Under the pieces are notes generated by a model. It was not told the DNA's origin. It did not search any database and was given only the letters and a program-made list of their open reading frames with translations. The position numbers and the translations under genes were made by a program. Below are positions 1 to 64,000 of a stretch of DNA of 64,000 nucleotides, one piece after another. Origin of the DNA: Phycicoccus endophyticus. GTDB taxonomy: Bacteria > Actinomycetota > Actinomycetes > Actinomycetales > Dermatophilaceae. The stretch's first letter is position 1. Every line of letters starts with the position of its first letter. The stretch lies in assembly GCF_011326735.1 (NCBI RefSeq), contig NZ_JAANCN010000007.1, positions 62,001-126,000 on the forward strand, written 5' to 3'.

Positions 1-330
<330 letters not shown>

Positions 331-390
331 GGTGCTCTCGCCGCCCGGATCGGTCACCGGGCCGCGGCCACGGCGTGCGAGGCTGGGGAC

Positions 391-1152
391 ATGAGCGAGC
401 CGACCGCCCCGGGCTGGTACACCGACCCCGAGGACGCCGACCAGCTGAGGTACTTCGACGGTGTCGTGTGGACCCAGCACGTCACCCCCCGCAACCCGCC
501 GCCCCCGCCGGTCACCTCGCAGCCGCCCCCGGCGGCACCGGGCGGGCCGGCCGGCGGGCCCGGCTCGGCCGGCGGCTGGGGCGCGCCCCCCGCCTACGGC
601 CCCGCCTCCGTCGCGGGGGAGCGGCTGCCCGACGGCGACGTGCTCGCCGAGTGGTGGCGCCGGCTGCTCGCGCGCGTCGTCGACGCCGTGCTGAAGAGCA
701 TCGTGGCGGGCCTGCTCTCGCTGCCCTTCCTCGGCGATCTCTCCGCCGCCGTCGAGGACCTGCTCTCCCAGGCCGTCGCCGGCGACGCCAACCCCGACCT
801 CACCGCCCTGCAGAGCGCGCTCACCGAGGCGACTCTGCCGGTCACGCTCATCGGGCTGGCCGTCAACCTCGTCTACGAGGTCGGCTTCCTCACCTGGCGG
901 GCCGCCACGCCGGGGAAGATGCTGCTCGGCACCCGCGTGCGCCCCGCGGACGGGCCGGGCCCCGTGAGCGGCGGCGTCGCCGTCCGCCGGCAGCTCGTCG
1001 AGATCGCCACCCAGGTGCTGGGGCTCGTCCCCCTGCTCGGCCTGCCGGCCTTCGTGCTCACCGTCCTCGACCCCGCCTGGCTGCTCTGGGACCCGCGGCG
1101 CCAGACACTGCACGACAAGGTGGCCGGCACCGTCGTCGTGCTGCGCCGGTGA
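391..1152 (+). CDS. RDD family membrane protein with N-terminal DUF2510 domain
   Basis: 253 residues. Residues 6-30 carry the DUF2510 signature (GWYTDP, then RYFDG and W-T), a short actinobacterial domain often placed before membrane domains. A Pro/Gly-rich linker (about 33-75) follows, then an RDD domain with the R-x-x-D of LLARVVDAVL, three likely membrane segments, the TPGKMLLGTRV turn and a C-terminal RQTLHDKVAGTVVV block typical of the family. No enzymatic role is established; transport or stress functions have been proposed for RDD proteins. Start is ATG with GAGGCT 6 nt upstream, a weak leaderless -10. Its stop overlaps the next start by 4 nt. Confidence 0.85.
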   Translation: MSEPTAPGWYTDPEDADQLRYFDGVVWTQHVTPRNPPPPPVTSQPPPAAPGGPAGGPGSAGGWGAPPAYGPASVAGERLPDGDVLAEWWRRLLARVVDAVLKSIVAGLLSLPFLGDLSAAVEDLLSQAVAGDANPDLTALQSALTEATLPVTLIGLAVNLVYEVGFLTWRAATPGKMLLGTRVRPADGPGPVSGGVAVRRQLVEIATQVLGLVPLLGLPAFVLTVLDPAWLLWDPRRQTLHDKVAGTVVVLRR

Positions 1153-1553
1153 GCGAGGACCTGCCGGCCGGGATGCCGCCGGAGGTCGCCGAGCTCGCCG
1201 GCCGGCTGTTCGACCTGGCACGCCGCGGGTCGTCCTGGCTGCTCGACTACGTCGACGCCGGCGCGCCGATCGACCTGGCGAACGGCTCGGGCGACACCCT
1301 CGTCATGCTCGCCGCCTACCACGGACACGACGGCCTCGTCCGCGGCCTGCTCGCGCGCGGCGCCGACCCCGACCGCCCCAACCTGCGTGGGCAGACCCCG
1401 CTCGCCGGTGCGGTGTTCAAGGGGGAGCGCGCGGTCGCCGAGGCCCTGCTCGCCGGGGGCGCCGACCCGGACGCCGGGGTCCCGACCGCGCGGGAGGCGG
1501 CCGCGATGTTCGGCTCCGAGCTCGCCGCGCTGCTGCCGCCGCGGGCTCCCTGA
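1149..1553 (+). CDS. Ankyrin repeat protein
   Basis: 134 residues from a GTG that overlaps the previous TGA (GTGA), implying translational coupling to the RDD gene. Two clear ankyrin repeats are present: GDTLVMLAAYHGHDGLVRGL with GADPDRPNLRG, and QTPLAGAVFKGERAVAEALL with GADPDA, plus degenerate flanking copies. No signal peptide or membrane segment, so probably a cytoplasmic protein-interaction module. Similar small ankyrin proteins are common in actinobacteria, with unknown partners. Coupling suggests it works with the RDD protein (inference). Confidence 0.8.
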   Translation: MSEDLPAGMPPEVAELAGRLFDLARRGSSWLLDYVDAGAPIDLANGSGDTLVMLAAYHGHDGLVRGLLARGADPDRPNLRGQTPLAGAVFKGERAVAEALLAGGADPDAGVPTAREAAAMFGSELAALLPPRAP

Positions 1554-1578
1554 GGCGGGTCGCCCCCGGTCCGCCTCA
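1551..1578. terminator. Bidirectional terminator hairpin
   Basis: Perfect 8-bp arms TGAGGCGG / CCGCCTCA with a 12-nt loop lie between two convergent genes. The arms contain both stop codons: TGA of the ankyrin gene and, on the other strand, TGA of fahA. No U-tract, as is usual in very GC-rich actinobacteria. Confidence 0.6.
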
Positions 1579-2781
1579 GCGCGCCGGGCGGACCGTCCCC
1601 GTGCAGGCCCCGAAGCCGATGACCGCCCCGTCCGGCCCGGGAGCCGTGGCCCGCAGCGTCACGGTGTCGCCGTCCTCGAGGAAGGTGCGGGTGCTGCCGT
1701 CGGCGAGGGTCAGGGGCTCCTGCCCGCTCCACGTCAGCTCGAGCAGGCTGCCCCGGCTGCCCGGGTCCGGGCCGCTGACCGTCCCGGAGCCGAACAGGTC
1801 ACCCGGGCGCAGGCTCGCGCCGTTGACGGTGAGGTGGGTGAGCATCTGCACCGGCGACCAGTACATGTCGCGGTACTCGGGCCGGGAGACGACGGTGCCG
1901 TTGCACTCCACCTCGAGGTGGACCTCGAGCCCGTAGGCGGCCTCGCCGCGCAGGTAGGGCAGGGGTGCGGGGTGCTGGCGGGGGAGGGGCACGCGGGCGG
2001 CGCGCAGCGCGTCGGTCGTGACCACCCAGGGGCTGATGCTCGTCGCGAACGACTTGCCGAGGAAGGGGCCGAGCGGCACGTACTCCCAGGCCTGGAGGTC
2101 GCGGGCGGACCAGTCGTTGAGCAGGACCGTCCCGAAGAGGTGGTCGTCGGCCTCGGCGAGGTCGACCCGCCGGCCGAGCTCGGTCCCTCCGCCGACGACG
2201 AAGCCCAGCTCGGCCTCGAGGTCCAGGCGCGTGCTCGGGCCGAGGGTGGGCGCGGTCTCGGTCGGTGCCCGGCGCTGGCCGACCGGCCGCACGACGTCGG
2301 TCCCGGAGACGACGACGGTGCCGGCGCGTCCGTGGTAGCCGACGGGCAGGTGCCGCCAGCTCGGCGGCAGCGGCTCGCCGTCGGGCCGGAAGATGCGCCC
2401 GACGTTGCTCGCGTGGTGCTCGCTGGCGTAGAAGTCGACGTAGTCGGCGACGGAGAACGGCAGGTGCATCGCCACCTGCTCGAGCGGGACGAGGTACGGC
2501 TCGACGGCGTCCCGGTGGGCCGCTGACGTCAGCTGCTCGAGGAGCCACTCGCGGGCGGCGGTCCAGGCGCGGGCGCCCTCGGCGAGGAACGCGTCGAGGC
2601 TGCCCGCGCGCCACACCGCCGCGGACTCCATCCCGGCGCGCTCGGCGCAGGCGGCGAGGTCGAGGACGTGCTCGCCCACCCGCACCCCGACGCGGCGCGG
2701 GCCGCCCCCGGTCGAGAAGACGCCGTAGGGCAGGTTGTCGACCCCGAAGGGGTGCTCGGCGGGGAGGCCCAGCCAGCTCAT
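1576..2781 (-). CDS. fahA: Fumarylacetoacetase
   Basis: 401 residues, usual length for the family. It hydrolyses fumarylacetoacetate to fumarate and acetoacetate, the last step of the homogentisate pathway. The N-terminal domain (1-115, beginning MSWLGLPAEHPFGVDNLPYG) is of the FAA_hydrolase_N type. The catalytic domain shows DFYASEHHASNVGRIFR (metal Asp and catalytic His), the metal-binding EAELGFVVGGG, LNDWSARD with downstream LGKSF, and GSGTVSGP. The ATG start has an AGGAGG Shine-Dalgarno 5 nt upstream and a -10 TAGGTT further up. Transcribed toward hpd; only a DUF222-HNH gene separates it from hmgA. I see no maleylacetoacetate isomerase gene in this window. Confidence 0.95.
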   Translation of the reverse strand: MSWLGLPAEHPFGVDNLPYGVFSTGGGPRRVGVRVGEHVLDLAACAERAGMESAAVWRAGSLDAFLAEGARAWTAAREWLLEQLTSAAHRDAVEPYLVPLEQVAMHLPFSVADYVDFYASEHHASNVGRIFRPDGEPLPPSWRHLPVGYHGRAGTVVVSGTDVVRPVGQRRAPTETAPTLGPSTRLDLEAELGFVVGGGTELGRRVDLAEADDHLFGTVLLNDWSARDLQAWEYVPLGPFLGKSFATSISPWVVTTDALRAARVPLPRQHPAPLPYLRGEAAYGLEVHLEVECNGTVVSRPEYRDMYWSPVQMLTHLTVNGASLRPGDLFGSGTVSGPDPGSRGSLLELTWSGQEPLTLADGSTRTFLEDGDTVTLRATAPGPDGAVIGFGACTGTVRPAR

Positions 2782-2807
2782 CGGCGCCTCCTCGTCGACA
2801 TGCTCGC

Positions 2808-2813
2808 AACCTA
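2808..2813 (-). promoter_or_regulatory. -10 hexamer of fahA (TAGGTT)
   Basis: TAGGTT on the minus strand about 26 nt before the fahA ATG, leaving a short leader that contains AGGAGG. Confidence 0.5.
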
Positions 2814-2903
2814 CCGCGCGGTGTCGTCGGTCGCCGCGACCGGTGCCGGCAGGACGTCGAGGGCGTGCACTTCTCGGCAGGGGGCGCTGTCGGTGGTCGC
2901 GGC

Positions 2904-2909
2904 TAGGTT
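2904..2909 (+). promoter_or_regulatory. Leaderless -10 hexamer (TAGGTT) of the DUF222-HNH gene
   Basis: TAGGTT ends 6 nt before the ATG at 2916 and no Shine-Dalgarno is present, so transcription should begin at or beside the start codon. Confidence 0.6.
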
Positions 2910-2915
2910 CGGTTC

Positions 2916-4292
2916 ATGGACGGGAGTGCGGCGACAGCCACCGAACGGCCGCCGGCCGGGGCGGGCGTGGCCCGCGTGCGCCGCTCGCTCGCCGCGGTCG
3001 ACCTCGCCGCGCTCACCGACCGCGAGCGTCTCGAGCTCGTCACCGAGCTGGAGCGGCTGAAGGGGGCCGCCTGCGCCCTCCAGGCGCGGGCCGTGGAGGA
3101 GGTGCGGGCCTCCCAGACGCGCGACGGGTCGCAGGGCGCCCGGCGCGGCCTCCGGTCGCAGGACGCCCGGCGCAGCCTCGGCTCGCAGGTCGCCCTGGCA
3201 CGGCGGGAGTCGCCGGTGCTCGGCGACCGGTTCGTCGGGCTGTCGCACGTTCTCGTGCACGAGATGCCGGCCACCATGCGGGCCCTCGAGCAGGGGCTCG
3301 TCGGGGAGCGCCACGTCCTCGAGGTCGTCCGCGAGACGGCGACCCTCTCTCGCGAGCACCGCGCCGTCGTCGACGAGCGCGTCGCACCCCTGCTGCCCCG
3401 GCTCGGCTGGCGCTCCGCCGGGCGTGCCGCGCAGCGCGTCGCGGCCGAGCTCGACGCCGCCGGCGTCGTGCGCCGGATGGAGCGGGCCGTCGCCTCCCGG
3501 CGGGTCACGGTCCGCCCGGCTCCCGACGGCATGGCCTACCTCACCGTGCTCGGCCCCCTGCGCGACGTGGTCGGCGCCCAGGCCGCGCTGCAGGTCCACG
3601 CCCGGGCCGTCGCGGGCGGCCGGTGCGCCGACGAGGCCGCCGACGGGCGGGCCGCGGGTGCGGTCGCTGCCGACACCGCGCTACGGCTGCTCTCCGGGCG
3701 GGCGCGCGGCACCGTGACGCCTGTGGAGGTCCAGCTCGTGATGACCGACCGAGCCCTCCTCGGCACGGGCGACCCGCTGCGCTCGCCGATGGAACCCGGC
3801 CGCGTGCCCGGCCACGGCCCCGTCCCGGCCCCGGTGGGCCGGGCCTGGGTCCGTGCCGCCGGTGCCGGTGCGGTCTGGGTCCGGCGGCTCTACACCGCCC
3901 CCGGCGGGCGCGACCTCGTCGCGATGGACTCCCGCCGCCGGGGGTTCTCCGGCCTCCTGCGCCGTCTGCTCGTGCTGCGTGACGATGTCTGCTCGACCCC
4001 GTGGTGCGACGCGGCCATCGTCCACGCCGACCACACCCACCCTGTCCGTGCCGGAGGGCCCACCAGCCTGGCCAACGGCGCCGGGCGCTGTGCCCGGTGC
4101 AACCAGGTCAAGGAGGCACCGGGGTGGCGGGTCCACGTGGTCCGCGGCTCCCCGCTCGAGCTCGAGCTCGTCGACCCGACCGGGCGCCGCCACCGCTCCC
4201 AGGCACCACCCCTGCTCGGCTGGGGCAGCGACCCACCCCCGGGCACCTCGGCCCTGGAGAGCCACCTGGCCGCCCTGCTCGACGCCGCCTGA
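2916..4292 (+). CDS. DUF222 / HNH endonuclease domain protein (13E12-type)
   Basis: 458 residues. The N-terminal two thirds are a DUF222-type helical region ([24 protein letters not shown] and onward). The C-terminus has an HNH-like zinc site: [25 protein letters not shown], then [13 protein letters not shown]. Such proteins are multicopy in actinobacteria (the 13E12 repeat family of M. tuberculosis) and are suspected nucleases of mobile origin; no activity is proven here. Three 27-bp tandem repeats sit in the linker at residues 72-92. The ATG at 2916 is fixed by a leaderless -10. Base composition matches the neighbours, so any acquisition is old. It interrupts the fahA/hmgA neighbourhood. 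Confidence 0.85.
3129..3209 (+). repeat. In-frame 27-bp tandem repeat inside the DUF222-HNH gene
   Basis: Copies begin at 3129, 3156 and 3183 with TCGCAG; the first two are near-identical and the third is diverged after about 10 bp. They encode a 9-residue unit of the form SQxARRxLx, repeated before the catalytic region. 27 bp preserves the frame. Confidence 0.75.
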
Positions 4293-4301
4293 GCCGCGTC
4301 C

Positions 4302-4307
4302 TAGGGT
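4302..4307 (+). promoter_or_regulatory. -10 hexamer (TAGGGT) upstream of hmgA
   Basis: TAGGGT directly after the DUF222-HNH stop, 48 nt before the hmgA GTG, so hmgA probably has its own promoter and a short leader. Confidence 0.5.
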
Positions 4308-4355
4308 GGGCCGAGCAGGTCCGAACGGCCGACCACGACGAGGTGGAGCAGCACG

Positions 4356-5594
4356 GTGGCGTACTACCAGGCGATGGGGTCCATCCCCCCGAAGCGGCAC
4401 ACCCAGCACCGCAGGCCGGGCCGGCGCGGCCGCCCCGGCGCGCTGTACTCCGAGGAGCTCATGGGGGAGGAGGGGTTCAGCTCCGACTCCAGCCTCCTCT
4501 ACCACCGGGCCATCCCCTCGGCCACCGTCGGCGCCCGGGAGTGGGCCGTCGGCGACCTCTCGACCACCCCCAACCACCCGCTGCGGCCGCGCCACCTGCG
4601 CCTGCACGACCTCTTCTCCGCCAAGGACGTCGCGGCCACCGACGTCGTCACCGGGCGACGCCTCGTCCTCGGCAACGGCGACGTCCGCCTCTCCTACGTC
4701 GTCGCCGGAGCGCCGAGCCCCTGGTACCGCAACGCCGTCGGCGACGAGTGTGTCTACGTCGAGCGGGGCGCGGCCCGGGTGGAGACGGTCTTCGGCGCCT
4801 TCGACGTCGCCGAGGGCGACTTCCTCGTCCTGCCCCGCGCGACCACCCACCGCTGGCTGCCGCGGCGCTCGCGCCGGGAGCCGCTGCGCGCGTACTGCAT
4901 CGAGGCCGCCGGCCACATCGCGCCGCCGAGGCGCTATCTCAGCCGCTACGGCCAGCTCCTCGAGCACGCCCCCTACTGCGAGCGGGACCTGCGCCCGCCG
5001 CAGGGCCCGCTGCTCGCCGAGGACGTCGGCGCGCAGGAGGGCGACGCCACGGAGGTCTACGTCAAGCACCGCGGCTCCGGTCCCGGCGGCATCGTCGGCA
5101 CGGTCCACGAGCTGCCCTTCCACCCGCTCGACGTCGTCGGCTGGGACGGCTGCCTCTACCCGTACGCCTTCAACGTGCGGGACTTCGAGCCGATCACCGG
5201 GCGGGTCCACCAGCCGCCGCCGGTCCACCAGGTCTTCGAGGGCCCGGCGTTCGTCGTCTGCGCGTTCGTCCCCCGCAAGGTCGACTACCACCCGCTCGCC
5301 ATCCCCGTGCCGTACTACCACTCCAACGTCGACAGCGACGAGATCATGTTCTACGTCGACGGCGACTACGAGGCGCGCAAGGGGTCGGGCATCGGCAAGG
5401 GCTCGGTCACCGTGCACCCCGGCGGGCATGCCCACGGGCCCCAGCCCGGTGCGGCCGAGGCCTCGATCGGGGTGGAGTTCTTCGACGAGCTGGCCGTCAT
5501 GGTCGACACCTTCCGCCCGCTCGAGCTCGGCGAGGGCGGGCGAACCGTCGACGACGGGGAGTACGCGCGCTCCTGGGGCCGCGGGCGCTCCTGA
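4356..5594 (+). CDS. hmgA: Homogentisate 1,2-dioxygenase
   Basis: 412 residues. Opens the aromatic ring of homogentisate to maleylacetoacetate using Fe(II) and O2. The start GTG gives [19 protein letters not shown], the conserved N-terminus of actinobacterial HmgA. The C-terminal cupin contains [20 protein letters not shown], which supplies the His and Glu iron ligands, and [11 protein letters not shown], which supplies the second His; length is as expected. Together with hpd and fahA it forms most of the tyrosine degradation pathway, though the genes are not one operon: fahA is on the opposite strand. Confidence 0.95.
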
Positions 5595-5626
5595 CCCGCG
5601 GGCGCGCCCGAGCCGACGGCGGCTCC

Positions 5627-5632
5627 TATCCT
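5627..5632 (+). promoter_or_regulatory. Leaderless -10 hexamer (TATCCT) of clpS
   Basis: TATCCT ends 6 nt before the GTG at 5639; no Shine-Dalgarno. This sets the clpS start. Confidence 0.65.
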
Positions 5633-5638
5633 GGGGCC

Positions 5639-5929
5639 GTGTCGCTCGCGCCCGTGACCGAGGAGGTCCTTCGCCCCGCGGAGGACGTGGCCCCCGACGT
5701 GCCGTGGGTGACCATCGTGTGGAACGACCCGGTCAACCTCATGTCGTACGTGACGTTCGTCCTCCAGCAGCACTTCGGCTACGCCCGCGAGAAGGCCGAG
5801 GAGCTGATGATCAAGGTGCACACCGAGGGCCGGGCGGTCGTCGCGACCGGCCGCCGCGAGGCGATGGAGGCCGACACCGAGGCCCTCCACGGCTGGGGGC
5901 TGTGGGCGACCTTCCAGAAGGACGCGTGA
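5639..5929 (+). CDS. clpS: ATP-dependent Clp protease adaptor ClpS
   Basis: 96 residues. ClpS binds N-degron substrates and delivers them to the ClpC/ClpA-ClpP protease. The core shows [20 protein letters not shown] (the N-D that contacts the substrate amino terminus), an HFGY helix, and [19 protein letters not shown] (conserved His of the binding pocket). The GTG start is supported by TATCCT 6 nt upstream. It overlaps the DUF2017 gene by one base (TGATG), the same order as Rv1331-Rv1332 in M. tuberculosis. Confidence 0.93.
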
Positions 5930-6537
5930 TGGCCCAGGGGTTCCGTCGCAGCGGGCGGGGCGGGCAGCGGCGCTTCGTCGCCACCCTGGACGCCCAGGAG
6001 CGTTCGGTGGTCGCCTCGCTCATGGCGCAGGTCCGAGACCTCCTCGAGCCGCCGCAGGGCCCGGGGACGGGGGACGCGGCCTTCGACGACCTCGTCGCGG
6101 GCCTGACCCTCGCCGAGGGTGGCGAGGGTCAGGAGGCGGCGTCCCTGGAGGCGGGTGAGCGCGACCCCGCGCTGGACCGGCTGCTCCCGGCCGCCCACCG
6201 GGAGGACGAGGGGGCCGCCGCCGAGTTCCGCCGGCTCACCGAGGGCGGCCTGCGTCACCGCAAGGGCAGCGCCCTCGCGGCCTCCGCCGCGGTGCTCGGC
6301 GACGGGGACCGGGTGGCCCTCGACGAGCCGCAGGCACACGCCTTCCTCACCGCGCTCACCGACGTCCGCCTCGTGCTCGGGGAGCGGCTGGGGCTGCGCG
6401 CCGACGAGGACCACGAGCGGCTGGAGGTGGCCGCCGACGCCCTGGGGGCGGACGACCCGCTCGTCCACGCGCTCGCCCTCTACGACTTCCTCACCTGGCT
6501 GCAGGAGACCCTCACCGAGGCCCTCCTGCGCTCCTGA
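5929..6537 (+). CDS. DUF2017 family protein (AosR-like)
   Basis: 202 residues, start codon overlapping the clpS stop by one base. It contains EERSVV-like [19 protein letters not shown] near residue 22 and a C-terminal [20 protein letters not shown], both characteristic of DUF2017. The M. tuberculosis homologue Rv1332, also next to clpS, is AosR, a redox-sensing transcriptional regulator acting with SigH. I see no DNA-binding motif and no Cys in this sequence, so a cysteine-based AosR mechanism cannot be transferred. Confidence 0.85.
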
Positions 6538-6594
6538 GCCCCGGTGTGACGCGCCAGACCGCCCTCCGGGCGAGGGCAGGTCGCCGGACGCACC

Positions 6595-6600
6595 TACGCT
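6595..6600 (+). promoter_or_regulatory. Leaderless -10 hexamer (TACGCT) of murI
   Basis: TACGCT ends 7 nt before the GTG at 6608; supports that start and a separate promoter for the murI-PDE pair. Confidence 0.6.
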
Positions 6601-6607
6601 GGGGCGG

Positions 6608-7435
6608 GTGACCGACTCACCCATCGGGGTCTTCGACTCCGGCTACGGCGGACTGACCGTCATGCGGGCGATCCTCGACCAGCTGCCCCACGAGTCGGTC
6701 GCGTACTTCGGCGACACCGCACGGGCTCCCTACGGGCCGCGGCCGATCGCCCAGACCCGCGAGCTCGCCCTGCAGTGCCTCGACCGGCTCGTCGACCACG
6801 GGGTGAAGGTGCTCGTCATCGCGTGCAACACGGCGAGCGCCGCGGTGCTCCACGACGCGCGGGAGCGCTACGACGTGCCCGTCGTCGAGGTCATCCGGCC
6901 GGCGGTGCGCCGCGCCGCCGCGGCCACGCGCAACGGCCGGGTGGGCGTCATCTCCACCCGGGGCACCCACCAGTCCGGCGCCTACCTCGACGCGTTCGCC
7001 GCGGCGCCGCACCTGGACGTCACGAGCACGCCGTGCCCGCGCTTCGTCGAGTTCGTCGAGGCGGGCGTCACCGGCGGCCCGGAGCTCGTCGGGGTCGCCC
7101 ACGACTACCTCGACCCGCTGCGTGCCCACGACGTCGACACGCTCGTCCTCGGCTGCACCCACTACCCGCTGCTCACCGGGGTCATCTCCTACGTCATGGG
7201 CGAGGACGTCACGCTCGTCTCCTCGGCCGAGGAGACCGCCAAGGACGTCTACCGGGTGCTCGCCGACACCGGGCTGCTGCGGCCGGACCACCTGCCGCCA
7301 CCGGGGCACGGCTTCACCACGACCGGCGACCCCGAGGAGTTCCGCCGGCTCGCGGTGCGCTTCCTCGGGGTGGGCTCCTCCGTCGGCCCGGTCTTCGCCT
7401 CCCCGCCGACCGTCGTCCGGGCGGGGATCGCATGA
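6608..7435 (+). CDS. murI: Glutamate racemase
   Basis: 275 residues. Makes D-glutamate for peptidoglycan by two-base racemisation. The sequence opens [17 protein letters not shown] (catalytic Asp-Ser), then has [12 protein letters not shown] with the first catalytic Cys and [12 protein letters not shown] with the second. The GTG start follows a leaderless -10. It overlaps the next gene by 4 nt (ATGA). The M. tuberculosis order is the same, except that the cysO-cysM-mec genes lying between DUF2017 and murI there are absent here. Confidence 0.95.
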
Positions 7436-8235
7436 GGCTCACCGTCGTCGGCTGCTCGGGCTCCTTCCCCGGCCCGGACTCCCCGGCGTCCTGCTACCTG
7501 CTCGAGGCCGACCACGAGGGGCGCCCGTGGCGGCTCGTGCTCGACCTCGGCAGCGGCTCGCTCGGGCCGCTGCAGCGCCACGTCGACCCCGCCGACCTCG
7601 ATGCCGTCGTGCTCAGCCACCTCCATCCCGACCACTGCGCCGACCTCCTCGGCCTCTACGTCCTGCGGCGCTACCGGCCCCAGGGCCCGCTGGCGGCAAA
7701 GCTGCCGGTCCACGGCCCGGTCGGTACCGCGGCCCGGCTCGCGGTGATGTACCACGGTCTCGAGCCGGGTGGGATGGACGGTGAGTACGCCTTCACGCCG
7801 GTCGCCGACGCCGAGCCCTTCACGGTGGGCCCCTTCCGCGTCACGCCGTACGCGGTCCGGCACCCGGTGGAGGCCTACGGCTACCGGGTCGAGGCCGACG
7901 GCGCCGTCCTGGCCTTCACCGGTGACACCGACGACTGCCCCAACCTCGACCCCCTTCTCACCGGCGCGGACGTGGCCCTGCTCGACTGCGCGTTCGTCGA
8001 CGGTCGCGACGACGCCACCCGCGGCATCCACCTCAGCGGCTCGCGGGCCGCGGCCGCGGCGGTGCGGGCCGGCGGGGTGGGCCGGCTGGTGCTGACGCAC
8101 CTGCCCGCCTGGAACGACCCGCAGACCTGCCGGGCCCAGGCCGCCGCGGTGTGGCCCGGCGAGGTCGAGCTCGCCCGCGGGGGGCTCGTCGTCGACGTCG
8201 GTGGCGCCCGCGCCGCCCGCGCCGCCGGCCGTTAG
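7432..8235 (+). CDS. MBL-fold hydrolase, Rv1339-type cyclic nucleotide phosphodiesterase
   Basis: 267 residues of metallo-beta-lactamase fold. The metal motif [13 protein letters not shown] (HxHxDH) lies at about residue 60, with later ligands in [18 protein letters not shown] and THLPAW. The gene overlaps murI by 4 nt. The syntenic M. tuberculosis protein Rv1339 was reported as an atypical class II cAMP phosphodiesterase; orthology is inferred from position and motif, and substrate is unproven. The stop codon TAG is also the middle of the rph -10 hexamer. Confidence 0.85.
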
Positions 8236-8238
8236 CCT
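8233..8238 (+). promoter_or_regulatory. Leaderless -10 hexamer (TAGCCT) of rph
   Basis: TAGCCT ends 7 nt before the ATG at 8246 and includes the TAG stop of the upstream gene, so one triplet serves as stop codon and promoter core. Confidence 0.65.
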
Positions 8239-8245
8239 GCTCGGC

Positions 8246-8992
8246 ATGACGCGACACGACGGACGCCCCACCGATCGGCTCCGCGAGGTGCGGCTCACCC
8301 GCAACTGGCTCGACCACGCCGAGGGCAGCGTCCTCGTCGAGTTCGGCCGCACCCGGGTGCTGTGCGCGGCCTCCTTCACCGAGGGCGTGCCCCGCTGGCT
8401 CAAGGGCCGGGGCACGGGCTGGGTCACCGCCGAGTACGAGATGCTCCCGCGCTCGACGAACACCCGCAGCGACCGCGAGTCCCGCCGCGGCAAGGTCGGG
8501 GGACGCACCCACGAGATCAGTCGGCTCGTCGGGCGCAGCCTGCGCGCGGTCATCGACACCGCGGCCCTCGGGGAGAACACCGTCGTCCTCGACTGCGACG
8601 TGCTCCAGGCCGACGGCGGTACCCGCACGGCGGCGATCACCGGCGCCTACGTGGCCCTCGCGGACGCCGTCGCCGACGCCCGGGCCCGCGGCCTGCTCGC
8701 GGCCGGGGCGAAGCCGCTGACCGGGTCGGTCGCCGCGGTGAGCGTCGGCGTCGTCGCGGGTGAGCCGGTGCTCGACCTGGACTACCCGGAGGACTCCACC
8801 GCCGACACCGACATGAACGTCGTGATGACCGGCGACGGCCGGTTCGTCGAGGTGCAGGGCACCGCCGAGGGCGAGCCGTTCGACCGCGAGCTGCTCGGCC
8901 GCCTCCTCGACCTCGCGAGCACCGGCTGCGCGCAGCTGACCCGGCTCCAGGGCGCGGCTCTCGAGGCGCCGGCTCGCGAGCGCGTCCGGTGA
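8246..8992 (+). CDS. rph: Ribonuclease PH
   Basis: 248 residues, standard length. A phosphorolytic 3'-5' exoribonuclease that trims tRNA 3' ends. Visible features: [18 protein letters not shown], the substrate-binding [18 protein letters not shown], and [20 protein letters not shown] of the phosphate/active site. The ATG at 8246 is chosen over upstream in-frame starts because TAGCCT lies 7 nt before it. It overlaps rdgB by 4 nt. Confidence 0.95.
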
Positions 8993-9624
8993 GCGCCCGC
9001 GTCGTCCTGGCGACCCGCAACGAGCACAAGGTCCACGAGCTGCGCCGGATCCTCGCCGACCTCGTCGAGGAGCTCGACCTCGAGGTGGTCGGCGCCGGCG
9101 AACTGGCGGAGGCGCCCGAGGTCCCCGAGACCGAGGTGACCTTCCTCGGCAACGCCCGGCTCAAGGCGGTCGCCCTCGCGCGCGCGAGCGGGCTGCCCGC
9201 CCTCGCGGACGACTCCGGGCTCGCGGTCGAGGTGCTCGGTGGCTCCCCGGGCGTCTTCTCGGCTCGGTGGTCCGGGTCCCACGCCGGCGTCGGCGCCTCC
9301 CGCGCGCAGGTCGACCGGGCCAACCTCGACCTGCTCCTGGAGCAGGTGGCCGACGTCCCCGACGAGCACCGCGCTGCCGCGTTCGTGTGTGCCGCGGTCC
9401 TCGCCCTGCCGGACGGGCGCGTCGACGGGGTCCAGGGCCGGGTCGAGGGGAGCCTGGCCCGGGCTCCGCGCGGCGAGCACGGGTTCGGGTACGACCCGGT
9501 CTTCGTGCCCACGGGGGACACCCGCACCCTCGCCGAGTACACGGACGAGGAGAAGAACGCGGTCTCGCACCGGGGCAACGCCTTCCGCGCGCTCGCGCCG
9601 GTCCTGCGCGAGCGCCTCGGCTGA
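8989..9624 (+). CDS. rdgB: XTP/dITP pyrophosphatase (RdgB/HAM1)
   Basis: 211 residues. Removes deaminated purine nucleoside triphosphates (dITP, XTP) from the pool. Shows [16 protein letters not shown] (the T-R-N-x-x-K substrate motif), the catalytic [20 protein letters not shown] region and [10 protein letters not shown]. The GTG start overlaps the rph TGA. rph-rdgB pairing is common across bacteria. Confidence 0.95.
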
Positions 9625-9653
9625 CCGGGACGGGCATCGGCCTCGGGTCCGGC

Positions 9654-9659
9654 TAGCAT
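9654..9659 (+). promoter_or_regulatory. -10 hexamer (TAGCAT) of tRNA-Leu
   Basis: TAGCAT ends 12 nt before the tRNA 5' end. Confidence 0.45.
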
Positions 9660-9671
9660 GCAGAACCTCCG

Positions 9672-9753
9672 GCGCAAGTGGCGGAACTGGTAGACGCGCC
9701 AGGTTTAGGTCCTGGTGCCTTCGGGCGTGCGGGTTCGAGTCCCGCCTTGCGCA
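9672..9753 (+). tRNA. tRNA-Leu (anticodon TAG)
   Basis: Class II tRNA: acceptor GCGCAAG/CTTGCGC, anticodon stem CCAGG/CCTGG with loop TTTAGGT, a variable arm, and T-arm GCGGGTTCGAGTCCCGC. Discriminator A; CCA is not encoded. Confidence 0.95.
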
Positions 9754-9788
9754 CCGGCCGGTGCGCATCCCGACCTCGGGCCGCGCGA

Positions 9789-9794
9789 TAGGTT
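9789..9794 (+). promoter_or_regulatory. -10 hexamer (TAGGTT) of bcp
   Basis: TAGGTT followed by a leader of about 30 nt carrying the strong Shine-Dalgarno AGGAGG at 9817-9822. Confidence 0.5.
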
Positions 9795-9827
9795 GACACC
9801 GGCACCCACCACCGACAGGAGGCCTTT

Positions 9828-10307
9828 GTGAGCGACCGGCTCGCCCCCGGCGACACCGCCCCCGACTTCACCCTCCCGGACGACACCGGCGGGGAGGTCA
9901 CCCTCAGCGACCTGCGCGGGCGCAAGGTCATCGTGTACTTCTACCCCGCGGCGATGACGCCCGGCTGCACGACGCAGGCGTGTGACTTCAGCGAGTCGCT
10001 CGACTCCCTCGCCGCCGACGGCTACACCGTGCTCGGCGTCTCACCGGACTCGCCCGAGCGGCTCGCGCGCTTCCGCGAGAAGGAGCACCTGACCCTGACG
10101 CTGCTCTCCGACGCCGACCGGGCCGTGATGACCCGGTGGGGGGCCTTCGGGGAGAAGAAGCTCTACGGGAAGACCGTCGAGGGCGTCATCCGCAGTACGG
10201 TCGTCCTCGACGAGGAGGGCACCGTGACCCACGCCTGGTACAACGTCAAGGCCACCGGCCACGTCGCCAAGCTGCGGCGCGACCTCGGCCTGGACGGAGG
10301 GAAGTGA
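9828..10307 (+). CDS. bcp: Thioredoxin-dependent peroxiredoxin, BCP/PrxQ type
   Basis: 159 residues. Reduces hydroperoxides in the cytoplasm. TPGCTTQACDF gives peroxidatic Cys47 and resolving Cys52, the spacing of the E. coli BCP pair. N-terminal APDFTLPDDTGGEVTLSDL is typical. The GTG start has a strong AGGAGG, unlike the leaderless neighbours. Followed closely by a DUF3618 gene. Confidence 0.93.
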   Translation: MSDRLAPGDTAPDFTLPDDTGGEVTLSDLRGRKVIVYFYPAAMTPGCTTQACDFSESLDSLAADGYTVLGVSPDSPERLARFREKEHLTLTLLSDADRAVMTRWGAFGEKKLYGKTVEGVIRSTVVLDEEGTVTHAWYNVKATGHVAKLRRDLGLDGGK

Positions 10308-10309
10308 CG

Positions 10310-10573
10310 ATGAGCCAGACCCCGTCCGCCGACACCCTTGAGGCCGAGATCGTCGCCCGCCGCGAGCGGCTGGCGCACACCGTCGACGAGCTCGTCGGCC
10401 GGGCCAGGCCCGCCGCGGTCCTGCGCCGGCAGGCCGACGCGGCCAAGGCGCGCTTCGCCGACGTCGCGACGACCCCCGAGGGGCAGCTGCGGGTCGACCG
10501 GCTCGCCGCGCTCGCGGCGGTGGTCGCCGTCGTCGGGGGGGTCGTGGCCTACCGCACGCTGCGTCGCCGCTGA
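10310..10573 (+). CDS. DUF3618 family small membrane protein
   Basis: 87 residues. IEAE-like LEAEIVARRERLAHTVDELVGRARPAAVL is the DUF3618 signature; a single C-terminal membrane helix (about 63-80, AALAAVVAVVGGVVAYRTL) ends in three Arg. ATG 10310 is chosen because the GGAGGG at 10296-10301 is well spaced for it; an in-frame GTG at 10304 overlaps the bcp stop but lies too close to the Shine-Dalgarno. Function unknown. Confidence 0.85.
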   Translation: MSQTPSADTLEAEIVARRERLAHTVDELVGRARPAAVLRRQADAAKARFADVATTPEGQLRVDRLAALAAVVAVVGGVVAYRTLRRR

Positions 10574-10609
10574 GGTGCAAGCCCGGGCCGCCACCTGTGA
10601 GCCCGGGGG

Positions 10610-10685
<76 letters not shown>

Positions 10686-10752
10686 GCGAGGGCTGACATT
10701 ATCAGCCGCGTGCCCGCCCCGTGAAATCGGCCGAGGCCCCGCAGGGACCGTC

Positions 10753-11370
10753 TCAGCCGCGGGCGGAGCGGCGCCGGTGCAGGGCCAGCGCGACTCCCGC
10801 CACGAGCAGGAGGAGCACGAGCACGCCGAGCGCGGGAACCAGCCAGCCCGGCTCGCTCGAGGCGCTCGCCGAGGGCGGCTCCGAGGAGGATGACGGCGAG
10901 GGCGAGGCGCTCGTGGTGGCCGGCGACGACGTGGGCGAGGAGCTCGGCGTCCCGCTCGGGCGGGCGGGCGCCTCGGTCGTCGTGAAGGACAGCGACCCGG
11001 ACACCGGGTGGCCGTCGACGCTGACGACGCGGTAGGTAACGGTGTGCTCCCCGGCCGGGAGGTCGGTGACCAGCTGCTGCTCCACCGACGTGCCCTCGAC
11101 GCGGGGCGCGCCGTCGGTCTCGTCGCCGTCGGGGCCCTCCACCCGGACCTGGAGGAAGCGGTCGTTGACCTCCTCGCTGAAGGTCAGCGTGACCTGCTCG
11201 AGCGTCCCGACGCTCGCGCCGTCCTCGGGGTCGGTCGAGACGAGCTGGGCGTGCGCCGGCAGTGCCGCAGCAGGGGCGGCGAACACCGGCAGGGCGGACG
11301 CGACGAGCGCCACGGCGACGAGCGCGACCACGACGAGGGTGACCACGGTGGACGTCCGGCGCGAGAACAT
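10753..11370 (-). CDS. CopC-domain copper resistance protein, membrane-anchored
   Basis: 205 residues. A signal peptide (1-39) is followed by AHAQLVSTDPEDGASV; cleavage after Ala39 would leave His40 at the mature N-terminus, as needed for the Cu(II) site of CopC. DGHPVSGSLSFTT closes the CopC domain (to about 135). Then a Ser/Pro-rich linker and one membrane helix (about 177-197) ending RRRSARG. It probably binds copper on the outer face of the membrane. The ATG at 11370 directly precedes the signal peptide; the frame stays open upstream into the tRNA-His locus, which I discount. Confidence 0.88.
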   Translation of the reverse strand: MFSRRTSTVVTLVVVALVAVALVASALPVFAAPAAALPAHAQLVSTDPEDGASVGTLEQVTLTFSEEVNDRFLQVRVEGPDGDETDGAPRVEGTSVEQQLVTDLPAGEHTVTYRVVSVDGHPVSGSLSFTTTEAPARPSGTPSSSPTSSPATTSASPSPSSSSEPPSASASSEPGWLVPALGVLVLLLLVAGVALALHRRRSARG

Positions 11371-11450
11371 GGGCCCGATTCTCCCAGGGGCGCCGGGCAG
11401 GGCGTCGCCCGGTACGGCGTCCTGCCCGGGTCGGGTCGAGGACCCTGCGC

Positions 11451-11486
11451 CGAAGCCCCCGACCCGTGCGCGGGTCGGGGGCTTCG
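11451..11486 (-). terminator. Terminator hairpin downstream of tRNA-His
   Basis: Perfect 16-bp arms around a 4-nt loop (TGCG), starting 7 nt past the tRNA-His 3' end. No U-tract. The strongest simple hairpin in the window. Confidence 0.7.
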
Positions 11487-11493
11487 ACATCGG

Positions 11494-11567
11494 GGTGAGT
11501 GACGGGACTTGAACCCGCGGCCCCCTGGACCACAACCAGGTGCTCTACCAGCTGAGCTACACCCACC
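11494..11567 (-). tRNA. tRNA-His (anticodon GTG)
   Basis: Acceptor GTGGGTG/CACTCAC with one G-U pair, anticodon stem CCTGG/CCAGG with loop TTGTGGT. Base 11567 supplies the histidine-specific G-1 opposite C73. CCA not encoded. Confidence 0.95.
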
Positions 11568-11660
11568 ACGGCGGGCGCCGACCTCGCGAGGAAGGTCGTG
11601 CGCCCGCAGCGCGGACCATCGTACCGGGTGTGCGGGGGTGCTCCGGACCACCCCGGGTGC

Positions 11661-12332
11661 TCACCCGGCCGGCTCGGGCGACGGGCCTCGGGTCCCGGCC
11701 ACCGCCACGGCGTGGTCGACGACGTGCCGGGCTGCCAGGGTGCGCAGCTCGTCGCTCGAGCGGCCCGGCGGTGGCACGAAGACGGCCTCGCGGTAGTAGC
11801 GCAGCTCGGCGATGGACTCGCGGATGTCGGCGAGGGCGCGGTGGCCGCCGGACTTGGTCGGCGCGGCGAAGTAGGCCCGCGGGAACCAACGCCGGGAGAG
11901 CTCCTTGATCGAGGAGACGTCGATGATCCGGTAGTGCAGGTACGCCTCGAGGTCGGGCATGTCACGCGCGAGGAAGGCCCGGTCGGTCGCCACCGTGTTG
12001 CCCCCGAGCGGGGCCTTGCCCGGCTCGGGGACCCAGGCCCGGACGTAGTCGAGGACCATCGACTGGGCCTGCTCGAGGCTCGTGCCCTCCGCGAGCTCCT
12101 CGAGCAGGCCGGAGGTCGTGTGCATCTCGCGGACGAAGTCGCCCATCTGGGCCAGGGCCTCCTCCGGCGGGCGGACGACGACGTCGACCCCGTCGCCGAG
12201 GACGGTCAGGTCGAAGTCGGTGACGAGGGCGGCGACCTCGACGAGCGCGTCGGCCTCGAGCGAGAGCCCCGTCATCTCGCAGTCGATCCACACGATGCGG
12301 TCGGTGTGCGCGCGGTCGGGCGTGGAGGACAT
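11661..12332 (-). CDS. orn: Oligoribonuclease
   Basis: 223 residues. A DEDDh 3'-5' exonuclease that degrades dinucleotides (including pGpG) and nano-RNAs. [12 protein letters not shown] gives the first Asp and Glu, [15 protein letters not shown] the third acid, and [21 protein letters not shown] the catalytic His and last Asp. The C-terminus has about 25 extra residues. Of two nearby ATGs, 12332 is preferred: TACCAT lies 7 nt before it, and the other ATG (12341) falls inside that hexamer. Confidence 0.95.
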
Positions 12333-12339
12333 GCCGGCC

Positions 12340-12345
12340 ATGGTA
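12340..12345 (-). promoter_or_regulatory. Leaderless -10 hexamer (TACCAT) of orn
   Basis: Minus-strand TACCAT ends 7 nt before the ATG at 12332 and absorbs the alternative upstream ATG. Confidence 0.65.
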
Positions 12346-12387
12346 GGCGCTGGCGCGACGGGCGGGCGGGGTCGGCGGGACTGCGGC

Positions 12388-12393
12388 TAGGGT
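12388..12393 (+). promoter_or_regulatory. Leaderless -10 hexamer (TAGGGT) of the PrsW-like gene
   Basis: TAGGGT ends 7 nt before the ATG at 12401; an upstream in-frame GTG at 12392 overlaps the hexamer and is therefore unlikely. Confidence 0.65.
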
Positions 12394-12400
12394 GCGGGCC

Positions 12401-13561
12401 ATGAGTGGGGACCTCGGAGCGCCGCCGCGCCCTGCGGTGCGCACGCGGCCCACGAGCCGCCGGGCGATCCGCTCCTGGGTGGTCGCGGGCGTCGGCGGGG
12501 TCGGCTTCCTCGTCGCCGCGCTCGTGCTCTCCTCCTACCTCGGGGCCACCTTCGGCGTGCAGACCGCCCTGCTCTCGCTCGCCGTGGCGGTCATCCCGCT
12601 CGGGATCGTCATCCCCACCTTCTTGTGGCTGGACCGCTTCGAGTCCGAGCCGACCCGCTACCTCGTCGCGGCCTTCCTCTGGGGCGCGCTCGTCGCGGCC
12701 CTCCTCGCGGCCGTCTTCAACACGAGCGCGGTCGTCGTCCTGGAGTCCGCCACCGACCCCGACGCCGCGCTCGCGACGACCGCGGTCCTCGTCGCGCCGG
12801 TCGTCGAGGAGGCCCTCAAAGGCGCCTTCGTCCTGTTCGTCTGGTGGTTCCTGCGGCGCGAGTTCGACGGCGTGACCGACGGGATGGTCTACGCCGGCAT
12901 CACCGCGGCCGGCTTCGCCTTCACCGAGAACATCCAGTACCTCGCCCAGGCCTACACCGAGGGCGGTGGACAGGCGCTGACCGCGACCTTCGTCGCGCGC
13001 TGCCTGCTCTCGCCGTTCGCGCACCCGATGTTCACCGTCCTCACCGGCGTCGGGGTCGGGGTCGCCGCGACGAGCAGGTCCTGGGCGCCCCGGCTGCTCG
13101 CCCCGGTCGCGGGGTACCTCCTCGCGGTCGTCCTCCACGGGCTGTGGAACCTCGCCGCGGTCTCCGGCGGCTCCGGCCTCGTCGCGGTCTACGTGCTCGT
13201 CGAGGTGCCCGTCTTCCTCGGCTACGTCGTGTTCGTCGTGTGGGCCCGCCGTCGCGAGGGGCGCCTCATCGGCCGCTTCCTGCGCCCGTACGCCGACGCC
13301 GGCTGGCTCTCGCGCTCCGAGGTCACGATGCTCTCCTCGATGGGTCACCGCCGGGAGGCCCGGATGTGGGCCCGCGCCAACGCCGGGCCCCGCGGGCTCG
13401 CCGCGATGCGCGACTTCCAGGACACTGCGAGCGAGCTGGCGCTCCTGCGCCGCCGGATGTACCACGACGCGGCGGACGCCCGAGCCCTCGCCCACGAGCG
13501 GGAGCTGCTCGCCGACCTCGCCGCCCGGCGCGGCGAGTTCGTCGGCATGCCGGTGCGGTGA
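12401..13561 (+). CDS. PrsW-family intramembrane metalloprotease
   Basis: 386 residues with about eight hydrophobic segments between 25 and 280. Family motifs: APVVEEALKGAF (EExxK, about 130-141), AGFAFTENIQY and LHGLWN, the presumed membrane metalloprotease site. The C-terminal 100 residues are soluble and Arg-rich. PrsW of Bacillus cleaves an anti-sigma factor; the substrate here is unknown and no sigma/anti-sigma pair is nearby. It is the last gene before the low-GC island. Confidence 0.85.
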   Translation: MSGDLGAPPRPAVRTRPTSRRAIRSWVVAGVGGVGFLVAALVLSSYLGATFGVQTALLSLAVAVIPLGIVIPTFLWLDRFESEPTRYLVAAFLWGALVAALLAAVFNTSAVVVLESATDPDAALATTAVLVAPVVEEALKGAFVLFVWWFLRREFDGVTDGMVYAGITAAGFAFTENIQYLAQAYTEGGGQALTATFVARCLLSPFAHPMFTVLTGVGVGVAATSRSWAPRLLAPVAGYLLAVVLHGLWNLAAVSGGSGLVAVYVLVEVPVFLGYVVFVVWARRREGRLIGRFLRPYADAGWLSRSEVTMLSSMGHRREARMWARANAGPRGLAAMRDFQDTASELALLRRRMYHDAADARALAHERELLADLAARRGEFVGMPVR

Positions 13562-13604
13562 CGCGCACCTTCGTAGAGAGTTTGAGGACCCTTCCCCGGC
13601 GCTG

Positions 13605-13626
13605 AAAACCGCGGCTTCGCGGCTTT
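13605..13626 (+). terminator. Possible terminator after the PrsW-like gene
   Basis: Arms AAAACCGCG / CGCGGCTTT with one mismatch and loop GCTT, followed by CTCG. Position fits; strength is modest. Confidence 0.35.
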
Positions 13627-13691
13627 CTCGTGGCGTCTACAAGCGTAGTGAACGCCCCTCTGAGAACTCGATCACGGATATTCGGGGTCGG

Positions 13692-14036
13692 GTGGTACGT
13701 GCAGTTGGGAAGACTCAAGCCTTTCTAAGCGCCGCCCAGGTGGACGAACTGGTAGCTCTCTACGGCGAGGGGCTGAGCATCGCTGAGGTCAGCCGGAAAC
13801 TCGGCATTTTCACCAGGACGGCGGCTGCGCACTTGGTCCGTCGCTCGGTGCCGTTACGTCAGAGAGGACTCGCGGCGGAGGACACGCGTGCGGCCGTGCG
13901 TCTGTACGAGAGCGGGCTGACTCTCGTGGAGGTTGGGCTGCGGTTCGGCGTTAGCCAGCAGGCAGTAAGAAGGGCGGTGGCCGCGGAAGGCGTCGAGATC
14001 CGCCCTCGCGGCCATCGTCTGCGACTTGCGACCTGA
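13692..14036 (+). CDS. Small double helix-turn-helix protein (recombinase/excisionase-associated type)
   Basis: 114 residues from GTG. Two helix-turn-helix units are visible: LSIAEVSRKLGIFTRTAAAHL (21 residues split here as LSIAEVSRKLG and IFTRTAAAHL) at about 29-49, and LTLVEVGLRFGVSQQAVRRA at about 77-96, of the Hin/resolvase DNA-binding kind. No recombinase catalytic domain is present. Such small proteins often sit near serine recombinases or insertion sites; here it marks the island's left edge. No Shine-Dalgarno is obvious. Exact role unknown. Confidence 0.65.
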   Translation: MVRAVGKTQAFLSAAQVDELVALYGEGLSIAEVSRKLGIFTRTAAAHLVRRSVPLRQRGLAAEDTRAAVRLYESGLTLVEVGLRFGVSQQAVRRAVAAEGVEIRPRGHRLRLAT

Positions 14037-14046
14037 AACTGCAAGG

Positions 14047-15099
14047 TCAGGCGGCGGGTTGGTCGAGGTCGGACATGTCGAGGACGAAGCGGTAGTGGAC
14101 GTCGCCGGCGGCGAGGCGGTCCAGGGCGGTCTCGACCTGGCTGGACGGAAGGAGTTCGATGTCGGCGGTGATGCCGTGTGCGGCGCAGAACCGCAGCATG
14201 GCTTCGGTCTGTGTGAGCCCGCCGGTGCCGGAGGAGGTGAGTTTCTTGCGGCCGGCGCTGAGCGCCCACAGCTTGGGCCCGTCGAGAAGAGGATTGCCCA
14301 GAACGCAGAGAGTGCCGTCCAGGTCGAGCATGCTGATCATGGGCAGGAGGTCGTGGTCGCCGGAGATGGTGTCGAGGATGAAGTCGAACCGTCCCCGCGC
14401 GGCGGCCACCTGATTTTCGTCGGTAGTGACGAGCAGGCTCTGCGCCCCAAGCCCCAGAGAATCCTGTTCCTTGGCCGTGCTGCGGCTCAGGACGGTGACC
14501 TCGGCGCCGAGGGCGGCGGCGATCTTGACCGCGAGGTGCCCGAGTCCCCCGAGTCCGGCGATCGCGACCCTGGTTCCGCGGCCCACGCCGGCGGCATGCA
14601 TGGGCTCCCACACGCTGACACCGGCACACATCAGCGGAGACGCGCCAGCAGGGTCGAGACCGTCGGGCAGGTGGAACGCGAACTTCTCCCGCAGGACGTA
14701 CTCGCGACTGTAGGCGCCCTTGGTGGGGGTGCCGTCGATCTTGTCGGTGCCGCCGTAGGTGGTCGTCGGACGGTTGTAGCAGTAGTTCTCCTGCCCCGCC
14801 AGGCACATGGCGCACTCTCCACAGGAGTCGATGATCGTGCCGATCGCCACCAGCTCCCCGACGGCGAACCCGGTGACCGCTGGGCCGACCTCGGTCACGA
14901 CCCCGGTGGCCTCATGCCCGGGGACGAGGTCCTTCTCGCCGAGCATCCCGTGGATGCGGTGCAGGTCGCTGTGGCAGACCCCGCAGTAGTCGATGCGCAC
15001 CGCGATGTCGTCGGGACGCAGGTCCCGGCGCTCGATGGTGACGCGGGTGAGCGCGTTGGTGTCGGGGTCGAGGCTCTGCCAGCCGGTGGTGGTTCTCAT
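14047..15099 (-). CDS. Zinc-dependent alcohol dehydrogenase (YahK/cinnamyl-type)
   Basis: 350 residues, complete. Catalytic zinc: Cys39 in YCGVCHSDLH, the His-Glu of PGHEATG and a later Cys in LMCAGVSVWEP. Structural zinc: Cys93, 96, 99 and 107 in CGECAMCLAGQENYC. Rossmann motif AGLGGLGHLAVK. It likely reduces aldehydes with NADPH. Its ATG has a GGAGGAC Shine-Dalgarno. It diverges from a TetR gene, with two operator-like palindromes between, so that TetR is the probable repressor. Confidence 0.9.
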   Translation of the reverse strand: MRTTTGWQSLDPDTNALTRVTIERRDLRPDDIAVRIDYCGVCHSDLHRIHGMLGEKDLVPGHEATGVVTEVGPAVTGFAVGELVAIGTIIDSCGECAMCLAGQENYCYNRPTTTYGGTDKIDGTPTKGAYSREYVLREKFAFHLPDGLDPAGASPLMCAGVSVWEPMHAAGVGRGTRVAIAGLGGLGHLAVKIAAALGAEVTVLSRSTAKEQDSLGLGAQSLLVTTDENQVAAARGRFDFILDTISGDHDLLPMISMLDLDGTLCVLGNPLLDGPKLWALSAGRKKLTSSGTGGLTQTEAMLRFCAAHGITADIELLPSSQVETALDRLAAGDVHYRFVLDMSDLDQPAA

Positions 15100-15119
15100 G
15101 GACGGTGTCCTCCTCTATA

Positions 15120-15165
15120 ACGGAATCTTGATTCATCTTAGCACGATCATGAATCTGCATTCCGT
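15120..15165. promoter_or_regulatory. Paired TetR operators between adh and tetR
   Basis: Two 17-bp arms, 15120-15136 and 15149-15165, are inverted copies (14 of 17 match) separated by 12 nt. Each arm is itself near-palindromic (GAATC-TT-GATTC in the first, GAAT-CTGC-ATTC in the second), so it may be two dimer sites. They cover the promoters of both divergent genes. Confidence 0.7.
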
Positions 15166-15170
15166 TTTGA

Positions 15171-15176
15171 TAGAAT
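15171..15176 (+). promoter_or_regulatory. Leaderless -10 hexamer (TAGAAT) of the TetR gene
   Basis: TAGAAT ends 6 nt before the GTG at 15183 and lies just downstream of the right-hand operator, as expected for autorepression. Confidence 0.65.
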
Positions 15177-15182
15177 GGACCC

Positions 15183-15761
15183 GTGCCCTCCCTCTCCGAT
15201 GCCCCACGTACGCTCCGTGCGCCGCGCCGGGACGCCCTGCGCAACGACGCCATCGTGATCGAGGCGGCTCGCGCGGTCTTCGCCGAACAGGGACCGCAGG
15301 CCAGCATGGAGGCCATCGCGACCAGGGCCGGGCTCGGAGTCGGGACGATCTATCGGCGCTTCGCAGGCAAGGACGCCCTCCTCGACGCGATCGCGCAGAC
15401 CTTCGTCGACGAGATGGACCGGGCTGCCGAGACCGCCGCCGCCGACCCTGACCCCGCCCACGGCCTGGAGCGCTTCCTCGACTTCGTCGGCGCCTTCAAC
15501 GCGGAGAAGCGTCGCTACGCCGCCGCATTGATCGACCGGGTTGCCAGCGACGAGGTCAGCGCCCGAACAGCCGACAGGGTTCAGCAGCTCACTCAGGCCG
15601 CGGTCGACGCCGGGGCCCTCGCGCCCCATGTGCTGGCCCGCGACATCAAAGCGCTCATCGTTGCCCTGCGCGCCGTGGTCGCCGCCTCACCGGACGGAGA
15701 CAACACCGCCTGGCGACGCTTCCTCCACATCCACCTCACCGGACTCCGCACCACCCGCTGA
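15183..15761 (+). CDS. TetR-family transcriptional regulator
   Basis: 192 residues. The TetR_N domain covers about 20-70, with AIATRAGLGVGTIYRRFAGK as the recognition HTH; the C-terminal ligand domain is of a type common in actinobacteria. Start GTG is set by the -10 TAGAAT. Divergent from the zinc alcohol dehydrogenase and separated from it by palindromes, so it probably represses both. The inducer is unknown. Confidence 0.9.
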   Translation: MPSLSDAPRTLRAPRRDALRNDAIVIEAARAVFAEQGPQASMEAIATRAGLGVGTIYRRFAGKDALLDAIAQTFVDEMDRAAETAAADPDPAHGLERFLDFVGAFNAEKRRYAAALIDRVASDEVSARTADRVQQLTQAAVDAGALAPHVLARDIKALIVALRAVVAASPDGDNTAWRRFLHIHLTGLRTTR

Positions 15762-16052
15762 GCCGTCTCGGCGCGTGCCCGCGCGAGCATCCGCCTTGCC
15801 CGGTCATGCTTGCCGCGGAGCCACTCCCGGTGCACTCGCCGATGACCCCTCAACATCGGCCATGACCGCGCCGCTGGCTGGCCGCCCCATGACCGTCGCG
15901 GACCCAGACGGGGCGAGATCTGGCTGTGGCCGATGCCGAGTGTTGGGAGGCCGAGCCGCCCTTCGACGAGTTGAAGACGACCGTCAGCGCGGGCCTCGCG
16001 TCGTGTACGCGGCACGCCTGCCGACCTCCTGCTCCACCAAATCTCGGGGGTG
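15762..16052. other. 291-bp spacer inside the island, no gene recognised
   Basis: No frame here looks like a conserved protein on either strand, and I see no tRNA or clear hairpin. It separates the end of the TetR gene from the converging SDR gene and may hold decayed coding sequence. Confidence 0.4.
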
Positions 16053-16775
16053 TCAGAGGCGGATTTTGCCTATAAGGCGTAGCAGCTTGCTCATTCCCGG
16101 CAGGATCTCGCAGCGGTTCCTCTTCATGCCGCCGATCATCGCTGCCACGACCCGTTCGATGGGCATTTTCGGAATGCGGTCGACCTCACGGTTGTCTTCA
16201 TCGGACCCGTTGAACATGGGCTTCGTGGTGCGCGGGGGCGCGAGCTCGAACACCTTCACGGAGGTGCCCGCCAGCTGTTTGCGCAAGGTTTGCGTGTAGG
16301 AGTGCAGGCCAAGCTTCGAGGCGCTGTAGACCGGGGCCTTGTCGAAGGCGAAGTAGGCGATGCCGGAAGTGACGTTGAGAACCGCCGCCTCGGACTGCTT
16401 CAGCAGATGGGGCAGGAACACCTGGGTCACCAGGATCGGCCCCGCCAGGTTGACGGCGACCTCATCGGTCACCCTTGCCGGGGCAAAGCTTTGAAACTCG
16501 ATGTTCTGCATCAGGCCCGCGTTGTTGATCACAACATTCAGATTCGGGAAGTCGGACACGATCTGGCGATACAGCGTCTCAACCGAGGCGAGGTCGGTCA
16601 CCTCCACCGCATAAGCGAACAGCCCCGGATGAGACTCACGGAACTGGCTCAACCGGTCTTCGTCACGCCCGGTGACGATCACGGTATTCCCCCGTGCCGC
16701 CAGCTGCTCCGCCATCTCAAGTCCGATGCCGGAGGTGCCGCCGGTTATCAGGATGACATCGTTGCTCAGATCCAT
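16053..16775 (-). CDS. Short-chain dehydrogenase/reductase (DltE-like)
   Basis: 240 residues. Cofactor motif TGGTSGIG (12-19), NNAG at about 89, and the catalytic Ser with YSASK. ATG start preceded by AAGGAG. Codon use is less GC-biased than in the core genes, with more T/A at third positions. Classical SDR, NAD(P)H-dependent; substrate unknown. It is separated by 91 bp from the next SDR-NmrA pair, also on the minus strand, and may be cotranscribed with it. Confidence 0.88.
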   Translation of the reverse strand: MDLSNDVILITGGTSGIGLEMAEQLAARGNTVIVTGRDEDRLSQFRESHPGLFAYAVEVTDLASVETLYRQIVSDFPNLNVVINNAGLMQNIEFQSFAPARVTDEVAVNLAGPILVTQVFLPHLLKQSEAAVLNVTSGIAYFAFDKAPVYSASKLGLHSYTQTLRKQLAGTSVKVFELAPPRTTKPMFNGSDEDNREVDRIPKMPIERVVAAMIGGMKRNRCEILPGMSKLLRLIGKIRL

Positions 16776-16866
16776 ACTCTGCTCCTTGTCTCTTGTCCTG
16801 TTGCTGCCACTTCTCGGTACCTGACGCTCAGCGTCTGAATCGGCCGCCTTCCACGACCGCCGCGGG

Positions 16867-17562
16867 CTACCACGGGACGGTTTCGTCGGTGTAGGAGAGG
16901 AAGTGCAGGCCGCCGTCGTGTCGGTGGGTCAGGATGACGTCGGCGACTTTGGGGATGCTGTCGGCGATGGTGAGTGGTGCGCCTGCCCCGCCGAGGTCGG
17001 TCTGCACGTGGCCGGGATGGATCAGCAACAAGGTTCGCGGGTCGTCGGGGTGTCGTGCGGCGTGGCTGCGCATGAGCTGGTTCAGCGCGGATTTGCTGGC
17101 ACGGTAGACGTCGTTCCCGCCGTTGGTGTTCAGGCTGATGCTCCCCTGGCGCGAGGACATCACGCCGATGGCGCCGGTGGGCGGTACGAGATGCTCCAGT
17201 GCGGCAATCACCCGCATGGGGCTGAGGGCATTGGTGATCATCACGGTCGCAAACTCCTCGGCAGGCACTTCGGAGGCGGGAACGTTGGCTCCCGCGATCG
17301 CGCCGTTGATGAACAGCAGATCGATACGACGCCCGGTCAGGCGGCCACCCAGGTCGGCGATCTGGTCGGCGTCGGTCATGTCGAGCGTCTCGATCCCGAC
17401 CTTGCCGGACGCGCGCTCGGCCAGATCGTGCAGACCGGTCCGACGATCACCGCGGGTGGTGGCGACCACGGTCCAGTCGCGGGCAGCGAGCTCCTCGGCC
17501 AGGGCGAGTCCGAGCGTACGACTCGCGCCGACGATCAGCGCGGTTCCTGTAGCGTCGGTCAT
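16867..17562 (-). CDS. Short-chain dehydrogenase/reductase
   Basis: 231 residues. Nucleotide motif VGASRTLG (non-canonical TGxxxGxG form), DMTD, the INGAIAG segment replacing NNAG, and catalytic Ser plus YRASK. C-factor/sniffer-like rather than a classical SDR. The ATG overlaps the stop of the NmrA gene (ATGA), so the two are translationally coupled. Substrate unknown. Confidence 0.87.
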   Translation of the reverse strand: MTDATGTALIVGASRTLGLALAEELAARDWTVVATTRGDRRTGLHDLAERASGKVGIETLDMTDADQIADLGGRLTGRRIDLLFINGAIAGANVPASEVPAEEFATVMITNALSPMRVIAALEHLVPPTGAIGVMSSRQGSISLNTNGGNDVYRASKSALNQLMRSHAARHPDDPRTLLLIHPGHVQTDLGGAGAPLTIADSIPKVADVILTHRHDGGLHFLSYTDETVPW

Positions 17563-18446
17563 CTCCCGGCGCCTTCGACGGCGGGCTTGAGCACCTCGGT
17601 GGCCCACTGCCGGAACGTCGTCGGCGTCGTGTTGGCCGCTGTCCGAGGCACGGCAGTGTCGAGGCCATGCTCCTTCGCCTCGTCCATCGCCATCAAGGCG
17701 CCGGCGACGGCCTCGGACATGCCGAAGCCCATCAGCCGCCGCTTCGAGGCCTCACGGTCACCCTGCTCGTACCGGATCGGCGCGCCGAGTACCTCGGTCA
17801 GGATCTTCGCCTGATCGTTCGGCGAGAGATCCTCCGCGCCGAGGAGAGGCACGATCTCCTGCCCCGTCCAGGTCTGGTCGACCAGGAACGTGGCGGCAGC
17901 GGCGCCGATGTCTCTGGTGGCGACCGTCGGCAGCGCCAGGTCGGCGGGCAGGGTGCCGGTGAAGACACCCCGGTCGCGGATCGAGGCCGCGTCCCGCAGC
18001 ATGTTGTCCATGAACGACGGGTTCGCCAGCTCGCGGGTGTTCGCGCCCGTGCTTCGGATCAGTGCGTCCATCGCCAGGGTGGCCGACACATGACCGGCGA
18101 ACGTCTGAACTCCGGCTCCCAGCGCCGAGACCGAGACAACCCGCGACACCTGGTGACGGCGAATCGCATCCGCCGCCGGCAGCGCGAATCCCATGTAGGC
18201 GTCGAAGATCGTGGGTGCAGCGGGCGCGGCAGGGACAAGCCAGAACAGCGCGTCCGCACCATCGAATGCACGCTCGACCACCGCCGGATCGGCGTGACTG
18301 CCCTGCACCACCTCGACGCGGGAGCGGACCTCCTCCGGAAGCCTCGCCGGGTCGCGCACGACCACACGAACCTGCTCGGCACCCTGCAACAGGCGCCGCA
18401 ACACTTCGCCCCCGATCTGACTCGTGGGCGCGGTAACAACGATCAT
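17559..18446 (-). CDS. NmrA/HSCARG-like NAD(P)-binding protein
   Basis: 295 residues. N-terminal IVVTAPTSQIGGEVLRRLL is a Rossmann loop of the NmrA-type atypical SDRs; VVRDPARL supplies an NADP-type Arg. No catalytic YxxxK is evident, as in redox-sensing NmrA proteins, though azoreductase or quinone reductase activity is possible. GGAGGA precedes the ATG. First gene of a coupled pair with the SDR, divergent from a TetR gene across a palindrome. Confidence 0.87.
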   Translation of the reverse strand: MIVVTAPTSQIGGEVLRRLLQGAEQVRVVVRDPARLPEEVRSRVEVVQGSHADPAVVERAFDGADALFWLVPAAPAAPTIFDAYMGFALPAADAIRRHQVSRVVSVSALGAGVQTFAGHVSATLAMDALIRSTGANTRELANPSFMDNMLRDAASIRDRGVFTGTLPADLALPTVATRDIGAAAATFLVDQTWTGQEIVPLLGAEDLSPNDQAKILTEVLGAPIRYEQGDREASKRRLMGFGMSEAVAGALMAMDEAKEHGLDTAVPRTAANTTPTTFRQWATEVLKPAVEGAGR

Positions 18447-18470
18447 GAAATCCTCCAGAACATCTAACTC

Positions 18471-18497
18471 AAGTATACTCTACCGTACCGTATACTT
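18471..18497. promoter_or_regulatory. TetR operator palindrome between NmrA and TetR genes
   Basis: Perfect 8-bp arms AAGTATAC / GTATACTT flank an 11-nt centre (TCTACCGTACC). It sits in the 66-bp divergent intergenic region, immediately upstream of the AGGGAGG of the TetR gene. Confidence 0.75.
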
Positions 18498-18512
18498 TTA
18501 GGGAGGACAACT

Positions 18513-19196
18513 ATGGCTCGTCGAGGGGACGTGTTGCACGCCCACATCATCGACACGGCCAAGACCGTCTTCCTGGAGTCGGGCTACGACCGCGCCTCCA
18601 TGGACGCCGTCGCCGCCGCCGCCTCGACCTCGAAGCGCTCCCTCTATGCCCACTTCCCCAGCAAGGAAGCGCTCTTCACCGCCTGCGTGGACCGCAGCCA
18701 CGAGCTCTTCGAAGGACGACTCGCGGTGCCCTCGCACTACAGCGACGAACCGATCGAGGCAATCGTGCGGTACTGCGTCAGATTCGGGCAACTGCTGACC
18801 TACGCCCCGATCGCTGGCTTCTGCCGTATGGGCGTGACCGAAGCCGCTCGCCTGCCCGAGGCCGCCGCCCAGATCCACGACACCTTCCTCGGCACCGCCA
18901 CCACAGGGCTCGCAAGGCACATCGAAAAATGCTGGGCAGCCACCCCGGACTTGGCACGAGAAAACGCGACGCTCATCCTCGGCGCCGCCGTCGGACCCCT
19001 ACTGACAGACGTCCTCTACGGTCTCGTCCCACTGCAACAGGAGATGCCCGACGAAACGGCGACCCCACTCACCCCCCACGCGACGATCGAGCACGCCGTC
19101 ACGGCCCTCCTGCCCCAGAGCCCACGAGAGGGGCGCGCGTCGCGGAGCGCGATAATAGAGGCGAAGCAGTCAGGCCATGACAAGGGGTCGAGGTGA
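18513..19196 (+). CDS. TetR-family transcriptional regulator
   Basis: 227 residues. HTH region AVAAAASTSKRSLYAHFPSK at about 34-53; C-terminal domain of the TetR_C_7/AefR kind by general appearance. ATG start with AGGGAGG 6 nt upstream. Divergent from the NmrA-SDR pair and overlapping the downstream hydrolase gene by 4 nt (GTGA). It probably represses both directions through the 18471-18497 palindrome. Confidence 0.9.
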   Translation: MARRGDVLHAHIIDTAKTVFLESGYDRASMDAVAAAASTSKRSLYAHFPSKEALFTACVDRSHELFEGRLAVPSHYSDEPIEAIVRYCVRFGQLLTYAPIAGFCRMGVTEAARLPEAAAQIHDTFLGTATTGLARHIEKCWAATPDLARENATLILGAAVGPLLTDVLYGLVPLQQEMPDETATPLTPHATIEHAVTALLPQSPREGRASRSAIIEAKQSGHDKGSR

Positions 19197-20296
19197 GGGC
19201 ATCCAGGAGTCGGATGGGCAGTAGGGCTGCCACGATCACGCTGGCCGCCCTCGCGGCCGCCACGATGATCACAGCCGCTGGCGCCGAGGTCGTCCGGCGC
19301 CGCATCGTCGGGTATCTCGACCCGTGGAAAGCGCGGGTCGCCGATGCCGGCTTCGTTCTGAAGGCCGCGCGCGTGGGCGAGATCGAGTTGAGCTATGCGG
19401 AAGGCCCGGACAACGGACCGCCTCTGGTCCTGCTGCACGCCCAGCACATGGACTGGTTCAGCTACAGCCGCGTCCTACCCGCCCTGTCCGAGCACTTCCA
19501 CGTCTTCGACATCGACTACCCCGGCCACGGCGCCACCGTCGTCCCGTCCGACTATCCGATGACCGCGAACCGGATCGGGGCCGATCTCGCGACCTTCATT
19601 CAGCAGGAGATCCGGGAACCCGTCTTCGCGACCGGCAACTCATCCGGCGGTCTGCTTACCGCCTGGCTCGCTGCGCACCGACCCGACCTCGTCCGCGCCA
19701 TCGCGCTCGAAGATCCACCACTGTTCTCAGCCGAGTATCCGCGCATCACGACCACCATCGCCAACCGGTCCTTCGCCACCTGCGCCGACGCCGTCCGCGA
19801 CGGAATCACACGCGAAGACGACTTCCTGCTGTATTGGATCCGCAGCAACACGAACTTCTTCACCACCAACATCGCCCCCGGTTCCGCCACCGCACTCGCC
19901 TGGGCGATCAAGGCATACCGGCACGCACACCCCGGTCAACCTGTTGAGCTCGGACTGCCGCCCGACGACACCGTCCGACTGTTCCTGCGCGGCATGGACC
20001 GGTTCGACCCACGATTCGGTGCCGCCTTCCACGACGGCACCTGGAACCAAGACTTCGACCACGCCACCGCCCTCACCCGAATCACGTGCCCGGCAATCCT
20101 GCTTCACGCCGAATTCACGATTCTGCCCGACGGGACCCTCGACGGCGCCATGAGCCAGGCAGACGCCGATAAGGCCACTTCTCTCCTCCAACGCGGCGAA
20201 TACCGCAAGATCAACACCACCCACGTCATCCACCTCGCCGACCCCGGTCTCTTCACCCGACTACTGGAAGACTTCCTCCTCGACCAGAGCCTCTGA
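19193..20296 (+). CDS. Alpha/beta hydrolase with N-terminal membrane/signal segment
   Basis: 367 residues. A hydrophobic segment at about 13-33 suggests export or membrane anchoring. The hydrolase core has LVLLHAQHMDWFSYSRVLP, DIDYPGHGAT, the nucleophile elbow GNSSGG (Ser150) and a C-terminal His in NTTHVIHLADP. GTG start overlaps the TetR stop, so it is coupled to its regulator. Could be an esterase, haloalkane dehalogenase-like or epoxide hydrolase-like enzyme; the sequence does not decide. Confidence 0.87.
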   Translation: MRASRSRMGSRAATITLAALAAATMITAAGAEVVRRRIVGYLDPWKARVADAGFVLKAARVGEIELSYAEGPDNGPPLVLLHAQHMDWFSYSRVLPALSEHFHVFDIDYPGHGATVVPSDYPMTANRIGADLATFIQQEIREPVFATGNSSGGLLTAWLAAHRPDLVRAIALEDPPLFSAEYPRITTTIANRSFATCADAVRDGITREDDFLLYWIRSNTNFFTTNIAPGSATALAWAIKAYRHAHPGQPVELGLPPDDTVRLFLRGMDRFDPRFGAAFHDGTWNQDFDHATALTRITCPAILLHAEFTILPDGTLDGAMSQADADKATSLLQRGEYRKINTTHVIHLADPGLFTRLLEDFLLDQSL

Positions 20297-20309
20297 CCCG
20301 CCGATCGGG

Positions 20310-20362
20310 AAAGTTCGAGAACTCTCCTATCGGGCGGAGGCACCGCACAAGGCTCGAACTTT
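20310..20362. repeat. 10-bp perfect inverted repeat at the island's right edge
   Basis: AAAGTTCGAG (20310-20319) and CTCGAACTTT (20353-20362) are exact inverted copies 33 nt apart, ending 3 nt before tRNA-Arg. It could be a terminator for the hydrolase or part of an attachment site; GTTCGAG also resembles a tRNA T-loop. Confidence 0.5.
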
Positions 20363-20365
20363 TCG

Positions 20366-20439
20366 TGCCCCCGGCAGGACTCGAACCTGCGACCTCGAGA
20401 TTAGAAGGCTCTTGCTCTATCCGGCTGAGCTACGGGGGC
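20366..20439 (-). tRNA. tRNA-Arg (anticodon TCT)
   Basis: Acceptor GCCCCCG/CGGGGGC, D-arm GCTCAGCCGGATAGAGC, anticodon loop CTTCTAA and T-arm GCAGGTTCGAGTCCTGC. The anticodon stem has mismatches at its two ends (27-43 and 31-39). CCA not encoded. Abuts the island. Confidence 0.9.
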
Positions 20440-20514
20440 CCGGCGCCCCGCGCGGGACGCCGCGGCCAGTCTAGGAGCACCGTGGACGGCGCTCGCCCTT
20501 GAGCGCGGGCGGGC

Positions 20515-21084
20515 TCACCCGGTGGTCGGCGCGTGCGCGAACGGGAAGCCGGCGAGGGTCTCGTGCCGCGGCCGGTGCCCCGCCGAGCGTGGCAGGTGCG
20601 ACTCGACGAGGACGAGCTCGTCGGCCACCCAGGGCGGCCCCTCGTAGCCGTGCAGGACCCGCACCCACCGGGTCGCCTCGAGCGGGCGGGGGAAGCGGGC
20701 CAGGGTCAGGTGGGGGACGAAAGGACCGCCCTGGGGCGCCGCGCCCGCGACGGCCAGCGCGGAGCGGGCCGCGGCCGCGAGCCGGGCCAGGCCCTCGTCG
20801 GCGGCGAGCCCTGCCCACAGGACCCGGGCACGGGTGACGTCCGGGAAGCAGCCGGCGCCCCGGACCCGCAGGTGCGGTGCGGGGTGCCGCGCGGCCACCT
20901 CCCGGAGCCGCTCCAGGAGTGGCTCGAGGGTGCGGGCCGGCGCGTCGCCGGCGAAGGCGAGGGTGAGGTGCCACTGCCCGGGGGGCGTCCAGCGCGGCCC
21001 GGGCGTCGCCCGGCGAGGCTCGAGCCGGTGCTCGAGGTGCTCGAGCACCGGCTCGGGCGGCACGACGGCGACGAAGACCCGCAT
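20515..21084 (-). CDS. RNA 2',3'-cyclic phosphodiesterase (2H / LigT family)
   Basis: 189 residues. Two HxTx motifs, HLTLAF (about 46) and HLTLARF (about 130), define the 2H phosphoesterase active site; N-terminal MRVFVAVVPPEPVLEHLE is typical of ThpR/LigT. It opens 2',3'-cyclic phosphate RNA ends; the historical ligase label is usually incidental. Start ATG 21084 begins directly at the first strand. Its biological role is unknown. Confidence 0.88.
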   Translation of the reverse strand: MRVFVAVVPPEPVLEHLEHRLEPRRATPGPRWTPPGQWHLTLAFAGDAPARTLEPLLERLREVAARHPAPHLRVRGAGCFPDVTRARVLWAGLAADEGLARLAAAARSALAVAGAAPQGGPFVPHLTLARFPRPLEATRWVRVLHGYEGPPWVADELVLVESHLPRSAGHRPRHETLAGFPFAHAPTTG

Positions 21085-21140
21085 CCCGACATCATCGGCG
21101 GCCACGCCGGGCAATGCGGACCGGGACACCCGGTTCTCGT

Positions 21141-21146
21141 TACCAT
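21141..21146 (+). promoter_or_regulatory. Leaderless -10 hexamer (TACCAT) of the first GTPase gene
   Basis: TACCAT ends 6 nt before the GTG at 21153, excluding the in-frame codon at 21114 as start. Confidence 0.6.
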
Positions 21147-21152
21147 TCGGCC

Positions 21153-22862
21153 GTGGGCGCGGACCGGGACGTGGAGGCCGCGGTCTCCGCCGTCGAGGTG
21201 CTGCGGGAGGAGGTCGAGCACACCTCCCTGCCGCTCGAGGTCCCGGGCCGGGCCGCGGCCGAGGCCGCCCGCCGCGGGCTGCTCGCCCAGCTCGACGACT
21301 ACGTCCTCCCACGGCTGCGCTCGCTCGACGCCCCGCTGCTCGGCGTCGTCGGCGGCTCGACCGGCGCCGGCAAGTCCACGCTGGTCAACTCCGTCGTCGG
21401 GGAGCAGGTCAGCCGGCCCGGTGTCCTGCGCCCGACGACGACCTCCCCGGTGCTCGTCCACCACCCGCAGGACCGGCACTGGTTCGAGGGCGAGCGCATC
21501 CTGCCCGGCCTGGCCCGGGTCACCGGGGTGGACACCGGCGAGGAGGCGCCGGGTACCGTCCGGCTCGTGGCCTCCACCGCGCTGCCCGCCGGGCTGGCGC
21601 TGCTCGACGCGCCCGACATCGACTCGGTCGTCTCGGCCAACCGCGAGCTCGCCACCCAGCTCCTCGCGGCCGCCGACCTGTGGCTGTTCGTCACGACGGC
21701 CGCCCGCTACGCCGACGCCGTGCCCTGGGGGCTGCTGCGCACGGCGGCCGAGCGGGGCACGGCCGTCGCCATCGTCCTGGACCGGGTGGCGCCGGACGCG
21801 GTCGAGGAGATCCGCCCGCACCTGGCCGCGATGCTGCGCGACCAGGGCCTGCCGACCGCACCGGTCTTCACCGTCCCGGAGACCCCGCTCGAGGAGGACG
21901 GCCGGCTGCCCGCCCCTGCGTTCGCCCGGCTGCGCGCCTGGCTCGAGGCGCTCGCCGGCGACGCCCGGGCCCGTGACATCGTCGTCTCCCAGACCCTCCG
22001 GGGCGCGGTCGCCTCGCTCACCGGGCGGACCGAGGAGCTCGTGGCCGCCAGCCGTGAGCAGGAGGAGTCGCGCCAGGCCCTCGAGGACGCCGTGACGGAC
22101 GCCTTCGGCTCCGCCCTGCGCCGGGTGGGCGACGGGATGACCGACGGGACCCTGCTGCGGGGGGAGGTCCTGGCCCGGTGGCAGGAGTTCGTCGGCACCG
22201 GCGAGTTCTTCCGTCAGGTGGAGTCGACGATCGGCCGGTGGCGCGACCGGATCGCCGCAGCCGTCCGGGGGACCCCGCCGCCGGCGGACTCCCTCGGGGA
22301 GGCGCTGCACACGGGCGTGGCCGCGCTGCTCGTGGCCAACCTCGAGTCCGCGGACGCCGACGCCACCCGCACCTGGCGCCGGCTGCCCGGCGGCGCGGCC
22401 GTGCTCGCCGAGGTGCCGGCACGCGGTGTCCGCGCGCCCGAGACCGGCGCCGCGGTCGAGCGGCTCGTGCGCGACTGGCAGGGCGAGGTGCTCGAGCTGG
22501 TGCGCAGCGAGGGCCAGAGCCGGCGGACCAACGCCCGGGTGGCCGCCTACGGCGTCAACGCGATCGGGCTGCTGCTCATGCTCGTGGCGTTCGCGCAGAC
22601 CGGTGGCCTCGTCGGTGCCGAGATCGGCATCGCGGGTGGTACCTCGCTGCTCGCCCAGCGCGTCCTCGAGGCGATCTTCGGTGACCAGGCCGTTCGGGAC
22701 ATGGCGGCCAAGGCCCGCACGCTGCTGCTCGCCCATGCCGAGGAGCTCTACGCGGCCGAGCGCGCCCGCTTCCTCGAGGCGCTCGCCGCGCACGCCGCCC
22801 CGGCGGACCAGGCCGAGCGGCTGGCGGCGACCGCGACGACGCTGAGGACGGTCTCGGTATGA
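21153..22862 (+). CDS. Dynamin-like GTPase, membrane-associated
   Basis: 569 residues. G1/Walker A GGSTGAGKST at about 67-76, G2-region threonines PTTTSP, G3-like LLDAPDIDSV, and LDRVAPDA in the G4 position (canonical NKxD missing). A long helical region follows, then a hydrophobic hairpin near residues 469-500 (GLLLMLVAFAQ and GLVGAEIGIAGG) and a basic helix. Overlaps the second GTPase gene (ATGA), so the pair is coupled. Architecture resembles actinobacterial dynamin-like pairs such as Streptomyces DynA/DynB or IniA/IniC, by topology only. Confidence 0.8.
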   Translation: MGADRDVEAAVSAVEVLREEVEHTSLPLEVPGRAAAEAARRGLLAQLDDYVLPRLRSLDAPLLGVVGGSTGAGKSTLVNSVVGEQVSRPGVLRPTTTSPVLVHHPQDRHWFEGERILPGLARVTGVDTGEEAPGTVRLVASTALPAGLALLDAPDIDSVVSANRELATQLLAAADLWLFVTTAARYADAVPWGLLRTAAERGTAVAIVLDRVAPDAVEEIRPHLAAMLRDQGLPTAPVFTVPETPLEEDGRLPAPAFARLRAWLEALAGDARARDIVVSQTLRGAVASLTGRTEELVAASREQEESRQALEDAVTDAFGSALRRVGDGMTDGTLLRGEVLARWQEFVGTGEFFRQVESTIGRWRDRIAAAVRGTPPPADSLGEALHTGVAALLVANLESADADATRTWRRLPGGAAVLAEVPARGVRAPETGAAVERLVRDWQGEVLELVRSEGQSRRTNARVAAYGVNAIGLLLMLVAFAQTGGLVGAEIGIAGGTSLLAQRVLEAIFGDQAVRDMAAKARTLLLAHAEELYAAERARFLEALAAHAAPADQAERLAATATTLRTVSV

Positions 22863-24523
22863 GCCCGCTCGTCATGGGGAGCGCGACCGGGCCCGGCGTC
22901 TCGCCGGAGCGGCTCTCGGCCGCCGCCGACGCCCTCTCCGCGGCGGTCGACGCGGGGGCCGGTGAGCTGCCCGCCGAGGAGAGCGCCCGGGCCGGGCAGG
23001 TCGTCGCCAAGGTGGCCCAGCGGACCGCCCTCGTCGGCGGCCACACGGTCGTCGCCCTCGCCGGCGCCACCGGCAGTGGCAAGTCCTCGTTGTTCAACGT
23101 GCTCGTCGGCGAGGAGGTCGCCCGGGTCGGCGTGCGCCGGCCCACGACGGCCACCCCCACGGCCGGGGTCTGGGGCGCCGAGCCGGCCGGCGACCTGCTC
23201 GACTGGCTCGGGGTCGGTGCGCGCCACCACGTCGGGGAGGCGGGCGGGGGGCCCCAGGTGGGCAGTCTCGACGGCCTGGTCCTGCTCGACCTGCCCGACC
23301 TCGACTCGCGCGAGACCGCCCACCGGGTCGAGGCCGAGCGGGTCCTCGAGCTGGTCGACCTGTTCGTCTGGGTGACCGACCCGCAGAAGTACGCCGACGC
23401 CCGGCTGCACGACGACCACGTCTCGGCGCTCTCGGCGCACGAGGCGGTGACCATGGTCGTCCTCAACCAGGCCGACCGGCTCTCGCCGGAGGACCTCGCG
23501 CGGTGCCGTACCGACCTGGCCCGCCTCATGGAGCGCGACGGGCTGCCCGGCGCCACGGTGCTCACGACGTCGGCCCGCACCGGTGCCGGGACCGACGAGC
23601 TGCGTCAGCGCCTCGCCAACGCCGTCGCGAGCCGGGCGGTCTCGCGGGCGCGGCTGGCCGCCGACGTCCGCACGGTCGCTGCCGCGCTCGAGCGGCACGT
23701 CGGGGCCGGCGAGCCGGCGGTCGACCCCGGCGCCCGCACCGAGCTCGTCGACGCCCTCGCCCGCGCCGCCGGGGTCCCGACCGTCGTCGACGCCGTCGCC
23801 CGCGACTACCGGATGGAGGCCGCCACCCGGACCGGCTGGCCGTTCACCCGCTGGGTGCACCGGCTGCGCGCCCGGCCGCTGCGCCGGCTGCGCCTCGACG
23901 GCCGGGACGTGCGGGTCACCGAGTCCGACCTGCGCTCGGTCCTCGGGCGCTCCTCGCTGCCCCCGCCCTCGCCCGCAGCCCGCTCGGCGGTCGAGCTCGC
24001 GACCCGGCGGCTGGCGGACCGGGCGGGGGCCGAGCTGCCGGTCCCGTGGGCCGAGGCGCTCGACCAGGCCGCGACGCCGCCCGGTCCCCGTCTCGGGGAC
24101 GCCCTCGACCAGGCCGTCGTCGGCACCTCGCTGCACGCCCGGGCCCCGGGCTGGTGGCGGGTCGTCGGCGGCCTCCAGCTGCTGCTCGCCACGGCGGTGG
24201 TCGCGGGGATCCTCTGGCTCGGCGCGTACGCGGTCGCCGGCTGGCTGCAGCTGGACGCGGTCGTCCCCGACGCTCCCACGGTCGGGGTGCTGCCCGTCCC
24301 GTTCCTCCTGCTCGCCGGCGGGCTCGTGCTCGGGCCGCTGCTGGCCGCGCTCGCCGCGTGGCTCGCCCGCCTCGGTGCCCGGCGCCGTGGCCGGGTCATG
24401 GAGGGCCGGCTGCGGGCCGCCATCGAGACGGTCGCCGACCGGGAGATCGTGGGGCCGGTCCAGCGCGTCCTCGACCGGCACACGGCCACCCGTGAGGCGC
24501 TGCGGAGCGCGGCCGAGATCTGA
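22859..24523 (+). CDS. YfjP-like GTPase with two C-terminal membrane segments
   Basis: 554 residues. Walker A GATGSGKSSLF at about 69-79, RPTTATPTAG (G2), LLDLPDLDSRE (G3) and VLNQADRLS (G4, NQxD in place of NKxD). Two membrane helices at about 439-464 and 477-505 end the protein before a basic tail. Coupled by 4-nt overlap to the preceding GTPase; the pair probably forms a heteromeric membrane-remodelling or septal complex, which is inference. Confidence 0.8.
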   Translation: MSPLVMGSATGPGVSPERLSAAADALSAAVDAGAGELPAEESARAGQVVAKVAQRTALVGGHTVVALAGATGSGKSSLFNVLVGEEVARVGVRRPTTATPTAGVWGAEPAGDLLDWLGVGARHHVGEAGGGPQVGSLDGLVLLDLPDLDSRETAHRVEAERVLELVDLFVWVTDPQKYADARLHDDHVSALSAHEAVTMVVLNQADRLSPEDLARCRTDLARLMERDGLPGATVLTTSARTGAGTDELRQRLANAVASRAVSRARLAADVRTVAAALERHVGAGEPAVDPGARTELVDALARAAGVPTVVDAVARDYRMEAATRTGWPFTRWVHRLRARPLRRLRLDGRDVRVTESDLRSVLGRSSLPPPSPAARSAVELATRRLADRAGAELPVPWAEALDQAATPPGPRLGDALDQAVVGTSLHARAPGWWRVVGGLQLLLATAVVAGILWLGAYAVAGWLQLDAVVPDAPTVGVLPVPFLLLAGGLVLGPLLAALAAWLARLGARRRGRVMEGRLRAAIETVADREIVGPVQRVLDRHTATREALRSAAEI

Positions 24524-24667
24524 GCCGGCCGCGGGCCCGGTCCTCCACAGCCGACCCCTGCCCCGCGCCCTGTCCACAGACCGCGGCCCACCCGTTGTCG
24601 CCCCGGCGGCGGTGGCCGAGCGTGGACCTGGGGCCCCGAGCGGCGGGGCCGGGCAGGAGGGCATGCG

Positions 24668-25189
24668 ATGTACGAGACCTACGTGACCGTCCAGGGGCGG
24701 CTCGTCGCCGACCCCGTCGTCAAGGACGGCCGGCACGGCCGGTTCACGACCTTCCGGGTCGCCCAGTCCGAGCGGCACCCCGACCGGGCCGACCCCGGGC
24801 GGTGGACCGACTCGCCACCGAGCTTCTACGACGTCTCCGCCTTCCGCGCGGTCGGGGAGAACGCGGCCCGCTCGCTGCGCAAGGGGCAACCGGTGGTCGT
24901 GCACGGGCGCCTGCGGGTCCGCCAGTTCCAACGGGGCGACGGCTCGCCCGGCACGGCGGTCGAGCTCGACGCCGCCGCGCTCGGGCACGACCTGCGCTGG
25001 GGGTGCACCTCGTACGTGCGCAACGGCGACCTCGCCCCCGCGCCGCCCGCGCAGGCACCGGCCGACCCCCCGCAGCCCGCCGGCGACCCCGCGACCGACC
25101 GGTACGTCGTCGACGACCCCGGCGGCGAGGGCCCCCCGGCCCCGGACACCGGCCCGCTCGTGCCCCCGGGGCGCGGGCAGGCGGCCTGA
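24668..25189 (+). CDS. ssb: Single-stranded DNA-binding protein, SSB paralogue
   Basis: 173 residues. OB fold 1-112: YVTVQGRLVADPVVKDG, FTTFRVAQSER and SFYDVSAFRAVGENAARSLRKG. The C-terminal tail is Pro-rich and does not end in the acidic DDDIPF-type tip that recruits partners, so this is likely the accessory SSB (like Rv2478c, also next to ettA), not the replicative one. AGGAGG sits 6 nt before the ATG. Confidence 0.87.
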   Translation: MYETYVTVQGRLVADPVVKDGRHGRFTTFRVAQSERHPDRADPGRWTDSPPSFYDVSAFRAVGENAARSLRKGQPVVVHGRLRVRQFQRGDGSPGTAVELDAAALGHDLRWGCTSYVRNGDLAPAPPAQAPADPPQPAGDPATDRYVVDDPGGEGPPAPDTGPLVPPGRGQAA

Positions 25190-25225
25190 GCGCGCGCGGA
25201 TTCGGGCCTTGCCGGGGGTGGTCGA

Positions 25226-25231
25226 TACCCT
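25226..25231 (+). promoter_or_regulatory. Leaderless -10 hexamer (TACCCT) of ettA
   Basis: TACCCT ends 6 nt before the ATG at 25238. Confidence 0.65.
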
Positions 25232-25237
25232 GGCGGC

Positions 25238-26920
<1,683 letters not shown>

Positions 26921-26942
26921 GGGCCTGCGCGCCGGCCACGGC

Positions 26943-26948
26943 TAGGGT
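26943..26948 (+). promoter_or_regulatory. Leaderless -10 hexamer (TAGGGT) of the GT2 gene
   Basis: TAGGGT ends 6 nt before the GTG at 26955; a second in-frame GTG at 26949 directly abuts the hexamer and is less likely. Confidence 0.6.
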
Positions 26949-26954
26949 GTGGCC

Positions 26955-27950
26955 GTGTCGCCGCCGGACCCGAGCCCGCACCGTCTTTCGGTGGTCATCC
27001 CGGTCTACCAGGGCGCACGCACCCTGCCGGGCCTCCTCGCCGAGCTCGAGGGCCTGACCGGCGGGGGCGTGACCCCGCAGGGCCGGCCGTTCGTCGTCGA
27101 GGAGGTCGTGCTCGTCGACGACTGCGGGCCGGACGGCTCGGACGCCGTGATCCGTGCGCTGGCCGCCGAGCACCCGTGGGTGCGACCGGTCTGGCTGAGC
27201 CGCAACTTCGGCCAGCACGCGGCGACGCTCGCCGGCATCTCGGCCTCGGGCGGGGAGTGGGTCGTGACGATGGACGAGGACGGCCAGCACGACCCCGGCC
27301 ACCTCGGGACCTTCCTCGACGTGGCGATGGAGGAGCAGGCCGACGTCGTCTACGCCGAGCCGGCCGACCCGCCGCCGCACGGTGCCCTGCGCAACGCGGC
27401 GTCGTGGTCGGCCAAGCGTCTCGTCGCCGCCCTCGCCCGTGGCGCACCCGCGGCCCGCTTCCACAGCTACCGGCTCCTCCTCGGCGAGGTCGCCCGCTCG
27501 GTGGCGGCGTACGCCGGCCCGGGGATCTACCTCGACGTGGCGATCGCCTGGGTGGCCCGGCGCACGGCGACCGCGCGGGTGCCGATGCGCCGCGAGGGCG
27601 GACGCGCCTCGGGCTACGACGTGCACCGACTCGTCTCGCACTTCTGGCGGCTCGTGCTCTCCAGCGGGACCACACCGCTGCGCTGGGTGAGCCTGACCGG
27701 GGCGAGCGCCCTCGTGCTGGCCCCGGTCGTCGCCCTCGTCCTCGCCGTGGGCCGGGCCGGCGGCCGGTGGGACGTGCCCGGCTGGACCTCGACGATGATC
27801 CTGCTCATGGTCGCCACCGGCGCCATCCTCTTCGCCCTCGGGGTCATCGCCGAGTACGTCGGGATGGCCGTGAACATGGCGATGGGCAAACCGCTCTACC
27901 TGCCGGTGCGCGACCGCGCCGACGGCCCCCTCGGCCGGGACCGGCGGTGA
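26955..27950 (+). CDS. Family 2 glycosyltransferase, GtrB/DPM1-like
   Basis: 331 residues. GT-A domain: LSVVIPVYQGARTLPGL, LVDDCGPDGSD, the metal-binding TMDEDGQHDP (DxD form) and a C-terminal pair of membrane helices (about 235-260 and 275-300, ending EYVGMAVNMAMGKPLY). Such enzymes transfer a sugar from a nucleotide donor to polyprenyl phosphate. Overlaps the epimerase gene by 4 nt; with the converging methyltransferase it suggests a small glycan or glycolipid cluster. Confidence 0.88.
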   Translation: MSPPDPSPHRLSVVIPVYQGARTLPGLLAELEGLTGGGVTPQGRPFVVEEVVLVDDCGPDGSDAVIRALAAEHPWVRPVWLSRNFGQHAATLAGISASGGEWVVTMDEDGQHDPGHLGTFLDVAMEEQADVVYAEPADPPPHGALRNAASWSAKRLVAALARGAPAARFHSYRLLLGEVARSVAAYAGPGIYLDVAIAWVARRTATARVPMRREGGRASGYDVHRLVSHFWRLVLSSGTTPLRWVSLTGASALVLAPVVALVLAVGRAGGRWDVPGWTSTMILLMVATGAILFALGVIAEYVGMAVNMAMGKPLYLPVRDRADGPLGRDRR

Positions 27951-28900
27951 GCGAGCCCCCGCCGCTGGCCTGGGTGGTGGGCGCCGGGGGGCTGCTCGGG
28001 CGCCACGTCGTCGCCGCCCTGGCCGGCAGCGGGTATGCGGTGCGGACCTCCCGCGTGCCGTGGCCGGAGGAGGACGCCACGCTCGCGGTGCTCGAGGCGG
28101 ACCTGCTGCGGTTCGTGGCCGACCGTGCGGGGCGTCCGTGGCTGCTCGCCTGGTGTGCGGGAGCGGGCGTCGTCGCCACCGACGGCGCACGCCTTGAGAG
28201 CGAGCGCCGGGTCTTCGAGCGGTTCACGGCGCTCCTCGGCGCCGAGCGCGACGACGACGGCCACGGCGTGGTCCTGCTCGCGTCCTCCGCCGGTGGGGTC
28301 TACGCCGGGTCGGCCGGGCCACCGTTCGACGAGGACTCCGTGCCGGCACCGCTCGTCCCCTACGGGCACACCAAGCTGGCGATGGAGACGGTGCTCTCGG
28401 CCGCCGTGGCACGCACCGGCTCCCGCGCCGTGCTCGCCCGCCTCGCGAACGTCTACGGCCCGGGCCAGCGCCTCGACAAGCCCCAGGGCCTGCTCTCCCA
28501 GCTGTGCCTCGCGGACGCGACGCGGCGGCCCGTGCCCGTGTTCGTCGCGCTCGACACCATCCGGGACTACCTCTTCGTCGCCGACGCCGCCCGGATGCTC
28601 GTACGCTGTGCCGCGCTCGCGCGCCACGAGCCCGCCGGGACGGGCGTGGTCAAGGTGCTCGCCTCGGGCCGGCCGGTCACCGTGGGGCACCTCGTGGCCG
28701 AGGCGCGTCGTGTCCTCCACCGTCCGCTGCGCACCGTCCTCGCCCCCGGCCGCCCCGGGCAGGTGCTCGACCTGCGGCTGGCCTCCGTGCGCTGGGCCGA
28801 GGTCGACGCCCTCGCCGCGACGCCGCTGGCGGCCGGCCTCGCCGCGACCGCCGCCGACGTGCGCGAGCGGGTGCTCGCCCGTGGCCGTCCGCGGGGCTGA
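27947..28900 (+). CDS. NAD-dependent epimerase/dehydratase family protein
   Basis: 317 residues. Rossmann motif VVGAGGLLGRHVV (GxxGxxG) at about 9-21, SSAGGVYAG, catalytic PYGHTKLAME (YxxxK) and ARLANVYGPGQ, all extended-SDR hallmarks. GTG start overlaps the GT2 stop (GTGA). It probably makes or modifies the nucleotide sugar used by the coupled glycosyltransferase; the exact sugar is not readable. Confidence 0.87.
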   Translation: MSEPPPLAWVVGAGGLLGRHVVAALAGSGYAVRTSRVPWPEEDATLAVLEADLLRFVADRAGRPWLLAWCAGAGVVATDGARLESERRVFERFTALLGAERDDDGHGVVLLASSAGGVYAGSAGPPFDEDSVPAPLVPYGHTKLAMETVLSAAVARTGSRAVLARLANVYGPGQRLDKPQGLLSQLCLADATRRPVPVFVALDTIRDYLFVADAARMLVRCAALARHEPAGTGVVKVLASGRPVTVGHLVAEARRVLHRPLRTVLAPGRPGQVLDLRLASVRWAEVDALAATPLAAGLAATAADVRERVLARGRPRG

Positions 28901-28914
28901 GGGGAGGGTCAGCC
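28895..28914. terminator. Bidirectional stop-codon hairpin
   Basis: GGCTGA / TCAGCC, 6-bp arms with an 8-nt loop, containing the TGA of the epimerase gene and the TGA of the converging methyltransferase gene. Confidence 0.45.
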
Positions 28915-29631
28915 GGCGCGGGTGGCGCCGACGAACACCGAGGAGCCGAAGGGCAGGTCGGTGCGGGCGAGCAGCATCCGGTCCAGGCCGCACAGGCCGC
29001 GCAGCGCCGCGTTGACCGGGCGGGGCACCTGGGGGACCTCGACGATGTCGTGCGGACCGTCGGGCCGCCGGGAGAGCCGGCGCGCGGCCCGTTCGGCGAC
29101 GAAGAACGGGAAGACGGTCGTGAAGCCGTAGGTGGCCCTCTCCACCGTGAAGCCGGCGCGCTCGAGCGCGGCCACCGCCCGAGCACGGGTGTAGCGGCGG
29201 TGGTGGCCGTTGGCGACGTCGAAGTCGGTCCACGCCCACGCGTAGGCCGGGACCGACATCAGGAAGCGCCCCCCCGGCCGCAGCACCCGGCGCACCTCGG
29301 CCAGGGCCTCGGCCTCCGGGGCGCAGTGCTCGATGACGTCGAAGGCGGCGACCGCCTCGAAGGTGTGGTCCGCGAAGGGCAGGGCGAGGGCCGAGGCGCA
29401 CACGCCGTCGGCGCCGAGCCCTCGCGGGTCGATGTCGAGGGAGACCACGCGCGCCGCCGCCTGTCGGAACCAGCCCGCGCTCGGCCCGTCGGCGCTGCCG
29501 AGGTCGAGGGCGGTGCCGGCGCCCTCGACGAGGTCGCGCAGCGCGGTCTCGAGCAGGTCGGCGCGGGCGCGGTACCACCAGTAGTCGGGCGCCGCGATCG
29601 ACGGGGATCCACCGTGGCCGGGGGCAGTCAC
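28909..29631 (-). CDS. SAM-dependent methyltransferase
   Basis: 240 residues, class I fold: ALDLGSADGPSAGWF (motif I), VVSLDIDPRG, FEAVAAFDVIEHC (motif IV) and RVLRPGGRFLMSVPAY. GTG start set by TAGCCT 6 nt upstream. Substrate unknown; position beside a GT2 and a sugar epimerase suggests a sugar or lipid acceptor. Confidence 0.87.
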   Translation of the reverse strand: MTAPGHGGSPSIAAPDYWWYRARADLLETALRDLVEGAGTALDLGSADGPSAGWFRQAAARVVSLDIDPRGLGADGVCASALALPFADHTFEAVAAFDVIEHCAPEAEALAEVRRVLRPGGRFLMSVPAYAWAWTDFDVANGHHRRYTRARAVAALERAGFTVERATYGFTTVFPFFVAERAARRLSRRPDGPHDIVEVPQVPRPVNAALRGLCGLDRMLLARTDLPFGSSVFVGATRAG

Positions 29632-29637
29632 CGGCTC

Positions 29638-29643
29638 AGGCTA
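29638..29643 (-). promoter_or_regulatory. Leaderless -10 hexamer (TAGCCT) of the methyltransferase gene
   Basis: Minus-strand TAGCCT ends 6 nt before the GTG at 29631. Confidence 0.6.
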
Positions 29644-29686
29644 CTGTCGGCAGCGCCCGTGCCCGACCGGGGCCCGGCCACGGGCG

Positions 29687-30355
29687 TCAGCCGGCGCCGC
29701 GGGCCAGCCGGACGGCGAGGTCGCCGTAGGTGCGCTCGATGGACTCCGGGGTGCGCCGCCCCCCGGGCACGTACCAGCGGGCGACGTCGATCGCCATCGA
29801 CATCAGCGCCAGCGCCGTGGTCTGGACGTCCTCGACGTCCAGCTCGCCGGTGCGCACCCCGTCGCGCAGCACGTCGGCGAGGACCCGGTCGATGTCCTTG
29901 CGCAGCCCGATGACCTCGGCCCGGTGCTCACCCGAGAGGTGCCGGAACTCGAACTGCACGATCCGCCCGAGCTGGAAGTGCTCGGCGTGCCAGCGGGAGA
30001 AGCCGCCGACGAGGGCACGCAGCGCCGCCGTCGGGGAGGGCGCCTCCTCGGCCGCGGCGACGAGCAGGTCGCGCGCCCGCGCGTGCCCGCGCCGGCTGAT
30101 CTCGAAGAGCAGGACCTCCTTGGAGGCGAAGTGGACGTACACCCCGGCGGGGGAGAGCCCGGCGCGCGAGGCGATGTCGCGGGTGGTCGTCGCGGGGAAG
30201 CCGTGCTCGGCGAACGCGTCCGCGGCCGCGAGCATGATCCGGGTCGCGGTGTCCGGCATGTCGAGCGGCCCGCCGGCCCGGCCCCCCTCGGGGGCGAGTG
30301 CGGCGAGGACGGCGGTCTCGGTGAGCGGTGGCGTGCTCGGCACGGTTGACAGCAT
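29687..30355 (-). CDS. TetR-family regulator, KstR2-like
   Basis: 222 residues. HTH DIASRAGLSPAGVYVHFASK at about 60-79. The C-terminal ARWYVPGGRRTPESIERTYG resembles the RWYRPGG end of KstR2 (Rv3557c), the acyl-CoA-responsive repressor of sterol-ring degradation. ATG 30355 is preferred because GAGGATGGGG precedes it; an upstream GTG at 30373 would run into the operator. Divergent from an acyl-CoA dehydrogenase, the likely target. Confidence 0.85.
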   Translation of the reverse strand: MLSTVPSTPPLTETAVLAALAPEGGRAGGPLDMPDTATRIMLAAADAFAEHGFPATTTRDIASRAGLSPAGVYVHFASKEVLLFEISRRGHARARDLLVAAAEEAPSPTAALRALVGGFSRWHAEHFQLGRIVQFEFRHLSGEHRAEVIGLRKDIDRVLADVLRDGVRTGELDVEDVQTTALALMSMAIDVARWYVPGGRRTPESIERTYGDLAVRLARGAG

Positions 30356-30375
30356 GCCCCATCCTCGACACACTA

Positions 30376-30389
30376 AGCAAGCGCTTACT
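30376..30389. promoter_or_regulatory. KstR2-like operator between TetR and acyl-CoA dehydrogenase genes
   Basis: AGCAAGCGCTTACT fits the published KstR2 consensus AnCAAGnnCTTGnT at all fixed positions but one (A for G). It lies in the divergent promoter region. Confidence 0.65.
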
Positions 30390-30436
30390 CAATGGTGGCG
30401 GGCCACGGGCACGCCGCCCGACCGGTCAGGAGCACC

Positions 30437-31582
30437 ATGCCCCGCAACGTCTACGACGCCGAGCACGAGGACTTCCGCGCCTCCGTCCAGGAGTTCGTCG
30501 AGCGCACCCTGCGCCCGCGCGCCGAGCAGATGCTCCAGGTGAAGTCGGTCGAGCGCGACATCTGGAAGGAGGCGGGGGCGGTCGGCCTGTTCGGCCTCGA
30601 CATCCCCGAGGAGTACGGGGGCGCCGGCGCGGAGGACTACCGGTTCAACGCCGTCGCCGCCGAGGTGATCGCCGGCTTCAACTTCGCGGTCTCCTCCTGC
30701 TTCGGCATCCACTCCGACGTCTGCCCGCCCTACATCGTCGACCTCGGCACCGAGGAGCAGAAGCGCCGCTGGCTGCCCGGGATGGCCCAGGGCGAGCTGA
30801 TCGCGGCGATCGCCATGACCGAGCCCTCCGGCGGCTCGGACCTGGCCGCGCTGAAGACCACCGCGGTCCGCGACGGCGAGGACTGGGTGCTCAACGGGTC
30901 CAAGACCTTCATCACCAACGGCTACCAGGCCGACCTCGTCATCGTCGCGGCCCGCACCGACCCGAGCAAGGGCGCCAAGGGCATCACCCTCTTCGTCGTC
31001 GAGGCCGGCATGCCCGGCTTCACCCGCGGGCGCAAGCTGGACAAGGTCGGCCAGGAGGAGGCCGACACCTCCGAGCTGTTCTTCGAGGACGTCCGCGTGC
31101 CGGACGCCAACCGGCTCGGCGAGGAGGGGATGGGCTTCGTCGCGATGATGCAGCGCCTTCCGCAGGAGCGCATCGGGGCGGCGGTCGCGAACACCGCGCA
31201 CGCCTTCCAGATCTTCCGGGAGACGGTCGAGTACACCAAGGAGCGCAAGGCCTTCGGCCAGCCGGTCGGCGCCTTCCAGTACAACAAGTTCACGATGGCC
31301 GAGCTGCTGACCCGCCTCGAGGTCACCCAGGCCTACGTCGACGACTGCGTGGCCGCGCACGCCGCGGGCAGGTTGACCCCGGTCGACGCCGCCAAGGCGA
31401 AGTGGTTCAGCGCCGAGGTGCAGAACCAGGTGCTCGACGCGTGCGTCCAGCTGCACGGCGGCTACGGGTTCATGAACGAGTACCGGGTGGCCCGGGCCTG
31501 GCGGGACGCCCGGGTCTCGAAGATCTGGGCGGGGTCGAACGAGATCATGAAGGAGCTCATCGGCCGGGATCTCGGCCTGTGA
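30437..31582 (+). CDS. Acyl-CoA dehydrogenase, long-chain (LCAD/FadE) type
   Basis: 381 residues, FAD enzyme of beta-oxidation. Shows IAMTEPSGGSDLAALKT, VLNGSKTFITNG, the helix RLPQERIGAAVANT, and KIWAGSNEIMKELIGRDL. The position that is the catalytic Glu in MCAD (YEGT) is Ala here (WAGS); the base is probably the Glu of PQERIG, as in LCAD and isovaleryl-CoA dehydrogenase. ATG has AGGAG at good spacing. Coupled by a 4-nt overlap to the following flavin gene and probably controlled by the divergent TetR. Confidence 0.92.
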   Translation: MPRNVYDAEHEDFRASVQEFVERTLRPRAEQMLQVKSVERDIWKEAGAVGLFGLDIPEEYGGAGAEDYRFNAVAAEVIAGFNFAVSSCFGIHSDVCPPYIVDLGTEEQKRRWLPGMAQGELIAAIAMTEPSGGSDLAALKTTAVRDGEDWVLNGSKTFITNGYQADLVIVAARTDPSKGAKGITLFVVEAGMPGFTRGRKLDKVGQEEADTSELFFEDVRVPDANRLGEEGMGFVAMMQRLPQERIGAAVANTAHAFQIFRETVEYTKERKAFGQPVGAFQYNKFTMAELLTRLEVTQAYVDDCVAAHAAGRLTPVDAAKAKWFSAEVQNQVLDACVQLHGGYGFMNEYRVARAWRDARVSKIWAGSNEIMKELIGRDLGL

Positions 31583-32091
31583 GCACCACCGGGACGCCCT
31601 CGACGCGGCGGCGCACGGCCCCGCCGTGGCTGGCCACCGCCTTCCGCCTCCCCAACGGCCTCTACGACCGGGGGCTCGGCCGGCTGCTCGGCCACCGATT
31701 CCTGCGGCTGACCCACACCGGGCGGCGCACGGGGCGCAGCCGGCACGTCGTGCTCGAGGTCGTCGAGCACGACCCGGTGACCGGTGCGGTCACCGTCGTC
31801 TCGGGCTTCGGGCGCTCCGCAGACTGGTTCCGCAACGTCACCGCGGGCGGTCCGGTGGCGGTCGACCTCGGCCGCGGCCCACGGCTCGCGGACCATCAGG
31901 TGCTGCCGCTCGAGGAGGCCGTCGCCGTCCTGCGCCGCTACGAGGGGCGCAACCGGCTGGCGGGCCCGCTCGTGCGCCGGGCGCTCGGCGCCCTCGTCGG
32001 CTGGCGGTACACGGGCAGCGACGCCGACCGGCGCCGGCTCGCCGCCGAGCTGCCGATGGTCCGCCTCACCCCGGCAGCCTCCCGACCCTGA
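31579..32091 (+). CDS. Nitroreductase-family deazaflavin (F420)-dependent oxidoreductase
   Basis: 170 residues. LRLTHTGRRTGRSRHVVLE and VVSGFGRSADWFRNV with VDLGRG are the DDN/DUF385 signature. Such proteins bind F420 or similar flavins and reduce quinones, nitro compounds or lipids at the membrane. GTG overlaps the dehydrogenase stop, so it is in the KstR2-like regulon. F420 use is family knowledge, not shown here. Confidence 0.82.
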   Translation: MSTTGTPSTRRRTAPPWLATAFRLPNGLYDRGLGRLLGHRFLRLTHTGRRTGRSRHVVLEVVEHDPVTGAVTVVSGFGRSADWFRNVTAGGPVAVDLGRGPRLADHQVLPLEEAVAVLRRYEGRNRLAGPLVRRALGALVGWRYTGSDADRRRLAAELPMVRLTPAASRP

Positions 32092-32129
32092 GGCGGGCTG
32101 CCGGCGCCGTCCCGCTGCGTCGCGGCAGG

Positions 32130-32135
32130 TAGGTT
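32130..32135 (+). promoter_or_regulatory. -10 hexamer (TAGGTT) of the glgX-treY-treZ operon
   Basis: TAGGTT about 75 nt before the glgX GTG, which also has a GGGAAGG sequence upstream. Confidence 0.45.
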
Positions 32136-32210
32136 GGGCATCCCGCGGGTGCTGCCCGCGGTGCCGGCAGCGTCGCTGGCCTGCGACGACAGCCCCAGGG
32201 AAGGTGTTCA

Positions 32211-34361
32211 GTGGAGATCTGGCCCGGTACGGCGTACCCCCTCGGCGCCACCTACGACGGCAGCGGCGTCAACTTCGCCCTGTTCAGCGAGGTGGCCGAG
32301 CGGGTCGAGCTGTGCCTCGTCGACGACGACGGCGCCGAGACCCGGCTCGAGCTGCCCGAGACCGACGGGTTCGTCTGGCACGGGTACGTCTACGGGATGC
32401 AGCCGGGGCAGCGTTACGGCTACCGCGTCCACGGCCCCTACGACCCGGAGAACGGCCACCGCTGCGACCCGAGCAAGCTCCTCCTCGACCCGTACGCCAA
32501 GGCCGTCGAGGGCCAGGTCACCAACGACCAGGCGCTCTTCAGCTACCGGTTCGAGGACCCCACCGAACGCAACACCGAGGACAGCCTGGGCAAGACGATG
32601 CTCGGTGTGGTCACCAACCCCTACTTCGACTGGGGCCACGACCGGCCGCCGCGGCACGAGTACCACGAGAGCGTCATCTACGAGGCCCACGTGCGCGGGA
32701 TGACGATGACCCACCCGGAGATCCCCGAGGACATCCGCGGCACGTACGGGGCGCTGGCCCACCCGGCCATCGTCGAGCACCTCACCGAGCTCGGGGTCAC
32801 CGCCATCGAGCTGATGCCCGTGCACCAGTTCGTCCAGGACACCTCGCTGCAGGCCAAGGGGCTGTCGAACTACTGGGGCTACAACACCATCGGGTTCCTC
32901 GCGCCGCACAACGGCTACGCGAGCGCCGACCGCGGCGAGCAGGTCAGCGAGTTCAAGGCGATGGTCAAGGCCCTCCACGAGGCGAACATCGAGGTCATCC
33001 TCGACGTCGTGTACAACCACACGGCCGAGGGCAACGAGCTCGGCCCGACGATCTGCTTCCGGGGCATCGACAACGCCGCGTACTACCGGCTCGTCGACGA
33101 CGCCAAGGAGCACTACTACGACACGACGGGCACGGGCAACAGCCTGCTCATGCGCAACCCGCACGTCCTCCAGCTCATCATGGACAGCCTGCGGTACTGG
33201 GTCACCGAGATGCACGTCGACGGTTTCCGCTTCGACCTCGCGGCGACCCTTGCCCGGCAGTTCCACGAGGTCGACAAGCTCTCCGCCTTCTTCGACCTCA
33301 TCCAGCAGGACCCGGTGATCTCCCAGGTCAAGCTCATCGCCGAGCCCTGGGACATCGGCGAGGGCGGCTACCAGGTCGGCGGGTTCCCCCCGCTGTGGAC
33401 CGAGTGGAACGGCAAGTACCGCGACACCGTGCGGGACTTCTGGCGGGGCGAGCCGAGGACGCTCGGGGAGTTCGCCTCCCGGCTCACCGGCAGCAGCGAC
33501 CTCTACGAGCACAGCGGCCGCAAGCCCATCGCCTCGATCAACTTCGTCACCGCCCACGACGGCTTCACGTTGCGGGACCTGGTCTCCTACAACGAGAAGC
33601 ACAACGAGGCCAACGGCGAGAACGGCCAGGACGGCGAGTCGCACAACCGCTCGTGGAACTGCGGCGTCGAGGGCCCGACCGACGACCCCGAGGTCAACGC
33701 GCTCCGCCAGCGTCAGCAGCGCAACTTCCTCGCGACCCTGCTGCTCAGCCAGGGGGTGCCGATGGTCGCCCACGGTGACGAGATCGGCCGCACCCAGGGC
33801 GGCAACAACAACGTGTACTGCCAGGACAACGAGGTCTCCTGGATGGACTGGGACCTCGGCGAGGAGCAGCGCGACCTGTTCGCGTTCACCGCGGCCGTCG
33901 CCCGGCTGCGGCACGAGCACCCGGTCTTCCGGCGCCGCCGCTTCTTCGCGGGCAGCGCCGACCACGGCGGCGAGTCCGACATGGGCGACATCGCGTGGCT
34001 GCACCCCTCGGGCGAGCCGATGACCGAGGAGGACTGGTCCGACGGCGCGGCCCGGGCGATGACGGTCTTCCTCAACGGCGACGCCATCCCCGGCCCGGAT
34101 GTGCGGGGCCGGCGGGTCCTCGACGACGACTTCCTCGTCCTGTTCAACGCCGACGGCGACGACCTCGACTTCGTCCTGCCGCCGCAGGAGTGGGGTGCCT
34201 CCTGGTGCACCGAGGTCGACACGGCCGCGGCCGCCGTCGAGCCCGAGTGGCACGAGGCCGGCTCGAGCATCCGGGTGACCGGGCGGTCGGTCATCGTCCT
34301 GCGCAACCCGCGGGAGACGACCACCCCCGCGGCCGGCGCGGCCGGGGCGACGAGGGTCTGA
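32211..34361 (+). CDS. glgX: Glycogen debranching enzyme GlgX/TreX
   Basis: 716 residues. An N-terminal CBM48 (PLGATYDGSGVNFALFSEVA) precedes a GH13_11 barrel. Catalytic residues: nucleophile Asp in VDGFRFDLA, acid/base Glu in IAEPWDIG and Asp in TAHDGFTLRDL. Removes alpha-1,6 branches to release maltodextrins. First gene of a glgX-treY-treZ operon, the same set as Rv1564c-Rv1562c, making trehalose from glycogen. Confidence 0.95.
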   Translation: MEIWPGTAYPLGATYDGSGVNFALFSEVAERVELCLVDDDGAETRLELPETDGFVWHGYVYGMQPGQRYGYRVHGPYDPENGHRCDPSKLLLDPYAKAVEGQVTNDQALFSYRFEDPTERNTEDSLGKTMLGVVTNPYFDWGHDRPPRHEYHESVIYEAHVRGMTMTHPEIPEDIRGTYGALAHPAIVEHLTELGVTAIELMPVHQFVQDTSLQAKGLSNYWGYNTIGFLAPHNGYASADRGEQVSEFKAMVKALHEANIEVILDVVYNHTAEGNELGPTICFRGIDNAAYYRLVDDAKEHYYDTTGTGNSLLMRNPHVLQLIMDSLRYWVTEMHVDGFRFDLAATLARQFHEVDKLSAFFDLIQQDPVISQVKLIAEPWDIGEGGYQVGGFPPLWTEWNGKYRDTVRDFWRGEPRTLGEFASRLTGSSDLYEHSGRKPIASINFVTAHDGFTLRDLVSYNEKHNEANGENGQDGESHNRSWNCGVEGPTDDPEVNALRQRQQRNFLATLLLSQGVPMVAHGDEIGRTQGGNNNVYCQDNEVSWMDWDLGEEQRDLFAFTAAVARLRHEHPVFRRRRFFAGSADHGGESDMGDIAWLHPSGEPMTEEDWSDGAARAMTVFLNGDAIPGPDVRGRRVLDDDFLVLFNADGDDLDFVLPPQEWGASWCTEVDTAAAAVEPEWHEAGSSIRVTGRSVIVLRNPRETTTPAAGAAGATRV

Positions 34362-34365
34362 GGCC

Positions 34366-36948
34366 GTGGCGCTCCACCGGCCCGGCCCCGCCCGCGTCGT
34401 CCCGACGGCGACCTACCGCCTCCAGGTCCACGGCGGCTTCACCTTCGAGGACGCCGCGGCGCAGGTGCCCTACCTCGCCGCGCTCGGCGTCTCGCACGTC
34501 TACCTCTCCCCGGTGCTCCAGGCGGCCCCCGGGTCCACGCACGGTTACGACGTCCTCGACCACACCCGCGTCAGCGAGGAGGCCGGCGGCCGGGAGGCCT
34601 TCGACCGGCTCGTGGCGGCGTGCCGCGAGCACGACCTCGGCGTGGTCGTCGACGTGGTCCCCAACCACATGGCCGTCCCGTCGCCCGAGCACCTCAACGC
34701 GCCGTTCTGGTCACTCCTGCGCGAGGGGACCCGCTCGCCGTACGCGGGCTGGTTCGACGTCGACTGGCTGGCCGAGGACGAGCGCATCCTCATGCCGGTG
34801 CTCGGCGGCACCCTCGAGCAGGTCATCGACCGGGGCGAGCTCGTGCTCGCCGACGACGGGGGGCCGAGCGGCAGCGAGCACGTCCTGCGCTACTACGAGC
34901 ACGAGTTCCCCGTGGCACCCGGGACCGAGCAGCTGCCGCTCGCCGAGGTCGTCGACGCCCAGGCCTACCGGCTCTCGAGCTGGCGCGAGGGCGACGCGCT
35001 GAACTACCGGCGCTTCTTCGACGTCACCTCGCTCGTCGCCGTCCGCGTCGAGGATCCCGTCGTCTTCACCGCGACCCACGCCCTGCTCCTCGCACTCCAC
35101 GGGCACGGCGCGGTCGACGGCTTCCGGATCGACCACCCCGACGGGCTCGCCGACCCCGGGGGCTACCTCGAGCGCCTCGCCGAGGCCACCGGCCGGGCCT
35201 GGGTCGTCGTGGAGAAGATCCTCGAAGGGAGCGAGCAGCTGCCCGACGCGTGGCACTGCGCGGGGACGACGGGCTACGACGCGCTGCTGCGCGTCCAGCA
35301 GGTCCTCACCCCGAGCGACGACGGTGGCACCCTGGACCGGCTGTGGGCCCAGGCCGCGCCCGACCTGGTCGACCTCGACGCCGTCGTGGCCGAGTCCAAG
35401 CGGCTCGTCGTCGACGACGTCCAGGCTGCCGAGGTCGACCGGCTCATGCGCCTCGCGCGCCGCGTCGTCCCGGACGCCGATGCGGCGGCGCTGCGCCGCG
35501 CGCTCGAGGCGCTGCTCGTCGCCATGGACCGCTACCGGGCCTACGTCGTGGCCGGCCGGGCGGTCGACCCCGAGCAGGCGGCCGTCGTCGACGACGCGGC
35601 CGCCCGAGCGCGGGGGCAGCTCGCCCCGAGCGACCACGACGCCCTCGACCTCGTCGTGCGTCTCGTCCTGGACCGCGAGCTGCCGGAGGCGGCCACCGAC
35701 AGCGGCCGGGCCGCCGACGAGCTGCGGGTGCGCTTCCAGCAGACCTGCGGGCCGGTCATGGCCAAGGGGATCGAGGACACCGCCTTCTACCGGTGGTTCC
35801 GGCTCGCCGGCGCCAACGAGGTGGGCGGCGACCCCCGCACGCTCTCGCTCGACGTGGACGGCTTCCATGCGTGGTGCACGCGGCAGCAGGCCGAGTGGCC
35901 CACGTCGATGACCACCCTGACCACCCACGACACGAAGCGCTCGGAGGACACCCGCGCCCGGCTCATGGTCCTCGCCGAGGACGCCCCGGGGTGGGAGCGG
36001 TGGCTCGGGCAGGCGCGCGAGCTCGCCGCACCGCACCGCACCCCGAGGGTCGACCTCCCGACCGAGTACCTCGTGTGGCAGACCCTCGTCGGCACCTGGC
36101 CGATCAGCGGGGCGCGGCTCGAGGAGTACCTGCTCAAGGCGGTCCGCGAGGCCAAGGTGCACACGGCCTGGGTGGACGGGGACGCGGAGTACGAGGCGGA
36201 GATCGTCGCCTTCGCGCGCGCTCTCGGGCGCGACCTCGCGGTGCACGAGCACCTCGACGCGTGGACCGGGCCCCACGAGGCCTCGGTGCGGGCGAACATC
36301 CTCGGCCAGAAGCTGCTCCAGCTGACGATGCCCGGGGTCCCCGACGTCTACCAGGGGTGTGAGCTGGGGATGCTCGCGCTCGTCGACCCCGACAACCGTC
36401 GCCCGGTCGACTGGGCCGACCGTGCCGAACGGCTGGCCCGGGTCGACGACGACGAGCCGTGCTTCGACCTCGACGACGACAAGATGCGGCTCACCGCCCT
36501 GGCGCTGCGGCTGCGGCGCGAGCACCCCGGTGCCTTCGTCGGCGACGGGGCAACGTACACGCCGGTGGGCTGCGAGAGCGGGCACGCGCTCGCCTTCGCC
36601 CGGGGCGACGCCGAGGGGCCGCGTGCCGTCAGCGTCGTCACCCGGGCCGCGGGCCGGCTCGCCGAGGCCGGCGGCTTCGGGCCGGCGCGGGTAGCGGTGC
36701 CGCCGGGTGAGTGGCACGAGGTGCTCTCCGGCCGGGTGCTCACCGTCGGTGCCGAGGGGCTGGCGCTCGCCGAGCTGCTCGCCGAGCGCCCGGTGGCGCT
36801 GCTCGTGCGGCCTGCTCGCCAGGACCCGCCGCCCGCGCCCGACGACGGGGCCGGCGGCCAGCCGACCGGCGCGGCAACCGACGGGGAGACGACCGGCGCG
36901 GCGGCCGACGAGCCGGCCGACGACGAGGTGGCGGGGTACCCGTCATGA
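34366..36948 (+). CDS. treY: Maltooligosyltrehalose synthase
   Basis: 860 residues. Converts the reducing-end alpha-1,4 bond of a maltodextrin to alpha,alpha-1,1. N-terminal TATYRLQVHGGFTFEDAAAQV and SPVLQAAPGSTHGYDV; catalytic Asp in VDGFRIDHPDGLADP, Glu in VVEKILEG, Asp in TTHDTKRSED. The C-terminal 40 residues are a low-complexity Pro/Gly/Ala/Asp tail not expected in the family. It begins 4 nt after the glgX stop and overlaps treZ by 4 nt. Confidence 0.95.
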   Translation: MALHRPGPARVVPTATYRLQVHGGFTFEDAAAQVPYLAALGVSHVYLSPVLQAAPGSTHGYDVLDHTRVSEEAGGREAFDRLVAACREHDLGVVVDVVPNHMAVPSPEHLNAPFWSLLREGTRSPYAGWFDVDWLAEDERILMPVLGGTLEQVIDRGELVLADDGGPSGSEHVLRYYEHEFPVAPGTEQLPLAEVVDAQAYRLSSWREGDALNYRRFFDVTSLVAVRVEDPVVFTATHALLLALHGHGAVDGFRIDHPDGLADPGGYLERLAEATGRAWVVVEKILEGSEQLPDAWHCAGTTGYDALLRVQQVLTPSDDGGTLDRLWAQAAPDLVDLDAVVAESKRLVVDDVQAAEVDRLMRLARRVVPDADAAALRRALEALLVAMDRYRAYVVAGRAVDPEQAAVVDDAAARARGQLAPSDHDALDLVVRLVLDRELPEAATDSGRAADELRVRFQQTCGPVMAKGIEDTAFYRWFRLAGANEVGGDPRTLSLDVDGFHAWCTRQQAEWPTSMTTLTTHDTKRSEDTRARLMVLAEDAPGWERWLGQARELAAPHRTPRVDLPTEYLVWQTLVGTWPISGARLEEYLLKAVREAKVHTAWVDGDAEYEAEIVAFARALGRDLAVHEHLDAWTGPHEASVRANILGQKLLQLTMPGVPDVYQGCELGMLALVDPDNRRPVDWADRAERLARVDDDEPCFDLDDDKMRLTALALRLRREHPGAFVGDGATYTPVGCESGHALAFARGDAEGPRAVSVVTRAAGRLAEAGGFGPARVAVPPGEWHEVLSGRVLTVGAEGLALAELLAERPVALLVRPARQDPPPAPDDGAGGQPTGAATDGETTGAAADEPADDEVAGYPS

Positions 36949-38915
36949 CGACACCGGAGATCCGGGTCTGGGCGCCCTACCCGCAGCGTGTCGACATCGA
37001 GTGGTCCCCCGTCCCCGATTCGACCAATAGGTCACGAGAAGCACACCCTCCTGTCGCTGATTCGACCAATAGGTCACGAGAGGCACACTCTCCTGTCGCT
37101 GATTCGACCAATAGGTCACGAGAGGCACACCCTCCCGTCGCTGACGTGACCTATTGGTCGAATGGGAGACGGCGGGAGGCGATGGAGGCGGCCGGGGACG
37201 GCTGGTGGCGGTGGCCGCTTCCCGAGGGGGTGGCGGCGGTCGACTACGCCTTCGTCCTCGACGGCGAGGAGCCCGCTCTGCCCGACCCGCGCAGCGCCTG
37301 GCAGCCCCGCACCGTCCACGGTCCGAGCCGCACGGTCGACACCGGTGCCTTCGCGTGGAGCGACGACGGATGGCGCGGCCCACGCGGCGGTGCCGGTTCG
37401 CTCGGCGGCGTCTTCTACGAGCTGCACGTCGGCACGTTCACCCCCGAGGGGACCTTCGAGGCCGCCACCGCGCGGCTGGACCACCTCGTCGAGCTCGGGG
37501 TCGACGTCGTCGAGGTCATGCCGGTGGCTGCCTTCCCCACCGACCGCGGCTGGGGGTACGACGGGGTCGCCCTGTACGCCGTCCAGGACTCCTACGGCGG
37601 CCCCGCCGCGTTCGCGGCCTTCGTCGATGCCTGCCACGCGCGCGGCCTCGGCGTGTGCCTCGACGTCGTCCACAACCATCTCGGGGCGAGCGGCAACTAC
37701 CTCGCCCGCTACGGCCCGTACTTCACGCAGGCCCACGAGACGCCCTGGGGCCCCGCGGTCAACCTCGACCACGACGGCTGCGGGGTCGTGCGGCGCTTCC
37801 TCCTCGAGAACGCGCTGCGCTGGCTGCGCGACTTCCACGTCGACGCCCTGCGCCTCGACGCCGTCCACGAGCTCAAGGACGACTCCCCGCGGCACTACCT
37901 CGCCGAGCTGTCCGACGAGGTCGCGGCCCTGGCGCACGAGCTCGGCCGCACGCTCGACCTCGTCGCCGAGTCCGACCTCAACGACACGATGATGGTGACG
38001 CCGACGACGAGTGGCGGCCGGGGGATGACGGCGCAGTGGGACGACGACCTCCACCACGCGCTGCACGTCGCGCTCACGGGGGAGACCCAGGGCTACTACG
38101 CCGACTTCGCCGGTGCGCCCGACGGCCCGCAGCAGGGGCCCCTCGCCGTGCTCGCGAAGGTGCTCACCCGGGGCTTCCTCCACGACGGCACGCACTCCTC
38201 GTTCCGCGGGCGGGACTGGGGCGCCCCGGTCGACCGCGAGGGCCTCGACGCCCGACGGCTCCTCGGCTACCTCCAGACCCACGACCAGGTCGGCAACCGG
38301 GCCACCGGCGAGCGGATCTCCGCCCTCGTCGCCGACCCCGCGCTCCAGGCCGCCGGGGCGGCGCTCTACCTCCTGGCGCCCACGACCCCGATGCTCTTCA
38401 TGGGCGAGGAGTGGGCCGCCTCGACGCCCTGGCAGTTCTTCACGAGCTTCGCCGAGGACTGGCTCGCCGACGCCGTCCGAGAGGGGAGACGCGCCGAGTT
38501 CGGGTCCCACGGCTGGTCGGCCGAGGAGGTGCCCGACCCCCAGGACCCGGCCACCCGCGACCGCTCGGTCCTGCCCTGGTCCGAGCTCGGGGAGCCGGCA
38601 CACGCCCGGATGCTGCGCTGGTACACCGACCTCGTCGCGCTCCGGCGCCGGCTCGTCGGCACGGGGGCGACCCGCCTGGCCGACGTCGAGGTCGAGGCCG
38701 ACGAGGCCGCCCGCTGGCTCCTCCTGCGGCACCGGCCGACCGGCGGTCGGCAGTATGCGGTTCTCGTCACCCTCGGTGAGGACGGGGCGAGCGTGCCCCT
38801 GGCCGGGGCGGGGATCCCATGGCTCGCCTGGGACGCAGCCGCCGTGGCCGTCACGGACGAGGCCGTCACCCACCGGCGGCGCGGCGTCTCGGTCCATCCC
38901 GACGGGCACCCCTGA
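36945..38915 (+). CDS. treZ: Maltooligosyltrehalose trehalohydrolase, with repeat insertion in its N-terminal domain
   Basis: 656 residues. Hydrolyses maltooligosyltrehalose to trehalose. Catalytic Asp in LRLDAVHEL, Glu in VAESDLND and Asp in QTHDQVGNR; N-terminal VWAPYPQRVDIEW and LPDPRSAWQP are family marks. Between VDIEW (about 24) and the GDGWWRW strand (about 83) the E-set domain is interrupted by about 50 extra residues: three copies of a 14-residue unit DSTNRSREAHxPVA and then VTYWSN, encoded by the 37017-37163 repeat. The frame is intact because the period is 42 bp. Whether the product folds normally is unknown. Confidence 0.93.
   Translation: MTTPEIRVWAPYPQRVDIEWSPVPDSTNRSREAHPPVADSTNRSREAHSPVADSTNRSREAHPPVADVTYWSNGRRREAMEAAGDGWWRWPLPEGVAAVDYAFVLDGEEPALPDPRSAWQPRTVHGPSRTVDTGAFAWSDDGWRGPRGGAGSLGGVFYELHVGTFTPEGTFEAATARLDHLVELGVDVVEVMPVAAFPTDRGWGYDGVALYAVQDSYGGPAAFAAFVDACHARGLGVCLDVVHNHLGASGNYLARYGPYFTQAHETPWGPAVNLDHDGCGVVRRFLLENALRWLRDFHVDALRLDAVHELKDDSPRHYLAELSDEVAALAHELGRTLDLVAESDLNDTMMVTPTTSGGRGMTAQWDDDLHHALHVALTGETQGYYADFAGAPDGPQQGPLAVLAKVLTRGFLHDGTHSSFRGRDWGAPVDREGLDARRLLGYLQTHDQVGNRATGERISALVADPALQAAGAALYLLAPTTPMLFMGEEWAASTPWQFFTSFAEDWLADAVREGRRAEFGSHGWSAEEVPDPQDPATRDRSVLPWSELGEPAHARMLRWYTDLVALRRRLVGTGATRLADVEVEADEAARWLLLRHRPTGGRQYAVLVTLGEDGASVPLAGAGIPWLAWDAAAVAVTDEAVTHRRRGVSVHPDGHP
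37017..37163. repeat. Four-core repeat element inside treZ (period 42 bp)
   Basis: Cores GACCAATAGGTC begin at 37022, 37064 and 37106; a flipped core GACCTATTGGTC begins at 37148. All four are exactly 42 bp apart. Around the flipped core, 19 bp (37145-37163) is the exact reverse complement of the ATTCGACC...GTCACG segment in the direct copies. The first three 42-bp units differ only at a few positions. 42 bp is 14 codons and about four helical turns. A related array lies at 63418-63590. Confidence 0.9.
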
Positions 38916-38969
38916 GCCACAGGTCCCGACCACGGCCGGGCGCCGCAGCCCCGGGGCGGTGAGGCTCAG
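38912..38969. terminator. Bidirectional stop-codon hairpin between treZ and tesB
   Basis: CTGAGCC / GGCTCAG, 7-bp arms 44 nt apart, each containing a stop codon (TGA of treZ and, on the minus strand, of tesB). The inner region is also rich in GC dyads. Confidence 0.45.
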
Positions 38970-39916
38970 CCGGGGACGCGGACCATGCCCTCCTGGGCCA
39001 CGGTCGCCACGAGCGTGCCGTCGGCGGTGAACATCCGCCCCAGGCCCAGACCGCGGCCACTCTGGGCCGAGGGCGACTCCTGCGCGTAGAGCACCCACTC
39101 GTCGGCCCGGGCCGGGCGGTGGAACCACATCGCGTGGTCGAGGCTGGCCATCTTCAGGCCGGGCGTCGCCCACGGGACCCCGTGCCGGCGCAGGATCGGC
39201 TCGAGCAGGCTGTAGTCCGAGGCGTAGGCGAGGACGGCGTCGTGGACGAGCGGGTCGTCGGGCAGCCGCCCCACGGCGCGCATCCACACCCGCTGTGCGG
39301 CCACCGCCTCCTCGGGAGGCCCGGTGAACAGGTTGCCCTCGACGTGGCGCAGCTCGATCGCCCGCCGGGAGATGTGCCGGGCCCGCGGGTCGTCGATGCC
39401 GTCGAGCACCTCCCGCAGGGAGCGCACCTCCTGCGGAGGCGGCGCGGCGGGCGGTGCGTCCTGGTGGTCCAGCCCCGCGTCGGGCGCCTGGAAGGAGGCG
39501 CTCATCGACAGGATCGGCTTGCCGTGCTGGATGGCGTGCACCCGTCGGGTCGAGAACGAGCGCCCGTCGCGCATCCGCTCGACGCTGAAGGTGATCGGCT
39601 GGGTGTCGTCCCCCGGCCGCATGAAGTACGCGTGCAGCGAGTGCAGCCGGCGTGGCGTCTCGCCCACGCCGGTGACGGTGCGCCCCGAGGCGAGGACCCC
39701 CTGGGCCAGCACCTGGCCGCCGAAGACGCGCCCGTGCGGCTGGCGCTGGCTGCGGCCCCGGAAGAGGGTGACGTCCTCGGCGAACGTCTCGGGGATGGCG
39801 ATGTCGAGGTCGCCCTCGCCCGCGCGCGGCTGGACGCTCACCCGGGCCGAACCCAGCTCGTCCAGGTCGAGGGTCTGCAGGAGGTCGGTGAGCGGGTCGG
39901 GGTGGGGGTCGGTCAC
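38966..39916 (-). CDS. tesB: Acyl-CoA thioesterase II
   Basis: 316 residues, double hotdog. Catalytic triad regions of TesB: Asp in LAYASDYSLL, Ser/Thr in MASLDHAMWFHR and Gln in ESPSAQSGRGLGLG. HGRVFGGQVLAQG is the N-terminal hotdog mark. Hydrolyses medium/long acyl-CoA. The GTG start is set by TATCGT 7 nt upstream. Confidence 0.93.
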   Translation of the reverse strand: MTDPHPDPLTDLLQTLDLDELGSARVSVQPRAGEGDLDIAIPETFAEDVTLFRGRSQRQPHGRVFGGQVLAQGVLASGRTVTGVGETPRRLHSLHAYFMRPGDDTQPITFSVERMRDGRSFSTRRVHAIQHGKPILSMSASFQAPDAGLDHQDAPPAAPPPQEVRSLREVLDGIDDPRARHISRRAIELRHVEGNLFTGPPEEAVAAQRVWMRAVGRLPDDPLVHDAVLAYASDYSLLEPILRRHGVPWATPGLKMASLDHAMWFHRPARADEWVLYAQESPSAQSGRGLGLGRMFTADGTLVATVAQEGMVRVPG

Positions 39917-39923
39917 GCGGGCC

Positions 39924-39929
39924 ACGATA
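39924..39929 (-). promoter_or_regulatory. Leaderless -10 hexamer (TATCGT) of tesB
   Basis: Minus-strand TATCGT ends 7 nt before the GTG at 39916. Confidence 0.6.
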
Positions 39930-39948
39930 TCCACCCGGGAGCCGGGGC

Positions 39949-41412
39949 TCAGGCGATGAGGGCGCCGCCCGGCCGGGAGCGCCGCGCCGGTGCGATGCGA
40001 CCGCGCTCGGACCGGACCTGCTCGGCGGCCCGGGCGAGGCGCACGACGGCGTCGGCCATCGCCCCGCCCGGCAGCACGTGGGGCAGCCGGAGCCACCGGT
40101 CGAGCCCGCCGTCGACGGCGAAGCGCGGCCCGGCGGCCAGGAGCAGGCCGTGGTCCTCGGCCGCCACCGCCAGCCGCGTCGACGGGAGGTCGGCGGGCAG
40201 CTGACACCAGAGGGAGAGGCCGCCACGGCCGAGCGTGAACGACACGTCGGGGAGGTGCTCGGCCAGGGCGGCGACGAGCGACGAGCGGGCGCCACGCACA
40301 TCGGCGCGTCGGCCCTCGGTGATGCCCGGGGCGGCGCGCATCAGCTCCAGGAGGACGAGCTGCTCGAGGACGGGGGGCCCGAGGTTGCTCGAGGCGCGCG
40401 ACTCGACGAGGTGGGCGACGCGTCCGTTGGGGGCGCGCAGCCAGCCGGTGCGCAGGCCGCCCCAGTGGGACTTCGACGCACTCCCGACGGTGATGGCGCC
40501 CGGGGCATGAGCCGCGAAGGGGAGGGGCATCGACCCGCCCTCGAGGTCGATCTCGACGATGGTCTCGTCGATGACCGGGGTCGTGCCGGCGCGGCGCAGG
40601 GCGGCCGCGAGGCGCTCCCGGCCCTCGTCGGACAGCAGTGCGGCCGTGGGGTTCTGGAAGTCGGGGACGAGGACGGCGACCCCGGCGGCCGCGGACCGCA
40701 CGGTGGCCACCGACTCCGCGACGTCCCAGCCCTCGGGGTCCACCGGGAGGGCCACGAGACGGGCGCCGGCCCGGCGCAGGACGTCGAGGGTGTTGGGGTA
40801 GCCGGGGTTCTCGACGACGACCCGGTCGCCGTGGCCCACGAGCGCGCTCGTGACGAGGCTGATCCCGGCCAGCGCGCCGGAGGTGACGACGACGTCCTCG
40901 GGCCCCGTCGGCAGGCCGCGGGCCGTGTACCGGCCGGCGATCGCCTCGCGCAGCTCGGGCACACCGAGGGCGAGGTAGCCCGCCCCGGTCAGGTAGCGGG
41001 GGAGGGCCGCCACCGCCCTCTCGTAGGCCTCGACGACGCCCACGGGTGCGCGGGTGGCCGCGCACGTGAGGTCGATGACGTCCTCGAGGGGCTCCGATCC
41101 GAACAGGCTGGAGGTGCCGCGATGCCGTGACCCCTCAGGCAGGGTCACCACCGAGCCGGAACCGCGGCGCGACACCAGGTACCCGCCCTCGCGCAGGAGG
41201 TCGTACGCCCGGCTGACGGTCGTCCGGCTCACCCCGAGGGCGGTGGTCAGCTCGCGCTCGCTCGGGAGTCGGCTGCCCAACGGGACGCGCCCGTCGGCGA
41301 CGGCCACCCGGAGGGCGTCGGCCACCGCCCGGTAGACCGGCCGACTGGCCGACACGTCACCGACGAGACGGGCCGTGCGCTGGGCTCCGACGACGGGCGA
41401 GGTGTCGCTCAT
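39949..41412 (-). CDS. MocR-family regulator (GntR HTH plus aminotransferase-like domain), YczR-type
   Basis: 487 residues. N-terminal GntR winged helix (about 20-90: LRVAVADGRVPLGSRLPSER, ALGVSRTTVSRAYDLLREGG), linker, then a fold-type I PLP domain with VENPGYPNTLDVLRRAG, VLVPDFQNPT and the PLP lysine in VGSASKSHWGGLRTGW. The ATG at 41412 is chosen because the frame upstream runs into the opposing promoter. Divergent to a YczE membrane protein: MocR proteins of the YczR class are typically placed exactly so and are thought to control it. Confidence 0.9.
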   Translation of the reverse strand: MSDTSPVVGAQRTARLVGDVSASRPVYRAVADALRVAVADGRVPLGSRLPSERELTTALGVSRTTVSRAYDLLREGGYLVSRRGSGSVVTLPEGSRHRGTSSLFGSEPLEDVIDLTCAATRAPVGVVEAYERAVAALPRYLTGAGYLALGVPELREAIAGRYTARGLPTGPEDVVVTSGALAGISLVTSALVGHGDRVVVENPGYPNTLDVLRRAGARLVALPVDPEGWDVAESVATVRSAAAGVAVLVPDFQNPTAALLSDEGRERLAAALRRAGTTPVIDETIVEIDLEGGSMPLPFAAHAPGAITVGSASKSHWGGLRTGWLRAPNGRVAHLVESRASSNLGPPVLEQLVLLELMRAAPGITEGRRADVRGARSSLVAALAEHLPDVSFTLGRGGLSLWCQLPADLPSTRLAVAAEDHGLLLAAGPRFAVDGGLDRWLRLPHVLPGGAMADAVVRLARAAEQVRSERGRIAPARRSRPGGALIA

Positions 41413-41430
41413 GAGGGCCACTGTGCCACG

Positions 41431-41455
41431 ATTGGCCCTCGATTCAAGTGCCAAT
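41431..41455. promoter_or_regulatory. Candidate MocR/YczR operator
   Basis: Inverted ATTGGC (41431-41436) and GCCAAT (41450-41455) with 13 nt between, in the 62-bp divergent region. Confidence 0.45.
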
Positions 41456-41474
41456 TTCACCGACGATGGATCCC

Positions 41475-42299
41475 ATGACACCGCTCCAGCTCGTGCGCCG
41501 CGGGGCCCGCCGCCGCGTCGACCTCGTCCCGATGACACCGGTGCAGCAGCTGCGGGCGGGCCACCTCGTGCGCCGCATCGTCCAGCTGCTCGTCGGGCTG
41601 GGGCTGTTCGGCGTGACGATGGCCCTGATGCTCCGGGCCACCCTCGGGCTCGAGCCCTGGGGCGTGCTCACCTACGGCCTGACGCTGCACATCCCGATGT
41701 CCTACGGGCAGATGGTCATCGCGAGCAGCTTCGTCGTGCTCCTGCTGTGGATCCCGCTGCGGCAGTGGCCCGGCCTCGGGACCGTCCTCAATGCGGTCGT
41801 CATCGGGCTGGCGACCGACGCCACCCTCTCGGTGGTCCCCCCGATCGAGTCGATCGGCTGGCGGGTGGCGACGATGCTCGTCGGCGTCGTCGGGAACGGC
41901 ATCGCCGGGGCCCTGTACATCGGCAGCCAGCTGGGTCCTGGCCCGCGCGACGGGCTGATGACCGGCCTGCACCGGCGCACCGGCCGCTCGATCCGGCTGG
42001 TGCGCTCCTGCCTGGAGGTGGGCGTCGTGCTCCTCGGCTGGTTGCTCGGTGGTGTCGTCGGGGTGGGCACCCTCGTCTACGCGCTGCTCATCGGTCCGGT
42101 GGTCCAGGCCTTCCTGCCGCTGCTGACCGTGCGCGTCCGGCCGCCGTCCCGGCCTCAGGAGGGCTCGGCGGCGTCCGGTTCGCGACGCCAGGACCAGACG
42201 GCCGCCGCGAGCGCCGCCGAGACGAGGACGAACGAGGTGCCCAGCGCGGTGCGCAGGCCGGTCCCCGGGGCGTCGGTCGAGGACAGCACGAGCTGGTAG
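41475..42299 (+). CDS. YczE-family membrane protein
   Basis: 274 residues from ATG 41475, chosen because GACGAT lies 7 nt upstream; in-frame ATG 41466 and GTG 41448 are alternatives. Five membrane helices span about 25-200. Diagnostic motifs are LGLEPWGVLTYGL, GSQLGPGPRDGLMTGL, HRRTGRSIRLVRS and LGGVVGVGTLVYALLIGP. Function of YczE is unknown; export has been suggested. The last 60 residues are low-complexity and are encoded opposite the end of the MFS gene (145-bp antisense overlap). Confidence 0.85.
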   Translation: MTPLQLVRRGARRRVDLVPMTPVQQLRAGHLVRRIVQLLVGLGLFGVTMALMLRATLGLEPWGVLTYGLTLHIPMSYGQMVIASSFVVLLLWIPLRQWPGLGTVLNAVVIGLATDATLSVVPPIESIGWRVATMLVGVVGNGIAGALYIGSQLGPGPRDGLMTGLHRRTGRSIRLVRSCLEVGVVLLGWLLGGVVGVGTLVYALLIGPVVQAFLPLLTVRVRPPSRPQEGSAASGSRRQDQTAAASAAETRTNEVPSAVRRPVPGASVEDSTSW

Positions 42300-43606
42300 G
42301 CGGTCATGACGAGGGCCGCGCCGATGGCCGCACCGATCCGCTGGGCGGTCTGTAGCGCACCCCCGGCCGCGCCGCCCATCCGGGGCGGTACCCGCTCCAG
42401 GGTGAGGGTGATGTTCGGCGACACCGTCGCCCCGCCCCCGAAGCCCGCGACGAGCAGGGGGAGGACGAGGGCCAGCCACAGCCGGTCGCTGCCGTCGAAC
42501 ATCGGCACGACGACGGCGATGCCGAGCAGGCCGACGAGCATGACCGACAGCGCGAGGACGGTGAGGACCCGTCCGACCCTGCTGACGAGCCGGCCGGCGA
42601 GCGGCGCGGCCACCGCCGAGCCGAGAGCGAACGGGGTGAGCAGCAGCCCGGCGTGCAGCGGTGAGAACCCCAGGCCGTCCTGGAGGAAGACACTGAGGAC
42701 GAGGAAGACCCCGGTGAAGCCCATGAAGTACAGCCCACCGACGGCGATCCCGCTCGCGTAGCCCGGGACGCGGCGCAGGAGACCGATGTCGAGCAGCGGC
42801 GAGCCGCCGCTGCGCACCAGGTCCCGCTCACGGCGCACGAACGCCCACGCCAGGGGCGGCACGAGGACCAGCCCGAGCAGGGGGAGGACGGACCCGCGCT
42901 CGAGGCTGACGACGGGGTAGAGCAGGGCGACGACGGTCAGCCCCAGCAGGGCCGAGCCCTGCAGGTCGAGGCGTACCTCGCTCTCGTCGTCGGGTCGGCC
43001 CGGGACGAGGCGCGCGATGGCGACGAGCAGCACGAGCCCGATCGGCACGTTGACCAGGAAGATCCAGCGCCAGCCCTGCTCGTGGCCGAAGGCGGCGATG
43101 AGCAGCCCCCCGAGCACCGGTCCGATCGCCGAGGAGATCGAGACGGTCAGCCCGAAGAGCCCGAACGCCGTCCCCCGCTCGGGTCCGCGGAAGAGCGACT
43201 GGATCAGCCCCGAGCTCTGCGGCGTGAGCAGCCCGGCCGCCAGGCCCTGGACGAGCCGGGCGACGACGAGGACGAGGACGTGCGGGGCGAGCCCCGCGGT
43301 CGCGCTGGCGAGGACGAACCCGCTCAGGCCGAGGACCATCAGCCGCCGGCGTCCGTAGGTGTCGCCGAGCCGGCCCCCCGTGACGAGGGTCAGCCCGAGC
43401 GCGAGGGCGTAGCCGGAGACGACCCACTGGATGGTGCCGGTGGAGGTGTCCAGCCCCTCGCGCATCGAGGGGATGGCGACGTTGACGATGGTGACGTCGA
43501 GCAGGACCATGAACCCGACGGCGAGGGTCACCCCGAGCACGCGCCAGCGGTGCGGGTCGGGCCGGTCCTCGCGCGGCTCGGTGCGCTCGGGGGTCTTCTG
43601 GGTCAC
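42155..43606 (-). CDS. MFS transporter, DHA2 (14-TM) drug exporter family
   Basis: 483 residues with about 14 membrane helices. Motif A GGRLGDTYGRRRLM (about 78-91), early LLDVTIVNVAIP, and motif C in FGLTVSISSAIGPVLGG. A proton-driven multidrug exporter is likely; substrate unknown. The GTG start is set by TAGCGT 6 nt upstream. No regulator is adjacent. Confidence 0.9.
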   Translation of the reverse strand: MTQKTPERTEPREDRPDPHRWRVLGVTLAVGFMVLLDVTIVNVAIPSMREGLDTSTGTIQWVVSGYALALGLTLVTGGRLGDTYGRRRLMVLGLSGFVLASATAGLAPHVLVLVVARLVQGLAAGLLTPQSSGLIQSLFRGPERGTAFGLFGLTVSISSAIGPVLGGLLIAAFGHEQGWRWIFLVNVPIGLVLLVAIARLVPGRPDDESEVRLDLQGSALLGLTVVALLYPVVSLERGSVLPLLGLVLVPPLAWAFVRRERDLVRSGGSPLLDIGLLRRVPGYASGIAVGGLYFMGFTGVFLVLSVFLQDGLGFSPLHAGLLLTPFALGSAVAAPLAGRLVSRVGRVLTVLALSVMLVGLLGIAVVVPMFDGSDRLWLALVLPLLVAGFGGGATVSPNITLTLERVPPRMGGAAGGALQTAQRIGAAIGAALVMTAYQLVLSSTDAPGTGLRTALGTSFVLVSAALAAAVWSWRREPDAAEPS

Positions 43607-43612
43607 CGCTCC

Positions 43613-43618
43613 ACGCTA
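43613..43618 (-). promoter_or_regulatory. Leaderless -10 hexamer (TAGCGT) of the MFS gene
   Basis: Minus-strand TAGCGT ends 6 nt before the GTG at 43606. Confidence 0.6.
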
Positions 43619-43715
43619 GGTGGTCGGCGTCGGCGCAGGTGGCGGAGGGTCCTGGCGAGCCCAGGCCCGCCGAAGGTCGCCGCCCTCGGCGGGTCACGCC
43701 GGGCGCCGTGAGCAG

Positions 43716-43732
43716 GTGACCCCCTTGGTCAC
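43716..43732. promoter_or_regulatory. GTGACC-N5-GGTCAC dyad upstream of livJ
   Basis: Perfect 6-bp inverted arms, 62 nt before the livJ -10. A candidate operator for the liv operon. It resembles, but differs by one spacer base from, the GTGACC-N4-GGTCAC cores of the repeat arrays. Confidence 0.45.
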
Positions 43733-43794
43733 AACTTCGTCACGCCGCGGGCCCGAAAGTCCTCGACCCCTTCGGCCGCGGCCGGTCGCCGTGC

Positions 43795-43800
43795 TAGTTT
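43795..43800 (+). promoter_or_regulatory. -10 hexamer (TAGTTT) of the liv operon
   Basis: TAGTTT gives a leader of about 60 nt ending in GGAGGG before the livJ ATG. Confidence 0.5.
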
Positions 43801-43864
43801 CCCGCCCACCACGGGTGCGCAGTGCTGCTCATCCGATCGACTCGTACCATCCTTCGGAGGGCAG

Positions 43865-45007
43865 ATGAACCGCACCACCCGCGTTTGGCGCGCCGGGGCC
43901 GTCGTGCTCGCGGCCGGCCTGGCACTGACCGCCTGCGGCAGCGACGACTCCAGCGGTGACGGCAGCAGCAGCGGCGGCGACTGCACCGAGCAGAACCTCG
44001 CCTTCCTCGGTGCCCTCACCGGCGACGCGGGCGCGCTCGGCGTCAACATGGCCAACGGCATCCAGCTGGCCGTCGACGAGTACAACGAGGACGCGGAGTG
44101 CGAGGTCGGCCTGAAGAAGTTCGACTCCCAGGGCAGCCCCGACAAGGCGCCCGCGCTCGCCACCGAGATCGTCGGCGACGACACGATCATCGGGCTCGTC
44201 GGCCCCGGCTTCTCCGGTGAGTCCCTGGCCACCGGCAAGACCTTCTTCGAGGCCGGCCTGCCCTCGATCTCCCCGTCGGCGACGAACGTCACGATCACCG
44301 AGCAGGGCTGGACCACCTGGCACCGCGTCATCGGCAACGACAACGCCCAGGGCGCGGCGGACGCGAAGTACCTCACCGACACCGTCGGCGCCTCCAAGGT
44401 CTACGTCATCGACGACGCCCAGGACTACTCCAAGGGCCTGGCCACGGTCGTCAAGGACACCCTCGGCGACACCGCCGTCGGCTACGACGAGATCCAGGTG
44501 GGCCAGACCGACATGTCCGCGACGGTCACCAAGGTCACCGCCGCCAAGTCCGACGCCGTCTTCTACGGCGGGTACTACACCGAGGCCGGCCTGCTCGTGA
44601 AGCAGCTGCGCCAGGCGGGCTGGAGGGGCACCTTCATGTCCGGTGACGGCGCCGAGGACCCGGCGTTCGTCAAGGTCGCCGGCCAGGCCGGCAACGGGGC
44701 GGTGCTCTCGGCCCCGGCAGCCCCGGCGCCCGAGGACTTCGCCGCCAAGGTCAAGGACGACACCGGCAGCGAGGCGGGCCTGTACACGACCCAGTCCTAC
44801 GACGCGGCCAACATCTTCCTCGAGGCGCTCAAGGCGGGCAACACCGAGCCGAAGGACATCAACGACTTCATCGGCTCCTACAGCGGTGACGGCGTGAGCG
44901 GCCCGATCTCGTTCGACGACAAGGGCGACATCGAGACCTCGACGATCTACGCCTACATGGTCAAGGACGGCGAGCTCGACACGGAGAACCCGACCGCCAT
45001 CGAGTGA
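43865..45007 (+). CDS. livJ: Branched-chain amino acid ABC transporter, substrate-binding lipoprotein
   Basis: 380 residues. Lipoprotein signal with lipobox LTAC (Cys24), then a Ser/Gly linker and a Peripla_BP_6 domain (LAFLGALTGDAGALGVNMANGI, GLVGPGFSGESLA). It captures ligand outside the membrane for the livHMGF permease. Ligand could be Leu/Ile/Val or another amino acid or amide; the sequence alone does not decide. GGAGGG Shine-Dalgarno. Confidence 0.92.
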   Translation: MNRTTRVWRAGAVVLAAGLALTACGSDDSSGDGSSSGGDCTEQNLAFLGALTGDAGALGVNMANGIQLAVDEYNEDAECEVGLKKFDSQGSPDKAPALATEIVGDDTIIGLVGPGFSGESLATGKTFFEAGLPSISPSATNVTITEQGWTTWHRVIGNDNAQGAADAKYLTDTVGASKVYVIDDAQDYSKGLATVVKDTLGDTAVGYDEIQVGQTDMSATVTKVTAAKSDAVFYGGYYTEAGLLVKQLRQAGWRGTFMSGDGAEDPAFVKVAGQAGNGAVLSAPAAPAPEDFAAKVKDDTGSEAGLYTTQSYDAANIFLEALKAGNTEPKDINDFIGSYSGDGVSGPISFDDKGDIETSTIYAYMVKDGELDTENPTAIE

Positions 45008-45095
45008 CCGGCCGGCTCCGAACCGTCAACCGTCGACCCGCGGCCGGGGGCCACGAAGCCCCCGGCCGCGGTCGCTGCCCGAGTAGGGGAGTGCG

Positions 45096-46097
45096 GTGAA
45101 CTTCTCGTTCCTCGTCAACCACATCGTCGAGCTGAGCATCACGGGCCTGGCCCTCGGGGCGATCTACGCCCTCATCGCCCTCGGCTACACGATGGTCTAC
45201 GGCGTGCTGCAGCTGATCAACTTCGCGCACTCCGAGGTGTTCATGTACGGCACGTTCGCCGTGGCGTGGGTGTTCGTCTTCGTCCACGGCACGACCTCGG
45301 TCAACCAGACCCTCGGTGGCACCGCCGGCCTGCTCCTGCTCTCCCTGCTGGCCGCGATGGCGATGTCTGCCGCGATCGCGATGCTGCTCGAGCGGGTCGC
45401 CTACCGGCCGCTGCTCAAGCGCAAGGCGCCCCGGCTCATGGCGCTCATCTCGGCGATCGGTGCCTCGTTCGCCCTCTCGGAGCTCATGGGGCTGCGCGAC
45501 CGGGTCGTCGGCTGGGTCGGGCTGCGCGACGACCTGGACAACTACGTGTCCAAGGCCCGCGACGTCTACACCAACCCGGTCACCATCCAGCCCCAGACCG
45601 TCTTCACGGTCGGCGGGTACGGGGTCAAGGACGTCGACATCATGGTCATCGTCGCCTCGCTGCTCATGATGGTCGCCCTCGACCAGTTCGTGCGGCGCAC
45701 CCGCTTCGGGCGGGGCATCCGGGCGGTCGCCCAGGACCCCGAGTCCGCCGCCCTCATGGGCGTCAACGCGACCCGGGTCATCCGCGGCACGTTCATCCTC
45801 GGCGGGATAATGGCCGGCGCGGCGGCCACCCTGTACATGGTCAAGATCGGCTCCACCCGGCAGAACGCCGGGTTCATCTTCGGCGTCAAGGCCTTCACCG
45901 CCGCCGTCCTCGGCGGCATCGGCAACCTCCGGGGCGCCCTCCTCGGCGGGCTCGTCCTCGGGGTCGCGGAGAACTACGGCGCGGCGATCTTCGGCACCCA
46001 GTGGAAGGACGTCGTCGCGTTCGTCCTGCTCATCCTCATCCTCCTCGTGCGACCCTCCGGCATCCTCGGCGAGTCGCTCGGAAAGGCGCGTGCGTGA
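45096..46097 (+). CDS. livH: Branched-chain amino acid ABC transporter permease LivH
   Basis: 333 residues, about eight membrane helices. LALGAIYALIALGYTMVYGVLQLINFAH is the LivH family N-terminus; the EAA-like loop RAVAQDPESAALMGVN contacts the ATPase. GTG start after GGGGAG. Overlaps livM by one base (TGATG). Confidence 0.93.
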   Translation: MNFSFLVNHIVELSITGLALGAIYALIALGYTMVYGVLQLINFAHSEVFMYGTFAVAWVFVFVHGTTSVNQTLGGTAGLLLLSLLAAMAMSAAIAMLLERVAYRPLLKRKAPRLMALISAIGASFALSELMGLRDRVVGWVGLRDDLDNYVSKARDVYTNPVTIQPQTVFTVGGYGVKDVDIMVIVASLLMMVALDQFVRRTRFGRGIRAVAQDPESAALMGVNATRVIRGTFILGGIMAGAAATLYMVKIGSTRQNAGFIFGVKAFTAAVLGGIGNLRGALLGGLVLGVAENYGAAIFGTQWKDVVAFVLLILILLVRPSGILGESLGKARA

Positions 46098-47272
46098 TGG
46101 GAGTCGTCCGCGAGAACCTCGACCGCGTGGCCCGCCGCTACCGCGCGCTCCCGGGCCCGGCCCGGGTGGCGCTCGTCGTCCTGCTCGTGGTCCTGGTCTA
46201 CCTCCTGCCGCTGCTGCGGCCGCCGATCATCACGACGAACCAGATCGACTTCGGCGGCGTCATGTTCGCCATCGCGGCCTTCGCGCTCGTCGCGGTCGGG
46301 CTCAACGTCGTCATCGGCTACGCCGGGCTGCTCGACCTCGGCTACGTCGGGTTCTACGCCGTCGGGGCCTACACGACGGGCGTGCTCACCTCCTACCACG
46401 CGCACTGGGCCTTCTTCCTCGCGCTGCCGGTGGCCATCGCGGTCACCATGGTCACCGGTGTCCTGCTCGGCTGGCCCACGCTCCGGGTGCGCGGGGACTA
46501 CCTGGCGATCGTCACCCTCGGGTTCGGCGAGATCATCCGGATCGCCGTGACCAACGTCGAGTGGGTCGGCGCGGCGCGCGGCATCAAGGACATCCCGCAC
46601 CCGCCGAACATCGGCCCGGACCCCGAGCCGCCGTTCGGCGACGGGGGGCTGTTCACCATCCCCAGCCTCCAGTGGGACGGCATCGTCCCCTCGCTGGACT
46701 CGGGGCGCGAGACGACCTTCCTCGTCTTCGGCGCGGTGAGCGCGGTGCCGTACTACTGGCTGGTCCTCAGCTTCCTCATCCTCATCCTCTTCGCCGACCG
46801 GCTGATCAAGGACAGCCGGGTCGGGCGGGCGTGGGAGGCCACCCGCGAGGACGAGGACGCCGCCGAGCACATGGGCGTGCCGACCTTCAAGTTCAAGCTG
46901 CTCGCCTTCGCGCTCGGGGCGGCCGTCGGCGGCCTGTCCGGGTCGCTCTACGCGAGCAGCCAGAGCGGCTACATCAACCCCCAGAGCTTCCCGCTGCTGC
47001 TCTCGATCCTCTTCGTCGCCGCGGTCATCGTCGGCGGCGCCGGCAACCGATGGGGTGCCATCATCGGTGGCACCCTCGTCGCCTACCTGCCCGAGCGGTT
47101 CCGCGAGTTCGCCGACTTCCGCCTCCTCGTCTTCGGCCTGGCGCTGATGATCCTGCCGGTCTACCGCTCCCAGGGGTTGTTGCCGCCACGCCGCACCATC
47201 CGGGCGCGCGCCGCGGCCGAGGAGATCGAGCACCTCGAGGGCCGCGACGAGGCACCCACGGAGGTGGTCTGA
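46097..47272 (+). CDS. livM: Branched-chain amino acid ABC transporter permease LivM
   Basis: 391 residues. LNVVIGYAGLLDLGYVGFYAVGAYT and ATREDEDAAEHMGV (ATPase-contact loop) identify it. A polar stretch of about 40 residues (IPHPPNIGPDPEPPFGDGG) lies between helices. ATG overlaps the livH stop; GTG 46094 is an alternative. Confidence 0.93.
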   Translation: MGVVRENLDRVARRYRALPGPARVALVVLLVVLVYLLPLLRPPIITTNQIDFGGVMFAIAAFALVAVGLNVVIGYAGLLDLGYVGFYAVGAYTTGVLTSYHAHWAFFLALPVAIAVTMVTGVLLGWPTLRVRGDYLAIVTLGFGEIIRIAVTNVEWVGAARGIKDIPHPPNIGPDPEPPFGDGGLFTIPSLQWDGIVPSLDSGRETTFLVFGAVSAVPYYWLVLSFLILILFADRLIKDSRVGRAWEATREDEDAAEHMGVPTFKFKLLAFALGAAVGGLSGSLYASSQSGYINPQSFPLLLSILFVAAVIVGGAGNRWGAIIGGTLVAYLPERFREFADFRLLVFGLALMILPVYRSQGLLPPRRTIRARAAAEEIEHLEGRDEAPTEVV

Positions 47273-47273
47273 G

Positions 47274-48056
47274 ATGAGCGAGCGAACCCGCGTCCTCGAG
47301 CTCGACGACGTCACGCTGCGCTTCGGCGGGCTCACGGCGCTGGACTCGGTCTCCTTCCACATCGACGAGGGCGAGATCCTCGGCATGATCGGCCCCAACG
47401 GCGCCGGGAAGACGACCGCCTTCAACGCCATCACCGGGGTCTACCAGGTGACCTCGGGCGAGGTGCGGTTCGCCGGCCGGTCGCTCGCCGGGCTCAAGCG
47501 GCACGCCATCACCAAGCTCGGCATCGCACGCACCTTCCAGAACATCCGGCTGTTCGGCTCGATGACCGCGCTGGAGAACGTGCTCGTCGGGGCGGACGCC
47601 AACCACTCCACCGGCGTGCTCTCCGCGCTCTTCCGCACCGCGAAGCACCGCCGGGAGGAGGACGACGGCCACGAGCGGGGGATGGAGCTGCTCGAGTTCA
47701 TGGGCCTGGCCTCCCGGGCCGACGAGCTGGCCGCCAACCTCTCCTACGGCGACCAGCGACGGCTGGAGATTGCGCGGGCGATGGCCACCGGGCCGAAGCT
47801 GCTCTGCCTCGACGAGCCGGCGGCCGGTTTCAACCCGCAGGAGAAGGCCCAGCTCATGGAGCTCATCCGCCGGGTGCGCGACCGCGGGTTCACCGTCCTG
47901 CTCATCGAGCACGACATGCGCCTCGTCATGGGCGTCACCGACCGGATCGTCGTCCTGGAGTTCGGCAAGAAGATCGCCGAGGGCACGCCGGCGGAGATCC
48001 GCGACAACCCGGCGGTCATCGCCGCCTACCTGGGAGTGGATGAGGATGCTTCTTGA
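47274..48056 (+). CDS. livG: Branched-chain amino acid ABC transporter ATPase LivG
   Basis: 260 residues. Walker A GPNGAGKTT, Q-loop RTFQNIRLF, signature LSYGDQRRLEIARA, Walker B LLCLDEPAAGFNP and switch His. The C-terminal AAYLGVDED is typical of LivG. Begins 1 nt after livM ends and overlaps livF by 11 nt. Confidence 0.94.
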   Translation: MSERTRVLELDDVTLRFGGLTALDSVSFHIDEGEILGMIGPNGAGKTTAFNAITGVYQVTSGEVRFAGRSLAGLKRHAITKLGIARTFQNIRLFGSMTALENVLVGADANHSTGVLSALFRTAKHRREEDDGHERGMELLEFMGLASRADELAANLSYGDQRRLEIARAMATGPKLLCLDEPAAGFNPQEKAQLMELIRRVRDRGFTVLLIEHDMRLVMGVTDRIVVLEFGKKIAEGTPAEIRDNPAVIAAYLGVDEDAS

Positions 48057-48765
48057 GGTCGAGGATCTCTGCGTCAACTACGGGCACATCGAGGCGATCC
48101 GGCACATCTCCTTCTCCGTCGAGGAGGGGCAGGTCGTCTCGCTCATTGGGGCCAACGGCGCCGGCAAGACGACGACCCTGAAGACCATCTCGGGGCTGCG
48201 CACCGTCCGCGAGGGGCGCGTGGTCTTCGAGGGGCGGGACATCACCAAGGTCCCCGCCTACGAGCGGGTGGCGCTGCGGCTCAGCCAGGCTCCCGAGGGC
48301 CGGGGCGTCTTCGTCGGCATGTCGGTGCGCGAGAACCTCGACATGGGGGCCTACGTGCGCACCGACCGGAAGACCTCGGCCTACCGCGAGGACCTCGAGC
48401 GGGTCTTCTCCCTTTTCCCGCGGCTCGCCGAGCGGGAGAAGCAGGTCGCCGGGACGATGTCGGGGGGTGAGCAGCAGATGCTCGCCATCGGGCGGGCGCT
48501 CATGGCCCGGCCCCGCCTGCTGCTGCTCGACGAGCCGTCGATGGGGCTGGCCCCCAAGCTGATCCAGCAGATCTTCGCGATCATCAAGGAGATCAACGAG
48601 CAGGGCACCACCGTCCTGGTCGTGGAGCAGAACGCCGCCCAGGCACTCAAGCTGGCCGACCGCGCCCACATCCTCGAGACCGGCGAGATCGTGCGCTCGG
48701 GGACCGGCGCCGAGCTCGCCGGGGACGAGGCGGTCAAGGCGGCCTATCTCGGCGGCGACGTCTGA
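48046..48765 (+). CDS. livF: Branched-chain amino acid ABC transporter ATPase LivF
   Basis: 239 residues. Walker A GANGAGKTTT, signature MSGGEQQMLAIGRAL, Walker B LLLLDEPSMGLAP, and LSQAPEGRGVF typical of LivF. ATG 48046 is preferred for spacing to GGGAGTGG; ATG 48040 is also in frame. Last gene of the operon, ending in a hairpin. Confidence 0.94.
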   Translation: MLLEVEDLCVNYGHIEAIRHISFSVEEGQVVSLIGANGAGKTTTLKTISGLRTVREGRVVFEGRDITKVPAYERVALRLSQAPEGRGVFVGMSVRENLDMGAYVRTDRKTSAYREDLERVFSLFPRLAEREKQVAGTMSGGEQQMLAIGRALMARPRLLLLDEPSMGLAPKLIQQIFAIIKEINEQGTTVLVVEQNAAQALKLADRAHILETGEIVRSGTGAELAGDEAVKAAYLGGDV

Positions 48766-48783
48766 GCGGCCGGCTCAGCCGTC
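48757..48783. terminator. Bidirectional terminator between livF and recQ
   Basis: CTGAGC-GGCCG-GCTCAG, extended by GACG / CGTC outside one mismatch. Contains both stop codons. Confidence 0.6.
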
Positions 48784-50907
48784 GACGGCCAGGGCGAACG
48801 GCAGCACGGCCGCGGCGCCGGCGCGGCGGAGGGCCCGGCCCGCGACGGTGAGCGTCCAGCGCGAGGAGACGACGTCGTCGACGAGGAGGACCGGGCCCGG
48901 GCATCCCGCCAGCTCGGCCGCGAGGCCCGGGCCGACGACGAGGCGCTCCCACACGCCGGCCAGCCGGAAGGCACTGTTGCCGCCCATCTCGCCGGTGGGG
49001 CCGCCGTGGGCGAGGTCGAGGGTGCCGAGCAGGCGCAGCCGGCCGATCTCCGCGAGGCCCGCGGCGAGGGACTCGACGAGCTGCGGGCGGGTGCGTGAGG
49101 CGACGGCGACCACGCCCACCGGCCGCTCGGCCCACCCCCAGCCGGCCAGCACCGGCACGCAGGCGCGCAGCAGCTCGGGGCTGGCCGGAGCATCCTCGCG
49201 CAGCACCTCGCGCAGCCGCTGCCCCCAGCCGAGGTCGGAGAGCCGGGCCAGAGCCCGCCCGGCCAGCACCTGCTCCTCGGCGGGGATGCGGCCCTTGACC
49301 GGGACGCCGACGCGGTCCATCCCCGTCGGCCACTGGGCCCGCGGGTCGACGTCGACACCGACCCGGGCCAGGCGCTCGCGCGCGGCCCCGATGACGCGGT
49401 CCGGGACGTCGGTCGGGTACCAGGGGCCGGCGCACCCGTCGCAGCGGCCGCACGGCGCGGCCGTCGGGTCGTCGAGGCATGCCTGGAGGAAGGCCATCCG
49501 GCAGTCGTCGGCCCGTTCGTAGTCGACCATGAGCTGCTGCTCGTCGCGCCGTGCGGCCGCGACCCGCTCGTAGCGCTGCGCGTCGTACTCCCACGGCACC
49601 CCGGTGGCCACCCACCCTCCGGGGACCCGCTGGACGGCACCGTCGACGTCGAGCACCTTCAGGAGCAGCTCGAGCCGGGTCCGGCGGACGTCGACGGTGG
49701 TCTCGAGGGCGGCCGTCGACAGGGGTCGCCCGGCCTCGGCGAGGGCGCGCAGCACCGCCTGAGCCTGCTCCTCGCGCGGCATCGAGACGCTCGCGAAGTA
49801 CCGCCAGATGTCGCGGTCCTCGGGCCCGGGCAGGAGGAGGACGTCGGCCCGCTCGGTGGCGCGCCCCGCGCGGCCCACCTGCTGGTAGTAGGCCACCGGG
49901 CTGCTCGGGGCGCCGAGGTGGACGACGAAGCCGAGGTCGGGCTTGTCGAAGCCCATACCCAACGCGGACGTGGCGACGAGCGCCTTGACCTCGTTGTGCC
50001 GCAGCGCGTTCTCGAGGCGTTCCCGGTCGGCGGGGTCGGTGCGGCCGGTGTAGGCGGCGACCGGGTGGCCCGCGTCGGCAAGGCTCGCCGCGACGTCCTC
50101 GGCGGCCGAGACGGTGAGGGTGTAGACGATCCCCGATCCCGGCAGCTCGCCGAGGTGGGCGAGCAGCCAGCCGAGGCGCTGCTCGGGCGACATCGACGGC
50201 AGGACGCCGAGCCGGAGGCTGTCGCGCGCGAGGCCGCCCCGGACGGTGGTCACCGGGCGGCCACCGGCGCCCAGCTGCTCCTCGACGTCGTGGACGACCC
50301 GGGCGTTGGCGGTGGCCGTCGTCGCGAGGACCGGTACGTCGGCCGGCAGGCCCGCGAGCAGGTCGCGGATGCGCCGGTAGTCGGGGCGGAAGTCGTGGCC
50401 CCAGTCGCTGACGCAGTGCGCCTCGTCGACGACGAGCAGCCCGCAGCGACGGGCGAGGTCGGGCAGCTGCTCGTCGCGGAAGCGCGGGTTGTTCAGCCGC
50501 TCGGGGCTGACGAGGAGGACGTCGACGGCGTCCTCGGCGAGGGCGGTGCGCACCTCGTCCCAGTCCTGGGCGTTGGCCGAGTTCATCGTCACTGCCCGGA
50601 TGCCGGCCCGCTCGGCGGCCGCGACCTGGTCGCGCATCAGGGCCAGGAGCGGGCTGATGATGACGGTCGGCCCGGCGCCCTCGGCCCGGCGCAGTGCGGT
50701 GGCGACGAAGTAGACCGCGGACTTGCCCCACCCGGTGCGCTGCACGACGAGCACGCGGGCGCGGCCCTCGACGAGCGCTGCCACCGCCTCGAGCTGGCCG
50801 TCACGGAAGTCGGCGTCCTGCCGGCCGACGAGCCGGCGCAGCGCCTCGCGGGCGCGCTCGGCGGTCACCGGGGCGGGAGGAGCGGGGGCATCCGGGGGAG
50901 TCGTCAT
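48775..50907 (-). CDS. recQ: RecQ-like ATP-dependent DNA helicase with C-terminal phosphoribosyltransferase-like domain
   Basis: 710 residues. Helicase core: Walker A QRTGWGKSA (about 57-65), LLVVDEAHCVSDWGHDFRPDY-type DEAH box, and QQVGRAGRATERAD. Zinc-binding cysteines follow (DDCRMAFLQAC, PCGRCDGC). The last 110 residues form a PRTase-like domain with VLLVDDVVSSRWTLTVAG, a degenerate PRPP loop. Similar fusions occur in other actinobacteria. HRDC domain not evident. ATG 50907 chosen; upstream codons run through the 50958-51091 inverted repeat. Confidence 0.88.
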   Translation of the reverse strand: MTTPPDAPAPPAPVTAERAREALRRLVGRQDADFRDGQLEAVAALVEGRARVLVVQRTGWGKSAVYFVATALRRAEGAGPTVIISPLLALMRDQVAAAERAGIRAVTMNSANAQDWDEVRTALAEDAVDVLLVSPERLNNPRFRDEQLPDLARRCGLLVVDEAHCVSDWGHDFRPDYRRIRDLLAGLPADVPVLATTATANARVVHDVEEQLGAGGRPVTTVRGGLARDSLRLGVLPSMSPEQRLGWLLAHLGELPGSGIVYTLTVSAAEDVAASLADAGHPVAAYTGRTDPADRERLENALRHNEVKALVATSALGMGFDKPDLGFVVHLGAPSSPVAYYQQVGRAGRATERADVLLLPGPEDRDIWRYFASVSMPREEQAQAVLRALAEAGRPLSTAALETTVDVRRTRLELLLKVLDVDGAVQRVPGGWVATGVPWEYDAQRYERVAAARRDEQQLMVDYERADDCRMAFLQACLDDPTAAPCGRCDGCAGPWYPTDVPDRVIGAARERLARVGVDVDPRAQWPTGMDRVGVPVKGRIPAEEQVLAGRALARLSDLGWGQRLREVLREDAPASPELLRACVPVLAGWGWAERPVGVVAVASRTRPQLVESLAAGLAEIGRLRLLGTLDLAHGGPTGEMGGNSAFRLAGVWERLVVGPGLAAELAGCPGPVLLVDDVVSSRWTLTVAGRALRRAGAAAVLPFALAVDG

Positions 50908-50957
50908 CGTGGTCCCCACCGTACGCACGCCACCCGACACCCCGCCGCCCGCCGGCC

Positions 50958-51091
50958 CCGGAAGACCTCTCCGACTCCTGCGCCCCTCGCTCACCCGAGG
51001 CGACATCGTCGATCCGAGGCGCTGTAGCGGCATGGACCAGCGAGATGCGCGCGGTCGGCCGAAGGAGCCAGGGGAGGGAGAGGTCTTCCGG
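50958..51091. repeat. 134-bp segment bounded by 15-bp perfect inverted repeats
   Basis: CCGGAAGACCTCTCC at 50958-50972 and its exact reverse complement at 51077-51091. The interior has no coding signal. Lies between two minus-strand genes. Could be a MITE-like remnant or a long hairpin; no target-site duplication is evident. Confidence 0.65.
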
Positions 51092-51123
51092 CGGGGCGTG
51101 CGGGTGAAGCCGGCGGGGGCGGG

Positions 51124-52479
51124 TCAGTGCCAGCCGCGGTCGTCGACGCCGCCGGGGATGTCGGCCGCGGGGTCGTAGGGCACCCGGGTGAAGCGGAACG
51201 AGGCCAGGTCGAGGTGGGAGACGCTCCCGTCCGCCCGGCGCAGCACGCGCAGCGGCTCGCCGGTGTAGTAGCCGTCGAGCCCCACCCAGGTGTCCTCACC
51301 GGTGCGTGCGAAGCGCGACCCCCGCCCGGTGCCGGGCTCGCCGAGGACGAGGTGCTCCCCGGCGAGCGTGGCCGTCGTCGTCGCCGGTCCCCAGTGCCAG
51401 GTGCCGACGAGCTCGAGCAGCCCCGGGTCACCGGTCGCCGACCACGGGGCCACCGGCCGGGGCTCGTTCTCGCCGAGCACCTGCAGCAGCCGCTCGGCGA
51501 GCCCCCGCGGCGCGGTCGAGGAGGTCGTGTTCGTCAGGGTGACGACGCCGTCGCCGTCCTCGAGGCGCACCCGCAGCCCCGCGAGGAAGCCGGGCATCGA
51601 CCCCCCGTGGCCGGCGTACCGGACGCCGTCCACGTTCCACACCTGCCAGCCGAGCCCGTGCGCCCCCGTCCACGGCTGCCCGGGCTCGTCGACGACGTGG
51701 TGCGGCTCGCACATCTCGGCGAGTGTCTCGGCGTCCAGCAGCCCCGCGGTGTCTCCGGCGAGGAAGGCCGCCCAGCGGGCGAGGTCGCCGACGGTCGTCC
51801 ACAGCTGTCCCGCGGGCGCCATCGCCCCGGCGTCGTGCTCCGGCTCGACGTGCAGCACGTCGGCGAACGGGTGTACGGCCAGCCCGGGCGCGGCCCGCCC
51901 CGTGGGCCGCGGGGTGGTGCGACCCATCCCCAGGGGCTCGAGCAGCTCGGAGTGCACGACGTCGGCCCACCCGGTGCCGTGGTGGGCCTCGAGGAGGCGG
52001 CCGAGCGCGGCGTAGCCGACGTTGGAGTAGTGGAACCGCCGGCCGGCGCGGAAGCGCTGCCCGGCCGGCGAGGCGGCCAGGGAGTCCCAGTCGCCTCCGG
52101 GGGTGCGCTCCCACCACGGGCCGTGGGTCTCGGCCTGCGTCCCCCCGGCGTGGGTGAGCAGCTGCTCGAGGGTGACCCCGCCGAGCGCGGACCCGGGGAC
52201 GTGCTCCTCGAAGCGGTCGGCGAGGTCGAGCCGGCCGGCGTCGCGCAGCCGGAGGACGCACACGGCGACGAAGGTCTTGGTGATCGAGCCCATCCGGTAC
52301 TGGGTGTCGGCGTCCGCCGCCGGTCCGCCGGCCCGCCCGTCGAGCGTGCCGGCCGCTCCGTGCCAGACGAGCTCGCCGTCGCGGACGAGCCCCGCGACGA
52401 CCGACGGCAGCCGGCCCTCGTGCTGGGCGCTCGCGAGCGCGTGGTCGAGCAGGGCCGTGGTGCGGTCGGCGGTCGTCAC
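51124..52479 (-). CDS. Serine hydrolase of the beta-lactamase / class C PBP family
   Basis: 451 residues. SITK (Ser65, Lys68), YSN (Tyr151) and GHGGSMPG (third motif HxG) give the class C active site. The C-terminal 90 residues form a lipocalin-like beta domain as in many esterase/D-peptidase members. No signal peptide, so likely cytoplasmic; drug resistance is not implied. GTG start set by TAGGGT. Confidence 0.9.
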   Translation of the reverse strand: MTTADRTTALLDHALASAQHEGRLPSVVAGLVRDGELVWHGAAGTLDGRAGGPAADADTQYRMGSITKTFVAVCVLRLRDAGRLDLADRFEEHVPGSALGGVTLEQLLTHAGGTQAETHGPWWERTPGGDWDSLAASPAGQRFRAGRRFHYSNVGYAALGRLLEAHHGTGWADVVHSELLEPLGMGRTTPRPTGRAAPGLAVHPFADVLHVEPEHDAGAMAPAGQLWTTVGDLARWAAFLAGDTAGLLDAETLAEMCEPHHVVDEPGQPWTGAHGLGWQVWNVDGVRYAGHGGSMPGFLAGLRVRLEDGDGVVTLTNTTSSTAPRGLAERLLQVLGENEPRPVAPWSATGDPGLLELVGTWHWGPATTTATLAGEHLVLGEPGTGRGSRFARTGEDTWVGLDGYYTGEPLRVLRRADGSVSHLDLASFRFTRVPYDPAADIPGGVDDRGWH

Positions 52480-52485
52480 CGGCCC

Positions 52486-52491
52486 ACCCTA
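52486..52491 (-). promoter_or_regulatory. Leaderless -10 hexamer (TAGGGT) of the serine hydrolase gene
   Basis: Minus-strand TAGGGT ends 6 nt before the GTG at 52479. Confidence 0.65.
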
Positions 52492-52529
52492 GGACCCGGG
52501 CCCCGGTGGCCGGCTGCGAGGATGACCCC

Positions 52530-52976
52530 ATGACCGAGCCCTACGCCGTCGAGGTGCCGCTGCGCTGGTCGGACATGGACGCCTACGGGCACGTCAACAA
52601 CGTGCAGTACCTCCGCCTGCTCGAGGACGCCCGGGTCGTCGGCCTGCGCGAGTGGCTCCCGACCGGCGCGACGATGCTCGAGGAGGGCATCGTCGTGTCC
52701 CGGCACGCCATCGAGTACCGGGCCCCGCTGACCTACCGGCCGGCGCCGGTCCGGGTGGACCTGTGGGTGACCCACGTCCACGGCTGCGGGTTCGACCTCG
52801 GCTACGTCGTGCGCGACCCCGCCTCGGTGGGTGAGTCGGTCTACGCGGTGGCCGAGACCGGGCTGGTCCTCTACGACTTCGACGCCGGCCGGCCGCGCCG
52901 GCTCGCACCGACCGCCCGAGAGGTCCTCGGGGCGCACGTCGGCGACCCCGTGGCCTTCCGCTGGGACCGACGGTGA
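52530..52976 (+). CDS. Acyl-CoA thioesterase, 4HBT hotdog family (Rv2475c-like)
   Basis: 148 residues. RWSDMDAYGHVNNVQYLRLLEDAR is the 4-hydroxybenzoyl-CoA thioesterase-type active site (catalytic Asp). ATG 52530 has GAGGAT 6 nt upstream. Followed 7 nt later by a conserved partner; the same order is seen as Rv2475c-Rv2474c in M. tuberculosis. Acyl chain specificity unknown. Confidence 0.88.
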   Translation: MTEPYAVEVPLRWSDMDAYGHVNNVQYLRLLEDARVVGLREWLPTGATMLEEGIVVSRHAIEYRAPLTYRPAPVRVDLWVTHVHGCGFDLGYVVRDPASVGESVYAVAETGLVLYDFDAGRPRRLAPTAREVLGAHVGDPVAFRWDRR

Positions 52977-52983
52977 CCCTGCG

Positions 52984-53610
52984 GTGAGCGAGCGCACCGA
53001 GGTCCTGCGGCTCGTCGACCCGGTTGCCCTGGCCGACCTGGGCCGCTATGCCGGACGGGCGCGGGCCCTGGACACCCAGGGAGCGATGCGCCTGCAGGCC
53101 TCCGGCGAGGTCCTGGCCGCCTGGGTCGGGGTGCTCGAGGGGCGGGGCATCCTCTCCGAGGGGACCGTGCTCGGCCTGCGCACCTTCGCGCTCGCCCGGC
53201 CGGCCCGGTGCGACGTCGTCGTCCCGCTGGGCGCGGTCACCGACCGCACGGCACGCCCGGACGGCACGGGCGACCTCCGGGTGCCGCCGACGCGGGCCCT
53301 CGCCCCGTGGTCGGCGCTCACCCCGCCGCGCTCGGGATGGGAGCCCGGCGGCCGGCTTCCGGCCGACGACCTCGCACGGGTCGCCCGGGAGGGGCTGGCC
53401 GAGGTGGGGGACGCGGTGCGCGAGCGGGGCGCGGCCGCGGGGTTCGTCCGCGACCGGGTGTGGGGCCGGGAGGTCGCCGGCGTGCGCGCCGGTGGGGCGT
53501 TCGCCGCGTTCGCGCTCGGCTTCCTCGCCCCCGGCTCGAGCGTCACCGTCCTGCGCTCGGCGCGGTGGACCCGGCTGACGGCGCCGGGCGGGCACGTCCT
53601 CATGCGCTGA
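52984..53610 (+). CDS. Conserved actinobacterial protein, Rv2474c-like
   Basis: 208 residues. No catalytic motif or membrane segment is recognisable. The N-terminal half is helical (VALADLGRYAGRARALDTQG, about 13-32), the C-terminus is beta-rich. GTG start. Its fixed place after the hotdog thioesterase suggests a shared lipid-related task, which is only inference; no known domain recognised. Confidence 0.7.
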   Translation: MSERTEVLRLVDPVALADLGRYAGRARALDTQGAMRLQASGEVLAAWVGVLEGRGILSEGTVLGLRTFALARPARCDVVVPLGAVTDRTARPDGTGDLRVPPTRALAPWSALTPPRSGWEPGGRLPADDLARVAREGLAEVGDAVRERGAAAGFVRDRVWGREVAGVRAGGAFAAFALGFLAPGSSVTVLRSARWTRLTAPGGHVLMR

Positions 53611-53635
53611 GCGCGCCACCGCGCCGCCGCACCGG

Positions 53636-54454
53636 TCAGCCGCCGGGGGCGGCCACCAGCGGACGGCCGCGCTCGGCGAGCACGGCGGCGAGGAGGTCGA
53701 CGCGGTCGGCGACGAGGCCGTCGACGCCGAGGTCGAGCAGCCGGTGGTACTCGGCGGCGTTCTCCTCCTGCGGCCCGTGGAACCACACGTGGACCTGCTT
53801 GCCGAGCGCGTGGGCTCGGCGCACGAGCCCGGGGGTGACGAGCGTGACGGGGCGGCCGGCCACGACGTGCTCGCCGGGCACCTGCAGGACCGGCGCCGGG
53901 GTGTGCAGGAGCGCGGAGAGCAGCGGCGGCGAGAACCGCAGGAGCGCGGTGCCGACCTGCCCCGCCGCGGTGGCCACCCCGGGGCCGAGCGCCCGCCGCA
54001 CCGCGCGGATGCGTCGCGGCGAGAAGGACCCGAGGCACACCCGGTCGAGGGCGCGCTGGCGCCGCAGGACCTCCAGGGTCGGCCCGAGCGCGGAGTCGGC
54101 CTTGACGTCGATGTTGACCCTGGCCTCGGGCAGCTCCTCGAGGAGCTCCTCGAGGAGGGGCACCGGCTCGACCCCGCCGACCCGGGCCCGGCGCACCCGC
54201 TCCCACGGCAGGTCGGCGATGGCACCCGAGGCGTCGGTCACCCGGTCGAGGGAGCCGTCGTGGAAGGCGACGACCCGCCCGTCGCGGGTCGCGTGGACGT
54301 CGGTCTCGAGGTAGCGGTAGCCGAGCGCCGCCGCACGGCGGAACGCGGCGAGGGTGTTCTCCAGCCCGACGTTCTCGGCGAGCCCCGCCCCGCCGCGGTG
54401 GGCCAGCGCGATGGGGCGGGGTGCGCGCAGGTAGGCGTAGTCGTCGGCGCGCAC
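53636..54454 (-). CDS. Glycerophosphodiester phosphodiesterase
   Basis: 272 residues. GDPD motifs: AHRGGAGLAENVGLENTLAA (HRG, ENT), YLETDVHATRDG, VAFHDGSLDR and INIDVK-like VNIDVK. Releases glycerol-3-phosphate from deacylated phospholipids. No signal peptide, so cytoplasmic UgpQ type. Follows the glucosidase gene by 1 nt, same strand. Confidence 0.92.
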   Translation of the reverse strand: MRADDYAYLRAPRPIALAHRGGAGLAENVGLENTLAAFRRAAALGYRYLETDVHATRDGRVVAFHDGSLDRVTDASGAIADLPWERVRRARVGGVEPVPLLEELLEELPEARVNIDVKADSALGPTLEVLRRQRALDRVCLGSFSPRRIRAVRRALGPGVATAAGQVGTALLRFSPPLLSALLHTPAPVLQVPGEHVVAGRPVTLVTPGLVRRAHALGKQVHVWFHGPQEENAAEYHRLLDLGVDGLVADRVDLLAAVLAERGRPLVAAPGG

Positions 54455-54455
54455 G

Positions 54456-56258
54456 TCAGCCTCGGGCCGGACGCACCCAGACCGTCGTGTCGGTGGGCAG
54501 CACGCCGTCGTCGCCCAGCGGGCCCGAGGCCACGAGGACCTCGCCGTCGGGCAGCGCGAGCGGCCGGGCGCCGGCGTTCGTCACGACGAGGACCTCCCCG
54601 GAGCCGTCGGCCCGGGCCGAGCGGAAGGCGAGGACACCCTCGCCGGTCAGCTCGTCCCAGGCGAGCGAGCCCGACCCGAGAGCGAGGTCGCCGCGCAGCC
54701 GCAGGAGGGTGCGGTAGAGCTCGAGGGTCGAGCCGGGCACGCCCTCCTGCTGGTCGACCGCGAGCTCGCCGTAGACCTCCGGCTGCGGCAGCCACGGCTC
54801 GTCGCCGGGGCCGAAGCCGAACGACGGCTCGGCCTTCGCCCAGGGCATCGGGACCCGGCAACCGTCACGCCCGACGACCCGACCGCCGGTGTGGTGGAAG
54901 GTGGGGTCCTGGCGGGCCTCGTGCGGCATCGTCGTGTGCTCGGGCAGCCCGAGCTCCTCGCCCTGGTAGACGTAGGCGCTGCCCGGCAGGGCGAGCATCA
55001 GGGCGCTCGCCGCCCGGGCCCGGCGCAGGCCGAGGGCGGCGTCCGGCTGCGGGTCGTCGGCGGCGACGCCGTTGCGCCGTGGGCCGCCCTGCTCGAGCCC
55101 GAGCCGGGAGGCGTGCCGCACGACGTCGTGGTTGGAGAGCACCCAGGTCGTCGGCGCCCCGACCTCGTCGTTGACGCGCAGCGAGGACTCGATGACCGCC
55201 GCGAGGGCGGCCGCGTCCCACGGCGTCTCGAGGAAGTCGAAGTTGAACGCCTGGTGCATCTCGTCGCCGCGGACGTAGCGGGCGAGGCGCTCCTCGGGCT
55301 TGACCCAGGCCTCGGCGCACAGGATGCGGGCCGGCTCGCCGTAGGAGTCGAGCAGCCGGCGCCACCCGCGGTAGATCTCGTGGACGCCCTCCTGGTCCCA
55401 CATGGGGGAGGCGCCGGTCGCGGTGTGGTCCAGGACGCTGGGGTCCTCGCCGCCGCCGGGACCGTCCGTGGGGCCCTCCTCGGAGACGACGTCGTCGTAG
55501 AGCCCGACCTTCCCGTGCCAGTCCGGCAGGCCCTCGCGCTTGACGAGGCCGTGGGCGACGTCGACCCGGAAGCCGTCGACGCCACGGTCGCACCAGAAGC
55601 GCAGGACCGAGAGGAACTCCTCGCGCACCTGCGGGTTGGCCCAGTTCAGGTCCGGCTGGGTGACGTCGAACAGGTGGAGGTACCACTGCCCGGGGCGGCC
55701 GTCGGCCTCGGTGACCCGGGACCAGCCGCGGCCGCCGAACACCGAGGGCCAGTTGTTCGGGGGCAGCTCGCCCTCGCTCCCGCGGCCGTCGCGGAAGATG
55801 TACCGGTCGCGCTCCGGGCTGCCCGGCGGGGAGGCCAGCGCGGCCCGGAACCAGGCGTGCTCGCTGCTCGTGTGGTTCGGCACGAGGTCGACGAGGACCT
55901 TCAGCCCGAGGTCGTGGGCGGCCGCCACCATGGCGTCGGCGTCCGCGAGCGTGCCGAAGCGCGGGTCGATATCGCGGTAGTCGGCGACGTCGTAGCCGGC
56001 GTCGTTCATCGGCGAGACGTAGAAGGGGCTGAGCCACACGGCGTCGACCCCGAGCCGGCGCAGGTAGGGCAGCCGGGCGGTGATGCCCGGCAGGTCACCG
56101 ATGCCGTCGCCGTCGGCGTCGGCCCACGAGCGGGGGTAGATCTGGTAGATCACGGCGTCGGCCCACCACGGGGGGTCGGCGACGGCCCCGTGGACGGGGG
56201 TCCCGGGGGCGGTGATGGCCTGGGTGGTCTCGGTCGTCTCGGCAGTCACCCGCCCCAT
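54456..56258 (-). CDS. aglA: Alpha-glucosidase, GH13 (AglA-like)
   Basis: 600 residues. WWADAVIYQIYPRSWADADG start, catalytic Asp in DGFRVDVAHG, Glu in ILCAEAWV and Asp in LSNHDVVRH; small GH13_23/30 oligo-alpha-glucosidase type. Hydrolyses maltose/isomaltose-like sugars or trehalose; not separable by reading. Next to glbO, as Rv2471-Rv2470. ATG 56258 used; GTG 56249 is possible (AAGCAT 7 nt before it). Confidence 0.9.
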   Translation of the reverse strand: MGRVTAETTETTQAITAPGTPVHGAVADPPWWADAVIYQIYPRSWADADGDGIGDLPGITARLPYLRRLGVDAVWLSPFYVSPMNDAGYDVADYRDIDPRFGTLADADAMVAAAHDLGLKVLVDLVPNHTSSEHAWFRAALASPPGSPERDRYIFRDGRGSEGELPPNNWPSVFGGRGWSRVTEADGRPGQWYLHLFDVTQPDLNWANPQVREEFLSVLRFWCDRGVDGFRVDVAHGLVKREGLPDWHGKVGLYDDVVSEEGPTDGPGGGEDPSVLDHTATGASPMWDQEGVHEIYRGWRRLLDSYGEPARILCAEAWVKPEERLARYVRGDEMHQAFNFDFLETPWDAAALAAVIESSLRVNDEVGAPTTWVLSNHDVVRHASRLGLEQGGPRRNGVAADDPQPDAALGLRRARAASALMLALPGSAYVYQGEELGLPEHTTMPHEARQDPTFHHTGGRVVGRDGCRVPMPWAKAEPSFGFGPGDEPWLPQPEVYGELAVDQQEGVPGSTLELYRTLLRLRGDLALGSGSLAWDELTGEGVLAFRSARADGSGEVLVVTNAGARPLALPDGEVLVASGPLGDDGVLPTDTTVWVRPARG

Positions 56259-56312
56259 GCTTCCTCATCGGTGAGCGGTGACGAAACCCCGCCCGCGCGC
56301 ACGAGGCGGTGC

Positions 56313-56711
56313 TCAGGGGGTGAGCGGCGGGTGGCCCTGCCCGTCGTCGGTGTTGACGAGCATGTGCGCCGCGCGCAGGAAGTAGTCGCGCATCGCCTCG
56401 GCCTGCGGCTCGGGGACCTGCGCGACCTCGACGGCGTGCAGCATGTGCCGCATCCAGCGGTCGCGCATGTCCATCGTCACCGGGAAGGGGGCGTGACGCA
56501 TCCGCAGCCGGGGGTGACCGCGCTCCTCGCTGTACTCGGTGGGGCCGCCGAAGTACTGGGTGAGGAACATCCGCAGCCGACGCTCGGCCGGCACGAGGTC
56601 CTCCTCGGGGTAGAGCGCACGCAGCGGCGGGTCGGCGGCGACCCCCTCGTAGAACGCGTGCACGAGCCGCTCGAAGGTCGGCGCGCCCCCGACCTCGTCG
56701 TAGAGGCTCAC
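56313..56711 (-). CDS. glbO: Truncated haemoglobin, group II (GlbO)
   Basis: 132 residues. SLYDEVGGAPTFERLVHAFYEGV, FLTQYFGGPTEYSEERG, and RMRHAPFPV, where the His is the proximal haem ligand F8. Group II globins bind O2/NO and can interact with membranes. GTG start overlaps the mscS stop (GTGA), coupling it to the channel gene. Confidence 0.94.
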   Translation of the reverse strand: MSLYDEVGGAPTFERLVHAFYEGVAADPPLRALYPEEDLVPAERRLRMFLTQYFGGPTEYSEERGHPRLRMRHAPFPVTMDMRDRWMRHMLHAVEVAQVPEPQAEAMRDYFLRAAHMLVNTDDGQGHPPLTP

Positions 56712-57664
56712 AGCGTGCCTCCCGGCGTGTACGGGGGCAGCGGGGGCGCCTGGATGTCGTGCTCGTCGAAAGCGGCCTTGATCCGCGCCCGCAGCTCGCG
56801 CTGGACACCGAACTGCTCACCGGCGAGGCACTTGGCGAGGATCTTCACGGTGACGGTCTGCCCGCTGATCGAGTCGACGCCGAGGACGGTGGGCGGCTCG
56901 ATGAGCTTGCCGGCCCAGGCGTCGTCCGCGGCGAAGGAGTCGCAGACCTCGCGCAGGACCGAGAGCACCTCGTCCATGTCGTTGCGGTAGGAGACGGGCA
57001 TGTCGATCCAGGCGGCGCCGTAGCCCTGGGACCGGTTGCCGATCCGGACGATCTCGCCGTTGCGCACGTACCAGACGACACCGTCGAAGTCGCGCAGCCG
57101 GGTGACCCGGAGGGTGACCTCCTCGACGGTGCCGATGGCCTCACCGGTGTCGACGACGTCCCCGACGCCGTACTGGTCCTCGAAGATCATGAAGATCCCC
57201 GAGAGGAAGTCCTTGACGAGGCTCTGGGCGCCGAAACCGATGGCGACGCCGCCGACCCCCGCGGAGGCCAGGACCGGGCCGACGGGCAGGTCGATGAGGT
57301 CCATGACCGTCAGCCCGGCCACGACGCCGATGACGACCGTGCCGACGCTGCGCAGCAGCGAGCCGACGGTCTGCACGCGGGCCCGGTGCCGCTCACCGGC
57401 CAGGCCGGTGCTCGTCGCCAGGAGGTGACCCTCGGCGTCGGTCTCGCCGGCGCGCTCGGTGGAGCGGGCGGTCATCCGGGCGACGGTGCGGTCGACGAGC
57501 CGGTTGAGGGCCCAGCGGGCCACAAGGGCGATGACGATGGTGGCCACGACGCGTACGCCGTCGGTGAGCAGCCATCGCTGGGTGTCCTCGACGACCCCGA
57601 CGACCGCCTGGGCGTCGAGGGTGGACAGGTCCGGGAAGCGCAGGACGGTCTCAGTCACGGGCAT
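56708..57664 (-). CDS. Small-conductance mechanosensitive channel (MscS family)
   Basis: 318 residues. Membrane helices at about 35-55, 95-115 and the pore helix with GVGGVAIGFGAQSLVKDFLSG (conserved Gly/Ala packing). Beta domain EDQYGVGDVV and FDGVVWYVRNGEIVRIGN are signature. Releases solutes under hypo-osmotic stress. ATG with CAGGAG; overlaps pepN by 14 nt. Confidence 0.93.
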   Translation of the reverse strand: MPVTETVLRFPDLSTLDAQAVVGVVEDTQRWLLTDGVRVVATIVIALVARWALNRLVDRTVARMTARSTERAGETDAEGHLLATSTGLAGERHRARVQTVGSLLRSVGTVVIGVVAGLTVMDLIDLPVGPVLASAGVGGVAIGFGAQSLVKDFLSGIFMIFEDQYGVGDVVDTGEAIGTVEEVTLRVTRLRDFDGVVWYVRNGEIVRIGNRSQGYGAAWIDMPVSYRNDMDEVLSVLREVCDSFAADDAWAGKLIEPPTVLGVDSISGQTVTVKILAKCLAGEQFGVQRELRARIKAAFDEHDIQAPPLPPYTPGGTL

Positions 57665-60203
57665 CACGCTCCTGGGCGGCGAGCGCGCGCACCACCGGGT
57701 CGCGGTTCTCGGTGACGAGGCGGCGCAGCGCGGCGGGGGCGGTGGGGTGCTCCTCGAGCCAGCGCTGGGTGGCCGCGAGCAGGTCGGCGTCGGCGAGAGC
57801 GCGCGGGTAGAACCCGAGGACGACGGCCTCGACGAGGGCGTGCGAGCCCTTGCCCTGGACGGTGTCGAGCATGGCGTGGTAACGCTGCACGTAGGGACGC
57901 AGCAGCTCCGCGGGGGTGCCGGCACGGGCGAAGCCCAGACCGGTCGCCGAGACGACCGCGGGGGGCAGGTCGCCGCCCTCGACGGCCTCGCGCCAGGCCT
58001 GCTCCTTGGCCTCCGGCGTCGGGACGGCCGCGCGCGTGCGTGCGGCGCGCTCGCGGGCCGTGGCGGTGTCCTCCCGTGCCTGTTCGGCGGCGACCTCCTG
58101 CGCGGACGCGCCGCCGGCGGCGGCGAGCGCGGTGAGCAGCGTCCAGCGCATCTCGAAGTCGACCTCGAGCCCGTCGAGGACCTCGGTGCCCTCGTAGAGG
58201 CCGCGCAGCGTGCCGGTGTCGTCGCCGGCCGCGGTGAAGCCGGCGGCGGCGGTGACGAGCTGCAGCTGGGCGTCGCTGCCCGGGGCGGCGCCGCGGGCGA
58301 CCTCCCACAGGGTGTCCCGGGTCCGTTCCCGGGTCTGCTCGCGGTGGGCCGGCGCGGTGTAGGAGAAGACCGCGGTGCGCAGCTGGAGCAGGAGGGTGCG
58401 CAGCAGGGTGGAGTCGCTCTCGCCGGGCAGGCTCGCCAGGACGAGCTCGACGAAGGAGCGCGCGCCCATCTCGGCGTCGCGCGTCATGTCCCACGCCGAG
58501 GCGAGCACGAGCGCCCGGGGGAGGGAGGAGGTGAAGCCGCGCGGATGGGCCAGGGCGGTCGCCAGGGACCGCTCGTCGAGGCGGATCTTGGCGTAGGCGA
58601 GGTCGTCGTCGTTGACGAGCAGCAGGTCCGGCTGCTGGCGCCCGACGAGTGCGGGGACCTGCGTGCGGGCGCCCTCGACGTCGACCTCGAGCAGGTCGGT
58701 GCGGTGCAGGGCGCCGTCGCGGACCTCGTAGAGCCCGATGCCGAGGCGGTGGGGCCGCAGCGTCGGGTAGCCCTCGGCGAAGGTCTGCTCGACGACGGCC
58801 GAGGTGACCCGCCCGTACTCGTCGACCTCGACGAGCGGCCGCAGGGTGTTGACGCCCGCGGTCTCGAGCCAGGCGCGTGACCAGGAGCGCAGGTCGCGCC
58901 CCGAGGTCGCCTCGAGCTCGACGAGCAGGTCCGCGAGCGTGGTGTTGCCCCACGCGTGCTTGCGGAAGTAGGTGCGCAGCCCCTCACGGAAGGCGTCGCG
59001 GCCGACGTAGGCGACGAGCTGCTTGAGGACGGAGGCACCCTTGGCGTACGTGATGCCGTCGAAGTTGACCTCGACGTCCTGCAGGTCACGGATCTGCGCG
59101 ACGATGGGGTGGGTCGTCGAGAGCTGGTCCTGGGCGTAGGCCCAGTCCTTCTCGTAGGTGCCGAAGGTGGTCCATGCGTCGGTCCACTCGGTGGCCTCGG
59201 CCTGGCAGGTCGTCGAGGCCCACTCGGCGAAGGACTCGTTCAGCCACAGGTCGTTCCACCACCGCATCGTCACGAGGTCGCCGAACCACATGTGTGCCAG
59301 CTCGTGGAGGACGGTGAGGGCGCGGCGCTCGACGAGGGCCTCGGGCACCTTGGAGCGGAAGACGTAGACCTCGGCGATGGTCACGCAGCCCGCGTTCTCC
59401 ATCGCGCCCATGTTGTACTCCGGCGAGAAGAGCTGGTCGTACTTGGCGAAGGGGTAGGCGCAGTCGAACTCCTCCTCGAAGAAGGCGAAGCCCGCCTTGG
59501 TCAGGGCGAAGAGGTTGTCGGCGTCGAGGTACGGGGTGAGGCTGCGCCGACAGAAGATGCCGAGCGGGACCTCGCCGCCTCGGGTGGAGACCGAGTCCCG
59601 GACGACGTCGTAGGGGCCGGCGACGAGCGCGGTGATGTAGCTCGAGATCCGGGGGGTGCGCTCGAAGGCCCACGTGGACACCCCGTCACCGGCGTGCCGG
59701 GGCTCGGGGGTCGGAGAGTTGGAGACGACCTGCCAGTGCGCGGGGGCGGTCACCGTGACGCCGAAGGCGGCCTTGAGGTCGGGCTGCTCGAAGACCGGGT
59801 ACATCCGCCGGCTGTCGGGCACCTCGAACTGGGTGTACAGGTAGACCTCGCCGTCGACGGGGTCGACGAACCGGTGCAGCCCCTCGCCGGTGTTCGTGAA
59901 CCGGCCGGTCGCCGCGACGACGACCTCGTTGTCCTCGGCGAGCCCGGTGAGCCGGACCCGGCTGTCGGCGAAGTGCTCCCGCGGGTCGAGGTCGGTGCCG
60001 TTGAGGGTGATCTGCTCCACCGAGGCCCCGACGAAGTCGAGGAAGGTCTCGGCGCCGGGCGAGGAGCAGGCGAAGCGGATCGTGCTCGTCGTCGAGAACG
60101 TCTCCTCGCTCGTCGTCACGTCGACGACGACGTCGTGGGTGTCGACGGTCACGAGGGCGGCGCGCGCGGCGGCCTCCTCGCGCGTGAGGTTCGTGCCGGG
60201 CAC
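57651..60203 (-). CDS. pepN: Aminopeptidase N (M1)
   Basis: 850 residues. GAMEN exopeptidase motif at 266-270, zinc site HELAH (300-304) with Glu323 in NESFAEW, and an ERAP1-like C-terminal helical domain. Cytoplasmic peptide trimming. GTG start with AAGGAG. Shares the M. tuberculosis neighbourhood with Rv2466c and rpiB, but those are on the opposite strand here. Confidence 0.95.
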   Translation of the reverse strand: MPGTNLTREEAAARAALVTVDTHDVVVDVTTSEETFSTTSTIRFACSSPGAETFLDFVGASVEQITLNGTDLDPREHFADSRVRLTGLAEDNEVVVAATGRFTNTGEGLHRFVDPVDGEVYLYTQFEVPDSRRMYPVFEQPDLKAAFGVTVTAPAHWQVVSNSPTPEPRHAGDGVSTWAFERTPRISSYITALVAGPYDVVRDSVSTRGGEVPLGIFCRRSLTPYLDADNLFALTKAGFAFFEEEFDCAYPFAKYDQLFSPEYNMGAMENAGCVTIAEVYVFRSKVPEALVERRALTVLHELAHMWFGDLVTMRWWNDLWLNESFAEWASTTCQAEATEWTDAWTTFGTYEKDWAYAQDQLSTTHPIVAQIRDLQDVEVNFDGITYAKGASVLKQLVAYVGRDAFREGLRTYFRKHAWGNTTLADLLVELEATSGRDLRSWSRAWLETAGVNTLRPLVEVDEYGRVTSAVVEQTFAEGYPTLRPHRLGIGLYEVRDGALHRTDLLEVDVEGARTQVPALVGRQQPDLLLVNDDDLAYAKIRLDERSLATALAHPRGFTSSLPRALVLASAWDMTRDAEMGARSFVELVLASLPGESDSTLLRTLLLQLRTAVFSYTAPAHREQTRERTRDTLWEVARGAAPGSDAQLQLVTAAAGFTAAGDDTGTLRGLYEGTEVLDGLEVDFEMRWTLLTALAAAGGASAQEVAAEQAREDTATARERAARTRAAVPTPEAKEQAWREAVEGGDLPPAVVSATGLGFARAGTPAELLRPYVQRYHAMLDTVQGKGSHALVEAVVLGFYPRALADADLLAATQRWLEEHPTAPAALRRLVTENRDPVVRALAAQERDARD

Positions 60204-60314
60204 GGGTTCTCCTTGCGTGGGGTGGGTGGCCGGGCGCCCACCGGGCGCCCCCGCCCATCCTGGCACGCGCGGCTGGGCGCCCCACGGGGGTGGGGCCGGT
60301 GGCAGGATGGTGCG

Positions 60315-60953
60315 GTGACCACCGAGACCACCTCGTCCACCCGTGCCTCCGCCGAGTTCTGGTTCGACCCCCTGTGCCCCTGGGCGTGGATGACCTCCCG
60401 CTGGATGGGCGAGGTCCAGCAGGTCCGCGACGTCGACGTCACGTGGTCGGTCATGAGCCTCGCGGTGCTCAACGAGGGCCGCGACCTGCCCGAGGAGTAC
60501 GCCGCCCTCATGGAGAAGGGGTGGGGGCCGGTCCGGGTCGTCGTCGCCGCCCGCCGGGAGCACGGCGAGGAGGTCGTCAAGCCGCTCTACGACGCCCTCG
60601 GCACCCGGATCCACCACGAGGAGGCCGACTACCCCGACGCCATCGCCGGGGCGCTGGAGGAGCTCGGCCTGCCCGCCTCACTCGCGCAGGCCGCCACCTC
60701 GAGCGACTACGACGAGGAGCTGCGTGCCAGCCACGCCCGTGCCATCGAGCTCGTCGGCGACGACGTCGGCACCCCGGTCGTCGCCGTCGACGGCGTCGCG
60801 TTCTTCGGTCCGGTCGTCACCCCCGCACCCAAGGGCGAGGCGGCCGGGCTGCTCTGGGACGGCTGCCTGCTGCTGGCGCGCACCCCGGGGTTCTACGAGC
60901 TCAAGCGCAGCCGGACCGACGGCCCCATCTTCGACACCGAGGACCGCCGATGA
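60315..60953 (+). CDS. DsbA/FrnE-like thioredoxin-fold protein, Rv2466c-type, monothiol variant
   Basis: 212 residues. FWFDPLCPWAWMTSRWM aligns with the CPWC active site of Rv2466c (Cys19/Cys22), a mycothiol-dependent reductase; here the second Cys is Ala24 and Cys21 is the only one in the motif. FFGP and the cis-Pro TPVVAV region are present. GTG 60315 has CAGGAT 6 nt upstream. Overlaps rpiB (ATGA). Fold and family are clear; dithiol chemistry is not possible in this motif. Confidence 0.9.
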   Translation: MTTETTSSTRASAEFWFDPLCPWAWMTSRWMGEVQQVRDVDVTWSVMSLAVLNEGRDLPEEYAALMEKGWGPVRVVVAARREHGEEVVKPLYDALGTRIHHEEADYPDAIAGALEELGLPASLAQAATSSDYDEELRASHARAIELVGDDVGTPVVAVDGVAFFGPVVTPAPKGEAAGLLWDGCLLLARTPGFYELKRSRTDGPIFDTEDRR

Positions 60954-61420
60954 CGCGCGTCCACATCGCCGGCGACCACGCCGCGTTCGAGATGCTCGGC
61001 GACCTCGTCTCCCTCCTCGAGGGCGACGGGCACGACGTGACCAACCACGGCCCGCACGCCTACGACCCGCTCGACGACTACCCCGTCTTCGTCCTGCGCG
61101 CCGCGCGGGCGGTCGCGCAGGACCCCGAGAGCCTCGGGATCGTGCTCGGTGGCTCCGGCAACGGCGAGCAGATGGCGGCGAACAAGGTGCCCGGCATCCG
61201 TGCCGCCCTGTGCTACGACGAGGAGCTGGCCCGGCTCGCCCGCGAGCACAACGACGCCCGTGTGCTGTCCATCGGTGCCCGGATGAGCGAGCCGGAGGTC
61301 GCGCGCGCCATGGTGCGCACCTTCCTCGCCACCCCGTTCAGCGGTGACGAGCGGCACGCCCGGCGCCTGGCGATGATCGAGGCGTTCGAGACCGACGGCA
61401 CCCTGCCGCCGGCGCCCTGA
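60950..61420 (+). CDS. rpiB: Ribose-5-phosphate isomerase B
   Basis: 156 residues. Interconverts ribose-5-P and ribulose-5-P. GGSGNGEQMAANKVPG has Glu73 at the catalytic base position used by the M. tuberculosis enzyme in place of Cys; EHNDARVLSIGARM follows. ATG overlaps the upstream stop. Confidence 0.95.
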   Translation: MTRVHIAGDHAAFEMLGDLVSLLEGDGHDVTNHGPHAYDPLDDYPVFVLRAARAVAQDPESLGIVLGGSGNGEQMAANKVPGIRAALCYDEELARLAREHNDARVLSIGARMSEPEVARAMVRTFLATPFSGDERHARRLAMIEAFETDGTLPPAP

Positions 61421-61497
61421 GACCCCGGCCCGGCCCGGCCTCGCCCGGCCCGGGTCTGACCTGCACGGATGTCTGGCGGTCGCGCCGACGTTGGCAC

Positions 61498-61503
61498 TAC
61501 TGT
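61498..61503 (+). promoter_or_regulatory. -10 hexamer (TACTGT) of the SpoIIE phosphatase gene
   Basis: TACTGT gives a leader of about 30 nt with GGGAG before ATG 61537. Confidence 0.4.
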
Positions 61504-61536
61504 GAGCGCGGCCGGACGACGACGCAGGGAGTGAGC

Positions 61537-62649
61537 ATGGCGACCGAGGTCGACCCGGTCGTGGCGGGGCGGGCCGAGAGCGAGCCGCAGCGCCGCCGCG
61601 CCCTCGCCCGCCGGCTCACGGTCCTGGAGAACGGGCCGCGGCTCACCGTCGCCCTCGTGCTCGCGGTGGTCCTCCTCGGTCTCGGCGTCGTGCTGCTGCC
61701 CGAGTTCGTCCCCATCTCGCTCGTCTTCCCGCTGCTCGTCGTCGCCGGCCTGGTGCTCGAGCCCCGCCGGCTCGCCGTGGTCCTCGCCGCGGCCGCGGCC
61801 GTGGTCCTCGCCTGGTCGCCGGTCTCGCTCCTGCAGCCGGCCCGGGTCGCGGGCGTCGTCCTCGCGGTCCTCGTCGTCATGTGGCAGGCGGTGCTCATCG
61901 CCCGCTCCCGCGACCTCGTGGGAACCCGGGGGATGACCGGCGACCGGATGCTCGCCGAGCTGCGCGACCGGATCATCCAGGGCGGCCGGGTGCCGGCGCT
62001 GCCGGACGGCTGGCACGCGAGCTCGAGCATCCTCTCGGCCCACGGCGACCGGTTCTCCGGCGACTTCGTCATCGTCCACCTCTCCCCGGAGGGGCAACGG
62101 CTCGAGGTCGCCCTCGTCGACGTCAGCGGCAAGGGCACCGGGGCGGGTACCCGCTCGCTGCTGCTCTCCGGCGCCCTCGGTGGTCTGCTCGGAGCGGTGC
62201 CGTCGGCGGACTTCCTGCGCGCGGCCAACGACTTCCTCGTGCGCCAGGGCTGGGACGAGGGGTTCGCCACGGCGGTGCACGTCGACCTCGACCTGCGCAG
62301 CGGCGAGTACTCCATCGGCAACGCGGGGCACCCCGCCGCGGCGGTCTACACCTCCGGGCGGGCCCGCTGGACCGTCCTCGAGGGCTTCCGCGGGCCGCTG
62401 CTCGGGCTGCTTGCGGACGTCGACTTCCCTCGGCAGCGGGGTCGCCTCGGGCGGGGCGACGCGGTCCTCGTCTACTCCGACGGCGTCATCGAGGCGCGCG
62501 ACCGCGACCTCACCGACGGCATCGACCGGATGCTCGGGGTGGCGGCGATGTCGGTGCTGCGCGACGGTGACGTCGCCCGGGATGTGGCCGAGTCGGCCCG
62601 TTCGGGGGAGGATGACGACCGGGCCGCCTTCGCCGTCCGGCGCACCTGA
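61537..62649 (+). CDS. Membrane PP2C/SpoIIE-type serine phosphatase
   Basis: 370 residues. About four membrane helices (35-125), then a SpoIIE domain (about 165-370): SGDFVIVHLSP, VDVSGKGTGAGTRSLLLSGAL, NAGHPAA and VYSDGVIEARDRD, with metal-binding Asp residues. Such phosphatases act on anti-anti-sigma factors; no partner gene is adjacent and no sensor domain other than the membrane part is seen. ATG 61537 follows GGGAG at good distance; GTG 61531 is less likely. Confidence 0.88.
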   Translation: MATEVDPVVAGRAESEPQRRRALARRLTVLENGPRLTVALVLAVVLLGLGVVLLPEFVPISLVFPLLVVAGLVLEPRRLAVVLAAAAAVVLAWSPVSLLQPARVAGVVLAVLVVMWQAVLIARSRDLVGTRGMTGDRMLAELRDRIIQGGRVPALPDGWHASSSILSAHGDRFSGDFVIVHLSPEGQRLEVALVDVSGKGTGAGTRSLLLSGALGGLLGAVPSADFLRAANDFLVRQGWDEGFATAVHVDLDLRSGEYSIGNAGHPAAAVYTSGRARWTVLEGFRGPLLGLLADVDFPRQRGRLGRGDAVLVYSDGVIEARDRDLTDGIDRMLGVAAMSVLRDGDVARDVAESARSGEDDDRAAFAVRRT

Positions 62650-62703
62650 GGGCCGGGGGCCGGCCCGCCTGCCCGCCCGCCTCCGACCCGAAAGGCCCCG
62701 CCC

Positions 62704-63384
62704 GTGGCTTCCGGACCGGTCCTGGACCACCAGCCGCGCGAGAGCGTGCGCACCTTCACCCCGCGCTGGCGCAACCGTCCGCTGACCGACCAGCGCCTGG
62801 CGGCCCTGCTGCCCGCCCGGGCGCTGCCCGAGGGGCCGCTCGTCCCGGCGGAGGCGTTCGGTCGCGAGGCTCCCGTCGTGCTCGAGGTGGGCTCCGGGCA
62901 CGGCGCCGCCGCGATCGCCTACGCGCGCACCCACCCGGAGGCGGACGTCGTCGCCGTCGACGTCCACCTGCCCGGCGTGGCCCGGATGCTCGCGGCCGCG
63001 GACGAGGCCGGCGTCGGCAACCTCTGGGTGCACGCCGGCGACGCCCTGCCGCTGCTCACCGACCGGGTCTCCCCGGGCTCCCTGAGTGCCGTGCACCTCT
63101 TCTTCCCCGACCCGTGGCCCAAACGGCGGCACGCCAAACGGCGCTTCGTCCAGCAGCACACGCTGACGCTGCTGGCCTCCCGGCTGCGCCCCGGCGGCGT
63201 CCTGCTCGTCGCGACGGACATCGACGCCTACGCCGAGCACTGCCGCGAGCAGCTCGCCGCGCACGGCGCGTTCGACGTCGTCGAGGGCGAGCGTCCGCCG
63301 TGGCGGCCCGACGACGGCTTCGAGGCCAAGGGCCTGCGCCGCGGTCGGACCGTCTCCGAGCTGCGCTGCACCCTGCGCGCCTGA
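62704..63384 (+). CDS. trmB: tRNA (guanine-N7)-methyltransferase
   Basis: 226 residues. Methylates G46 of tRNA. LEVGSGHGAAAIAYARTHPE (SAM motif I) and FFPDPWPKRRHAKRRFVQ (TrmB signature) are clear; the C-terminal GRTVSELRC is conserved. GTG start with GAAAGG. A four-core repeat array begins 34 bp after the stop, followed by tRNA genes. Confidence 0.94.
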   Translation: MASGPVLDHQPRESVRTFTPRWRNRPLTDQRLAALLPARALPEGPLVPAEAFGREAPVVLEVGSGHGAAAIAYARTHPEADVVAVDVHLPGVARMLAAADEAGVGNLWVHAGDALPLLTDRVSPGSLSAVHLFFPDPWPKRRHAKRRFVQQHTLTLLASRLRPGGVLLVATDIDAYAEHCREQLAAHGAFDVVEGERPPWRPDDGFEAKGLRRGRTVSELRCTLRA

Positions 63385-63417
63385 CCCGGGCCGGCCGTCC
63401 CGTCCCGTTCCCAGATC

Positions 63418-63590
63418 GACCAATAGGTCACGGTGGGCACAGTGCGGTGGGTGCCGGGTGTGCCTGGAGTGACCAATAGGTCACGGTGGGCACAGTGCGG
63501 TGGGGGCCGGGTGTGCCTGGAGTGACCAATAGGTCACGGTGGGCACAGTGCGGTGGGGGCCGGGTGTGCCTGGAGTGACCTATTGGTCAC
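63418..63590. repeat. Four-core repeat array downstream of trmB (period 53 bp)
   Basis: Cores GACCAATAGGTC begin at 63418, 63471 and 63524; the fourth, at 63577, is flipped (GACCTATTGGTC). All are exactly 53 bp apart, about five helical turns. The 53-bp units are nearly identical. The first about 24 bp of each unit match the treZ element (core, CACG, then GCACA). Non-coding here; 53 would break a reading frame. Confidence 0.9.
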
Positions 63591-63601
63591 GTGGGGGACG
63601 G

Positions 63602-63678
63602 TGGTCGGGGTAGCCGGATTCGAACCGGCGGCCTTCCGCTCCCAAAGCGGACGCGCTACCAAGCTGCGCCATACCCCG
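63602..63678 (-). tRNA. tRNA-Pro (anticodon TGG)
   Basis: Acceptor CGGGGTA/TACCCCG, anticodon stem TCCGC/GCGGA with loop TTTGGGA, T-arm GCCGGTTCGAATCCGGC. Mature base 73 at 63605; CCA encoded at 63602-63604. Confidence 0.95.
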
Positions 63679-63764
63679 GGGCGCGCGGGTGCCGTGGTGA
63701 TTTCGGTTCCCGCGCGCGCCGCCCTAGGCTAGCGCTGCCCTCGCGGTGGACGCCGACGAGGTGC

Positions 63765-63835
63765 GCGGGCGTAGCTCAATGGTAGAGCCCCAGTCTTCCA
63801 AACTGGCTACGCGGGTTCGATTCCCGTCGCCCGCT
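63765..63835 (+). tRNA. tRNA-Gly (anticodon TCC)
   Basis: Acceptor GCGGGCG/CGCCCGC, anticodon stem CCAGT/ACTGG with loop CTTCCAA, T-arm CGGGTTCGATTCCCG. CCA not encoded. A possible -10 TAGGCT lies at 63725-63730. Confidence 0.95.
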
Positions 63836-64000
63836 CCGCATAAAGACCCAGGTCAGACCATGTGGGCAGGTTCGCAGCGGCAACGGCCATCACCCCCGGT
63901 GTACCCACAGATGCACCCTACGACGCCGAGCGGCCTTCGTCAGCGGGTCGCCTGAGGGACCATCGCCGGAGACGCCGGCCCTCGATCGAGACCCACGCTC
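63836..64000. other. Window end after tRNA-Gly; no gene recognised
   Basis: 165 bp with no convincing coding frame. Composition is less GC-rich just after the tRNA 3' end (CATAAAGACCCAGG), which could mark an integration point, but the sequence ends too soon to judge. Confidence 0.3.

Follow-up and report, generated by a model that had tools for sequence, protein, structure and literature searches.

The repeat array inside the treZ gene of the 64-kb stretch of DNA analysed here (the window) is one of 26 dispersed clusters of a short palindromic site in the genome that holds the window (G000; 3,177,191 bases in 21 contigs), and is not specific to treZ. The clusters are strongly associated with a gene for a 310-residue protein, and from this association we infer binding, cleavage and copying: we judge it fairly probable that the treZ element is one of 26 cognate-site clusters of this AbiEi-like/Vsr-fold protein, and that cleavage followed by copying spreads the sites. 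The observations suggest that actinobacteria harbour a hitherto undescribed class of DNA repeats that spread.

The treZ (malto-oligosyltrehalose trehalohydrolase) frame runs on the plus strand from an ATG at 36945 to a stop at 38915 (36945..38915 of the window); the name, a provisional one, is that of the first-pass annotation, and Alpha-amylase and DUF3459 are the sole Pfam matches of the product, in whose N-terminal part that annotation had placed a putative E-set domain. The array occupies 37010..37172, in the N-terminal part of the frame. Three cores read GACCAATAGGTC on the plus strand (37022..37033, 37064..37075 and 37106..37117) and a fourth is inverted, on the minus strand, reading GACCTATTGGTC on the plus strand (37148..37159), so that the order is + + + −. 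The first-pass annotation had reported these four cores, their 42-bp spacing, the flipped last core and a frame that stays open across them, all of which we confirmed in the sequence. It had also put the added length at about 50 residues. There is extra length at this place; its size is smaller, the G000 TreZ being 42 residues—three 42-bp units—longer than that of the congener G011. A second array of the same family lies at 63406..63600, with cores at 63418, 63471 and 63524 (plus strand) and 63577 (minus strand), 53 bp apart, and is intergenic according to a home-made gene finder. Allowing up to three mismatches, TTCGACCAATAGGTCACG occurs seven times in the window, against 0.01 occurrences expected from shuffling. 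A HicA-like small reading frame was noted by eye downstream of the second array (L052:3740-4003, contig C19).

Searching the whole G000 genome for GACCAATAGGTC with at most one mismatch gave 97 exact and two one-mismatch copies, and the reversed control pattern gave two. The cores group into 26 clusters of one to seven exact cores each, which excludes an element found nowhere else, the outcome that the first-pass annotation had said would count against its reading. Each core is the centre of an imperfect palindrome of about 36 bp, roughly CCGTCCCTGAATC-GACCAATAGGTC-ACGTCAGGNACG, and 61 of the 97 sites have TC to the left and AC to the right of the core. Plus cores precede minus cores in 18 of the 26 clusters, eight clusters have a single orientation, and the reverse order never occurs; the flipped last core at treZ is thus genuine, but as a general trait of G000 clusters rather than a peculiarity of treZ. 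The 27 clusters of G011 comprise 13 of type '+-', 13 of one orientation and one '+-+-'. Units inside an array are near-identical and in tandem, with between-site stretches down to about 6 bp; being tandem duplicates, they are not independent of each other. Arm identity was 0.63 at loci orthologous between G000 and G011 and 0.61 within G000, and because the identity between species matches that within G000, concerted evolution of the G000 family is at most weakly suggested.

By our own simple GC3 gene finder, some of whose calls are doubtful, four of the 26 clusters are intragenic and 22 intergenic (eight convergent, 11 tandem, three divergent). The intragenic clusters are in frame in every case; their host proteins are TreZ, a HyuA-like protein, a dihydroorotase-like protein (at its N-terminus) and a lipoyl-E2 (in a linker). 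Several housekeeping genes, named by eye, flank clusters. A lone site of this family (family 1) was seen upstream of a gene that by eye is dnaN-like (L048:2984), in a stretch holding TGTGGAC/TTGTCCA-like boxes that may lie close to the replication origin. That convergent clusters outnumber divergent ones would suit elements that act at the RNA level, as transcribed hairpins serving as terminators or mRNA stabilisers, and three of four single sites (z −2.3 to −3.9) as well as both window arrays (z −5.5 and −7.5) fold well as RNA. Against this, the treZ site, taken singly, gains nothing in folding over shuffled sequences (z −0.73), Rfam at gathering scores found no family at the arrays in seven loci, hairpins require no 10.5-bp phasing of the kind described next, and the link to a gene would go unexplained, so that we regard RNA-level elements as very improbable. 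An msiK regulatory RNA (RF01747, 55 bits) lies away from the arrays in G003 (L159:2744-2801).

That the treZ cores are helically phased had been proposed from the window, and the proposal held when extended to 60 arrays in G000, G011, G005 and G003, each contributing one spacing. Fifty of the 60 are spaced at 42-44, 51-53 or 62-64 bp; a free scan of periods from 6 to 20 bp peaked at 10.44 bp (R 0.76), the phase at 10.5 bp was 7 degrees, and none of 300 uniform-spacing trials reached the observed phasing. The 25 arrays of G000 alone gave R 0.92 at 10.5 bp and the 17 arrays of family 2, which is unrelated in sequence, gave R 0.86; the 18 arrays of G011 alone were weaker (R 0.55) and offset by about one base. 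As the period of the spacings equals the pitch of B-DNA, a bound protein is favoured over RNA or single-stranded hairpins, and the phasing points to protein bound on double-stranded DNA. Tandem duplications spaced by chance, with treZ as a common hot spot, would amount to a neutral coincidence. This is helped by the non-independence of units within an array and by the fact that orthologous arrays may have inherited a common spacing by descent, but the phasing stands with a single value per array, and repeats 50-53 bp apart recur in unrelated sequences beside homologues of the gene in other genera; we give coincidence hardly any credence.

Among 38 relatives, the 14-mer GACCAATAGGTCAC, present in 87 copies in G000, was found in the congener G011 only (58 copies), which in two housekeeping genes is the genome farthest from G000 (80.4%). 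Family 2, the sequence-unrelated sister family, belongs to G003, G005 and G008: its 13-mer CGACGAATGTGTC has 32 copies in G005, 16 in G003 and six in G008, is absent from the other nine of the 12 genus genomes, and recurs mostly at spacings of 42, 52-53 and 63 bp. The core GACCWATWGGTC occurs with family-1-like arms in the metagenome-assembled genome (MAG) Go_SlAct_bin_340 (26 copies), and with other arms in Janibacter HTCC2649 (11), Knoellia locipacati (12) and a MAG (L061; eight).

All 12 genus genomes have a TreZ homologue. The codons of the G000 array were inspected by eye in these relatives. A single site stands there in G011, and repeats built on a GACGAATGTGTC-type core in G005 and in G003, whose second unit is degenerate; G008 carries TCGTCGAMAGCGACGA repeats, the linker of G004 looks degenerate and the remaining six genomes are free of arrays. 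Because different repeats occupy the same codons in G005/G003 and in G008, the G000 repeat sequence is not ancestral. A simple insertion into treZ, as the first-pass annotation had it, is not supported: the single-site linker of G011 equals in length the linker of G010, which has no site, and so the treZ site looks to have been written over existing sequence and to have multiplied afterwards through duplications of 42 bp. When flanks were compared among the fetched loci with arrays masked, an array of another species lay at the orthologous place, both flanks matching, for nine of 23 G000 array loci (L032, L033, L034, L039, L040, L043, L046, L050 and treZ); at L049 one flank supported it. The repeats at such places are unlike each other; one case is the E2 linker in G000, G005, G003 and G008, a spot that carries no repeats in G009, G001, G004 and G011 (eight of the 12 genus genomes viewed in all). 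These species-specific sequences at orthologous positions, together with a gene that tracks the repeat families, argue for selection or active copying over decay, as had been thought from the even spacing at treZ.

Family-2 sites also lie within a coding sequence whose product, by eye, is an Fe-S protein (L145, L149 and L155, of G005, G008 and G003, near 3230-4000), where they recur every 81-144 bp and give a growing, STNVS-containing C-terminal part that varies between species. Array-less genomes were sampled over 400 kb each (G010, of 4.07 Mb, and G006, of 3.50 Mb). A first scan, which also missed both window arrays, found zero and one cluster, respectively, the latter recognised by eye as a palindrome adjoining G006's own Vsr-fold homologue; a second scan, which recovered both window arrays, found two clusters per sample, none judged to be of this kind and one of them parS-like. 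Viral carriage was considered and rejected: 18 viral stretches with a two-core pattern look by eye like collagen-like coding repeats, nine single-core viral matches showed no arrays in the roughly 180 bases read, and phage and plasmid records gave no DNA match to the treZ array.

The gene for the 310-residue protein lies outside the window, at C1:44960-45889 of G000 (L032:3961-4890, on the minus strand of L032), and its G011 orthologue at L066:5433-6362; in both genomes arrays bracket it. Orthologues with 62-70% identity are present in G011, G005, G003 and G008, and the best match in the other seven genus genomes reaches at most 49%. The carriers are thus exactly the five of 12 genus genomes that have repeat family 1 or 2. 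A random draw of five would match them once in 792, a figure to be taken as a guide only, since all 12 genomes behind the correlation are related members of a single genus. Every one of the five carriers has sites of its own repeat family both upstream and downstream of the gene; in G003 and G008 the cores of the downstream copies deviate by one or two bases from the form searched for, and in G000 a MOSC gene separates the gene from the array on one side. A sixth orthologue, 64% identical to the G011 and G000 proteins, came from MAG Go_SlAct_bin_340, in a locus retrieved solely through the DNA pattern; a single site lies upstream of it and two lie downstream. In the orthologue tree the family-1 proteins do not form a clade. 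The orthologues of Janibacter HTCC2649 and Knoellia locipacati are exceptions to the flanking rule: they have no repeat shared upstream and downstream, the repeats in the 350 bases read are one-sided and differ from GACC cores, and the GACC-core sites of these two genomes are not beside the orthologue.

The N-terminal half of the protein is AbiEi-like and probably a winged helix, and its C-terminal half resembles, in the predicted model, a Vsr/homing-endonuclease-like fold. PADLOC AbiEi models matched all three proteins compared, with best E-values of 3e-8 to 5e-7; the modelled N-terminus has pLDDT <50. Confidence in the structure model is low (mean pLDDT 54; mostly <50 over residues 1-120). 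The best Foldseek E-value, 0.034, belongs to an unrelated protein and that of I-Bth0305I is 0.21; the Vsr-type match comes from a second-look alignment, with the VIA-align rows below the Vsr entries left out. A search of solved-structure sequences gave one match, weak and unrelated, and MTES_1575 scores under the Pfam cut-off in all six proteins. Residues E231, D233, H237 and D246 are invariant in the six orthologues.

AbiEi proteins bind inverted repeats, and the Vsr-fold protein might do no more than this, as an autoregulator or nucleoid organiser whose nuclease half is uninvolved in spread, the arrays being selected sites. Its AbiEi-like N-terminus would fit such a role, sites adjoining the gene suit autoregulation, and cooperative binding would select same-face phasing. 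By itself, however, binding explains neither the sites in coding linkers, nor the convergent excess over divergent clusters (eight against three of 22), nor the tandem near-identical units, and the four invariant residues also speak against it; we consider binding alone unlikely.

In the reading that we prefer, in which cognate sites are spread by cleavage and copying, the protein would bind each ~36-bp imperfect palindrome as double-stranded DNA, and sites lying whole helical turns apart would align neighbouring bound proteins along the same side of the helix. The sites or their immediate surroundings would be cut or nicked and then repaired from other copies, leading to overwriting and duplication in the manner of homing. 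Such copying could carry sites to tolerated places such as gene ends and protein linkers, grow arrays, keep each genome's family alike and swap one repeat family for another at the same positions. Judged from sequence, it is likely that the arrays are cognate sites of the Vsr-fold protein family; that the Vsr-fold half spreads them by cut-and-copy is plausible, if unproven.

In genomes lacking families 1 and 2, homologues carry other repeats, and by eye the upstream and downstream copies resemble each other in G010 (CCCGTCGAAAGTACAGAACACGCCGTC and its complement), in G001 and G009, in G002 and in G006/G007, as they do beside a second paralogue in G003/G008. Beside the G004 homologue, copies were seen downstream only; a poly-G/poly-C run upstream of it (L278:1290-1327) is possibly an assembly artefact or a collapsed repeat. 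The second paralogue is framed by several CCCGCACGTGCGGGGTTATCGCTGTC-like copies per side (L283, contig C7 of G003, ~1240-1480 and 2550-2760), those upstream being 51 bp apart. We compared the 400-bp flanks of 55 homologue loci from the genus, four other genomes and a family sample, using 660 mismatched pairs as the null; flanks were set from match ends and not gene ends, so that partial matches shift them. Upstream and downstream flanks matched each other beyond 99% of the null at 25 of the 55 loci and at none of 34 control-gene loci. Forty-one loci reached a score attained by at most 2.6% of the mismatched pairs and 14 fell under the 18-point cut, two of these 14 being duplicates of others; L305 and L310 duplicate L286 and L288, leaving 53 distinct loci, and L276/L277 and L283/L284 are orthologous and hence not independent. 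Repeats 50-53 bp apart flank 20 of 51 homologue loci (the six family-1/2 orthologues and two duplicates omitted) and none of 320 random windows or 68 control flanks, two of the latter having strong repeats of other periods. The palindromicity of the shared flank repeats, 0.26 versus 0.13 per nt, is modest on average, so that some of them are not palindromes.

Homologues occur on plasmids as well. Six records gave a match and five were fetched, four of which (three Arthrobacter, one Tsukamurella) have the same repeat on both sides, 46-67 bp and partly palindromic; the Nonomuraea plasmid homologue has no flank repeat. Among the sampled genomes of the window organism's taxonomic family, 76 of 79 have a match to the Vsr-fold family. 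Some have many (13 in G017; nine each in G051, G056 and G096), and several repeat families may therefore coexist in them.

The flank data also bear on whether the repeats are MITE- or REP-like elements moved by an unrelated transposase, with the Vsr-fold gene as passenger or landing place. Like REPs and MITEs, the sites are short, inverted, dispersed and often near gene ends, and the Janibacter and Knoellia GACC-core sites lie away from the orthologue. As for MITE features, the clusters have inward-facing ends, and alignments of orthologous loci are without a clean empty site. PF01797, the only transposase family searched, was found in none of the 12 genus genomes and matched in five of 14 control genomes, and the RAYT/Y1 transposase is rejected as the partner. 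A passenger gene, moreover, leaves unexplained both the two-sided, homologue-specific repeats in two orders and their contrast with control genes, and we hold this origin to be quite improbable. Returning to cleavage and copying by the Vsr-fold protein, we see about an even chance that it represents a widespread, undescribed actinobacterial element: a gene for an AbiEi-like/Vsr-fold homing-type nuclease framed by its own phased repeats, often 51-52 bp apart. In some genomes such an element would seed dozens of loci, protein genes included, with palindromes and overwrite at those places the families that earlier relatives had.

In sources represented largely by less than their full texts, we found no publication tying DUF559, MTES_1575 or AbiEi proteins to such repeats; searches for literature joining REP, Actinobacteria and RAYT, or DUF559 and inverted repeats, likewise gave none. 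A cognate repeat adjoining the gene provides members of the Vsr-fold family with a testable DNA target, and the phasing lends itself to an immediate biochemical test. If the proposal is true, these proteins would form a second class of enzymes that can sustain REP-like repeats, would hint at what to seek beside repeats with no known enzyme, such as CGTC REPs, and would offer natural in-frame protein insertions that differ in sequence between sister species.

Several known systems invite comparison. The arrays differ from CRISPR in having no unique spacers, the between-site stretches being near-identical within an array. Known Vsr-like homing endonucleases such as I-Bth0305I reside in introns, whereas the proposed targets here are multiplied palindromes and the N-terminus is AbiEi-like. 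Rickettsia palindromic elements are, in the part of the source available, in-frame palindromes inside protein genes (PMC10969869). The four intragenic G000 clusters are likewise in-frame palindromes in unrelated genes; compared by description, they differ in consisting of arrayed ~36-bp sites, where the Rickettsia elements are solitary and ~150 bp long, and a partner gene is proposed for them. CGTC-tagged REPs (Di Nocera 2013) are described in the available portion of PMC3733652 as hairpin repeats with 4-5-nt loops, an unpaired CGTC tag and no dedicated transposase, mostly from alpha-Proteobacteria; in that portion the word Actinobacteria is absent and untagged REP-like repeats of M. tuberculosis are mentioned. 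The G000 sites are also short hairpin repeats whose outer arms start with CGTC in the consensus, but there the CGT is able to pair with the ACG in the opposite arm. REP, BIME and REPIN sequences, treated in part in the same source (PMC3733652), are short, mostly extragenic palindromes, often in inverse pairs, with a RAYT gene flanked by the repeats and with families that vary among related genomes. Our repeats, too, are short dispersed palindromes, mostly intergenic (22 of 26 clusters) and often inversely paired, their families differ between related genomes, and a dedicated gene is flanked by them, here the Vsr-fold gene, on both sides in all six family-1/2 orthologues. They depart from REP/RAYT in the helical phasing at 42/52/63 bp and in a consensus of 97 G000 and 69 G011 sites without the GTAG end tag. 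Since no RAYT was found, we do not count them as REP/RAYT; by analogy, the system appears to work like REP/RAYT without a RAYT, with a Vsr-fold protein bearing an AbiEi-like N-terminus as the partner in place of a Y1 (PF01797) enzyme.
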